Positions 1-64,000 of a stretch of DNA of 64,000 nucleotides are shown here, piece after piece. The stretch spans positions 310,001 through 374,000 of the forward strand of contig JASBNA010000032.1 of assembly GCA_038087015.1 (NCBI GenBank), read 5' to 3'. Position 1 is the first letter of the stretch. The number at the start of each line of letters is the position of its first letter. The DNA comes from Cerrena zonata. Its lineage: Eukaryota; Basidiomycota; Agaricomycetes; Polyporales; Cerrenaceae. The notes beneath the pieces are model-generated. The model did not search any database. It saw only the letters and a list, made by a program, of their open reading frames with translations, and was not told the DNA's origin. The position numbers and the translations under genes were made by a program.

Positions 1-449
1 GGAGAGTGGTTGACCCAATATTACCTAAGGTGGTCGAGAAATATGAGCATGAAACTAATATGAAAGTTAGGTTTCATACCTGGTGCGCGAAGTTGTGTGA
101 ACGTGAATCCCTCATCCATGTCACTCTTCCTAACGTTCAGAGGAGGTGAGACGGCCTTGTTTCTCAGACCCTCCTCAGCTCCTAGCTGTCGTAGAATATA
201 GCGAGTACGATGCCAGACTGAGATACCAGCACCGACTTCGCTGAAAATAGCGTCGGCCTCGTACAGGTCTACCTTCAGTAGCTTGTTTCCAGCGAAGGTC
301 TGCAGTACGAGAGCTAGAGAAAGCCCGCCTATACCGCCTCCGCTGTGTAAGTGTAAAGCGTAGGGTCAGTTGCCATGTGTATCCGTAGGGAATGGATGTC
401 GGACGCACCAAATTGCAATATGAAGGGGAATTTCGTTGGTAGGAGACAT
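1..449 (-). CDS. FAD-dependent monooxygenase, salicylate hydroxylase-like (5' part, runs off window)
   Basis: Flavin-dependent aromatic hydroxylase of the salicylate/6-hydroxynicotinate monooxygenase type, which uses NAD(P)H and O2. The start at 449 reads MSPTNEIPLHIAI; a 66-nt intron (408..343) then joins to CGGGIGGLSLALVL, the dinucleotide-binding GxGxxG of the FAD-binding Rossmann fold. The following YEADAIFSEVGAGISVW is the usual second FAD contact of this family. A second intron (79..25, 55 nt) precedes GNIGSTTL at the window edge. About 110 residues are visible; the GD(A/S)AH motif and C-terminus lie outside. The family is certain; the substrate cannot be told. It lies directly downstream of a decayed relative on the same strand. 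Confidence 0.88.
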
Positions 450-539
450 TCAAGCTATCAGGTATGTGGACACAGTATGTTACGATGCATCTGCATTCTT
501 ATAGATAATTGTTGCACCCTTGAAATGATACGAAAATGG

Positions 540-1515
540 CAGCACCCATTGTTTACAATTCGGACACTCGACATCGGAACCAAAAGCCAGAGTAACTGCC
601 AAGATTTCTCAGACGGCAAAGCAAACGAAGGACGCGTTTGCACGGCCGTCAGTAAGCACCCTGTCGTTGACATCAAATTCCCCGTAAAGGAAGCATATCC
701 TTACTCACCTGGACGACTGTTTTGGGAAGGGCTATTATACTCTGTGTGACTCCACGTGATATTGGACCAATGGTGACCAGCGCAATCTTTCCCATATAGT
801 GATGTAGTGATTTGAGTAGGGGTTCGATGATGAACTGGGAACGCTCTATACAGTCTGGAATGGGACATTCAACTCCGATGGGAACGAAGCAGTACCTGAA
901 GGCAAGTAAATGACAATACCAATACGATGTCAGTGTACCAATACCTCTCCCAACCTCACCCTTGCTGCATCCCAAGCCTCATCAAGCATTTGTCTATAAC
1001 GGAAGCTCCATGCGTCTTGAATCTCCCATGCCACTTTATCTATCTGATCTTTACCGCCAGCATGAACCTTCTCAATGTCTGAGATGTGGGGTGAAGTCTG
1101 GGGGAATTCCATGAGACCATCGGTCTTGATAGTCTTGCTGGTAGCGTCCCAGGCGACGGGCTTGCGGATCTCGTCATATACATTGAGAACCTCAATAGTG
1201 TTGTGCGTGTTGAGCGAAGACTTGGCAGGAATGTGACTAAGAATGAGAGCATCCCGCAAGAATGAATATGTGAATAGGTACGTAAACAGTTAACGGGCTA
1301 TCGTTCACCTTTACAACTTGTCCAGTATTCGCTCTAAGGTGAGGTGTAATAGGGTGAGCCTGATCATCATGGGCTGAGGCTCGAATCTGAGACGGGATGT
1401 ACCGCACACCATCTCCGAGCACATCAACTTGACCTTCTGCGAATTGTGGGCGGGAAGAATTTGCCTGAGAGACCATTAATTCAGAATGCACATCGCCAGT
1501 GTTCAGTGTAGCCAA
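540..1515 (-). pseudogene. Relic of the C-terminal half of an FAD monooxygenase
   Basis: Two blocks on the minus strand resemble the C-terminal half of salicylate hydroxylase-like enzymes. Block 1 (about 1515-1310) contains HDDQAHPITPHLRANTGQ, which aligns with the family motif GDAAHAMTPHLGAGAGQ but has lost the Gly-Asp that contacts FAD. Block 2 (about 1255-960) contains DALILSHIPAK and VLNVYDEIRKPVAWDA, matching the family's 'ALxLxRLL...LxxYdeiRrPfa'. The intron between them has a good donor (GTGAAC) but ends in GCGG near 1254-1257 where an AG acceptor is expected. No N-terminal FAD domain is found upstream. Further coding-looking sequence continues to about 540 with no assignable end. Interpreted as a pseudogene; a divergent live gene cannot be excluded. 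Confidence 0.6.
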
Positions 1516-2105
1516 GATAGTATCCTAGAATACATGCACTTCGACCAAACTAACGGACGGTAGTCCCGATCATGATTCTTCGCCAATTCTAAGACACCTT
1601 TGATGTACAATGCTTCAGTGCATAGAGGGATTATATTTGCGCTTGAAGCGGAAATCGTCATCGTTAGTAAAAGCACGAGTCTACTCAGGATGTCAGAAAT
1701 GGTGCTGAATATTAGATCATTAGATTGTTCCTACATACGATACAATTTCATTACACTAAGTAAGATACTGATGATAGAAATGTACCTTCCGTGACAAACT
1801 TCTACACCATAGATATGGAGCATGGAAGTAATAAAGGAAGGAGATTGCTATCGCACTTTTATCCACTTCAGAAGTTGCGGTGAGAACATTTGCCGCTACG
1901 TCTGTACACAAAGGTGCGATAAAGATGAGGAATGAGATAAAGAGAAGTTACCTATGTCAAACACATAAAACCGATGGTCTTGAATAAATGTTTATTGAAA
2001 AGTTGGGATTGAGTTGGAACTTGGAAGCAAGGAACAATTGGACGCGGTCGTAAACGCCGGGATTATAACTGACTTTTAGGGCGGAGCTTGATCGGAGTTT
2101 GATGT

Positions 2106-2139
2106 CGCGTCGCGTCGCGTACTACGGCCCAGAACGCGT
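2106..2139. promoter_or_regulatory. Cluster of MluI-cell-cycle-box-like sites upstream of MSH2
   Basis: Three tandem CGCGT pentamers occupy 2106-2120 and a perfect ACGCGT lies at 2134-2139, about 137-170 nt before the MSH2 start codon. ACGCGT is the MBF (Mbp1/Swi6) binding site that drives G1/S transcription in fungi. The rest of the 1516-2275 intergenic stretch shows no convincing coding sequence. That the sites act on MSH2 is inference from position. Confidence 0.5.
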
Positions 2140-2275
2140 CCGAGTGTCAGTGTGAACGTAATTAGCAGCGAGGACTACACGTCCCTACCTTCTTCACAAT
2201 TCCCTACATCAAAGACCGAATTGAACACTAACATTCAAGTGGTTAAACAAAAGAAAACACCTTGTTTTCCATAAC

Positions 2276-5200
2276 ATGGCTTTGATGTATGGCAAGGAAA
2301 AGGATGCCGACTATGAAATCGGTATGTTGGGTACCTAATCTGTCCATTGTCCTGGGTCTGAGATTAGTGCAGATAATGCCTCTCATCCTGGTTTCTGCAG
2401 CTTCTTCGCAAAATTACCACCAAAGTCTCCAGAGACCGGAACAATTCGGTTATTTGATCGAAGTGAATACTATTCTATGCATGGACCGGATGCGCTCTAT
2501 GTCGCAGCTCATGTCTATCATACGAACACCGTAATTAAATATCTCGGTCCTGGAGGGCGAGATGGACTTCCCAGTGTCACACTGAGCTCCAATAATGCAA
2601 AAACATTCCTTCGAGAGGCACTTACAAGTAAACAGCTGAAAGTTGAAATATGGGTACCTGAAGCTGGTCAAGGCAAGCGTGCCACCAAATTTCGTTTGGA
2701 AAAAGAAGTATGAATTCTTGGTTAACTAAGATTAATTGACATTGACTTTGTATCTGTAGGCTTCTCCCGGCAATCTACAAGCTGTGGAAGATATGCTCTT
2801 TGTTAACTCGGACATAACCTCAGCACCCATCGTCATATCAATTAAAATTGCTTCTTCAGCAGGTGCTTCAGGCTTACCCGCCAAAGCAAAAACCAAGACT
2901 GTTGGTATTGCATTTGCAGATACAAGTGTTCGGGAACTGGGTGTCGCCGATTTCCCAGACAACGACCTTTTTTCTAATACTGAGGTGAATTTGGTCCTTA
3001 TATCTATCACTTCGCGCTCGTCTAACTAGCCCTTTATTTGAGACCCTGATAATTCAACTGGGAGTCAAAGAAGCTATTATTCCAACGGGAACTGCCTCAG
3101 GTAATACTGATCGAGACCATGAGTTAAAGAAGTTGAAAGACGTTTTGGAGCGCTGTGGCGTTGTCCTTACCGAGCGAAAACCGAGTTAGTATTTTTAAAG
3201 CTCATTCCCTATGAACGTGTCTCATCTTTTCTAGGCGAGTTTAATTCAAAAAGCATAGCAGATGATTTGCCCCAGCTGCTAAACCCTAGTTCTGTTGCGT
3301 CTTCGTCAGCCGCTGTGGATGCAGCGAAGGCTATTCGTAAGGGAATTTGATACCATCATTTTTGTCATCATTAAAATACGATCCCGTTTCTAGCTCAGCT
3401 TAGTTTACCTGTTGCACCTTCCGCCCTAGCGGCATTGATCTCCTACCTCTCGCTTCTTGCCGATCCTTCCAACAGAGGCACATTCACAATCCGTACCCAT
3501 GACTTGACACAGTTTATGCGTCTGGATGCAAGTGCTCTTCGGGCTCTGAACCTCACAGACGGGCCAGGAACAGGTGTATGTATTTCTAAATCCGAGAAAT
3601 ATAGTATACTAATGAAGTTTTCATAGGGAGCCAATAAGAACACAACGCTTTATGGTCTGCTGAATAAGTGCAAGACTGCTCAGGGCTCCCGGCTGCTTGG
3701 AAGCTGGTTGAAGCAGCCTCTAGTAAATTTGCATGAGATTCGTAAGTGTACTTTTTCTTAGCAACTGTGAATTGATATTAAGAATTTGAACAGGGAAACG
3801 ACAGAACCTTGTGGAGATCTTCGTTGACGATGCTAACTCTCGGCGGACTCTTCAGGTACGAATTTCGTATACTCTCATTTTAACATTCTAAACACGTTTT
3901 TCTATAGGACGAATGTCTTAAGCTCATGCCAGATATGAACCGTATCTGCAAGCGGTTCCAGAAATCGGCAGCATCATTGGAAGACGTCGTTCGTGTTTAC
4001 CAAGCTGTCTTAAAGGTCAGGAAATGTCATACCTCTCGATGGTTCTTATATTAATACACTCAATACTACAACGTACAGCTGGAAAGCTTGATCTCTACCC
4101 TAGAGAATCTCGATGCAAAACAGGAATACAAAGACCTCATCGAGGAACAATTCATTGTTAAACTCAAGGAATTCGATCGCAACCTGTCCAAATACTCCGA
4201 AATGGTTCAACAGACTCTTGACCTTGACGAGCTCGAGAACCATCGATTTGTCATCAAGCCTGAATACGATGAACGTTTACAAGAACTCGCCGGGAAGCTA
4301 GGAGAAATCCGAGATGGGTTAGATGAACAACACCGAAAGACCGGTCGTGATGTCAACCTGGAGTTAGACAAAAAGCTGCACTTGGAGAATTCTCCTACAT
4401 ATGGTTATTGTTTCCGAGTTTCTAAGAATGTGAGCAATCTCGTTTTCTTCCTCACTTGATTATCGACTTTTAATTGTGCGTCGATAGGACTGGGAATCAG
4501 TGACGGGATCCAAGTACATTGAGTTGGGCACGTTGAAGAATGGAGCGTACTTCACTACCAAGACTCTCAAAGAGCTTTCAACCGACTACATGGAAACGAC
4601 CGAAGCATACGCCAAGACCCAACGAGAACTTGTGGTGCATGTAGTGCAAATCGCTGGTATGTATGAACAGTAATCAGGGAAGGGATTTGTTCTGACAAGT
4701 TTATAGCAACCTACGCACCTGTGCTCGAAGAATGGAACACAGTATTGGCTTATTTGGATGTCATCATCAGGTATTGTCGTCTATTACTTTCAAAAGAAAT
4801 ATGACTGAGTTATATCAAGCTTCGCCCATGTGGCGGTGAACGCACCAGAAGCCTATGTGAAGCCCACTGTCCTCGAAAAGGGTGCGTACTTTAGTTCTGT
4901 TGTTGGTTGACATGATCTGATCCATAATTCCAGGTTCCGGGAGTCTTGTGTTGAAAGATGCCCGCCATCCGTGTTTGGAAGTTCAAGACGACGTCAGTTT
5001 CATTCCAAATGATGTGGAAATGATCAAAGACGAGAGCGAGTTCCAAATCATCAGTACGTATCTCTAAACTCCGCATTTTCTCCACAAAACTGATATACCT
5101 TTGAAGCTGGGCCGAATATGGGTGGAAAGAGTACTTACATCCGTCAGGTAAAATCCAAACGACGATATGTAATTGTAATCTGAATATTGATTCTGATTTA

Positions 5201-6323
5201 GGTCGGCGTTATCGCACTTCTAGCGCAAACCGGTAGTTACGTTCCATGCTCTGAGGCCCGTCTGCCAATATTCGATTCGGTATTATGCCGGGTTGGAGCC
5301 GGAGATAGTCAACTTCGCGGTGTTTCGACGTTCATGGCGGAGATGTTAGAAACCGCGAGCATTCTCAAGGTAAAGACGGATAGTCTGTCTTTCCATGACC
5401 TTTATTTATGCACTATTTCAGAGTGCTACAAAAGACTCTTTAGTCATCATTGATGAGTTGGGTCGAGGTAAGGTTATGGGTCCATATAATATTGAGATAA
5501 AGCTCATTTTTGCTGTGTAGGAACATCAACCTATGACGGATTCGGAATTGCGTGGGCGATCTCCGAGTCAGTTCTAACTCTATTCTGTCAGTATAGATCT
5601 TCTACTTACCCTTTGGTCTAGGCATCTCGCTTCCGAGATTCACGCTTTCTGTCTATTCGCCACTCACTTCCACGAGCTAACTGCATTGGATCAACAAATC
5701 TCGCACGTGAAGAACCTCCATGTAGTTGCGCATGTGTCAACCTCGGATGATACTAGGAAGGAGAAAGATATAACCTTGTTGTACCGTGTTGAACCTGGTG
5801 GGTGACCTTCGTGATCAGGCTTCTAGTGTCCACTAAACCGCTTTGATGCGGTACTAGGTGTTTGTGACCAGAGTTTCGGTATTCACGTAGCCGAGCTTGC
5901 CAATTTCCCAGAAAATGTCGTGAAGGTGAGATCGTTGTTAACAATGTCTATTTTTAACTCATGTTTTCCTCTAGTTGGCAAGACGCAAAGCCGACGAACT
6001 GGAAGATTTCAACACTGGTAAGCACAGAGCGGTTCCCATTGTCTAGTAGCTAGCTCACTTCGCCGACAGATGAAGGTCACGATGAGTCGAATTTCACTCC
6101 AGAAGTCATTGAGGAAGGTACCAAACTCGTTGAGGAAATCTTGAAAGACTGGTCATCACAGCTTTCAACCCAAGATGGAGAAGATGTCGTAATGGCAGAT
6201 GATGGTGTGGATGAAAACGACCCAGCAATACAACTTCAAGCGCTCCAAACTTGTTTTGGGAAGTACCAGTCAAGAATCGAGTCTAACCCATGGGTTCGGC
6301 ATTTGATTACATCCCTTGGCTAG
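2276..6323 (+). CDS. MSH2: DNA mismatch repair protein MSH2
   Basis: MutS homolog that pairs with MSH6 or MSH3 in the nucleus to recognise mismatches and small loops and to start excision. About 960 residues can be read across roughly 21 introns, close to the yeast length (964). The N-terminal mismatch-binding domain reads [20 protein letters not shown]; the connector contains [13 protein letters not shown]. The ATPase is complete: Walker [14 protein letters not shown] (about 5110-5145), signature [11 protein letters not shown], Walker [12 protein letters not shown] (about 5432-5468, with an intron directly after the last Gly), then [13 protein letters not shown] and [11 protein letters not shown]2 lacks the Phe-x-Glu of MSH6, as expected. 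The ATG at 2276 gives [15 protein letters not shown]; an in-frame ATG at 2285 is an alternative. The stop is TAG at 6321-6323. The 3' end faces the manganese peroxidase gene across 282 nt. Confidence 0.97.
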
Positions 6324-6605
6324 ATTTACACACCTGACATCTTAGTTACCTTTGCTATGATCTGTTACCGCTTTGCTCAATGCTTTGTTTTCTTGATACT
6401 GACTGATACTCTCATGTATACGATGATGCTGATGCAATATATAATGATTGAAGAAAAATGATCCTATGCCGTACAATACATCCGATGAAACTTTACAAAC
6501 CGAGCGCACTGACGATTCTAAAGATGTGCTTCTAAAAACTGTTTATGAAGGGGGGCTGCAGGACAAATTATTAGCGATGAGTTGAGCACATTGATGAATA
6601 GGAAC

Positions 6606-11102
<4,497 letters not shown>

Positions 11103-11524
11103 ATGTCTTAGTATGTTTTATTTTATCTCTGCTATTCTAAACACTCCCTACATGTATTATTACAGCCAAATCTTTGGTCGTGCCATCAAAAACGAGTACC
11201 TCGCTCTCGGTACTCTTCTGACAACTGTCGGAGTTGCCCTCTCTGCGTCTGGTGGCAAGAAGGACACCCATGTGCCTGCTTCAGGCTCTGGAAAGCCCAC
11301 TTTGGAGCAGGTCAAGGACACTGTGAAGTACACCGCTAGCTCAAGGTATGTTCGTGTGCTTTGTTGAACCATCAATCACTCTGACCGAATCGTTACAGTG
11401 AAGAGGAGGAATTGTATGTGCCCAAGACTTTCTATTGCATTGTGAATGAACTATCGACAACTGACCAGGATGAACAGTATCAAGAAATTCATCGCAGGAC
11501 GCGGAGAAAGATTCAAAACACTAG
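11103..11524 (+). CDS. ATP19: Mitochondrial ATP synthase subunit k, with an apparent one-base frame break
   Basis: Small single-span inner-membrane subunit of F1Fo ATP synthase, involved in dimer stability. Four exons: 11103-11110 (ATGTCTTA), 11166-11345, 11399-11413 and from 11478. They read MSYQIFGRAIKNEYLALG, one hydrophobic helix (TLLTTVGVALSAS), then a linker and SSSEEEEFIKKFIA. After FIKKFIA the frame runs on as GRGERFK for a long unlikely tail. The neighbouring frame instead gives DAEKDSKH and a stop at 11522-11524, the expected acidic/Lys end of the family. The switch needs one base fewer in the GG at 11497-11498. No splice site resolves it. Family call is strong; the C-terminus is uncertain. 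Confidence 0.85.
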
Positions 11525-11945
11525 TAGATTTGCTGACCTCGCTTTGCACGCTTGGTATCATTACGCTTGCCACATATAATCCAACGTTGCAATACTTTCT
11601 TCCTCTCCCTCTAGACTGTGTGATATTTAGCAAGCAAATCCTATGTATTACAGTCCTAAGACTCTTCGCAAGATTGTGGTGAGGTGTCACGATTTGACGT
11701 CAACTTTAAAGTTAGCCAATTGAGACATGAAGGCCGCACGGTCGGTGATCATAGCATCTTAACCTTCGACTTCAACTTCTCCGCTCGCTTTCGCACCTCC
11801 GTAGCCATTGGCAACCATCTCATTCATTTCAAACACCACATTCACTGTCCTTGAATATTGAATCTTTGAATCTTGGCTCCTACATATCGAATGCTCAATC
11901 TACGACACTCTTTACGATAAATCCAGCATACATACCCGTCCCGTC
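11525..11945. other. Intergenic, ATP19 3' side and promoter of the DUF4048-like gene
   Basis: 420 nt with pyrimidine-rich tracts close to 11760-11940, as is usual ahead of agaricomycete start codons. No further gene was seen. Confidence 0.4.
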
Positions 11946-13734
11946 ATGTCCACTTCGTTAACTTCATCTGTTCCTCGACCACTTCAACTCGTAGATGGGA
12001 ACGTACCTTCATCAATAATCACGCCAACAACAGTAGACTCGCCTTCTCGCACGAGTTATCCAACACCTCTATCACCGACTAGTGCTAGTGTGTCTACGCC
12101 GACGTCATCTAAAAGGCCTGCTTCGGAAAATCCTCGACGTCAATCCTCAATCTCATACTATTCGAGTGATCACACTCGAGTCCTTGACTTGCGCTCTCCT
12201 ACTAGTCCTTCGAGCTTCACGTTTGCTTCATTGCCATCATCATCGGTACGAAGGAGTAACTCACTTGGTGTAAAGAGGGGACAGAGGGCTAGCGACGTGT
12301 TGAGAGCCAAAGGCGATCGAAGAAGTTTGGGACTGAGTTTAGAGAATCTTAATGGAGAGGCTATAGTTGAACGTCCTCCGTTAACATTGACCGAGAAGTG
12401 CGTATATCCGTCTCGTGAAACTCTTAGACCAAGTCAAATTGACTTGCTCAACTTATTTGTATAGGCATGCCGATCTTCTCAGCTTCATAGCTCAGAAGGA
12501 AGCCAAGTGTATGGAACTTCGTACCCAGCTAGCTATCCATGAAGGAGAACTGAAAGATCTCAAACGTAAATGGGAACGCATCGTCAGTAGAGGAATGGAC
12601 CGCGCATACAACTCCCCTTCTACTTCCATAACTTCGCCTTCACAACCAAGTGCTACAGGCAATGGAGCCATGCTGGACGGTATCAAGGAAGGCGTTCAAG
12701 AAGTTGGTCGATTATTAGCTTCCGGGCTAGGACCTACACCTACTTCTGAAGTATTCCCTGGTGTTGCGGGTGTTTCTCGAGCGTCGGTAGCTCCTGCGTT
12801 GAAGAAAGCAAGACACTTGAACACGCAAAGTGTCAGCTCTGTCTCCACTGCGGAGACATCCTTCACGTCAAACTCTGGTTCGTCGGCGCAGAGATTATCA
12901 CAATCCTCTGCTTCCTCCCTTGGTTCAATTGAAGACGAAGAGCCACACATTGTGTTAGAGGAAGACGAGACAAGACGATACATGAACCTAACAGATAGCC
13001 CAATCATGTCCAATATCTCCATCTCCCCATCCAGCGAGATCCCTTCAGCGAAGTTACTCCGACGTCGCTCAAGGGAAGTACCGAAATCACCTCTCTCCCC
13101 TGTCGATGATATCCCCGACAAAAAGAGACTGTCAGCGTCTAAGAGAAGTAGTGCAGGGATGGCCCCGGCCTCGTCAATTCCCGGTATCGGTTCCCTAGGG
13201 ATGTTTGGCAGTGTCGGGACTTCGATGGGCAAGAAGTGGGAGAGAATTCAGAAAGGCGAGACGTGAGTTCTAACACCTTCTATCTTTCAATCATTATACC
13301 CCGGAAGATTTTTCTGACTGATGCTTTGATTGTGTTTTGACAGATTCACAAAGTCGCAAAAACGTGCATCGTTACTCCTTTCTGACATGTCACAGTCTTT
13401 CTTCGCTGCCCTTGCTTCACCTACTGTACCCCAAACACCTAACAGCACATCCTCTTCCTCGAAACGTAATGGTCGTCATACATCCACTCCATCCATTTCC
13501 ATCTCGTCAAATCCCTTCCTAGCTACCTTGTCACCGATATCACCCCTGCCTTCCCCTGAACCACTCTCCTCGAATTCAGGTTCACTTCTTGATGATGAAC
13601 TTGAAGAGAGCGAAAGACGGAACGAGAGAGCCTTGGGCGAAGTCATGGTACCCAACGTAGTATCTACAAGCTCAAGCAAACCTGCAGAACAGAAATCCCT
13701 ACTGGATGATGATGACGACGATTGGAACTGGTGA
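11946..13734 (+). CDS. Ser-rich, DUF4048-like cytoplasmic protein with acidic WNW C-terminus
   Basis: Predicted protein of 546 residues from three exons (11946-12397, 12465-13262, 13344-13734). The N-terminal 130 residues are Ser/Thr/Pro-rich and probably disordered. A conserved-looking core follows: RRSLGLSLENLNG, then a helical stretch HADLLSFIAQKEAKCMELR and LAIHEGELKDLKRKWERIV, which suggests a short coiled coil. The rest is low-complexity Ser until KKWERIQKGETFTKSQKRA. The last residues are Leu-Leu, six Asp, then WNW and the stop. The overall shape matches the fungal DUF4048 family, a call I make from memory of the core motif and not from a search. The terminal acid-WxW peptide resembles ligands of delta-COP. 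There is no signal peptide or membrane span. Confidence 0.7.
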
Positions 13735-14211
13735 TTGACGTGTAGCGTGGTGATAATGATGAAGGATGAATGACATTTGTGTACGTTATGTTTCCTGGTG
13801 CCCGGGAGGCATTTGTTACAGTTCTTGATTCGTAATACCTTTTTTGTTTTGTTCCCTACTTGCATTGCATTTGTTTTGTTGTTCATTAGCTTACGAGTTC
13901 ATATTTTGTTTGGATCGGAGATGTGGATGTTTAGTTGTCCATGTTACACACGCACTCTTTTTAATTGCATTGTCATGACTATTTCTGTGAACTTTCTGTG
14001 GAGGTCGAGGATTATGACGGTGTTGCCAGCTGGGATAGTTATCTGGTTATTTATGCCAATTTGGCAGCGTGCCTGAGATTGACTTGTCTACGTCTTGGAT
14101 AGTCGCAAAATAATATAAACAGTGAGGTAGAAGATTATAATGAAGGGATATCGTTTGGTTACAATACAGTTCCGTTTGAGGCGGTATATCAGAGTAATGG
14201 GTCGAAATATT
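13735..14211. other. Convergent 3' intergenic stretch
   Basis: 477 nt between two converging genes. AT-rich with T-runs near 13840-13910 that would suit polyadenylation. Nothing else seen. Confidence 0.35.
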
Positions 14212-15776
14212 CTACATATTGGATGGGAATGTGAAGTTTAAGTTTAGGGGACTCGAATTTGCAGGGCTTACGCTCGAGGAAGCCATCCCATTGTTTAAGT
14301 ACTCAGGATCACGGATATTCAACATGAGTCGGGTTATGAGAGTATTGGCCAGCCTATGGTATCAGTCAGATGAGATCGTGTCACTAGGTGTAAGTACCAG
14401 TTCAGGGACTAACACGACGGTGATGATAGGCATCTGAAGTACGCCGCTTAAAACCTATGGGACAATTCATAAATGAGCAAATCACGAAAATAACAATGAA
14501 ATAAATGGCACACCAGACAGTTGACGAGTTCGATCGTGTACAATGTACAAAGAAACCTACCAACCAATTAGCGACTAGTCCAGGTTACGAAGCTTAGGGC
14601 TCAGCTTCATCTGAGGTTTACTACATACCCAAAGTACACGGTACCTAGATACAAGTCACGTATAAGCTTTCATGTTGTGGATTATTACCAGTACAGATAC
14701 TGACCGTCACGACATATCAAAGTGAAGAGACTATTTTGTACTGTCCGACCAATTTTCAACCGTTTGTATAGGGTCAATCCGAAGATGATGCAGTCGAATA
14801 TCATGCCTGGTGTCCAACCTATGGCATAATCTAGAGGATAAAATCATGAGTTGCGGTTGCGTTGTCGCTTTCAGGACTAACTGCCTTACGTTTCCCTCTG
14901 TAAGACGCCATTTTAATAAAGAATGACTCTTCGAAGGAGAAGATATATACTCACTGTTCCTTTGAGGTTGGTAGATCACACATCCTGATGTGGCCATTGG
15001 GAAGCCCGGATGTCAAACGACCCACGGAAACTTGCCACTAAATTGATCGAAACGGTCAGGATTTAGGTAACATATCCCCAATATTTGACCCACAAATGAA
15101 ATAACGAAGAAACATATGATGGAAAATATTAGAAAGAAGAGAAGTAATTTGTTCCGATTGTAAAGCGCATATGTTCGAATGGCCAATAGTACTGAGATAT
15201 AAATGTATCAGCTATCTGAGCCACAATTGAATGTTCTTAGTGCTTACCCGTTCCTATCGTAATGGAAATAGACACATAAATTTGACGAAAGAGCCCTAGA
15301 CCATAGCACCTGTTACAGAATAGTGAGCTTCCAGACTCGAATTGATTCTGTTGAATATAAACAAACATCTAAGGACATATACAATATGAGTCACATACGG
15401 CGGAGCAACGTAGTAACATACCTCGTCAGAAGGATTCTCGAAGAATTCAATTGCGATGGGAATGTATGCAATGAGAGCAATATATCTGTTGAGAAAGTAG
15501 AGGAACAAAGTCCAGGAGAACCGTTGGTCGAGCCAGAACAACTTATACTCCTGGACGACGGTAAGAATGTAGTCGTAATAGAGGAGGGCTGAGAATAGGT
15601 GAGCAATACAGAAGCAATTCTCGAGGTGTAGGAAGCTATCCACCGCCAGACGCCACAACACTGTACCGACTCAGCTCACGGGTATGCACACTGGGGAAAT
15701 ACTAATGTCAGCCACGGCTCAGCCAAAGAAAGGACGTAACTTACAGGAAGTTGTCATATGAATTAATGGGCGTCAT
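14212..15776 (-). CDS. DUF6533 multi-span membrane protein, paralog A
   Basis: Integral membrane protein of the agaricomycete DUF6533 family, function unknown. The start at 15776 reads MTPINSYDNFL; the second exon ends RELSRYSVVASG. The DUF6533 core follows: ALLYYDYILTVVQEYKLFW, then LFLYFLNRYIALIAYIPIA. Later exons give LLAIRTYALYNRNK, the soluble loop starting WQVSVGRLTSG, IGWTPGMIFDCIIFGLTLYK, LYTIELVNCL, and the closing TLITRLMLNIRDPEYLNNG with the stop at 14212-14214. The frame closes only with two micro-exons: AT at 15367-15368 (between 53- and 57-nt introns) and AGGGAAAC at 14890-14897 (between 57- and 59-nt introns). The gene is intact on this model. It is in tandem with paralog B upstream. 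Confidence 0.85.
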
Positions 15777-16377
15777 TTGGAAGGTATAGGAGCGACATTG
15801 TATAACCTCGATATTTGAAGGGTCCGTAAAGCCAAGCAAATGCAGTGATTGTAAACAACGGCCCCGCATTGGATGCCGGACCCTTCTCAGGCTTTATAGA
15901 TTCCACCGCCTTTACAAAGAGTCGGACTCCGGCCTTCTGCATTGAACAAATCCACAATGAGCTTCAAGCAAGGATCCATTAATGATCGCTTGGCCGCCAA
16001 AGGAGCGCGGTAGGCGTTGATTGGACTATTATGTGTACAGTGATTGTGTCTTCCTAGGATGCAGGGTCGGGCCATTTCGTGTTTGAACAATTTCAAATGT
16101 ACAACTGGAATACTGACCAACATTGTCCGGCCCCGAGTAAACCGACTAACCTAGGTTCATAGACGTGATTATCACGACGTAAAACGAGGCGAGCCTGCAT
16201 TGAACTCGATTGCGGGGTGAAGGGCATCGTAGACGTGACCTATAAGAAGTGAGTTGCGCAGTGAAACGATCAGAACATCAACGCCCATTAAGCGGGAGAG
16301 AAATCAGAGATAGTAGCACTGTACTGCATTTTTGGAGTAGTAGATTTACAGACAACGAGAACGTGAGATGTAAGGAC
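15777..16377. other. Spacer between DUF6533 paralogs A and B
   Basis: 601 nt holding the 3' flank of paralog B and the promoter of paralog A. Frames here are short and unlike any family; no repeat was noticed. Confidence 0.35.
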
Positions 16378-17889
16378 TCAAACTCGATCACCGACTGTAC
16401 TCGGGGAGGCACCGACACTTGAGAGGAACAGGATTCCGCCATTCTTGGGATCGCGGATGTTCAGCATCAATCGACTGATCAGAGTGGTAGACATCCTAGA
16501 GAGGTAATCAATTGTATGAAACGAAACTCCACGGAAATACTTGATGACTGACACGTTGGTAAGCGTAGCCATCTGGACTGTGTCGCCCCACATCTGAGAA
16601 AATAATGGGTGAGCGAGCACCGAAAGTATCATGATAGTGACACACCAAGAAGTCGGCGAGTTCGAGCGCGTAGAAAAGAGCAATTACACTTCCCGGTTGT
16701 TCAATAATTGATCATAAAGGTTGGAGTCTGTTTGCGCATACCTGAAGTACATGGTGCCTACATATATAGTGTAAGCGGAGACATAGGACATGAATAGGTG
16801 CTTACCGTCTCGAAGCATGAGTGAGAATATGCCATTCTCTACCGTTCGGCCATAGTTTAGACGTTTGCACAACGTCAACCCAAATATAATACAGTCAAAC
16901 ATCATTGGTATTGACCAGGCTATGGCGTAATCTAAGAGAGACCGTAAGTCTATGTTGTGAGTATTTGAGAGGAACGTATTGCACGTTTTGCCCTTAATTC
17001 AAAGTGTCTTGTTTTCAGAAGGCGGAGAAGGAAAAGCTATGAGTCCTGAACTCACTCCTCCACCGTAGAATATACGCCACATGTTTCGATACCCCCCAGA
17101 GTAACGGTAGGACTGAATGGGCTGGTGAGTATTTGCCACTTGGATTGGACGGTCAATGGCATGAATGTTTATATGTGAACGTCCTTCACTTACGCAGGCG
17201 ATAGAGAAACCACATATGAGGAAACAGACGAAGAAGAACCGGAGAGAACGGTTTTGATTATAGAGTGCATATGTTCGGATAGCTGATAAGACTGTAATGA
17301 GGTCAATTAAGCATTACAACAACAACCGGAGAGTGGCTTCAGAACTTACTTGCAACTAACAGGATAGAAATAGCGCAGTACAATTGATGGAAGAGTTTCG
17401 CGTTACGACATCTATTATATCGGAAAATTCATTATTTTGGGGTTATTTAAATAATGCAATTTCGAACAACGAACATCTGAGATAAACATGGTGAGATATG
17501 GTATTATGATAGGCAGCCAGAACATACCTGGATTGGAAGATCACAGAAGAATTCAATCACAATGAATACATGAGCAACGAGGGCCATGTATCTGTTGAGA
17601 AAATAGAGTAACGATATCCAGGAGAACTGGAAATTCTTCCAGAATAGATTATATTCGGAGTTGAAGGTGAGGATGTAATCATAGTAAAGAACAGCTAGAG
17701 TAACAGCGTTAGGAAAGGAAGATAGCACGAGCATTGACGTAGGCAGTTTGTTTACCTACTGATGCTGCAACACTGTAGCGAGTAAGCTCACGAGGGTACG
17801 CGCTGGAGAATATTACTGTTAGTCATAGCCATGCGAACCTGAAAAAAGGTGACAACTCACAACTGGTTATCAGAAGGTGCAGTGGTCAT
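16378..17889 (-). CDS. DUF6533 multi-span membrane protein, paralog B
   Basis: Second copy of the family. The start at 17889 reads MTTAPSDNQF, then AYPRELTRYSVAAS, and the DUF6533 core AVLYYDYILTFNSEYNLFW with LLYFLNRYMALVAHVFIV. Next come RNAKLFHQLYCAISILLVA, LSAIRTYALYNQNRSLRFF, a loop starting WQILTSPFSPTVTLGG, YAIAWSIPMMFDCIIFGLT, ALFYALELADFL, WGDTVQMATLTNV and TTLISRLMLNIRDPKNGG. The stop is at 16378-16380. As in paralog A, two micro-exons are required: AT at 17475-17476 (introns of 51 and 63 nt) and GGCAAAAC at 16985-16992 (introns of 63 and 53 nt). Skipping the 2-nt exon gives a stop after two codons. Orientation and order suggest that A and B arose by tandem duplication. Confidence 0.87.
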
Positions 17890-17999
17890 TGGGGGGAAGA
17901 GAAGAAAAAAAGAAACTACACGACAGGTTCAAGTAGGGGGATGCTCTCATGCCATGATTTTATAGTTATCATAATGTCGTGCTGAAATGAAAAAGTTGG

Positions 18000-18114
18000 G
18001 GAAGATGAACGAGTATTGGCAATGACCAGTGATATTCCAGCGATTCCATGTTAATCTGGCAGGTCAATTACGCGTTTCATCTCAATTTTATGATAAGGTT
18101 CGACGGGAAGCAGT
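18000..18114 (+). repeat. Direct repeat, left copy
   Basis: About 115 nt that recur 255 nt further right with roughly 85 percent identity. Shared words include GGCAATGACCAGTG, TTCCAGCGATTCCATG and GCGTTTCATCTCAA. Non-coding. It lies just upstream of DUF6533 paralog B. Confidence 0.85.
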
Positions 18115-18254
18115 AGAATATGATGAATGCCAGGTGGTTAAGATTGAAAAGGGGGTCATCCATGGGGTGATTGAACAATAGAAGAGCATGAGTACAGCTT
18201 TTGGTGCAAACAAGTCGTACCTGTATGATATGTACTCACCTGATAGACGATGGG

Positions 18255-18370
18255 TAAGATGAGCGAGTATCGGCAATGACCAGTGGTGTTCCAGCGATTC
18301 CATGTCAATCTGGCGGGTTACCTATGCGTTTCATCTCAACTCCATGATAGAGTTCGACGGGGAGCAGGAG
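18255..18370 (+). repeat. Direct repeat, right copy
   Basis: Second copy of the repeat beginning at 18000. The order and spacing of the shared words is kept, with scattered substitutions and no large gap, so the two look like an old tandem or segmental duplication of promoter-side DNA. Confidence 0.85.
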
Positions 18371-19403
18371 GTGATGAGGGCTAGACCGTTAGCGAGGAGG
18401 AGGAGAACGAACAATGTGTTAATATAAGTGCAATTGGATGGTTTGTACTCACTTAGGAGACGTGGTATCGTTCTTCATTCTTGGCAGTACTAAGCAGTCA
18501 TTTCTTAGTATGGGCTGGGTGCCAGATAATACACAGGAAACCTCAAGAATCGCGATGCTAAGGTTTAGCTTGATGAATATAGGCTGCTTGTTAGAGAGGA
18601 ACATGATACATCATTCAGAGTCTATACGTACCATATGCAATTGTGGACTGGGTGACAACGATCAGGTATTGGATTGTGTTAGCCATAGTAATACGTATCT
18701 TCGTTCGGTATGAGGAAAATGGATACAACTTCTCGATGATCAAAGTCAGACTTATGTAGGTCACACTTGAAGATACCATGACCCACAACGGTGTAAGAGA
18801 AGCCTGAGTCAGCTATTTTTAGCACAACTTTGACTGTTCCGAAAAAGGCAGTCAAATAAGATGATGTCTTGGACTAACTTCTCGGAAGCACGGTCACATC
18901 TCTCCTCGAACACCGTGGCGCTCCTATCCATATAGCCTTATCGTCTTTCAGTGTTCAACTTCGAAACATGTTTCCCTCTCGTACATATACATATCAGTAA
19001 CATCGTTTTACTTGAAGTCTTCGTTGGTTCAACTTTCCACACTGAGGTGGGCAAACGCGATCACGAGATAGCATGCACGTGAGTTGATGGCTAGCTCAAC
19101 ACGAGGACGCACATAGATCGCTGCAGTTGAAAAAAGGCCTGGACATGTGCAAACAGTGGATAACTTCGGAGGCAAGGGGAGGCAGTGGCACTTTCTCCAC
19201 GGACTTTGCTTACCCATGCACATGAAGGTGTCTTCTAGCCGTATCCCCCCTGTCTGAAGGCTAGAAGCTTCTTCTTCTGTACCATATAACTCGAACATCA
19301 TTTGCTTGACGCTGTGACTTCACGATAACGACTTCTCTTACGACTACTTACTGGATACTCGGGGCTTGGGCACCCTGAACATTGCTTTACCTCTATAGTA
19401 TAC

Positions 19404-21047
19404 ATGGCTCCACATCGGCTCCTGTCTATCTCTACTTTCTTGTATCTATCGCATTGCTGTTCTGCTTTCAACGTGGTTCGTGACTACTCAGGGACACACT
19501 TCTTCGATGGTTGGGACTTCTTTGGGAGTTGGGATAATCTGACGCTTGGTGCGTATCATGTTTATTCAAATGGCTGAGCATAACTGGAATGTTGGTATAG
19601 GTGATGTCTGGTGGTTAAATGCCTCTGATGCATTTACACAAAAGCTGGCATACGTGAACGACGCCGGTCATGCGATCATGAAAGTAGACAATACATCTAC
19701 TGTCCCTTTCAATGAGAAGCGAAATACTGTGAGTACTCGTCCGTTTCTTATTGACCACATCGCTCCCCGCGTATGAACGCGCAAGTGGGGACCAACGACG
19801 ACTGCCTCAGACTGCCTCTCGTCCTCGGGAATGACTGCGCCCGAACGCGCACTCGATAAGTACCGAGTTGAACCCACGTTCCTCAAACCCAAAATTAAAG
19901 TTTCGGAAGACTGATCGGCAGAATTCTTATCTTTACTTCTCCCGACCCTGCAGGTGCGAATTACCAGCAAAGACTTCTACGATGTAGGCAGTCTCTGGAT
20001 CATCGATCTCCTTCATATCCCTTATGGCTGCTCTGTATGGCCTGCATTCTGGACTAAAGGATCGCTCTGGCCGGATGATGGAGAAATTGATATCGTGGAA
20101 GGTATCAATGTGATGCCGATAAACCAAATGGCGCTACATACCACTGCTGGGTGCACTCATAATCCACCACCTGACCAGAAAGGCCGTTCTTTGGAAATGA
20201 ACTGTGCCACCCCTGCAGGGTGCACTGTACAAGAGACCGCACCCAATAGCTTCAATAGTGGTTTCGCCGCTGCCGGAGGAGGAGTCTGGGCCACACAGTT
20301 TGACGTGTCTGGCATCTAGTAAGTATTTATAGATCTTTTCCATGTTGTATCGAGACCTGAGGCCCTTTCCTAGTATCTGGTTCTGGAGTGTAAGTTTGAT
20401 CAACTGAACATTCTCCATTCGTCACCTAATTTCTAATTACAGAGAAACGATGTTCCTGCCTCGATATCGCAGGCCACCTCTACGTCGTCTATCGATATCA
20501 CACAATGGGGACCTCCGTCTGCTAGCTATCCGGCAGGCAGCAACTGTAACATCACGCAATTCTTTACGCCCCAACAACTTGTCTTGGATATCACATTGTG
20601 TGGCGATTGGTTAGTTTTTTTAGTGTTTCACTTCATGATGGGGTATGTTATTCACAGATAGAGTATTTCAATAGGGCTGGTATCGGTGCATCATACAATG
20701 CAACTTGCGGGAACTCCGGCCCTACCGGACTTTGCTATCCCGACAATGTTGTTGGACCGGGTAGTCCGAAATATGATAACGCCTACTTTGAGATTTCATA
20801 CGTCCGAGCGTATTCTACTGGCTTACCTCAGCCTTCTCCGACGCTTGCAGTCAACACCAATGGTACCAATACCGTGACCGGAGGCTCGACAGTAACAACG
20901 ACAGGTTCACCGGACACTAACCCAAATATCTCGCCACTGACTCCCCCAACAGTCCCCAACACAGCTGAGGGCTCGCAAGGACTCTTGGTTGGGTGTGCTC
21001 TAAGTGTGCTTGTATTGGTGGTATCAATGATTACTGTGTTACTTTAA
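19404..21047 (+). CDS. Glycoside hydrolase family 16 (endo-beta-1,3(4)-glucanase type), GPI-anchored
   Basis: Cell-wall glucan hydrolase or transglycosylase. The signal peptide is MAPHRLLSISTFLYLSHCCS. The N-terminal fold is FFDGWDFFGSWDNLTLGDVWW, and the active site is GEIDIVEGI (Glu-x-Asp-x-x-Glu, nucleophile and acid/base), preceded by GCSVWPAFWTKG. Further family marks are VWATQFDVSGI and YFEISYVRAYS. The C-terminus is a Ser/Thr/Pro/Asn-rich spacer ending in a hydrophobic tail (LLVGCALSVLVLVVSMITVLL, split by no charged residue), typical of GPI attachment and outer wall location. Introns start at 19549 and 19729, with others near 20323, 20391 and 20609. The second (19729-19953, 225 nt) is much longer than others in the window; the protein is continuous across it. 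Confidence 0.93.
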
Positions 21048-21653
21048 GCTCGGATCGGACTTGTTTTGCTGTGTATATTTTGGGTTTATTTAGGGTCTCG
21101 ATGATATCCCATAGACTTGCTACTACATATACCTGTTATTACTATGTACTTGTTCTGTGTAGTACTATGTAATATTGTATTGCTTATTCTTTCCGTATCA
21201 TCGCATTTGAAATTTAGGTTGACCTCCGACTCCAAGCCAGGAGCCTACTCCAGTAGTGAATATCACTCCCTTTACAGGTACTCTCTAGTTGTTGGCTCCT
21301 GGTACTAGCAAGTCATTATAGTCATACCAGGTAATACTACGGAATGTCTGAGGTCAGGAATTTGAGTCTTGAACTGAGATTCAGGATCAAATAGGAGATC
21401 TAATCAGATAAGATCTTCCGGTCTCTGGCGAAAAGATTAGATGGGAATCTGCTATTGGCGGCTTATGGAGGCTTTACACAAAATTACCTCCTCCATGCTT
21501 GTCAAGCACCGCCAACAGTATTTGGCATTCCTCCTCCAAGAGTCCTGCCTTTTTCCTACGATGTGCTAGCGGACTATAAATCCAACACTCTCGGTCTACC
21601 ACACGATATCTTCTTCATTTACCCGACGTGACTCGACCTAAACTTGTCTTGCT
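21048..21653. other. Intergenic, promoter of ORT1
   Basis: 606 nt. AT-rich 3' flank of the GH16 gene, then CT-rich sequence ahead of the carrier gene. A dispersed 'AAGATCTTCC / AGATTAG' area near 21390-21440 shows no clear structure. No gene. Confidence 0.35.
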
Positions 21654-22855
21654 ATGGAGGCTTCACCAGATGCATTGGCCCAAGATGGTTCGTCGAGCTC
21701 TGTCTCAATGCGAGCGGCGAAGGATATATCCTTTGGCTGTGTATGATATATTCCCCTCACTTAGTGGAGTCTAACTTACGGGCGTACCTCAGGCCGCTGG
21801 AATGATTGCCAAAGTATTCGAACACCCATTCGATTTAACGAAAGTTCGCCTCCAGTCGCAGGTCTTGGACGCTACAGCCCGCTTCAACGGACCAATAGAC
21901 TGTTTGAAACAGACCTTCATGAAGGAAGGCATTCGTGGTTTGTACAGAGTGCGTACGGTATCCAACAGTATACCTCACACAAACTCTCATATAAGCTTCT
22001 GAAGGGTTTACCCGCTCCGATCGTTGGAGCAATGACAGAAAACGCTGCTCTATTTTTCTCATACAACGAACTTCAAAATGTTCTTCGGAAGGCGATCAAT
22101 AAACCACTTTCACAGGAACTGACGTTGGGCGAGTTGGGTATAGCAGCAGCGGGTGCTGGAGCCATCACGAGTTTCTTTCTGTATGTATTCGAAACTGACT
22201 CTTGGCAAGTACGCGTACTCAGCTTGTCTACAGAACCCCAATAGAACTTGTTAAATGTAAGATGCAGGTACAGATGCTCATGGCTCCCGCAGTGAGCATC
22301 GAAGCAGCCGGTGGATCTGCGGCAGCCTCATTGCATCCTACACCATCTTTCAGCAAGCTTCCAGGTCCAATTGCGGTCCTCACATCCGTTGTTCGTACCT
22401 CGGGGCTCAGGGGTCTATGGCTCGGACACACGGGCACCCTACTTCGAGAAACTGGTGGTGGAGCAGCATGGTTTGGAACCAAAGAAGCTGTTGCTCGTTT
22501 CTTGCTCTCACGTCGCCAACACCCTGAATTCTCTGGTGACGAACCACAACACTTGAAGAAACCAGAGCTGCACGGTTGGGAGTCGGCTGTTGCAGGTGCT
22601 TCTGCGGGTGTTGCGTACAATGTCGCGCTCTTCCCTGCTGATACGGTGAAAAGCGCTATGCAGACAGAAGCGGAGCTGAGACCTCGAGGTCCAGGACAAC
22701 CCCAGCAATCATTCGCCAGTACATTTAGAGCGATGTACAAGGCTGGAGGGTGGAAAGGGTTGTACGCTGGATGTGGTGTCACTGTCGCACGAGCTATACC
22801 TAGTAGTGCGCTCATATTCTTGATTTACGACAAGCTGAATAGCCATTTCAGCTGA
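21654..22855 (+). CDS. ORT1: Mitochondrial ornithine carrier
   Basis: Inner-membrane carrier of the SLC25 family that exports ornithine made in the matrix for cytosolic arginine synthesis (yeast ORT1/ARG11). Four exons. The three tandem carrier repeats each keep the P-x-(D/E)-x-x-(K/R) mark: PFDLTKVRLQSQ, PIELVKCKMQVQ, PADTVKSAMQTE. Sequences specific for the ornithine branch are LTPIELVKCK, GLWLGHTGTLLRETGGGAAWF and ALFPADTVKSAMQTE, close to yeast Ort1. A Gly/Ala-rich insertion follows the second signature. The stop is TGA at 22853-22855. Its 3' end faces RRF1 across 79 nt. Confidence 0.92.
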
Positions 22856-22934
22856 ACTTTGGTTGAGTAGTAGATTTGCAGGCACCAAAATTATAGATGT
22901 ATAGAATGCGTCATCATAATCCATAATATCTAGA

Positions 22935-23910
22935 TTATTTTGCGCCTGTGACCTTCTTGAAGTCAGCGAGTGTCTGGTCTATCGCTTTGATGTACTTGTC
23001 AGTGAGCTTTTGGAACTACAAATAACGGTTCATTTAGTAGCGTACATTACTTGAGGACGGAAAGCTCACCTCTGTGATTTCGGAAGAACGCTTCTCATAG
23101 GCACCTTTCTTTACGAAAGCCTGGTGGTGTTTCCGTACTTGTACACGGAATTCCTCTGCCTGTTTCGAAGCTGTCAAGTAAAATGCTTGTCTCGCCTCCA
23201 CAGTGGGCCTGACGGGTTTGGAATCAGTGCCGGTCTCATTGAATAGCACAGTGCATTTGAGGACGTACTTGGCCATTGGGATTTTAATAGTTCGACTGTC
23301 TGCAGCCTGCGGTATTACACCAGCGATCTTCGCATCATAGATCCCTTGCTCTATGAACTTCAACGTCTACTAGGCCCAAAATACATGACGTCGACATGAA
23401 GTTACTGCGACATGAACGTGGCAGACTCACGCGTTCTTCAAATGCGGTCACCAACAACGTGGTTCCATCTCGAACTCCTACTGTAGCAACTTCTTCCAAT
23501 CGTACACCTTTACCATCTGAGTCTTTGTTTTCAGGGAGCATGACCCTAACAGGTGCCAATACAGCAGGAGTTATTCGACCACTCGCACGAGTCTCATACG
23601 CTGCTACGTCTCTGCGGAACTTCTCGGATATGCCTTTCATCTTGTCCTCGCATTGAATGTATACAGGATCAGCTTGAATAGCTTGAGACCCCGGTACAAG
23701 GCTGCCTGTAGAGACTTTGCCCTTGCCTTTACCAGGCTTCACGTCCTCTTCATCCCGGTCACGTTTGTTGTTCTTTTTGGCGTAGCATCGCACTTGATTT
23801 TGATTGACAGAGACACGCTGTAAGATTGGGAGGTGATTTATCCCCGGGAGAGCTGTCCGAGGACTGTTGAGAACAAGACGATTAAGAGAGTGACGAAGGA
23901 TTGAAGACAT
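22935..23910 (-). CDS. RRF1: Mitochondrial ribosome recycling factor
   Basis: Splits mitochondrial ribosomes after termination, with EF-G2. Three exons: the first from 23910 to about 23429, then TLKFIEQGIYDAKIAGV onward, and a last one ending DFKKVTGAK with TAA at 22935-22937. The N-terminus MSSILRHSLNRLVLNSPRTA is a basic, Ser-rich mitochondrial presequence. An Arg/Lys-rich linker is followed by the RRF fold: KFRRDVAAYETRASGRITPA, VRMLPENKDSDGKGVRLEEV (triple-helix start and the beta domain), RTIKIPMAK and EEFRVQVRKHHQAF. Length (about 285) is normal for the fungal mitochondrial form. Confidence 0.93.
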
Positions 23911-24125
23911 TATTCAGGAAGGTTTACAATGCAAGGTTAGATCAAATATTGCTTCCGTTTTCGGACAGCATACATATTCAACGCCAACTACCGAGACACG
24001 TGGGTGACACATGGCGAGTTACCGTACTGCTGAGACTTACTGAGATCCACGAGCATATTCATACGAGTTACCGAAGGCCTAGGGTAACAGAGATGATACA
24101 TAGACAAATACACTATCTTCAAGCT

Positions 24126-24818
24126 TCATGGTGCACTGTTCTCTGTCAAATTTGCGTCTTTGTCCTCTAGATGCCTCTTCACCTTCGTCCAGTCTTTACA
24201 GCGATGAATCATCCCCAGTCCGCTGGCCCCCTCCAGAATCCTTCCATGCTCATCAGTGCGCTCGCCATCAGTGACCTCTAAGGTTGTATCAGCTTTGCAC
24301 AATAATATTTGTCTAAGGTACCGTAGACAATGCTCGATGTGATGGTACGCATCCGAGCCGTTGACGACGAACCCAACGCGTATGACATCGAGACAATGCA
24401 GTTGGTGGTACATTGACACCATGAATGTACGGTTGCTCTGTCCTAAAGATGTGAAGCCCATTCTTGGCTGTGGGTAGATTGACTTCCAATCCGCATCAGA
24501 CTTCAAGGCATAATGCGGTTCTGTCCCCTCGAGCTCTAATCCCACCGAAGGGATGTCTAAAGGAAGCTCGGCAGGGTAGTCAGACCCGATGTATGCTAAA
24601 GAGGTATGTTCAGTATTTGCTTGCATTAATCGATCTAATGACATACTGTACTCCCTAGGAGAATGTTGAAGCTGACGCAATAAAGCTAGGTTATACGCGG
24701 TGGTCATTACATTGGCGATCGTTGTAACGAATATGATGATTCCGACCAATAAAATACCAGGGCTTATAGATATAAGGGGGGAGCTACTACGAGCACCAAC
24801 AGAGGACGACTTAGACAT
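24126..24818 (-). CDS. UstYa-family (DUF3328) oxidase-like protein
   Basis: Single-exon protein of 230 residues. One N-terminal membrane span (about residues 18-45, ISPGILLVGIIIFVTTIANV) precedes a lumenal domain. It keeps both HxxHC motifs that define the family: HQLHC (after FMVSMY) and HIEHC (in AYHHIEHCLRYLRQ). Also present are YIGSDYPAELPLDIP and GMIHRCKDW near the end. UstYa and related proteins catalyse oxidative cyclisation or other oxidation of ribosomal peptides (ustiloxin, phomopsin, cyclochlorotine types) and some polyketides. Here the substrate is unknown. It is divergent from a small membrane protein at 25541, and a candidate secreted peptide lies at 26578. Confidence 0.9.
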   Translation of the reverse strand: MSKSSSVGARSSSPLISISPGILLVGIIIFVTTIANVMTTAYNLALLRQLQHSPREYSMSLDRLMQANTEHTSLAYIGSDYPAELPLDIPSVGLELEGTEPHYALKSDADWKSIYPQPRMGFTSLGQSNRTFMVSMYHQLHCLDVIRVGFVVNGSDAYHHIEHCLRYLRQILLCKADTTLEVTDGERTDEHGRILEGASGLGMIHRCKDWTKVKRHLEDKDANLTENSAP

Positions 24819-25540
24819 TTCGTGATAATAGTCTACAGCTCCGAGTCAAGTGCAGGGTAGGGGCTGAGAAATAGTTGAGGAAGGTGTGCTAAGTATTGTG
24901 AGTCATCTTGTACCAAAACTCGAACCTGTATCACATTTCCCGCTTGATATAATCCCACGATTCGTTGTTTGCAGAATATATCATATGGGATCATGATTGG
25001 CTTGCACTATGTATCTAGTTCCTCATATTCGGACTCCGCCGCTCCGCTTTCACAAGCTCGCGCCTCTCCTCCCCTCGTCCCCCCCTAAAAAGGAAGGTGC
25101 AGCTTGCGGCGGGCTGGTTTCACGGGTCTAGGATTGCACGATCAAACAGAACAAACAGTGAGCAGATGGGCCCGGGGACGGGGATGAACACGAGAAATAG
25201 GCCCCAACCCGATTTTCCCGAGCCCTCCCACGCACATGTCTAGTGCTATAGTAGGACACCGGACACCGCGATGCTCAATCCAGAGTTTCTGCTACTAGTA
25301 TTACTGCTTCCGAAGGATGGTATAGTTGTGACTAATACTACACTGCCGCAACTTTAGTATTTGACTAAAACTAGAGGGTCATAGCTTTGTTATTGGAGTA
25401 CCATCTTCTCGATTACGAACAGAAACGTATTGTCCGTTCACTCACTGGAGTTCCATTGACGTTGGTAAGTAAATTCGTTCTTTTGTAGAGCAATATATCT
25501 GACAAATCACAGGCTATATCATCCCAAATAACATAACAAA
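24819..25540. promoter_or_regulatory. Shared divergent promoter region of the UstYa-like gene and the small membrane protein
   Basis: 722 nt between two divergent start codons. The middle (25020-25260) is unusually GC-rich for this window, with CCCGGGGACGGGG and CCGATTTTCCCGAGCCC-like words, flanked by AT-rich parts. Common control of both genes is inferred from the arrangement only. Confidence 0.4.
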
Positions 25541-25864
25541 ATGTCGGGTTATGTTCAACTCACCCAACATCCTACAGAGGAACTTGAGGAGACTGCGTCT
25601 GCATTCGAGAAAGAGCAAGGCCAGACCATCGACCAACTTCACGGTGTGATTGCTCAGACACCCACATGGTTCGACCTCCGGGTTTCTCCCTTGGTCGTGT
25701 ACCTCTTCCTAATAGTGGCAGTGATAATCAACCTAGGATGTATTCTCAAAACAACATGGGCCATCGGTACGGTCTTCGATGGTATGGATGGACGAGGCGA
25801 AATATTCACTGATACTCGGGATCTACCACGGGGAAACATTTACGATGGACTTTTCGCTCAATGA
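25541..25864 (+). CDS. Small single-span membrane protein, possibly a truncated UstYa-like protein
   Basis: 107 residues in one exon, starting MSGYVQLTQHPTEELEE. A charged N-terminus of about 50 residues is followed by one membrane span (SPLVVYLFLIVAVIINLGCIL) and a short tail TDTRDLPRGNIYDGLFAQ. The layout and the tail recall the segment just after the membrane span in some UstYa-family proteins, where a D-x-x-x-L-x-R-P-like motif occurs; no HxxHC domain follows in any frame. It may be a truncated paralog or an unrelated small protein. Low certainty for function, fair for being expressed (clean frame, A-rich context at the start). Confidence 0.5.
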   Translation: MSGYVQLTQHPTEELEETASAFEKEQGQTIDQLHGVIAQTPTWFDLRVSPLVVYLFLIVAVIINLGCILKTTWAIGTVFDGMDGRGEIFTDTRDLPRGNIYDGLFAQ

Positions 25865-26577
25865 CCGTCGAATCGTCGGCCGGAGGCTCGTAGACGGATT
25901 CCAAACGGTGCGGGCTATGTGATAGGGTGTAACGAACGGTCGTTGGAAGTTTCATTGCCGATCCCAAAGTGGTATTTTATGTTGTTTGGTTCGGTCGTGG
26001 TTTCGGGTAGCATTGTGATATTTATTGAACCATGATTATTCATTATAGAAGACACTGTATGGATATAGTTCATTTTAAGTGGGTAGCCGAGGTTGTAACG
26101 TTGAAAGTCTCGCTGAGTTTGTTTAATGTGAAATCCTAGCGAATCGTACATAGGTAATAACACTGATCTGGATGTAGTGATACCGACCGTGACTCCACCA
26201 TGCGGTACTGCGGTCGGCCTTTTCGAAATACAAAGGCTCTCGTTCTGCTACGTGTAACAAGTGTAGCGGGTGCTGTCTATTATTATCTTCATTTTACCGT
26301 GCTGTGCGTTGAAAAAGAAATGATAGATATGTACTGACCAATATTTGTGTATGACTTGCAGTCCGAGTCTGTACTGATGATCAACCTAAGAAGACATGGG
26401 TGCAGTAGTTGTGATCAGTCCAACCTGACGCTTCTAGAAGAAATATGACTAGAACAGGCCGGGCTGTGCTATCTTGTGCACCGTATTTATACTCGAGACG
26501 AGGGCTCTTTTCGACAGCTCCAACACGAACATCCTCAGTTGCACTGCGCTGAATCACTCAGAAATTACACCATTAAC
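25865..26577. other. Intergenic, promoter of the small secreted peptide
   Basis: 713 nt without a gene. The last 100 nt contain a TATA-like box (separate entry). Confidence 0.35.
26484..26491 (+). promoter_or_regulatory. TATA-like element of the secreted peptide gene
   Basis: TATTTATA at 26484-26491, about 87 nt before the ATG at 26578, a normal fungal distance. Confidence 0.5.
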
Positions 26578-26852
26578 ATGCGCACCTTGTCAACTTTTTC
26601 TGTTTTCCTCGCTCTCGTTTCTCTTGTAGTCGCTATCCCAGTTGAACGTATGCATCAATATTCATGATAGCAAAAACTACTTTCGCTGACATTCTCGCCG
26701 GTTCATATCCAGGTCAAAACGGAGAGATTGCCAGTAGAGGCGACGGAAAACATATATGGGAAACAGAAATCTATCCAGAAGTTTCCCGTCGTGCTGCGCC
26801 TAACAAAAGTGGGATTTGGATGGCGAACGTCCACCAGGAGATTGGCGAATGA
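26578..26852 (+). CDS. Small secreted peptide, candidate precursor of a processed peptide
   Basis: Two exons, 26578-26647 and 26713-26852, joined over a 65-nt GT-AG intron, giving 69 residues. The first 20 are a clear signal peptide (MRTLSTFSVFLALVSLVVAI). The rest has no cysteine. It holds two imperfect repeats, HIWETEIYPEV and GIWMANVHQEI, which share the pattern I-W-x-x-x-(I/V)-x-x-E-(V/I). The first is preceded by a basic Arg-Gly-Asp-Gly-Lys stretch, the second by a dibasic Arg-Arg (VSRRAAPNK), a possible Kex2 site. Signal peptide, dibasic site and internal repeat are the usual marks of fungal repeat-containing precursors, including those matured by UstYa-type enzymes; one such enzyme is encoded 1.8 kb away. 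The role is inference. Confidence 0.6.
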
Positions 26853-28041
26853 GAGAATGAGTGACTGCAAACAGTGGCTTGACCAATATGCAGTAGGGAT
26901 ATAGTTTGAATCAAATGGAGAGCAGTCGGCTATTTATTGCGGTAGATGGATGTAGGAGACACCTGTTATGAGCTTGATATGATGCAGTAATGATGATACC
27001 GACACCTACCTTTCTTTTGTTTCTCTCAGCATGTAGCTGTTAGCAAGCTGCTAGTAAACACCCCTTGTAGGCATTATAATAACACTTTTAGTGTCAGGAC
27101 AACTGGTAGTCCAATTCCACTCCAATAAGCCGGGATGAACTCTACTAGTACACGCAGGGAATGACATTGCGTAGATATCGCCCGGTTAGTCTTTACAAGA
27201 TCTAGGTAGGAGTAACACGTACTCATACTTTTGATGTCCTAACTCCTATCGTGTCGATAGTTTAGTTCCCGGCGTGATCTACTTTTTACGGTGTCAAGTG
27301 TACCAACCTGAAGCTTAAGGTGATTCGGATACTTGCGTTCATCATGATAGCGGCACCAATCAAGAAGCGCAATCATGATTACGACAGATCCATGTCGAGA
27401 CATTCAACCGGGGATTATGAAGAAAGGAACTTTTGACAGATTTCCGTTGGTACTGCATCTTGACGTCGGGAGTCTTGAGTGACTGTCAAAAAGTAGTTAA
27501 TAAGTAACCTACTACTCTGACGGCGGCGTCCGAGTCGGCGAATTCCACGAAAGGTAACATCTGGTACTATTAGGATATGACAGATGCTAAAATTAATTGA
27601 AGGGTACCCTGGATTCAAGTTGACCCTGCATGTATCATGCTGTAGGTAGGTCTTGTTATCAAGGTTGACTATCTTTCAGCCTCAGGTTCACATTCTTGTT
27701 CGGAGGCGCAACTTCTCTGGCTCAGAAGCTATGTCAATGGGCATCAGATCTAGCCAAATCGTTCAACGGTTCTACAAGAAGTTCAAGGGACCGCATAAGC
27801 TATCATGATCGTGTGCAAATCCCAAATTACTTATCGCAATCATTTCGAAGACTTGAAATCACTCAATTAGATTCCGAAGCATATCGCAGTCTGATACCAA
27901 ACTTTGTGGGAACGCAGCCAGCTATGAATTTCCTTTTTTCCTCTGCTCCTCCAATAAATACGACACACAAAGTCATTATGAACACGTAGCTTCTTGTGGG
28001 TGTCAGAGCTCAGGATCGAAGTAAGCAGCGTGATTTACAGC
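26853..28041. other. Intergenic, no gene recognised
   Basis: 1.2 kb. A plus-strand frame at 27696-27989 (97 codons, beginning MFGGATSLAQKL) and a minus-strand frame at 27415-27618 have no family resemblance, no splice context and ordinary composition. I do not support either as a gene. Confidence 0.35.
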
Positions 28042-29421
28042 CTATGCTATGCTACCGCGCTCCAACTGCCCACTAGAGTTGCTGTGATTTCCGTTGACCA
28101 TATGGAGCTCGACGGTCTTCGCGGGGTCGATGTTACCGTATTCTGAGTCAACATCTGTCGTAGCAGACGTATTCGTCTGGGCGTTTGTAGTCGTGCGAGT
28201 TCTGTAACGAATCGCCGTACGTTTCGTCGACATTTGAGTTTGCTCGGGAGCGATGCCCAGACCGACACGGAATGAGATCAACGTGGGGGCGATACCCTGG
28301 TAGAATTTGATTTAACGATATGAATTCGGTCCACTTTAATGGTGCTCACATAAACTTGTACGGCGGCCACACCGACAATCGCCTGCGCAGGGTGTTTGAT
28401 AGCGAATAGGATGACAAAAATGAGTTGGGTAATGAGATAGAGCATTCCACTTTCGACTACGATCGCAGCGGCTTGATTGAAGTGATTCGCCGTGCTAGTG
28501 ATGACACTTGCTGCATGGAGGTCGCGAGAGTACGAACCAATGTGATAGATGCGCCCAACGATAAGGATCGTGATGAGGAAGTTGGTAGCCAGTGGCAAGG
28601 TGAAACTAGCCGTGCCTAAGGGAACGAGAACGGCCGGCGCGACTGGAGCAGTAGGATCGATCCTGAGAACGAGACTGAGTCCAACCATAGCGCTAACTAT
28701 TACAACTCATGTCAGAAGGTAGGAGATTTGAATAAGTATGTAACTCACTAAACCCGCTTGCAGCGGTCAAGAATGGAAGGATAATGACCCATCCATTCTT
28801 ACCCCACACCATCCAGCATCGGTAGAGCAGGACGAGGTCACCCACAAAGTCTATCAATGAGATAAATATGTCAGAAGCGAATAGAGGCATCGTTTCTGCC
28901 GCGAAGTCGGGTACACCCGTAGCACCCTAGTGAAATGAGTTATACATCTACCAGAGAGGTTTCGAGCTCCAAGACTCACCAATCTATTATAGAAATGGTT
29001 GAATTCTATGGCGAAATGGGTTGTGCACAGTGTGAATAGCACACAAGTCGAGATGATCATGGGCCAGCTCGTTTCACGAGTACGTCGCCGCCAACTCAAG
29101 AAGGCGAGAGAGAGAACGAAGATTACTATGTAGACACCTAAGACGTTTAGTTAGTATGGCGTACGCTGCTGGTAGCGGAGAAAACGTACCATACAACACA
29201 GACTCACAGGCAAAGCCTACTAGAGCCGCGATATCGTTGGAAAGCATTTGGAATGCCACGCCAAAGAACGACTACAAGATCAGGCTTTGGGCGGCCTACA
29301 TGTATGAGATGTCCAGCTATCTATATCTGCCTCTGTAACGATGCATGGCAAACTTGAAAGCCCATCCTAATTACAGTACTGTCACGGCGGTGGTTATCAG
29401 GTCTGCAAGTTGACAGGCCAT
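28042..29421 (-). CDS. Seven-span membrane protein of an uncharacterised agaricomycete family
   Basis: Multi-exon membrane protein. The likely first exon (29421) reads MACQLADLITTAVT and joins SFFGVAFQMLSNDIAAL. Then follow a helix before SWRRRTRETSWPM, FALC-like helix TCVLFTLCTTHFAIEFNHF, IFISLIDFVGDLVLLYRCW, MVGLSLVLRIDPTAP, FLITILIVGRIYHIG, LYLITQLIFVILFAI and the conserved closing motif GIAPTLISFRVGLG. The soluble tail is Thr/Asn-rich and ends GQLERGSIA with TAG at 28042-28044. The LLYRCWMVWG and IAPTL motifs recur in many unnamed agaricomycete membrane proteins; the function is unknown. Internal exon ends and the start are approximate; the donor after the first exon (GTACTG) is weak. Confidence 0.72.
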
Positions 29422-30200
29422 ATCATATGGAGAAATATCACTGCTTGAAGTGACAAAGAGCCCTGAGCTTGAGAAGATATTTTTCATACTTCCGTACTGT
29501 CATAGTGTGTGCAGGTGGGAATCGTTTGGTTTCCCGCGAACCACGGTTTCAGATCCTTATCGCGTATATAATGGCTTGAACTGGCATCCGTCCGAGTTTT
29601 GCGGGAATAGCACTACTGTATTCAAATTGAGTAGATTGTTGGATCCAGGTGCCAGTGGTCCTCGATGTCTCGGTTACAATTTTGTTATCAAGGTTACTTC
29701 ACGGTCGAGCGATTTGGAGAAAGAAAATCTGTCAAAAAGAGACAGTCCGTCGCATTCAGACTCCGCTATACGATTTAAGCTCCGCTTTAGGCAGTCCTAC
29801 CTCCGTCCAGGGGTAGCTTTCTGAAGTTGCAACTCCATAGTTGCAACAGACTGCTGCAAAACTCTGGCTCTAACACTTTATGAGGCTAGTGAATGGAATC
29901 TATATAACATAATCTTTTCCATCCAAGCTGTGGCTGACTCGAACTTGAGCTCAACTAACAGCGGCGTTCTTCATGAATCATGATTCATGAGCGGTCTTGA
30001 TAGAAGCATTTTAGATGATCATTCTCTTCTGGATATATTTTGGACACCGAATCTGATGCATGATAGACCATGCGGACGACGTGCGAAGCTTATCAAGTAT
30101 CATTGTGGAATGTCTCTACGCTTCCAAGTCATGTCACCGGGTGGCTGCTATTACCTACCTTTCTCCCTGGACTTCCACTCATAGTGGAACTCGCTCTACC
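29422..30200. other. Intergenic, promoters of the seven-span protein and the P450
   Basis: 779 nt between divergent genes. A plus frame at 29450-29824 is not convincing (no start context, no family). Near 29975-29990 there is the palindrome ATGAATCATGATTCAT. No gene. Confidence 0.4.
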
Positions 30201-32597
30201 ATGATCTTCCAAGTCCTATTGACCTCATTTCTTGCGTATGTGGTCTGGAAAATTATCAACCGGGCAAGAGCAAGTCCTAATCCACTCTCTGCCATTCCCG
30301 GACCGCAGAAGGAGCACTGGCTCAAAGGTATGTCTTACTTTGTCTAGCGGAGGTTGAGAGCAAAAGCTTAGTACTATATGTAACAGGAAACTATCATCGT
30401 ATCTTTAATAAGGAGGGATGGGACTACAACATTCAACTCGCAGAAAAATACGGCGGAGCTGTCAAAATACATGGCCTTATGGGTGTTAGTATTCGAGCTG
30501 CGTCTACTCTTTGTACGAATTGTCCATATACATTTTTAGGCCCAACTACTGTACATCTCCGATCCGAGAGCCATGTACCACGTCGTGGTAAAGGAACAGG
30601 ATGTCTTCGAGGAAACAGACATGTTCATCATGTATGAACACAACATTTTCATTTCTCTTCGTTCGTTGACCTCATTATCAGGGGAAATAAACTCATCTTT
30701 GGTGAAGGTCTGCTGTCTACCTTAGGTATGTACCTATACTAAGTGTATAGTGGTCGAATACCAAATTCTGCCGCTCCAAGGTGATCAGCACAGGAAGCAA
30801 CGCAAGATATTAAACCCTGTCTTTTCGTTGAGCAATATGCGGGACTTGTTACCCATTATCCAGCCAATCGCCAACGAACTTCTGAATGTTTTACAAAACC
30901 AAGTAGTATCTGGTAAGTTAAATGACATCCCACAACTACAAAAGATTTGATGTACATTCTATCACAGGCGAACAAGAGATTGATGTCATGAAATGGATGT
31001 CACGAGGAGCGTTCGAGTATGTATGCCAGGCCGGTCTCGGATACACATTCTCTGCACTTGACCCAAGTAAGACAAATGAGTTCACGGAAGCCGTCAAGAT
31101 GCTTAGGTAGAGTGGCATTAGGCTCTGAATACTTATCCGTCAATCTAATGTGCACTTCTTCAGCCCAACAGCATTCCGACTGGTCCTTCTAAGACCATTT
31201 GTACCATTTGTCCTTCGCACAATACCTTTGCGTTGGAGGATGAAAATGGTAGACTGGTTTCCACTCAAATCGCTCAAAGAGATGCGACGAATAGTCGGAG
31301 TCATGGACAAAACTAGCCGAACAATATACTCCTCAAAAATTGCTTCCTTGACGGCCCCCACACAGACATTCGTCGATGGTGAAGGTGACCTAGGTCCTAG
31401 GGGTAAGGGCAAGGATATTATGACTGCTCTGCGTATGTATCAACTGTTTTGCAAACGACAACCATGCCGCTAACACTATTACTATCACTTTTACAGTGAA
31501 AGCAAATGCTTCTGCATCGGCGAGTGACAGACTGACAGAGGAAGAGCTCCTCGGACAGATGAAGCTAGTCCCACACTATCTCTGCTCTAGTCACTCTTAC
31601 TTACGCTCCATTATAGCACTCTCATTTTTGGCCGCGTTCGAGACAACTACTTCAGCTCTGAGTCGCAGCTTGCATGTGCTATCTGAAAGACCGATAGCCC
31701 AAGAAAACCTTCGAAAGGAGATCCAAGAGGCCAAAGCCAAACGAGCCCTCTCCACAGGAGAAAACCCGAAAGATGTTGAATTACCATATGGCATCCTTAT
31801 GGAACTACCTTATCTCGACGCTATATGTCGTGAAACTCTGCGCCTATACCCTCCAGTACTCCTCCTTGGCAGAACGTAAGTCACATTTCGCTCTACCCCC
31901 AACACTTTGTAAGATCCCCCTCTTTCCTTTTGTAGAGCACGTAAAGCAACTGTACTTCCCCTCGCCTTCCCTATGCGTACCCCATCTGGGGAAGAGATCA
32001 CGTCTGTGCCCGTCCCCGCAAACACAAACATCACTATCTCCATCTTAGCCTCCAATCGGAATAAACGTGTATGGGGAGAAGATGCCAACGAATGGAAACC
32101 GGAGCGATGGCTTACACCAGAGGGTAAAACTAAGGCAGGTATTTTCGAAGGTGACGTTTCATCTGAGCAACGTCAGACAGGTTCCAGATATCCGGGCGTG
32201 TACGCCTCAATGTCAGTTTTCGGACTGTACCTTTCTTCAAATATCGTTGTTCATATGGTTATTTTATAGGATGACATTCCTCGGAGGCGGGCGTGCCTGC
32301 ATGTGAGTAATGGATCCTTAAATATATGGGACCAACGTACTCATGTGGACTTATATAGCGGATTCAAGTTTGCAGAGATGGAAATGAGTACGGATCATCT
32401 TGATCAATGTTTGCTTCTTTCTGACATGTCGCTGGCACACAGAACAAATTCTAGCCACTCTTCTCCCGACATTACAATTCTCCCTTCCCGACAAGAAGAT
32501 ATATTGGAACATGTCTGGTGTCCAGTCACCCGTCGTCTTACAGCCAGAGGGTGATGGGAGTACACCTCAGTTACCTTTGAAGGTTCGGGCGATTTAG
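30201..32597 (+). CDS. Cytochrome P450 monooxygenase, basidiomycete CYP5150-like
   Basis: Membrane-anchored heme-thiolate monooxygenase of the ER. The N-terminal anchor is MIFQVLLTSFLAYVVWKII, followed by the proline hinge LSAIPGPQ. About ten exons. Marks in order: GDQHRKQRKILNPVF (C-helix), FETTTSALSR (I-helix), ETLRLYPP (ExxR of the K-helix), EWKPERWL (PERF region) and FLGGGRACIGFKFAEMEM with the heme-ligand Cys, split by an intron after the Cys. The family resemblance to CYP5150 is from memory. One problem: between GQM (31560) and the I-helix no GT-AG intron restores the frame; see the finding at 31558-31640. Whether the enzyme is functional depends on that point. It neighbours the UstYa-like and peptide genes. 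Confidence 0.88.
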
Positions 32598-33049
32598 AAT
32601 CGTAAGTTGCAAACGCATCGGCCGTCTTCATGTAGTGCCCACTCCCGAATAACCACATATAGTACGCTCCAGCATGTATCGGCTATTGGAAGCAGCTTGA
32701 CACTTGTGAACACAATAGGATGTCACCGTGAGGCACAAACGCGATAGCTGATTTATCGTAAATCACGATGTGCAAGTTGATAGTACAGGGAGTCTACATA
32801 TACACGCAATTTGCATTGCAATATCCTTGGATGCTACTAGAATACAAATGCAGCGATAAACAATTACATGCCCATCAGCATTGGTACGCCAGGGGGATAC
32901 AGGATCATCCTAGAACGCAGTACCAATTCTCCAACCAATGGGCGTACCTTCAAATGACCCCAGAGCAGCAATAAGTTAAATATACTGAACAAACTATACG
33001 GCAGGATATGAGTGATCGAAATCCACATCTGACTGAGTAAGGCAGACCA
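32598..33049. other. Convergent intergenic stretch
   Basis: 452 nt between the P450 and the Ser/Pro-rich gene. No gene or repeat seen. Confidence 0.35.
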
Positions 33050-35876
33050 TCAACTCACCGATTCATAAGGACGTACAGGTTCTTCTCCATGATGAGGCAA
33101 AGACTCGTATAGTTCTGCGATGTTCGGATCATACTTGACTTGCTTTCCTTCGTGATTCCTGAATCCTTCTGTTGCCGCCGGATAGTCATTCAACTCTGGA
33201 GGATTAGCTAACGCACGAGGAGCATAGACAATGTACATCTCGGAATCCCGAGGACTACTATTACGCGAAGAGTTCCGTATCAGGAGATGGTCACCACGCC
33301 GATTCCAGTACCCGTATCTGACTCGGCGCGGTGGTTCTGGCGGTGGGGGTGGGGGTGGATTGGGTGAGGATTCACGAGCGCGAAGAGAAGCACTGGCGGC
33401 CTGGGAAGCGGACGAGTAGGCAGTCTGGGGAGGTTGTTGTGATGAGGATCTGGAGTGGGAGGCATAGGAAGACGTGTTGTGGTTGTGAGAGGGACGGGAA
33501 GATGGGGTGGCATGTGTTGAAGAATAGGAAGGATGTGAGGACTGAGAAGACGTGTGGTGAGTCGGACGGGATGAGGAGTAGGCGGAAGAAGAGTAGGTGG
33601 GTTGAGATGGACTTGTGCCTTGGGTTGTTGGGTAGGTTGGAGTAACAGGTTGAGTAGGGTAGTAGTTCGAAGATTGCGAAGAACCTATCGTAGGCTGAGT
33701 CTGGGATCTTGATAGAGTAGTGTTACTGGAAGGTGACTGAGACGGCCTGCGCGAATGAGAACGACTTCGAGATTGTCCCGCCGTGGCGACAGCAGAATTG
33801 GATGATGGCATTGATTCGAGCAAACTTGCAGCGAGGGGAACCAGCTCGGGTGGGTGAGGGAGAGGGTTTCGTGAGTACCCGCCTCGGCTTGGGGAGGAAT
33901 GTCTTGATCGAGATTGAGTGCGATTGGGTGATGGCATTGGAGAATGAGAACTACGAGAAGGGTAACTTGACGATGAACCATCTAAAGTTGGGTATGTATG
34001 GCTACGGGTGACAGATCTGCCGGCAGACTCAGCAGAAGAGCTCTTACGAACCGGTGGTGCAGGGTCTGTGTTGTAGCGGTAAGGGGAAGTAGAGGAACCA
34101 TGATGCGATGATGGATGGTCCCTCAAAGAACCAGAGGTGGAGGATAACATCGGACTTGGATCACGGGTCCGAGCTGGTGTGTATGACGTACTGTGCTCCC
34201 GCGAATGAGAAGTCGTGTATGAGGGCGAGTGCTTCTCCCTTGTACCTTGAGACCGGTCAGCTTGAGAAGCAATGTGCTGAGGTGAAGGTCTAGGTGTACG
34301 TTCTTTAGACACCGATGATCCATACGAAGGTGTGATCCGGTCTCGTTCCTCCGGAATGGGCGAGAAAGCTGCAGGGCGACTGGCACTACTCGATGACGAT
34401 ATCAGAGGGTAAGTCAGACTCCGAGATACATCCCGACTGGGGCTCGGATCTCCTGACCCCACGTTAGGACTGGTTCTGGAGCGCGAGAGACCCTCGGAGG
34501 AGCCACGCGAAAGTGTGGTACCCAAGAGGGGACTCAACAATGTATCCGGCTCCTCTGTGAAGTCGCCCAGCGGAGTAGATGGTGCAAGTGATGAAGATGT
34601 AGACATAACACTTGAAGGCGCAGATAGCTTTCTAGCGGGGGTATTAGACGTACTGGAACCGGTCATGTTAGGACGGATGGGCGTTGCAGGACCATAGATC
34701 GGTCCATGTGTATAGGCGTTGGGTCGTGGGGGAGAGGGCGTCTCATCATCGTCTCTACTTGGCCTCCGAACTGAAGCCGGAGTACGTACTGTAGATGAAG
34801 TAGTAGACGCAGGTGTCTTGTTGGCTTGTGCAGCTGCAGCTGCAGCGGAGGCCGAGGATACTGTGGTAGAAACGTAATGGTTAGGTGTTCGAACGATCTT
34901 AGGTGAGAATGTCGGCTGCAATTGCTGAAGAGCACTGAATGCCGACCTGTCGTCTGACTTTCGGTCTGTAGAACGTCTTTCATTTGTGCTCGAGGTATGT
35001 GCATGGTGATTCTCTCGCTCTCGCGCAGCATCTCGTGAATGCGGCTGATGACGAAACTCGTCAGATCGACGTGTGCCTAGAACCTGACTTGCCTCTTGGG
35101 ATGATGGGTCGTATTGTGGTATCACAGGTGGTTCACTATGTCCGGGTCGCGTTGAGTTCTCTGTTCTCCCGTTCTGAGTAGATGAACCATTCGTATTGGA
35201 GTAAATGTTGTAAGGAGCCCGAGAAGTGTCCCCATTAGCTGCTTGCCGAGTAGAGGAAAGAACAGTGCGCTGCGCTGACGGTCGCGTCTGCTCCTCACTG
35301 CCTCGCTGAGCACCGGGATTTAGTTGCCTTTCGTGGCGTTCAGGGGACTTACTGAGTTCCTTCGGTGCCCAAACCCATGGTGTCTGAGGTGCTTCCTCTT
35401 GGGGGCGAGGCGGACCAAATGTAGGTTCTTCAGTACTAGATCGCAAAGTCGCGACAAGAGGAACAGTATCAGTTTAGATAGGTTCTTCACTGAGTGTATC
35501 GCAGGTTTCTGAGCAATACGTACCAGATATCCATGCCCTCCAATCCGAGAGGATTATCAGCAAGTTTAGTAGCCCAATAGTCAGAAGTGGTCGGTTTGGG
35601 TACTTTCTTCCATGGGTTGTATCCAGCTGGATAACTAATTTGACCCCAACTCGGGTGTGCTGCCCAAGCAGTTGCTTGAGCTGAAGGCGCCACACTTTGG
35701 AACATGGGGTTGAATTGCCATTGTCCTCCAAGCCACCGGCGTGGATCGACACCATGGGGAGCAGGTGGTGGTCCCGGAGGGGCTCTGGGAGGCCATTGAC
35801 CTTGCCAACCGGTAGGCTGGTTAGGACGAGTGGTGGACCATGCTTGTAGTTGCTGGGGGTTCATCCAGGATATCAT
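33050..35876 (-). CDS. Long Ser/Pro-rich disordered protein, function unknown
   Basis: Two exons. Exon 1 starts at 35876 (MISWMNPQQLQAW), rich in Pro, Trp and Gln, and ends LADNPLGLEGMDI; a short intron follows. The long second exon (about 790 residues) begins TEEPTFGPPRPQEEAPQTPW and is dominated by Ser, Pro, Thr, Arg and His with many RS/SR dipeptides and a run of Pro near the end (PNPPPPPPPEPPRRVRYG). The only folded-looking part is the C-terminus: RYGYWNRRGDHLLIR, EMYIVYAPRALANPPELNDY, AELYESLPHHG. It ends at TGA 33050-33052, where GTGAGT right before the stop resembles a donor site. The N- and C-terminal aromatic blocks are probably the conserved parts. No known domain recognised; perhaps a scaffold or RNA-associated protein. 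Confidence 0.7.
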
Positions 35877-36587
35877 GGTGATAAGATGTGATTGAAAGCG
35901 ATCGAAGCGAAGTAAACGATCGGCGCGGAATAAACTGTCGGCTGTGGTTGAGCTCCTAGTTCGAATACGAAGATAAGCTAAGGATGGGACTTACAAGGAG
36001 CAAAGAACAAGATATAGAAAGGACCGGCGTCGAAGAGAAGCTACTCGTCTTTAAGCACGACTGGCGCCAAGATGAAGATATACGTAAGGGTCCAGCCAAT
36101 TGTGCAAGGTGGAGAATGAACGAGAGGGTACAATCCTTAGAAATAGGACAACATTTATTGAAAAGGACTCCGGTTATTGCTTGACCGACGCAGAGCGCAA
36201 GCTGAAGGACCCGATATGGCGGGGTGAGGCAGAGAGATGGGCCCTGAGCATGCTCTGCCTTTTAGCTGGCGGTTGGGAGTATTGCTCGGACATCCCCGAA
36301 CATTATCCCGACAACACCAACGCCATCGCTTGCCACCGTTTCGCGCCGCCTCCATTTCGCAGTTCCTTGTGCAATGACCTCTACCTGAAACAGGAATTTC
36401 TCGCAGTTGAAATGGAGGATGGGCGTAGTGATACGCACACAGCGTCCGCCACCCATTCAGCTCGGCGAATCTGGCAATGACCGACTACTTTCCCACGTTC
36501 ATTGTCCATCGGCGCCAAGCAGTTTGCAAGAACGATCCGTCTCCGTCCATCTGTCGAAAAACAGCCCTCTCTCAACTTCTTGCCACC
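35877..36587. other. Divergent intergenic region, Ser/Pro-rich gene and YAE1
   Basis: 711 nt. Several overlapping frames of 60-130 codons exist on both strands around 36100-36480, but they shadow each other and have no recognisable motif. Read as promoter and 5' leaders. Confidence 0.4.
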
Positions 36588-37242
36588 ATGGAGGACGATT
36601 CCCCATGGGGAGACGACGCGAACGTCCTACGAGACTCGGAGTGGTCCAAAATTTCCTCTGATTTTCTAAATGTGCGTTGCGGCGCAATCGACTGCGTAAG
36701 GCTGTCTAAATCCCGTTTGAAATAAGGTCGGTTATCGCGAAGGTATAACTGCAGGCAAAGAGGGTGCACTCCAAGAAGGCTTCGATGAGGGCTATGCAGA
36801 AACGGGTGCTCCGATTGGTCGTCAGTTGGGCAACCTGCGGGGCATGGCCTCTGCTCTTTTCGCCCTACTCAGTAACCCCGCTTTCCTCCCTGAAAATGGA
36901 AATCGGGACGAGCTCTTGACGGAAGCGAGAACCATATCATCTGACCTGGCAGAAATTCGGTTTTCTGACATTATGCCACCGGATCTACAAGCAATACAGC
37001 ACGCTCGAGAGCATTTGGAATCTGCGGATGAAGATGATAGGGACTTTGACGTCGAGATGAGCGAGGAGACTAAACAGAAACACGACCTCGAGGGACTGGA
37101 GGACATGATGACTCGCATGGGTGCAACCATTACAGTTTCGGCGGAGGTCAAAACGAGACCGACAAGGACTGATGTGGAAAAGCTGGCAGTTAGACTGACA
37201 TCGTTGCTAGATTCACTCAATCTTCCTTTACCAACGACTTGA
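36588..37242 (+). CDS. YAE1: Yae1-family protein (Fe-S assembly adaptor for ABCE1/Rli1)
   Basis: Yae1 with Lto1 links the cytosolic iron-sulfur targeting complex to the ribosome-recycling ATPase Rli1. Two exons, 36588-36671 and 36727-37242, about 199 residues. The start MEDDSPWGDDANVL is in a strong context (gccaccATGG); an in-frame upstream ATG at 36477 would add an unlikely leader. Right after the intron comes the diagnostic deca-GX3 stretch: GYREGITAGKEGALQEGFDE, then GYAETGAPIGRQLGNLRG. The rest is helical and acidic (ADEDDRDFDVEMSEE) and ends LLDSLNLPLPTT. In the yeast protein a C-terminal part binds Lto1; here it is not clearly conserved. Confidence 0.88.
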
Positions 37243-37987
37243 GGATGTATCATAGCAAAGTACAAATGAATGGAAATATGAGCTCAATGGGGAGAAGCTA
37301 GTAAAGGTATTTTACCTATACGATGCATTTTTAAGACACGAATGCTAATAATGATCTCGGAGTTTGCAGCACCCGATCCGAGTCTCCCGGTTCTGCTGAC
37401 AACCCCTCAGAATTCAATTTAAGGGCTGATAAATACCACATCAACATTTGTACGCATAGTGCGGAAAGTCAAGAAGTCTGACCGCTTACTCAGTAATGAG
37501 TAAAGCACAATACCTTCTATATATGGATTGTGGTGCGTCTATAGGTGTTGGCGTGTCCTCGTCAATGACCATAGTGTTCAACGGATAACAAGTCATTTTC
37601 CTTTCAAACCCAAAGTGAATGGTCTGCCCGATCCCTTGCGTTGGCTATCAGCGGTGGTCATAGTTGCACAAGCTGATCGGTGAAACACCGACACTAGAGC
37701 ACATCACCCAAGTCGGATTTTACTTACTAGTAGGTGATCATTACGGCCGAGTCTGCGTATCGGCAGTTCTTACATTACATAGGTTCACATCGATCGACAC
37801 TCAGGCCAGCAAATGACACCGGTCAAATGTCAACCGAGTATAGAAGAGTTCCGATGATTTGATCCCTAATGGAGAAGATGAAACATCGACTCTCATGCTG
37901 GTCACAGTATCTAACCACGTTCGTACCAGTTGACACCGTCAATATAAGGGACTTTCTATACCTAAATTATGCAGCAGCACCTCCCGC
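37243..37987. other. Intergenic, promoter of DUF6533 paralog C
   Basis: 745 nt without coding signal. Confidence 0.35.
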
Positions 37988-39481
37988 ATGATGCCCACCC
38001 CCCAAGGCATTCTTCTGTGAGTTTAATCAGTCTCAACGATTCAGATTCGATTGTGACTAAAGTCCATATACCTGTAGTGTATCTGCGACTGAGCAGAGTC
38101 GTCATAGTGTTTTGGCAGCAATAGGTGTGAATAATGAATTGGAGTTATTGTGTTTGTTCCTCACATGTCTTCATAGTCATCCTTCTCTACGACTTCATCC
38201 TCACCATCATACCGGAATATAAGCTATTCTGGCTAGACCGACGCTTGACATGGACGTCATTCTTATATTTTCTCAATAGATATCTTGCATTAATTGCATA
38301 TATCCCGATCGCATTTCTGTACTTCCGGGATTTACCGGACAATGTACGTGCTGTATTGACGTTTATCCAATCATTGCCTTACTCCGTATAAACTAGACGT
38401 TTGTTATTACAATTATATCCCACCATTCATGGCTGATATCGAAGTACCCATAGGTGTCATCGTATGCAATTATTCCATCGAATATATTGCACAACCTCAA
38501 CACTCTTGATAACAGGTGAGTTCGTTCGAATAAGTCTCGGACATTACTCCGTAACGGCTAATCGAAATCCTAGTATTACTCGCTATTCGAACGTACGCAC
38601 TCTATGATCGAAGCCGCACCCTTCTTGTCTTTTTCGTATTGTATATCTTAGGAGGGTTTTCCATGTCATATGTAAGTTCATGACGCTCACGTACTCATAT
38701 CGTATCTAACTATATTATCTAGTGGCTGGGCATCCCAGCTGAGGACCGGTTGTCATCTGGTCTGTTCAATGATAACATAAGGCCATGCAGCATTCTATCA
38801 ACAACGGAGCAGTGAGTGTTGTTGTTTTACTTTCCTCACTACTCAGACTGAGTGGTTTTGTTTGTTGGAGGGGGAAAAGTGGGTATTCTATTGAGAGACC
38901 TGATAATCAAAACTTACGGCATGATTTCTAGAGTATACCATTTCATGGCTCCCGACAATGCTATTTGATTGCATAATATTTGCGTTAACCTTGTACAAAC
39001 GCTTCAAAATTGGTCGCACAGTGCGAAACAGCCTCTTTTCTTTAATTTTACGAGACGGTCAGTATCGGTCCATCGACAACCTACTGCAAGTGATACTTAT
39101 ATCCTGCTTTTGATACCAGGTACCATGTATTTTGGGTATGTAGATACATCTTTCTGACCGTGACCTACAGTTAAATGCTATGACGTGTCACGAAGATTTC
39201 TGTGTATCCTATATACTCTCGAACTCGTAAACTATTTAGTCAGTTGATCAGACTTTCTATTATCTCACCTCCACTCATGCTTGACCCATCCAGGTTTGGG
39301 GTAACATCATTCAGATGGCTACTCTTACCAACGCGTCAGTACTTTCGCCTACGCCGAAGTACACACAATTTAATCACTACCACGATATTCTAGCATCGCA
39401 ACTTCTCTCATCAGCCGACTCATGTTGAATATTCGCGATCCTCGGAATGGTGGGATTCTTGCTCGATTAGAGCAAGCTTAG
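37988..39481 (+). CDS. DUF6533 multi-span membrane protein, paralog C
   Basis: Third copy, on the opposite strand about 20 kb from A and B. It starts MMPTPQGILL (ATG at 37988; 37991 also possible), then ATEQSRHSVLAAI and the core VILLYDFILTIIPEYKLFW with SFLYFLNRYLALIAYIPIA. Next are CHRMQLFHRIYCTTSTLLIT, LLAIRTYALYDRSRTLLVF, the loop starting WLGIPAEDRLSSGLF, YTISWLPTMLFDCIIFALT, CILYTLELVNYL, VWGNIIQMATLTNA and TSLISRLMLNIRDPRNGG, with TAG at 39479-39481. The same two micro-exons are required: AC at 38397-38398 (introns of 53 and 55 nt) and GGGGAAAA at 38871-38878 (introns of 59 and 53 nt). All other exons splice with canonical sites, so the gene appears intact. Function unknown. Confidence 0.86.
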
Positions 39482-41723
39482 CAGGTCCAAGTACGGAACC
39501 CGTTTTTCATGTGCCGCATGACATTCACGTGCAATAGACGCTCAAGTTCTCGCCTGAACTCCAAGTTGGACCCATTTTTTCATTCGATTTGCAAGGCTTT
39601 ATTTACCATTGCTTGCTCATGCTTTTGTATATTTGATGTTATTTTGCTCCTCGCGTGGTATCGTCTGACCAAGGGTGCTCACGTGGAGCGCATGCCCTCA
39701 TAGTCGCCCAAACTCCAACTGGGACCCGTGTTGCTTGCCTTGGCTTTGGTCTGACTTTGCACGTAGAAGTGGTTTCATCCTCACGAAGCGTTTCTCTTCC
39801 GAGCCTCAAGAATGCTGGTGAAGGACCTGCTCATTATGCAAAATGCATTGCCGCCCACCGTTCGCAACAGACATCGGCTTCTTCTCAACTTGCTCCTCGA
39901 GTTCTTCAATAACCTCTGTTGTCCGGCGATGCGTCAAACCGTCTAATTTCAGCACATCCATGCGCCGTTCTTCACCTCCTTCGTTAAGCGATCCATCTTC
40001 GGGGCCTGTACTCTCTCGAGTTTGTGACTGCCAGCGTGGATCATTAACAGAGGTAGCTGAACCCGAGCCAGGGAAATTGCATACTGAGTCCGTATGTCAT
40101 AATGTGAGGTGATGCATACTGCAGCATGTGGATAACTTTCACACGGTTTAGGTTAATAGAGTGATTGCATTTTGCTGTCTTCGCGGCTGTAAGCTCACCT
40201 ACGGACTGGTTCCCAAATGTTGCTGTAGTGAGTGAGAATGGCATGAGGGCTCCCTGAAGACTGACAGAATTCCAACAGATGCAATTTATTTGATTCATCT
40301 TCTGGTCTGAGTATGTGTGTGAACGGTTGTAGGCTTGTCTGATTTGCAGTCATATTGTGCATGGACATGCGGTAAAGATGGATGAGGGTACCAGGTCCTC
40401 TGTGCCAGCGAGGTGGACCTCATTCAAATCACACAATCTGATGTTCTGGCACTGGTGATGATGGCTTAAACAAGGAGACTGACAGAATGAACAAGGTAGG
40501 AGTTATACCCATCAAAATAGAGCGGTCGCAGCTTCAAGGGGGGAGGGTAGCAAACATTGCGTCTGATTAGACACAGTTCTGCTAGGTGTAATTCCTACAT
40601 ATATTGATTACGAAAATGCATCTTTGCGGATGTTGAATGGGGATCGAAACATATAGCACAGCCTGCTTGGATGTCGCTGCTGGGCCATAGGTGGAGATGT
40701 GTTTTGCTCAGACGATCATGCAACGAAACAGATGTGAGACCTATGATGACCGGTTAGAAATAGTGGAGGGGTGAAACTAATGTATGGTATATGCCCAACC
40801 CCCTCTGGTAAAATACGAGCTCATCGCCGGAGCCGTTACATTACATATGTTTTTGTTATGTTGAAATAACGAGTGCTTACATAAGTTGAAACTCAATGGT
40901 GTTTATTGTTCGTCATTCTTAAGAGCATGTGTCGTAAGTCAGATCGCAGCTACAGAGGCCTGGAAAGGCTTTTATTGAGCATGAGGTATGGCACGCTGAG
41001 TTTACTTCAAGGGCGTATTTTTCTTCTTTTTTTCGAACTTATGGGTGCCTATTATATTGAGATAAGTACTTGTTGCTACATGTACTTACGGGTTAACGTG
41101 TAGTTGGCTGACGGCTGACAAATCGAGCAAGCATTTGCCGCGCAGTGGCATATTCGAGTTATCATTGACTCGATTGTTGACTCCAACGACGACTTGCAAT
41201 TTATATCCCCCGTTGACAGTAATTGTTGACTATTACTGGACACTGGATGACCCATTCATACAGAACACATTGACGCTCTTGAATACATTGTGTTCGCAAA
41301 TGCGTTTTCACTGCTTGACGGAAATGCACGCGTGCATGAGCGTAAGCATGCCGCCTGAAAAGGCATACAGCTTGCTGGGCCAAATCAGTAGCTGTTTTTA
41401 GGTCTAATACATGTGTCAGGAATAATTACTGTAGTCCTTCGTCATTATTGTCGTCATCTAATTGGAATTCGTTCTCTTAGCCCACGATGCCTCTCACGCA
41501 GCTCACGGTACCACAGTCGAGAAAAAATACAAGTCCAGCACAGTTACATAGAGAAGAACGCCGAGTCGGTAACGATAATTTACAATTCAAATGTACAAGA
41601 ACGAAGATCAGAGAAAAATAAAGGTAATAGACAGCGATCCGATCATAGTGATGCGTAAAGAAGCAACGAATAAGTATAATTTAATGGAGGTACTTCCTAG
41701 CTCGAATGTTCCATCCCATCTCG
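39482..41723. other. Gene-poor stretch with remains of a membrane-protein gene
   Basis: 2.2 kb. Minus-strand coding-looking DNA at about 40080-39806 (DPRWQSQTRESTGPEDGSLN, then RMDVLKLDGLTHRRTTEVIE, and a stop at 39806-39808) and a motif at 40510-40471 (GITPTLFILSVSL) are treated as a relic below. The stretch 40550-41720 holds only short frames. Confidence 0.4.
39806..40511 (-). pseudogene. Probable relic of a seven-span membrane-protein gene (C-terminal part)
   Basis: Read on the minus strand, 40511-40471 encodes GITPTLFILSVSLF. It matches, residue by residue and also at nucleotide level, the closing motif GIAPTLISFRVGLG of the gene at 28042-29421. The AG expected just before it is replaced by TG (TTTTGATG). 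A hydrophilic tail of about 90 codons in the same orientation ends at 39806. No helices 1-6 could be found upstream, so this is taken as a fragment. The link between motif and tail is inference. Confidence 0.4.
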
Positions 41724-44700
41724 TTATAGACCAATTCCACCGTGTACATCATGCATATGATCGTACGCGTTCCGGCTAGAAGAAAATGTCCGTGAACAGA
41801 CCCAGCAGATGTGAGTCCTGCAACGAGTACAGGTCATATGGTTGCATCCCGCGATCCGTTCTATAGGAGCATTGCAGCCTGGGCAATTCTTTACGTCATG
41901 GTTTCTGGTCCATTCTGAAAAGAGCAGCTCGTGGTGCTTCTCTAGTTCAGGACAGATAGACTCCTCGTGGTACTCGCAATGACAGCGGGGACAAATACGG
42001 ATGAGACATGATGGACATTGTAATGTTTTATCGTCAGACACGCTACGATATACTTGAGGACAGTCTGGTGTAGGACAATAATGAAACTCGGTCGGACGAG
42101 ACTCCACGTAAGTTGTGACCGTGGTTCGTACAATGGAGTCAAATTCTTCGGGACTGAGAACCTCACGTGCGACCTCGAGGAGAATAGGCTGAGAACAGTG
42201 AGCTTCGTCTCCCAGGCAGCTGAGAGGGAACGTTCTGTTATTGGTAGATGCCCGAAGATAACTCGATAAGCAGGACTTGCACCACGTATGACCACAGCCG
42301 AGAGTGACAGGCGAAGAAGGTTCGTCGAAGCAAACTGGACATGTGTTGTTCTCAGTTCTACGCTTTGTACCGCCATATTGGGTCGCATGAAGTATTGCGA
42401 GCTGCACAGCTTGATATGCGTCCTCATCGCCTCGAACCGTCAATAGACGTCTTGTGAAGTCAAATACGACATTCTCATGGCCCAACTCCTCTTGCAGTTT
42501 GTTCAGATCTGCACTCATAAACAAGGGGATGAGTCGAGATTTGAGTGGGAACGTTCGAGTCTGGTGCTTCCGCAAACGTCTGATCGTGTCCATGATGGAA
42601 CCCTCCACTATATGCCGAAGATGAGGCGGCCCGAAGAGCGTAATTGTCCTTCGACGAGTATTCCGCTCTATCAACACACCTGCGTTTTTCTCCTGGAGTT
42701 GTTGAATAAAGATAGCCCCTGGGGCTCTGGTGAAGAAGGGGTCCCAAGCTACCACGCCGTTTTCCTTGACGACATACCCGCGTAGAACCTGTTCAATGCT
42801 GTTCTTGAGCTGAGTGAGTTCGGTCATTTCGCTGGCAACGATCTTGACCATGATCGGTTCAAACTTGTCCAACACTACAATGTCACAGCGACTATTGCGG
42901 TTACAAAGCCGTGATCGCACCAATCTGATGTCTACGTTCAGAGCTTTGTAGACCTCGCCGGGTAGGTAGTACCTGATCGACCGATTATGTTTCGCGTAGA
43001 GCCTCTCGCCTCCAAAGAAACGTTGTTTGCGCCCATTGAGCTCTGCACAACACCGATCGGCGACTTCAGGTGACTTGAAATGTGCCCATGCTCGTATAAG
43101 GCCTTGTGAATTAGGTTCAGAGAGGACATCGATAGGATCCAGATCGCCAAACCGCCTGAGAACGCTATGTAGAGCATTCAAAGCCGGCTCCAAACCACCA
43201 TAATTGAAACCCTCTAGCATCACTCCTTGATTATTTCCGAACCAGGTCAGTGAGATGGGCTCCCAGTCGGGTGGAAGACCATCAAACCGAACGGTAACCG
43301 CACCAACTCTTGGTAGGCCATCGTGTATTGTTGGTCTAATTCGAATACCTTCTATTTCAGTCCCACGGGCGAGGGTCATGGCGTTCTCTGCGTCGTCGCT
43401 ATTTTGGTATCCCACGAAAGCCGTTCGACCCGGCGCAGGAAAAGACAGTTCAACGTCTCCGTCACAAAACGTTCCTCCAAGAGAGGTCGATCTGTGGGAA
43501 CCAAGCTTGATTTCGAAACGTTTACCGAACGGAGAGTTCGTCTGAAGAGTCGTGACTGCTCGACTGGCATCTCGATGATCAGCGAAAAAAGCGCGGAACT
43601 TTGCCAAGGTTGGGTCTTTGGAGGGACCACGCTCCTGTACATCAAGGATCTCACCGAAAGGAGCCAGAGCCTGCGTGACGGATGCAATTTCGGTCTCCGC
43701 GGGTGCAGTCATGAAGACTGCACGCGATTCGAAACCGGTTCTAAATTCTTTCACCTCAAAACCAGGGCCGAGAATAGCTTTGGCGGAATCAAATACAGTG
43801 AATAGCGATGTTTGTGGTTTGCTCGTAGCTGCCTGAATATAAACGTTAGAATGGACATCGAGGATCACATTCCTAACGAAACTCACTTGTTCCAATCCGA
43901 GTCCCGGGGGTACAGCGGGGGGCGTCAGTTTCGATGTGGGTTGGTTAGACGCGTTACTTAAGTTATTCCCCCTCAAAGTATCCTGTTCCGAAGTCGGAAC
44001 TTTCTGCAAATGAAGAATAAGATTATGACCAGTAGAAAAAGTAAGAACAAACCATGCTGTTCGAATCTCTTTCCTTGGGTGGCGATGGGTGCACTAGTTT
44101 ACACTCCTTTTGAGTGCAGTGTCCTGCAAGATGATCGAGGCAGAGTCCTAACTTGACATCGAGTTGCTTCTGCGAAAATCCTTTAAGCTTCGTCTGCGGT
44201 ACAGATTGATTCTATTTGAGAAAATGAAAATGTTAGATTGGGGTAAGATAGTGTCATAAATCGGCGTACGAATGTATGCGTGCGATCTGGGTTTAGGACA
44301 TGGCTATCTGGTGAGAGGGGCCGACCATCCTCTGCTGACGCAACATTTTGCTTGTTCTTGAGCGGCTCAGATTTGGATGCTGACGAGTTAGCAGGGAGAG
44401 CAGTAGCTCTCTTCATCGGGGCAGCCTCTGTCTCGGTTGTGGGGACGGTAGACTGCACCTTTGAGTTTCTTGTCCAACCTTGAGACAAGAAACGTACCTT
44501 ATCAATAGTCCCTTCAGAGCTGTTCTCCTTCAACGAAGATGGCTTCTTAGGCACTTTAGAAGCCTTTTGGTCCTTGGACGGGATACGAGTAGATGCAGGT
44601 ATTTCGGACCTGGCGAATTTCGAATTTTCTTGCACGGGCTCAGGTTGTAGAGTAGTCGATATTGTTTGAGGTACCTTGTGGGAAAGAAAATGAGTGATAT

Positions 44701-47245
44701 TTTCCGTCTGACAGTTCAGAGATTCCAAACACACAGGTTTAGGAATGATGGTTTGCTTATCATGACCTATGGGGGTAGCCGACCCTGATCTGGATTCTTG
44801 AGGCTGCGAGGGTGGCGAATGAACGAACCAACAACCAATACCCCGAGGACAACACCCTCTGTTGAAAGCACGACATATGTCGTCGCTCTTCTCGACATAC
44901 TAGATAATCTTGTTGTGGGAGACGTTCATATAAAATGACGGGCACACGTACCTTGTGCCATTCTTCAGGAGGAGGGTGAAGGAAGGGGCAAGGAACTCGG
45001 TAACAGCGACGGTTCGTAAAATCGGAACACAATCCACGTCTAGGAGGCAAGCCTTGTTCTGGAGACGATTGAGGAGGGCTATCAATTGCAATTTTACCCG
45101 GCTGGCCGCCTATGGTGGGATATAAACCTGCTCTTGTCTACAGGAGAGGTTAGTGTCTAGTAAATAAGGCATTTAGAATGCATACAGTAGTTTGAGCTGA
45201 GTCTGTGGTTGATGGGCTCACACCCGTCGCAGTGGAGGGAATTTTCTGAAACCCGCGTCAGACATGAGACTTACAAGCGTATGATGATACGAACCATTTG
45301 TTGAACCTCTAGCTGTTTTGGAAGAGCACTCGTTGCGATTTCCTTAGGTGGTACTGAGCATGACTCGTTCTGATGAGGTAAGATTAGTTATGTTGCGAAG
45401 AGGCTTGCCTTGGATATAGATACGTGCCTCGTTCCCATCAGTGCCACACGCGATAACGGCAGGTGAGTTAGAATCGATCGCGACCACAGGTGTGGAATTT
45501 TGAACAACCGCTTTTCCCGAACCTGGGATGGCCTCTGGTTCCTCATGGATGAATCTGCAACGCCTGCCGAGATTGCATTCGCCCCGTTGGTAGTTACGGC
45601 ATATCTCGTGTTCTTTCTCCATGTACTATAAAAATGTCAGGTGAATTATTGCAGAAGAATCACTGTAAGGACGTACTTCGGGCCACCGGTATCGCGGCGG
45701 ATGAATCCATAAGCAATAATACGGGTCTCTGCTACACCGACCATGCAAGAAATCCCAGCAAATCTAAACAATAACGTTTTGTGAGGTTAATAGATATGGA
45801 CATGATAGGACAAGAACAACATACTCCATCTTTAAAGATGGCGTCCTTTGACCATCTTATTGGCAGGCTGCGGAATGTTGACTGTATGGATTATGGATTA
45901 GCGATAGGTAAGTACAATAGTGTATCATCTATTGAGGAGATACGCACATTGATTGGGCGATTTGTAGGGGTATTGTGAAGTAATTCTGTAACAGGGGTAT
46001 GTGAACTTGCACCTGCCGATTTATTCGCCGGGGTATTCCCGTTAGACTCTGAGTTCTTGGAAGTTTCCAAGTCATCATTGTACATTGTATGGTTAAAAGC
46101 ATATGGCATCGTATCCATTTTTCTCTCGCCTGCAACTGGGGCATCGGCTTTTGGAGTAACGACCCTCTAAAGATATCTCATCAGTCGGGTTCGGAACAGT
46201 AATAATTGGTTCATACATCGACAACCAATCCCGTCGAGTCAGCAATCTTATTGGCCTGGGAATCTGTCAGTTGGGCACAAGATATTTGTACAGGCTACTG
46301 ACAGGTGTTACAGGCCGCGGAATGTGCTTCCTACAGCAGAGTGGCCCTGAGGTACACTGACCTCGCATGTACTTAAAACACACTTCGTTGTACTATACAT
46401 CTCAATCAATATATATACCAATGAGGTGAAGAAACAATCATGCATCCTCTTACCTTCCATGAGGTCCTGCCATGAGCGTCCCGGGGTTCCAAAGAGATGT
46501 CGTATGTGCTAGGGCCCGCTGCCACGGTTGATTTACCGGTGATCGTCCTGGGATGATCCTCATTCCTAGATAATGGAACTATCACATCCCCCCTGAGAAT
46601 TGGGGATGTATCTTGTTTTATTCCGATAGGATGTAGGCCCTTCTCCGTCGACGGCATAGACTCACCAATAGGAGTTGGTACAGGTTGTCGAGGCTTCGAC
46701 TGGGTACAGTGGATAGGCTGCTGTTCTCGTATGGCCGAAGTAGGATGTGGCGTTTGGCTGAATGTACTTTTACCTCCGGAAGAGTTGTATACCTGAAAGT
46801 TAGGATGCGATATGTTGAGTAAGTAACATGCGAGACAGTCTGTCAATCCTCACAAATGATTGCCCATAAGGCTTCGCAGGTGAATGTGTGGCGTGAGGGA
46901 ACATTGGAGTGTTAGTAAGACTCGGATTCGAAAATCTTGGTGGCAAATTTCGGGTCAGTGTTATTTGAGCATCGCAAGATGAAAGGGTCGGGCGCCGGCC
47001 CATTGTAGGATACCCCTGCAGTGTATTGCTCTATCTCAAACTTGTTGAGGCGACTGGGAGTCAAAAGACAAGTAACGACTTACTGCAGGCGCTCTGTTCT
47101 GAGTGAAATAAGCTTCGGAAGCTTTGTGGTTTGCGTCAGCGCTGAGTGGCTGCGCATCGACGAATGGGATGGGTGAGGCAAAAGACATCATTCTCGACCT
47201 ATGTGGCGGAGCGAACACTATATCCCTGCCCATTGCGACAGACAT
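41724..47245 (-). CDS. Large RBR-type E3 ubiquitin ligase with four CCCH zinc fingers and RRM/KH-like regions
   Basis: About 1,500 residues from roughly eleven exons, starting MSVAMGRDIVFAPPHRSRMM at 47245. The first ~400 residues are Ser/Pro/Thr-rich. Then come four CCCH fingers: CRNYQRGECNLGRRCRFIH (about 45600), CSDFTNRRCYRVPCPFLH (about 45025), CRAFNRGCCPRGIGCWFVH (about 44880) and CLDHLAGHCTQKECKLVH (about 44130). A long last exon (about 44007-41724) holds RRM-like segments, a KH-like segment (LNKLQEELGHENVVFDF) and RING1-IBR-RING2. RING1 starts CPVCFDEPSSPVTLGCGHTW; IBR has CPSCLIRICPRCHCEYH; RING2 is CPGCNAPIERIAGCNHMTC, where the Cys after Gly is the catalytic residue that carries ubiquitin. 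It ends HMHDVHGGIGL. The domain set suggests RNA-linked ubiquitination; substrate unknown. Internal exon ends in the N-terminal third are approximate. Confidence 0.88.
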
Positions 47246-50227
47246 ACCAACCGTCTAGGAGCGTGATGTTGGTCACAGCGAAGAGTAGTCCGGATGGGAA
47301 CTTGATGCATTCTCCCATTGTAGCCATTCGGCAAATGCCGAGTTCCAAATCTGGAAAGGAATGATACCAGTGATGCCACACGGTGTCTTCAAGGCTTCAA
47401 GAAGCTTCAAGAAGCCTCAAAGTCGAGTATTAGTGCCACTGCTCATTGAACAAGGCTATACTGACACTCATAAAGGAAATAAATAATCCATATATTTACA
47501 TGGCTATTACAATGGCCAGAAGCCGCCAAGTCCCTACTAGCAAGATTTGTATCAGGACTGCAAAAGATTTTGCGAACTGTGGACGAGATTACGGCAGGTT
47601 TGAGAGATATGTACCCAATCCCTTGAAACAAGATGGAGCATCCTGATCAGTAAGGGAATATCATGGTGGGCCACTCCACTCACAAAGGTTTTGGTCTCAC
47701 TGTATACTGTACAGCTCGGGATGTGCAGATGTCAGTGATTTATTTATACTCCGTGCAGTCACCAATCATCATCTGATTGAGAAATCGCTCCTAGGGCTTA
47801 CGCGATATATACCGTGATTGGACTTTTCTGAGAAACGTGTAGAGAATATTTAATAAGGCGCGAAAGAAACAGGAGAGGCGGAACAGAACATACCTGGCCC
47901 GGTGTTAACAGTTCCAAGTCCTAAGGTTTCTGATTCAAGTAGGTTCAATCGCTGAATAGATAGACTTACGATGAATCATTCGTTGTATGCAATCCTGTTG
48001 ATCTATACTCATACTATGTGATTCATTTAGCGTAGGAACCTCGAAATGATGAATGAATGAAACCCTGCAATGCTAACACAACGATCCATTCGACGTGAAA
48101 CCTCGACACTTTCTGGGCTCCTGCTGTCGCGAACCCATATCTACTTGTGTACAGCTGCCAGTGGAGGCGTGTAAGTATAGCGATTAGAGAAGTTCCCTCC
48201 TCATTGGTATCCGGGACTCTAAGTAGTCGAGACATGCGCTCGGGCAGAACGAATGTCACGACCAACATGTGCGTCACGGTAACCAACTACTTGGTGTTTT
48301 ACGTAGGAAAGTGGATTGGTATGCCAGTGGCTGGACAGAATACGGCTATGATTTCCACTTCTTGCGGACAGATTCATCAGATGAGAATCTAGGCTCGGTT
48401 CCAGCCTCTGTTTTTGGAAGAATCATTTGGGAGTGCATTGTATATGAAAGAGTTCGGATCATACCTCGCGCGTTCGTGTTCACAATTATTTTTCCGGACG
48501 AGTTCTAGCACGACATTCCCATCATGGTCATAGACAGTCTCAAAGAAAACACTGAAATAGATAATCAAGGATCATCTTCTAGACTCGTAACGTTAGACCC
48601 AGTCGTGCCGACCTAGGAGTTCATGACCTTCAGGGTATTACGGATCGACTCAGAAGGACATCACGTTACCATCTCCAGTCAGGGTTGAGAATGAAGGACT
48701 AGGACTGTGAGAATGTCAGAGTACCGGTCAAGCTGGCTACTGTAATTTGATTTTAAACGTTTACTTACTAAACTCGCAACTGTGGATGTAATGCTATTTA
48801 TCTTTGTTTGGACTTGTTGGACCACTCCGGATAGGCCCGGCAGCCGTTCCCTTATTATCAGCAATCCCTCTCATTTCTTACGCTGCCAGTGGGGTCTATA
48901 AATGACACGCATGTCAGGAAAAACAGGATGATTGATGAGCCGATTGTGTCTGCTGGTACGATAAGGAATGCTCTGTTGAGGGCAAGATCTTCTCGGTCGA
49001 AAAAAATTCAATCATGTAAGTATGTCAGTGTTTTAACATGATGATTTTTATGTAACACTTTTCCTCCTTGTGCCGTAACTTTCGAGAATGATAGCGGACC
49101 TAATCTCATCAAGGGGGTGCCGAAAGGATCATATGCACATCGTTTTGCCTTTCAACGTTCTGCTGACTCTGTCAGCATGATACAAGTCAGTTCAAGTTTA
49201 TGGCACGGTTCGAGGATATACCTCGCTGCGTATCTATGTCAGGCTCGCGCGAGTCTGCGGACCCGCCGCCTTCACCAACAGAAATCAGCTCGCATACAAC
49301 TTGCATAGCTTTGCGGAGGTACCTATATAGGCTATTCAATTGGGTATTTCTCGTCAAAAATATTGGCGAAGGCATTGTACCCACGTGTTTAGTTGCTTTG
49401 CACGGGTTTCGGGTAACTTGTAAGTTTCCACAATTGAACACCTCCGTACCCAATTTATCAATAACGGTATTATGTTCTGCGATCCTTAATTGGGATAGGA
49501 GTTACGAGATGATTGCCATCGATGTCACACAGCCTTTTCAATTGGTGAACAGTTGAACTGATAACCATTTTCACGTTGTTGATGTGCAAAGGAAATATAC
49601 GTAAGGAGTTCCGATGACTGTTCACATCATCTGGTGACAGAACTGCACACGTGTATAGACCTTTCGAGCACTGTTCGAATTCGAGAAGTGCCACATGTAC
49701 ATCACAAGTTGTCGTGGGGTCCACGCGGAACGTCGTAAATTTGTTATGGGTACCAGTGTTGCTACATTTGTACCGGGTAAGGATCTGATTGTAATACCGG
49801 CATACGGCATACCATATACTCGGGTCTGACTAGATCAGACTCAGACTAACTTGAAGATATACATACTTCAAGCTTCTTGACAGGGAGGAGTTCAAACGTG
49901 ATTTTCGAGATAGTGAAATGCATATGCATTGCATGTATAGTAAAGATACAGTCTTAAATAGCTAAAAATGGTCGAAAGCAGTGTGGTCTATGGATACAGT
50001 AAATACCAAACACGATGCGCGAAGAGATGCCAGGATATAAGATACAGAAGTCTAGAAACTGTGGAAATACATAGCGAAAGTCAAATTATACCAGTAGAAT
50101 ATGAAGGAGCGGAGAATAGAAATGAACGATTATAAAAAAGACTGTGAAGAGGAAAGATAAAAACCGATCCAACAAATAAGAGAACAAAGGTTAGTTTAGA
50201 GGGACGCACTAGATGTGAATAGAATAG
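47246..50227. other. Gene-poor stretch
   Basis: 3 kb between the start of the RBR gene and the 3' end of the coiled-coil protein. An imperfect short tandem repeat of CTTCAAGAAG-type units sits at about 47387-47420. A minus-strand block at 48864-48769 (LPGLSGVVQQVQTKINSIT) is coding-like and ends in a good donor (GTAAGT), but no partner exons were found. Everything else is short random frames. Confidence 0.4.
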
Positions 50228-51611
50228 TTAATGTCGGTCTTCACGACTTTTCTTGGGAGTTAACCCAGCCTGGTACTTAGCCTCCCATCTCGCGGGGCCT
50301 TCCCCTTCGATCCAGTCTCCTGTTTTGGGATCACGTTCGAAGTCACCATCGCGGTAGCCGTACCTTGCCTTCAGGAGTTTTAGGAGTGGATTCCTCAGAG
50401 CAGGATCCATCCTGACACTCTCCCCTGGATGGTAGCTGCCGACTTCATGTCGAGAAAGACTCTCTTCAAAGAGTGCTTCCTCATATGTACAGCCGCAGTT
50501 AAGGTAGCCGGGAGGTGCGTTCCTTGGGGGGTATTGGCGACGTTCCCTACGCGAATCGTGCCATGCGCACAGCGCATTACCCGCTCGGTTTAACGAGCAG
50601 AGAAGCTTGGTACGAGCCCCGGTACGCGCGTTCCAAGATTGTTGGAAAGCTTGTGAACTTTGCTGGAAGGTGGGTGTCGGGGCGGGAGAGGGTAGCCCAT
50701 GAGGTGCTTGAGAACGAAGCGCGTGTCGAAGCTTGTTATTCTCAGCACTCAGTCGCTGCACTTGTTCCCTGAGTACTTCTAGCTCGTTTTGTGGAGAGAC
50801 ACCCGAGGGCGCCGGTGACATAATCATGGGGACACCATGCGATGATGATGACTGTGAAGGCACAACGACGGGTGGGCGAAGTGTCTGGTAGGACATGGGA
50901 TACGAGGGGGCCATCTGAGAGTCGGGAGAGGTGGGGAAACCGGGCGCATTATAGGTGCCGTAAGATAGGTAAGAGGAATTAGATTCTGCTGATAAAGGTG
51001 TAGGAGGAGTCCCAAACAAAGCCTCAGTGTCTATATTGAAGCCTTCGGGGAGGGAATTTTGAGGAGTCCACGCCATGCCAGATGGAGATGTGGTCATTGG
51101 TCCAACCGCACCCGACAAGCTTGAAGTCATGGCGCTATTGGCTGGCGTGTGCCTCATTCCCTGAATTTGAGTGAAATCGAATATCAGCCGCCGAGTGACA
51201 GAAACTGTAAAGAGGCAGTATTACCTGAGAATATGAGTCGGGATAGCCGAAGGCTGCAGCGTGCTCTTCGCCGCTGCCACTTCGTCGGCTGGATCCAGCA
51301 CTTGGGGGGCTAGCAGAGTATTGTCTATAATGATGCGACATATCTAGCTCTGTGCCAAAGGTGGGATCTATTCTATGCAAGTTCGGATGCGAATGCCTAT
51401 TTTGAAGGGCAATTGGCGATGCGGGGCGCCTGGGGTAAGACGAAGGACCCGAACTATTGTAGACCGACTGAGATGACGAAGTGGTAGGCGAGGAGTGGTA
51501 GCAGAAAGCCGACTCGTTTTCGAGCTGGGGCTCAACCTTAATGCTTTCCAATGTCCATTCTGTGTCGTAGTTATAGGAGTGGGGCTGCCGCATATCTATA
51601 GGCAGTGCCAC
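50228..51611 (-). CDS. Conserved basidiomycete protein with short coiled coil and Cys/Arg-rich C-terminal domain
   Basis: Two exons (intron about 51222-51161) giving roughly 440 residues. It starts MALPIDMRQPHSYNYDTEW. The N-terminal 260 residues are Ser/Pro/Tyr-rich and disordered. A leucine heptad helix follows (LEVLREQVQRLSAENNKLRH), like a bZIP zipper but without a basic region before it. The C-terminal domain looks strongly conserved and folded: KLLCSLNRAGNALCAWHDSR, RRQYPPRNAPPGYLNCGCTY, EEALFEESLSRHEVGSYHPG and ALRNPLLKLLKARYGYRDGD. I recognise this domain only as a common unnamed basidiomycete sequence. The long upstream region (over 1.9 kb) and disordered N-terminus would suit a regulator of transcription; that is inference. 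Confidence 0.8.
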
Positions 51612-53568
51612 CGCGTTGCAAGAGACGAGTTTAGAATGAAATCAGTAAATCTCGAGTCGTTAACCAGACCGTGGTGTAAACAAGAAGATGATCAGGGGGT
51701 CGCAAGGTGACCAACATCATCGAGCTTTTCAGTTGACGACTTGGGTCTGTAGACGGGCTGTGAAGGACAAGATCAGATCACACCAGGAGCATCTAACCGA
51801 GCAGTACAGGTGACGATGTCCCTCACGACGGAATTAGCGCTTTCCGAGCATCCATAACTCGGCATGATGATTCCCTGAAGGCTGGTTCAAGGTCGCCACT
51901 AGGAACACCGCGGCACAGAGCCACGAATCCCAGCGTCCACAATCCAAAGCAGAAAACAAAACGGAAAAAAAACAGAACACTCTGTCAGGCGCACAATACA
52001 AGCCGCTGATGATGTTGTGACGATTTTCCAGTCAGAGAGCGGTAGCTATGTTGTGATTCATTTTGTTATCGTGGCTGGACAGTTGCAAACAGAAAATGTC
52101 CATCTCATGGCCATGCGATTGAGCCTCGTTGAGCTCCGACAGTTGAGAGATGCCCATCACCGATTTTGATAAGAAAGGTAATAAAACATGCGGCTACCAC
52201 CTTCTCGCCCATTTTGGCTGCTGTAGTAGTTGTGCTTCCCACCCGATCTGAAACCGGTCAGGGGGCTTTTGCACGGCTTTGAACAACCCAAAGGGATTGT
52301 CCTCAAATGCAGCCTTCCGGTACTATGCGAGCCCTGCCTATTCCGCATGGCATAGAAGTTGGGACCATGTCGGCCATCGTAGGCACCGGGACATCCCGCT
52401 GATGAGCACTCGCAGGCTACTGGATGTAATTCTGAGAAAACTCATTTTGACTCATCACAAGCGTGTCCATACTAATCACTGTTCGGATCACTTCTCGTGG
52501 GTTTGCGGCACTGAAGAAGGGATTCACCAGAATATGACGTCCCCAAATGTAGGTAGTGGATCGCCTGATGCTCGCAATTTACGCAGGACTACATAAAACG
52601 AGTGTGCATAATCTCGTCATACGGTACGGCGATAAAGGAGGCCGTTATTTACAGCAAACTGCACAAGACATATAGACATCAAACCGTATTGGGGACCGAC
52701 GCGGGGAACACTGATATTCCCAAGAGGAGTCTAAGAAGATACACCGCCACTGTGATCGCTATCCCGTAGTATCACACTTTGTTGGACGCAAATCATGAAA
52801 GTTTTATGAAGCCCTTGGGCAGCCAAGCACTCTAGTCTTCATGATTATGTCCAATTGCAATCTTTCATGGAGCTATTCACCCTGGCGGAGAGGAATGGCA
52901 GCCAATTGAGGGGCTAGAGTGATCTTCGATGACCCTGAGGTCAACACAGGCCGCGGCGGATGCATCGGCCTCGACGGCGCATGGTAGGGGAAATCGACCG
53001 ACTTCGGTGCGGGACTTGGGTCAAGGTTCCCGTAAAGGGTTGCAACATGATTTAAGCATTGTAATCTGACAGTAGCAACGATCGATTGCTCGAGGGAGAA
53101 GCTTCTATAACACCGTGCGCTACTGTGCGTGGATAGAATTGATATGATGGCCGTTGAAATTAATTTACGGAGGGACGGCCAGGATACAGCAACTACAAAG
53201 CACGAGCATTTCAAAGACTGTAGATATAGCTATACCGGTCATCGAACGCGGTATGGGAACCTTGTACTTTGTAGATGTGAACCATGCCTCTCCAATGCCG
53301 AGACGGTGAGAAAAAACATGATGGTGATCGACGTGTTGCCCAGAGACAGGTATTCGGGTAGCAATTGCCTGTGTAATGGGGAAGATCAGCTGTGCTTATG
53401 ATCGTTTCTAGCTCAATTTTCGATTAATTCACTGACCAACTGAAATTACGATGGCATTATTCACAGCGAGTTGTATGATCACTAAGAGTGAGTGGGTCAT
53501 ATTGCAAGAGGGAGGAAGAAAAGTCCGTGCAAGTCGACGTTATATCCTGCAGGTCGCGCCGTCGACGG
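51612..53568. other. Intergenic, upstream region of the coiled-coil protein
   Basis: 2 kb. A-rich tract at 51945-51985. A minus-strand frame at 53214-52873 ends ITLAPQLAAIPLRQGE and is Pro/Ser-rich but has no start context or family. Other frames overlap on both strands. No gene supported. Confidence 0.35.
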
Positions 53569-53973
53569 TCATGTTTCCGATACCTTTGGTTTGTGGCGAA
53601 TGACATCTCGCCAAGGTTTCCCCTTGATTTTCTCGCTACGACTTTGTTAGTTTTGAGTAACTGTGCCATAGAGTATGTAACACGCTTGCCTGGAAGAGGA
53701 AGGGATCTCGACAGCCCCAGTGGAAGGGTCAAAATTCACAAAACGAGTAAGCTCTACAGCCGGCCGACCAGGGCAGCTTTCCCAGACAATTGAGTAGGAG
53801 TGATAGTTAGACAGAACTCAAACTCACAGTCTGAAAATTCTGATTAGAGGCAAGCAGTTAAAACCACCAGCGGGGAGCGGTTCGCAATCATACTGCATGA
53901 TTTCTGCCAGGCGACATTTGTCAGACTTTGAGCTGGTCTGCTTTACCGTGACTGGGGCAGACTCCGAGCCCAT
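53569..53973 (-). CDS. SOM1: SOM1-like subunit of the mitochondrial inner membrane peptidase complex
   Basis: Small protein of 99 residues from three exons: 53973-53828, 53776-53690 and 53635-53569. It reads MGSESAPVTVKQTSSKSD, then CRLAEIMQYDCEPLPAGGFN, CLPLIRIFRLCPGRPAVELT, a short Ser-rich link and KGKPWRDVIRHKPKVSET. The pattern C-x-L-x-E-(x2)-Q-Y-x-C ... C-x-P-x2-R-x-F-R-x-C with a following V-E-x-T is that of fungal Som1, which works with Imp1/Imp2 in the intermembrane space to cut inner-membrane presequences. Twin-Cys spacing fits import by disulfide relay. Intron 1 is GT-AG (51 nt). Intron 2 (53689-53636, 54 nt) starts with GC and holds a CTAAC branch site; only this splice keeps the frame. 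The gene is head-to-head with SAH1, 189 nt apart. Confidence 0.75.
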
Positions 53974-54162
53974 GGTGCATGAGGAAAACAGGTGTTTAAG
54001 GATAGACGCCCTGCGATAGAGTGCGATAGTCCATCGCACGTGTTGGCGCTTATCACCAGCTAGTGGACAGAAAAAACTCGTCCAACACGGTCGACCCTGT
54101 CCTGCACGTCTTTTATCCACACTCCCATCTCCCTCGTCTCTTCGATATCCAACTCAGTCAGA

Positions 54163-56042
<1,880 letters not shown>

Positions 56043-57361
56043 AGTATCCTCTTTAGAGCATCATTCCTATCCTTGCATCACCCAGTTTCATTGGCCTCAA
56101 CAGCCTATGCCTATTTACGTTGAGGGAGAATCTTAACATTCTCGTATAGATTGGGCAAGAGGGACTCAACGTCCCATTGATGACGGCAGGTCGAGGTGAC
56201 GCTGAGCGGTGTCTCGGCGGGTGGAGGTAGATTATTTGTGGCGAAAATGGCCTCAACGTGCCTCATATTTCAAATGGAATTGTATTTTATTGCATGCAAT
56301 GGATATCGAACTGCATTCTGTTCCAGTGTCATTCCTTTTACGAACCTGTGTGGACCTGTATTGTGTGAACCAGCAGTGTTATATGAGGACGGCTGAAGGT
56401 GACGGGCGCAAGAGTCGTTCTTTCTCAGGACAAGGGATCCGGTGGCCTCTATCGATGCAATATGAGCCTGGGCGATTGGATCGTCTGCAATCTCCCGCGA
56501 CTGATATCAATATATCTGTTGACACCTGTGCGGCGGGGTTGATGTACGATCAAGTAACTTTGACAGAGTGAAGTCTCTTGTGGGCGAAGGCAATTTTTGC
56601 ATCCCTTTCTCTCAGGAGTGGAAATATTTGTCAAATGTCAAATCTCTTTTCATCAATCGACTCGTTCTCCATCCACAATTCAACTTTGGGTCATCGCTCA
56701 GAGCAGGCTGTACCACACCGGCAAGAGAAATGAAACAGAATCGGCCGTGTGTCAGGTTCTGAATTTCTAAATCCAGGAACGGTTGAAATGATGTTGTATG
56801 ATTACGATATCGTACTGGTTATTCACTGGTTAATCCAACCCGGCTTTTTGGTCTGTTTCCATGGCTTTCTTGTTCCCGCAGGCGATGCCTATACGGAAAA
56901 TAATACCGTAGGCTTCCGAGGAATCATCACGACACATTCAATTGGTGGTGCCACCAAATCCCGGATGCTTGTCTTTCGCGTTTACCCAACATGACGGTGC
57001 AGTACAACCGGGATCTGTGTCACGGTTGCACTGACAGTATCCGCCAAGATCTAGATTCAATTTCTCATCCATTTGCACTTGGAGTACAAATGAACGACAT
57101 AGTAGGACATACCTGACTCTGACCGACACGCATAATGAAGTCACCAGTGCTTTAGCATATGCCAATCACATGCATGTCATTTCCATGTTCTCATAGCAAT
57201 CTGCTATTAGAGTCTGTCTACGGCCCCGATATACAGGCCTGGGCTTGGATCAAATGCCATAGCGATCAATCACCCAAAATATCTTGATCTATTTTTGGCA
57301 TTGTAAATTGTACAGAAAGCTGGGGACGTTATCATAATCCTACCCATCTATCACTTGAATC
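56043..57361. other. Intergenic
   Basis: 1.3 kb after SAH1. Frames at 56209-56571 and 57165-56938 have no family or splice context. Nothing supported. Confidence 0.4.
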
Positions 57362-59157
57362 ATGACCAGCACCACTGACATCTCTCCTCTAGGTCCCATT
57401 GATCCATCGTCAGTATCCGATGCAGAGAATCAAAAATCGGCGCCGTGGATTGTCAGGAAACTTGTTGGAGTGCGTATAGTAATGCGCGGTTGTGATTTGC
57501 AACGCTATTACTAACTTTGTTCTTTCAATAAAACAATCTTATGATATGCAATCTTTCTCTGAAAATCGGCGGTTGTAGTCGGTGACCGGACGGATTGTCA
57601 TGTCATCTTGGGAGACACTCAGAGCCTCGGGAACTAGTGTTGTTTGCCTTTCACCGGTGAGGAAATCTTATTTGCGAATGCAAAAAGAACAAACTTCTAA
57701 CACTTGACGGCGTCCTTCGAACGCTAGTGGGGAGATTCATCACCACTTCTGCTACCTTGTATCCGTTTCAGAGATCTAGTAGTTCACGGTGTGATTGCCG
57801 CTACCGTAGGTGTCATCCTCTGCGTCTGTTCTCGCGTCTCATCGCCCGTTGAATCGTACGCCGAGAGGAATGCTAATCACTTCCGCGACTACTGTAGGGC
57901 GGGATGGCGGCTGTTGCTGCTCCTGTGATGGGACCAGTGTCGGATGCAGTGGTGGCATCGTTAGGCGATACTCTTCTCGTCGAGATAGGAATGCATGCCG
58001 GTTTCGATCTGACCATAAAGGCTGCTAACGATCTTGTCTTCGACAAGCCGCTAAATGCGGTGATTCCGATCCATTCGAAGCGGCTAGAAACCACGGGTGT
58101 CAAGACTATGCTCATCACGTTGAAGTACAAGCATATAATTGAAGATGCGTCGCTAGGTTTCTTCCGAAGCAGTATTCACCAGTGAGTCATTCCCTCGAAG
58201 GTTAGAGATCGATTTGCTTTATCACCGTTTATGACAGGGATGTCTCCCTATTTTCCAACGTGCTGGGCTATTTTTCGATTGAGAAGGGTTGGTTCTCGCC
58301 ATACCTCTTCGCAAGTGGACGGCGGCCTATTATCCCGCGTACAATGAAGCCCGACGTCGTCTTCTGTCATGGGCCGTTCCTTGAGGGTTAGTTTCAGGTT
58401 AGGCAGGTTGTACAATTTTCTGATGGTCATTGTAGGTGACTATAGACTGGGTCAGACACTGCTCAAGGAATCAGCATCGGTGATTGCACTCTGTGCGGCA
58501 CCACCTCCGGAAGAAGAGAAACCGAGATCAGATTCTGGCTCTACCTTGTCTCTTCCCACAAGAGCAGATTTACCGAACCTCTCGAAGATGTTTTCTCGCT
58601 CGAGAACCCCCTCACCTGAACCTTCTCTGACGCCTCTCCCGCCGCCGCCGGCCCCAAGACGATTGATTCTAGTTGTAGTGGGATTAAAGCCTCATCGAGC
58701 CGGACTTTGGACGACAAGCCAGCGTCCCTCGGAAAGTGTCATGAACTATCAGTTATTGAACGGATGTCCTGCTCTGGTTGTGCCGGTGAAGGTAGGGGCT
58801 CCGCTGGTGGCTTGGGATACCCTGACGCTAGAACATCTTTGGAAAACGCCTCTGCCAAATGAAGGAGAGACCTTCGAAGGGACCAAATTTGAGGGTGTGG
58901 TAACGGTCTTCTATGAATTCCTCGATATGTGCGTGGACTGGGACAGGGTTACGCTTTCAAAAGAGCAGGAAGATTCTGGAGAGGCTGTCAAAATGGATGG
59001 CGACGTTTTGGATAGCGACTTGGACAAGAAAAAGAAGACGTTGAGAGAGGCACTTGACGTCCTAGTAGCAAGCGCGATTCGAAGCGGTGAGAGCAAAGAG
59101 GTAAGAAAAGAGTTAGACGGGGCTCGAAGCGGGATAGCTATGTGGAGGATACCATGA
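57362..59157 (+). CDS. Uncharacterised basidiomycete protein
   Basis: Six exons. It starts MTSTTDISPLGPIDPSSVSD. A hydrophobic/Gly-Ala part follows: RDLVVHGVIAATGGMAAVAA and PVMGPVSDAVVASLGDTLLV, then LKYKHIIEDASLGFFRSSIH and PYLFASGRRPIIPRTMKPDV. The last exon is long: acidic and Pro-rich (PSLTPLPPPPAPRRLI) next to a folded-looking part (LWTTSQRPSESVMNYQLLNG, ALVVPVKVGAPLVAWDTLTL) and ends SGIAMWRIP. All exon joins are canonical, so it is a live gene. The Gly/Ala region could bury in a membrane. No domain is recognised and I give no function. Confidence 0.72.
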
Positions 59158-59227
59158 TTTGTTTTGCTCATAATTCCACAACTACCTACATCGTTTCTCT
59201 ATGCGCTGTATGTGTTAGTGGTTCCTG

Positions 59228-59605
59228 TTATCCTCGAGCCTCAAACGCAAGTGTGGTCATTGTAGCACCACCGATGGTAGTGAAAATGTCACGGTCACGT
59301 GATCGTGACATGACGTGAGCAGTGAAATGACGAGAGACTAGAGGAGCAAGGCGAACAGAATCTTGGTCGAGGAGTTTCGCCGTGGCGAGACTGTTGAATG
59401 CTAAACACGCCACGGAAACGACGGTTGTCTCAGAGGGGAGTTTCAAAATGACCCTAGATGTAAGGTGGCAAAACAATATTAGGATCTCTAAGAGTAAATT
59501 TTATAAGAAGGTACATATCGAGGGGTGCTCAGACTCACCTCTTTATCTTTAATGTCACTTGGACTAGTCAAGCTAGAGAATATATCGAGTCGATCACGGT
59601 CAGCA
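59228..59605 (-). CDS. 3' exons of an unknown protein, possibly a gene fragment
   Basis: Two exons are readable. The upstream one (about 59605-59541) gives HNADRDRLDIFSSLTSPSDI and ends with a GTGAGT donor. The last (about 59460-59228) gives TVVSVACLAFNSLATAKLLD, QDSVRLAPLVSRHFTAHVMS and ends MTTLAFEARG, with TAA at 59228-59230. The helix-rich composition recalls a HEAT/ARM-type repeat. No start codon or earlier exon could be joined before the divergent La-motif gene begins at 60111. It is either a small gene whose first exon I cannot find or the remains of a larger one. Confidence 0.4.
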
Positions 59606-60110
59606 TTGTGAGGTAAATCTCATAGAAATGCTTAAAAAATACTGTGTCAATTTGGGAAGAAATTGGACATGAATTGAGAGCTTAGGCTCTGCGGATGTTT
59701 AAACAAAAGATTTGTTGTTTTGCTGACCGTGGCCCGAGGGAGGTGGTGTTAGTTGAGAAACGAGAGACGGATCAGGGGAGCAAGCCAGTATGTTTGCCGG
59801 CCGGACAATGCCGCGAGCGAGGATGAGCGCCTGTCTGTCTTGGTACGCGCACGCAGCCACCAAAGGGATTTCGCCTTGGACTCATCCTCCTCGTCGTTTT
59901 GCTCGTCATTATTGACCTTTTTCTCTTTTTCCACTCTGAAAGTCTTGCCATTCCACTACAAAGGGCACCTCGCTAACCTGCCTTGTGTCTCTTGTGCTCA
60001 CCTGGAACATCTAGACTGTGGAATATTCATCAAATTTCTTGTGAACAGCCCGTCTTGTTTCCCCTTTCCTTCTGGGTAGACTATCCTCCCTCAAGATTGT
60101 CTACGAGCAA
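59606..60110. other. Promoter and 5' leader of the La-motif gene
   Basis: CT-rich from about 59875 to 60100, as usual in front of strongly transcribed basidiomycete genes. A minus frame at 59934-59749 (acidic, Glu/Asp-rich) overlaps this region and is not supported by any splice context. Confidence 0.35.
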
Positions 60111-63100
60111 ATGGTCCCCCCTCCTGCTTCAGAAACTCCCAAACTACCACCTGTATCTTACGCCGATCGCGCAAAACAGGGTCAAAAACCGGCTCTCAAA
60201 GCGCCTCCTTCAAACTCACAATCCTCGCAACGTGTGCAAAAGGATTCAGTAATACGGTCTCCTGCTACCACTCGGAATGGCTCAAGCATCACCTCCCCTG
60301 ACGCCTCTCCAGCCCCGATCGACAGCCCTCAGTCATTGCTAACCAAACAAGTCGACCATCCTTCCCCTTCCCCTCCAAAACTATCATCGGAACCCTCACA
60401 GAATGACGTAAAGATAGAACAAGCAGATCTATCTGGACCACTACCTCACACCATTTCTCAAAAGATGTCCGGACCTCCCGTAAACGTTTGGAACGTTCGC
60501 AAAGAACAGATGTCCCGTGCTGCAACCCTACCTCAGCCTACATCTGTACCATCCAATGTTACTAGATCACCTATAGAAAACGTCACAGACTCATCTAATT
60601 TCCCACTTCCATCTGCTGAACCTCCGCGAAGTGACCCGAAATCACAGAAACGACAGCAACTGAACGGTCATGATACAAGTCCTACTCCTGTTGAACAACC
60701 AGCACACTCGAAGCCGGCACCCCCAATCACCCAGGATCTGGAAAGCTGGCCAACGGTCGGTTCCTCGGTGCATTCAGCTTCAGCACCGCCACGAGATCCA
60801 GGTAATGCGAATACCGGAACATCTGACATTAGTAAGACGGAGAATCCAAAAGAAGCTCCTGTTTCAGTGCCGAAAAAAGGTGCGTTTCTCGTATTCATGT
60901 TTCTAATACTCATTGCACTATTATCTGCATATATTGCTTTATTGTCATTTTTCTCTTTCGTATATGGGGTGACTCATCGTTTTTTTCTCAGGCGAAAAAC
61001 AAAAGTGGATCTCTATTCCTCCAGAGGAACTTCGTGCAGTTGCAGATGCCCTGCGACCATCAAAGCAGTCTCACTCTCGACCTCGTTCGCAGCAAGTCAG
61101 CGGACAAGCCACTGCATCAGGCTCGGGGTCTGTATCAAGGTCAGGGCATAATTCACAACACCAAAGTCGCACCCACTCGGCCGCGGGTATACGACAAACT
61201 ACCTCACATTCCGGCTCAGCTGCGCATTCTCAATCGCATAGTAGGACAGGTAGTGTACATTCAAGTCCTCGACAACCTTCCATTCGAGGTGGTAGACGTC
61301 TTCCTGAAGACAGAGCGAATGGTTCGATTAACCGAAGTGCTCGATCTTCAAGAGCGACGTCGCCTCAACGTCAGATACGAAATCAAGCAATACACTCTCA
61401 ACCTCATGTTTTGCAACCTGTACCTTCAGACGGCGATGCTAGCCAACAACATCCTCGTAATATCCCACACGAGCCTGCGTTCTATGAACCCATCCCTGCA
61501 TATGGTTATTATCCTGCTTTACCTCCAAGTTCTGGTGCCACTCATACACATTCATACCAATCAACGCATGCCACAAATTCACCTGCTTCTCATCCATACT
61601 CTCTTCCATATCCCGCCTCGCCCTCAGCATATCCTCCCGGCCCATACCCTGGCCCACCCTATCACATGTACCCGCCGTATCCTTACCCCTACAACCCTTA
61701 CATGCACTGGGGTCCTGGTCAGGAACACCCTGCTCATCTGTACGCTACTGGTCCTATGGTACCGCCAGGCTCGATAACCTATCCTCAACCTTCAATGGAC
61801 CCTACAAGTCCTGACGTGGCTGCTGGTATTCCTCCCCCAACTATGATCTCACGACCTCCACCGCCGGGTCAATCTGACGCCGTAGCTGGATATAGAGATG
61901 TTGGGTTCGTCTTACCTCCCCCTGCCACGTATGGAAGGCAAGAGCAGAATGGGGAAGGAGAGCAAGGGGATGGACGTCAGAGACAGATCAGTTTCGGCAG
62001 TATCGATGTTGCGACCTCCCAAAGCCCATCCTCTGGTGTAGCATCACCTCATCCTCCCTCTCTTGCGATAGCGTCAGGAACATTGGGCTTAGATGTGAAT
62101 GGAGCAAAACCCGACGTGTTTGCTGAACAAACTACCGAAGATCTGGGTATCGAAAAGCCATTTACTGCTTTTGCTATCGGTGTCACTCCAGACGATACGA
62201 CCCGCTCTCGTTCAAGGTCAAAGACAGCACCGGTGGCGAAGGTATCATTACCACCTAGAGAGCGCATCGAGACGGCCCCTGCAGTCCTCTCAACGGCGAC
62301 AAGTGGTACGTCCGATTTGTCATCTATAGGCATCGAATCATCTGCTCTACGACCTTTGGAGGAGCAAAACGTGATTGACTTGACGGAGTCTCGTGGAACA
62401 AAGTGGGAGTTTGGTACCGCAAATTCCTCGGAAGAAATCTCTACTCAGATATCCATAGCTGTAGATGTACAGCAACAGACTAGACCTGAGAATCTCCCTC
62501 CTGCAAATGGTATTCCCGTTGAAGGACCTCCGCCCGTCTTCGTTGAACAATCAGGCCAACAACCAATACCTCAGCAATATCATATGGGCTACGCTCCTTT
62601 CATACCACCGCCAGCAGGAGTATCGCTGCCTAATTCTCCTCCTATGGCTACTTCATCTTACCCTTCAAGTACCGTCGCACCGACAATATCCTCTCCATCC
62701 AGATCAAGCGATGATTTTCAAGTGAAGAACTTTGGGTACGGGTTTGGTCGTGGTGTTGCTCCAGGGATGCGTCCTCCTCATCCGGGACCCCCACCCGCTT
62801 CGATGGAAGACCCGAGAGCGACATCACCAAGAGAATACCAACTACCTCATGGCGGCCGACCAAGACGTGGGTCATATGGTGGTGGTTTCGGGTATGAGCG
62901 TGGTGGTCACTCGATGCGACGTGGACGTGGCTATGGCGGTGGACGTGGATCAGGTCGTAACATCCCTCGAGGTGGTGGAGGCGGTAACTTTCAACATCAT
63001 CAACACCACCAGAATCAACACCAGAAGCCACCATTCACAGTTATGGCACCTCCTCAACCTCAACCACTCCCACCAGTGTCTGAGTCTCCATACTACCCGC

Positions 63101-63799
63101 ATGTTCCTCAGCCACATATCTCAGGAACAACATACTATCATCCTGTGGCATACGAAACGTACTATGCTGGGTACGCTGCCCCGCCTCTGCCTCCTCATCT
63201 TGCGATCCCCCCACCATCACGAACGACTGGTCCCCCTCTACCGTCACCAATAACAAGGCTTCCGTATCGCATCGACGATCATCAATATCATCTTCTTGGT
63301 CAACTAGAATACTACTTGAGTGCTGAGAACTTGGCCAGGGACTTCTGGTTGCGGAAACAGGTAAGTTTCGTTCGAATCATCTAGGTACGCCCACAATCTC
63401 TGAACCCTCATTGATTTACAGATGGATTCTCATGGTTGGCTGTCCATTTCACTGATCGCCTCGTTCAATCGCGTGAAGCTATTGACGGCTGATGTACAAC
63501 TTGTTCGTGATGCGTTAGCCAAATCGAGTCTGGTGGAACTGAGAGACCACGAAGTTCGGGTACACGATTGGAAGCAGTATGTTGTTCCTGACGCTTCGAG
63601 AAGCATAGTGGATGGTGGATTTGTCCCGAACGCTTCTGGTGCAGCTGCGACGTTTCCATCGGCGGACACCAACGATAATTTGGATCCTTCTGAGGAGGAA
63701 GGAGAGGAAGATGACATCGAAACCGAAGATGACGATGTTGAGTTTGTTCTAGGGAAAGATGCGAATCGCTCTTGGACGCCAGAGCGTCCTACCGTATGA
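60111..63799 (+). CDS. La-motif RNA-binding protein (LARP1/Slf1-Sro9 type)
   Basis: Cytoplasmic La-related protein of about 1,170 residues in three exons (60111-60880, 60992-63360, 63422-63799). It starts MVPPPASETPKLPPVSYADR. Most of it is disordered, rich in Pro, Ser, Gln and Tyr. An RGG-like region (GGRPRRGSYGGGFGYERGG, then GRGYGGGRGSGRNIPRGGGG) lies before the La motif near the C-terminus. The La motif is QLEYYLSAENLARDFWLRKQ, then MDSHGWLSISLIASFNRVKL with an intron exactly between, and LVRDALAKSSLVELRD. It ends in an acidic tail (SEEEGEEDDIETEDDDVE). No RRM follows the La motif, which separates it from true La and matches LARP1 and yeast Slf1/Sro9, factors that bind mRNA of ribosomal-protein and mitochondrial genes. 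Confidence 0.92.
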
Positions 63800-64000
63800 C
63801 ACAAACGAGTTCCAGCCACTACCCATTCAATTGGGCCTTAGGTTTCATCATTAATAGCATTCCTCATACCTCTTAGCATCCAAATGGACGCTCTACTAGT
63901 AGGGTACTGCCATCCCGAAGTCTTCCCTTCCGGCATACCCGTACTATGACACTTACCATATATTTCCGTCTTACACACAGCTGATTCTGCTCAGAAGTTC
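63800..64000. other. 3' flank of the La-motif gene
   Basis: Non-coding; nothing else seen before the window ends. Confidence 0.3.

Follow-up and report, generated by a model that had tools for sequence, protein, structure and literature searches.

A 1-nt exon has been described in the plant genes APC11 and VPS55 (PMC8831610), and for the Fusarium P450 gene CYP621A the available text of PMC12940212 documents a 1-nt exon with read evidence, which is a G in all 24 genes discussed; the same text cites exons of 2–5 bp for Arabidopsis, Drosophila, and human. Sequential removal of the introns with intron definition has been argued for the 1-nt exon, and the opposite order is quoted for the 9-nt exon of potato invertase (PMC4674806, in the portion available). 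The shortest exon given for the Phanerochaete P450s is 6 bp (PMC1184071) and the smallest given for bglA of basidiomycete yeasts is 5 bp (PMC9142197), and the stwintron cases described in the available parts of PMC5639578, PMC6616335, and PMC12403724 come from Ascomycota. The DUF6533 family (PF20151) includes snb1, which is required for fruiting-body patterning (PMC10949477), and micro-exons are not mentioned in those portions of the literature naming DUF6533 that were available. A first-pass annotation of a 64,000-nt stretch of the Cerrena zonata genome (contig JASBNA010000032.1, positions 310,001–374,000; hereafter the window) proposed that three DUF6533 paralogs share a 2-nt exon and took an exon of this size to lie at the known lower limit. 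Because 1-nt exons have been confirmed by RNA in Arabidopsis APC11 (PMC4674806, PMC8831610) and, according to the text available, in Fusarium CYP621A (PMC12940212), 2 nt is no longer that limit.

The three window paralogs, genes A, B, and C, belong to DUF6533 with scores above the curated Pfam cut-off of 24.1 bits (42.9 and 50.8 bits for the spliced proteins of A and B, and 44.7 bits for C as the translated genome match C32:348167). All three contain the predicted 2-nt micro-exon, with the coordinates, dinucleotides, and intron lengths exactly as the first-pass annotation had claimed (Table 1). In each gene a good first donor (GTATGT in A and B, GTACGT in C) closes the domain exon in phase 0, and the next helix exon begins N-TGY, so that two bases are missing between them; these are supplied by AG-AT-GT in A and B and by AG-AC-GT in C, with flanking introns of 51–63 nt. 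The second donors (GTTTGT in A and C, GTTCGT in B) are weak, scoring 0.1–0.7 on a hand-set scale. Both flanking introns are complete in their GT/AG ends and lengths in all three genes, and five of the six carry a branch-like CTNAN motif, the exception being intron 2 of gene B. The need of the reading frame for two bases is conserved among homologs, these being paralogs of one genome only.

Table 1. Positions in the window of the exons and introns around the predicted 2-nt exon, and of the 8-nt exon, in genes A, B, and C
Gene	Feature	Positions	Strand	Domain match
A	Exon 3, 167 nt, DUF6533 helices, phase-0 end before GTATGT	15422..15588	-	PF20151 match, spliced protein
A	Intron 1, 53 nt, GTATGT..TAG, branch-like CTCAT	15369..15421	-	
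A	2-nt exon AT; with next G gives ATG, Met	15367..15368	-	
A	Intron 2, 57 nt, GTTTGT..CAG, branch-like CTCAC	15310..15366	-	
A	Exon 5, 62 nt, G TGC: Cys and next helix	15248..15309	-	
A	8-nt micro-exon AGGGAAAC, introns 57 and 59 nt	14890..14897	-	
B	Exon 3, 167 nt, DUF6533	17528..17694	-	PF20151 match, spliced protein
B	Intron 1, 51 nt, GTATGT..CAG, branch-like CTCAC	17477..17527	-	
B	2-nt exon AT; with next A gives ATA, Ile	17475..17476	-	
B	Intron 2, 63 nt, GTTCGT..TAG, without CTNAN branch match	17412..17474	-	
B	Exon 5, 62 nt, A TGT	17350..17411	-	
B	8-nt micro-exon GGCAAAAC, introns 63 and 53 nt	16985..16992	-	
C	Exon 3, 167 nt, DUF6533	38177..38343	+	
C	Intron 1, 53 nt, GTACGT..TAG, branch-like CTTAC	38344..38396	+	
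C	2-nt exon AC; with next G gives ACG, Thr	38397..38398	+	
C	Intron 2, 55 nt, GTTTGT..TAG, branch-like CTGAT	38399..38453	+	
C	Exon 5, 62 nt, G TGT	38454..38515	+	
C	8-nt micro-exon GGGGAAAA, introns 59 and 53 nt	38871..38878	+	

The spliced models comprise 9, 12, and 10 exons in A, B, and C, respectively, and are open throughout the modelled part. Exon lengths of 47, 167, 2, 62, 98, 83, 8, and 126 nt are common to A and B, and gene C has exons of 47, 167, 2, 62, 98, 89, 8, and 126 nt, then 16 nt as in B. The three genes share a second micro-exon, of 8 nt and between introns of 53–63 nt, that the first-pass annotation omitted. The 16-nt exon common to B and C lies at 16742–16757 on the minus strand and 39120–39135 on the plus strand.

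Skipping of the 2-nt exon has the consequences that had been predicted for it. Gene B stops after two codons (MS* in the spliced model) and loses its helix too, and the next helix is destroyed in A and C, where 73 and 31 wrong residues, respectively, run to a stop. The further claim, that no other split gives the needed length in B and C and only one, with a 27-nt intron, in A, stood for B, needs qualifying for C by a rival with a GC donor, and was incomplete for A. The sole other two-intron split in gene C combines this GC donor with a 22-nt intron, and with one intron the gene can be read in two ways, through a weak GTTTAT donor that gives an intron of 93 nt or at the cost of 25 nt of exon. 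Gene A has two further splits, each with a 27-nt intron, and retention of its 57-nt intron 2 stays in frame; retention of intron 2 in gene B is ruled out by the stops it encounters.

The alternative that survives best is that each gene has one longer intron, spliced through a different donor or acceptor, and that the AG-NN-GT string is an unused coincidence. Gene A leaves several such readings open, namely an 89-nt intron from a GTATGT donor 23 nt downstream, one of 53 nt whose GTTTAT donor is weak, and introns of 74 and 86 nt through other acceptors, whereas B has none and C only the two just described. The stretch from the domain to donor 1 measures 48 or 51 nt in the ten-row clade that holds A, B, and C, so seven residues added in A would be conspicuous, although the same stretch varies in the wider family. 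Gene A alone is ambiguous and gene B alone is nearly decisive, and therefore the decision rests on the paralogs; the three in the window would not by themselves prove a 2-nt exon.

A profile search of the translated 55.5-Mb genome gave at least 115 DUF6533 matches, and 109 of the 115 loci, genes A, B, and C included, were analyzed; the six left out are weak matches, every one with in-frame stops. The matches are unevenly placed in that 24 of the 115 lie on contig C10 at about 643000–1083500, and 11 of the C10 loci form a single cluster at 80% identity together with one gene on C3. Near-identical loci on separate contigs (L013/L014/L015, L017/L018, L090/L091, and L108/L109) are either recent duplicates or two haplotypes assembled apart. 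A scan of viral contigs with the domain exon of gene B found no relative.

At each locus we scored every intron pair after the domain exon that left −3 to 11 nt between the introns and was followed by an exon beginning N-TGY, with hand-set, untrained weights and with intron lengths near 53 nt favored; the cysteine rule had been adopted only after inspection of the first loci. The best model over the 109 loci was a 2-nt exon in 84, a 5-nt exon in two, and a [D1,2] stwintron in three, and 20 had no tandem model. A 2-nt exon fits two more loci on weaker evidence, which brings the total to about 86 of 109. Among the 20 loci without a tandem model, L072 can be fitted with a 2-nt exon behind a weak donor, and L103 shows the 2-nt signature by eye in a gene whose frame is broken. 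Fourteen of the 109 are without a convincing layout (L010, L021, L022, L024, L041, L042, L055, L061, L075, L076, L110, L112, L113, and L114). L114 was fitted only poorly by a 2-nt exon (score −1.1), the Cys codon of L024, L041, and L055 lies by eye within a continuous exon, and in L010 AG-GG-GT and the Cys exon are visible and the first donor could not be placed.

Since the cysteine rule postdated the first look at the loci, the search was repeated without it and without any preference for exon length or frame, keeping the preference for intron length and the fixed stretch for the first donor. This search returned a model in 98 of the 109 loci, with a 2-nt exon in 83, TGY as the first full codon in 82, and both in 77. 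Ten dinucleotide shuffles per locus (n = 1090) gave a model in 448 cases, a 2-nt exon in 35, TGY in 25, and both in three, and the median score was 14.0 for the real loci versus −2.6 for the shuffles. With donor 1 and the Cys exon fixed independently of the micro-exon, 72 of the 109 loci were usable, and 65 of these contained AG-NN-GT with both introns at 45–70 nt; control lengths in the same frame of 5, 8, 11, and 14 nt were found in three, two, one, and one loci, respectively. The weights given to splice sites were hand-set throughout these searches. Dinucleotide shuffles set an expectation of about two against 60 observed among 64 non-redundant loci, which had been chosen for fitting the model.

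The recurrence of AG-NN-GT in the independently anchored loci speaks against a single longer intron with an unused coincidence. With the score divided by the number of introns, a one-intron layout does rank first in gene A, L013–L015, L027, L080, and L102, as it does in L047, L067, and L086, but in gene A and the other loci of the former group it falls behind once all sites count in the ranking. We consider this alternative improbable for the family. Of the layouts compared, only the 2-nt exon accommodates A, B, and C together with most members examined, and these patterns support it; in our judgment the dinucleotide is highly probably a 2-nt coding exon, constitutive in DUF6533 genes and lying between two U2-type introns of about 50 nt each.

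The 84 loci modelled with a 2-nt exon fall into 64 clusters at 80% identity, in which intron 1 measures 47–66 nt (median 53) and intron 2 measures 47–76 nt (median 52). The exon fills positions 1 and 2 of the codon directly 5' of the conserved Cys, and its dinucleotide is AG in 28 clusters, GG in 14, AC in seven, AT in six, GT, GA, and CG in two each, and CA, GC, and TT in one each. The micro-exon is thus nearly any dinucleotide and not AY, and the signature AG-AY-GTTYGT that had been suggested as a search pattern is too narrow: AY accounts for 13 of 64, AG and GG prevail, and beyond the window genes the pattern matches few members. The last exon base before a donor is usually G, and a final G is present in 44 of the 64 micro-exons versus 19 of the 64 exons before intron 1. 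GC replaces GT at the second donor in three clusters (L046, L079, and L085). The residue before the Cys is Ser in 20 clusters, Gly in 14, Arg in 10, and Thr in seven, with seven others in the remaining 13. An alignment of 67 spliced proteins is free of gaps from two columns before the Cys, itself a condition of the model, to five columns after it; two 2-nt genes may share as little as 13% identity (pairwise median 29%), and the stretch just 5' of the junction varies in length between clades.

Other forms occur at the same site. L047, L067, and L086 are without intron 2 and have a single phase-0 intron, and the dinucleotide opens the next exon in frame (AG/AGC TGC, AG/GGC TGC, and AG/AGT TGC, respectively). 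They nest among micro-exon genes, which make up the rest of a 38-row clade (support 97/90), in a tree of 67 rows and few columns with 34 of 61 inner branches open, the bootstrap not settled, and the root not fixed. L044 and L095 have a 5-nt micro-exon (GTACA and GGATA) at the micro-exon site. L081, L092, and L102 have the layout of a [D1,2] stwintron, in which the exon ends ..AG/G and is followed by a full intron and then T..., so that removal of intron 1 joins G to T and creates the donor GTATTA, GTATGT, or GTATTT; after removal the exon ends in AG, in phase 2, before T- or C-TGY. Intron 1 lies 3 nt further downstream in these loci than in the micro-exon genes, a position that may have come about by sliding of one old intron or by a separate insertion. 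L107 shows the stwintron layout by eye, with a broken exon 3.

These four loci lend substance to a second alternative, in which the family uses a stwintron or a zero-length recursive-splicing site that keeps no base, as does the AGAG/GT context of the AG class, where an exon of zero length could be read (k=0 in 30 of 64). In A, B, and C, however, a [D1,2] stwintron does not fit, the frame requiring two letters, and zero-length recursive splicing shifts the frame if nothing is kept. A [D1,2] stwintron also requires T after the first AG, yet 63 of the 64 micro-exons begin with A, G, or C, and the paralogs without intron 2 retain two bases at this place. As an account of the junction in general we regard it as very improbable. 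Still less credible is a broken gene family or a misassembly with the frame problem as decay, for although L103 and L107 (the latter in the frame of exon 3), L061, and the six weak matches with stops look disrupted, A, B, and C have models without a stop over their 9, 12, and 10 exons, and one shared decay at the same codon, between good splice sites, in about 86 genes is unlikely.

Under the preferred reading, a constitutive 2-nt exon, the dinucleotide would be included in the mRNA, and each intron would be recognized across itself by intron definition, so that the size of the exon would be immaterial. Only two bases separate the intron 1 acceptor from the intron 2 donor, and two spliceosomes are unlikely to engage both simultaneously; the introns would therefore leave one after another. 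Intron 1 probably leaves first, an order that outside the stwintron loci is a guess; in L081, L092, and L102 a stwintron works only if intron 1 is out first. Its exit would make a normal exon ending ...NN/GT, which would serve donor 2. We also put forward, tentatively and as a possibility that we stop short of favoring, that the two DUF6533 introns form an ancient splicing unit, obligately sequential, that has drifted among the 2-nt exon, the 5-nt exon, and the [D1,2] stwintron through shifts of a few bases. If this is true, micro-exon and stwintron would be neighboring states of one tandem intron, with the whole series, losses of intron 2 included, in one genome.

A literature search, with subscription journals mostly outside its scope, gave no report among the matches listed of a 2-nt exon in the DUF6533 family or of a series from micro-exon to stwintron. 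The exon type is already known, and what we did not find in the literature searched is the DUF6533 member, the family-wide scale, and the alternation of micro-exon and stwintron. The ultra-small exon is, to judge from the genomic patterns, very likely real, and if it is confirmed by RNA the set of about 86 exons below 3 nt, in one genome and at one codon, would exceed any single-genome set in the available text of the literature compared. Natural variants are available in the dinucleotide, in both introns, in GC donors, in intron loss, and in the stwintron form. By this scale and these variants the DUF6533 intron pair is a good experimental system, and given RNA confirmation the handling by the spliceosome of an exon below its footprint would thus become directly testable. 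The results also suggest that automatic gene models in this basidiomycete family may often lose the frame at the micro-exon.

The known systems can be compared with the DUF6533 genes as far as the available text of their descriptions allows. The Phanerochaete P450s and bglA are likewise intron-dense, with introns mostly near 50–60 nt and very small exons, but these exons are larger, and family-wide conservation of one ultra-small exon is not reported in the portions available (PMC1184071, PMC9142197); GC-AG introns next to micro-exons occur in bglA (PMC9142197) as they do in L046, L079, and L085. With the [D1,2] stwintrons of Pezizomycotina the DUF6533 pair would share the sequential removal of two introns, and one DUF6533 clade has the [D1,2] form at nearly the same place, but the Pezizomycotina stwintrons have zero exon letters between the introns (PMC5639578, PMC6616335, PMC12403724), whereas A, B, and C have two. 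Plant APC11 and VPS55 resemble the DUF6533 genes in a conserved exon below 3 nt and in relatives that have lost introns and hold the base or bases in a larger exon, and for both the proposed route is removal of the introns in sequence under intron definition; they differ in being plant genes with a 1-nt exon confirmed by RNA-seq and RT-PCR, the DUF6533 exon being predicted (PMC4674806, PMC8831610). Fusarium CYP621A, with 1 nt, orthologs across species, and read evidence, differs from DUF6533, with 2 nt of varied sequence in about 86 paralogs of one genome, identified from sequence alone (PMC12940212). In both, the gene is a fungal nuclear one in which a clash of phase is fixed by an ultra-small exon, the exon falls in one codon of a conserved motif, and comparison of homologs gave the first sight of it (PMC12940212).
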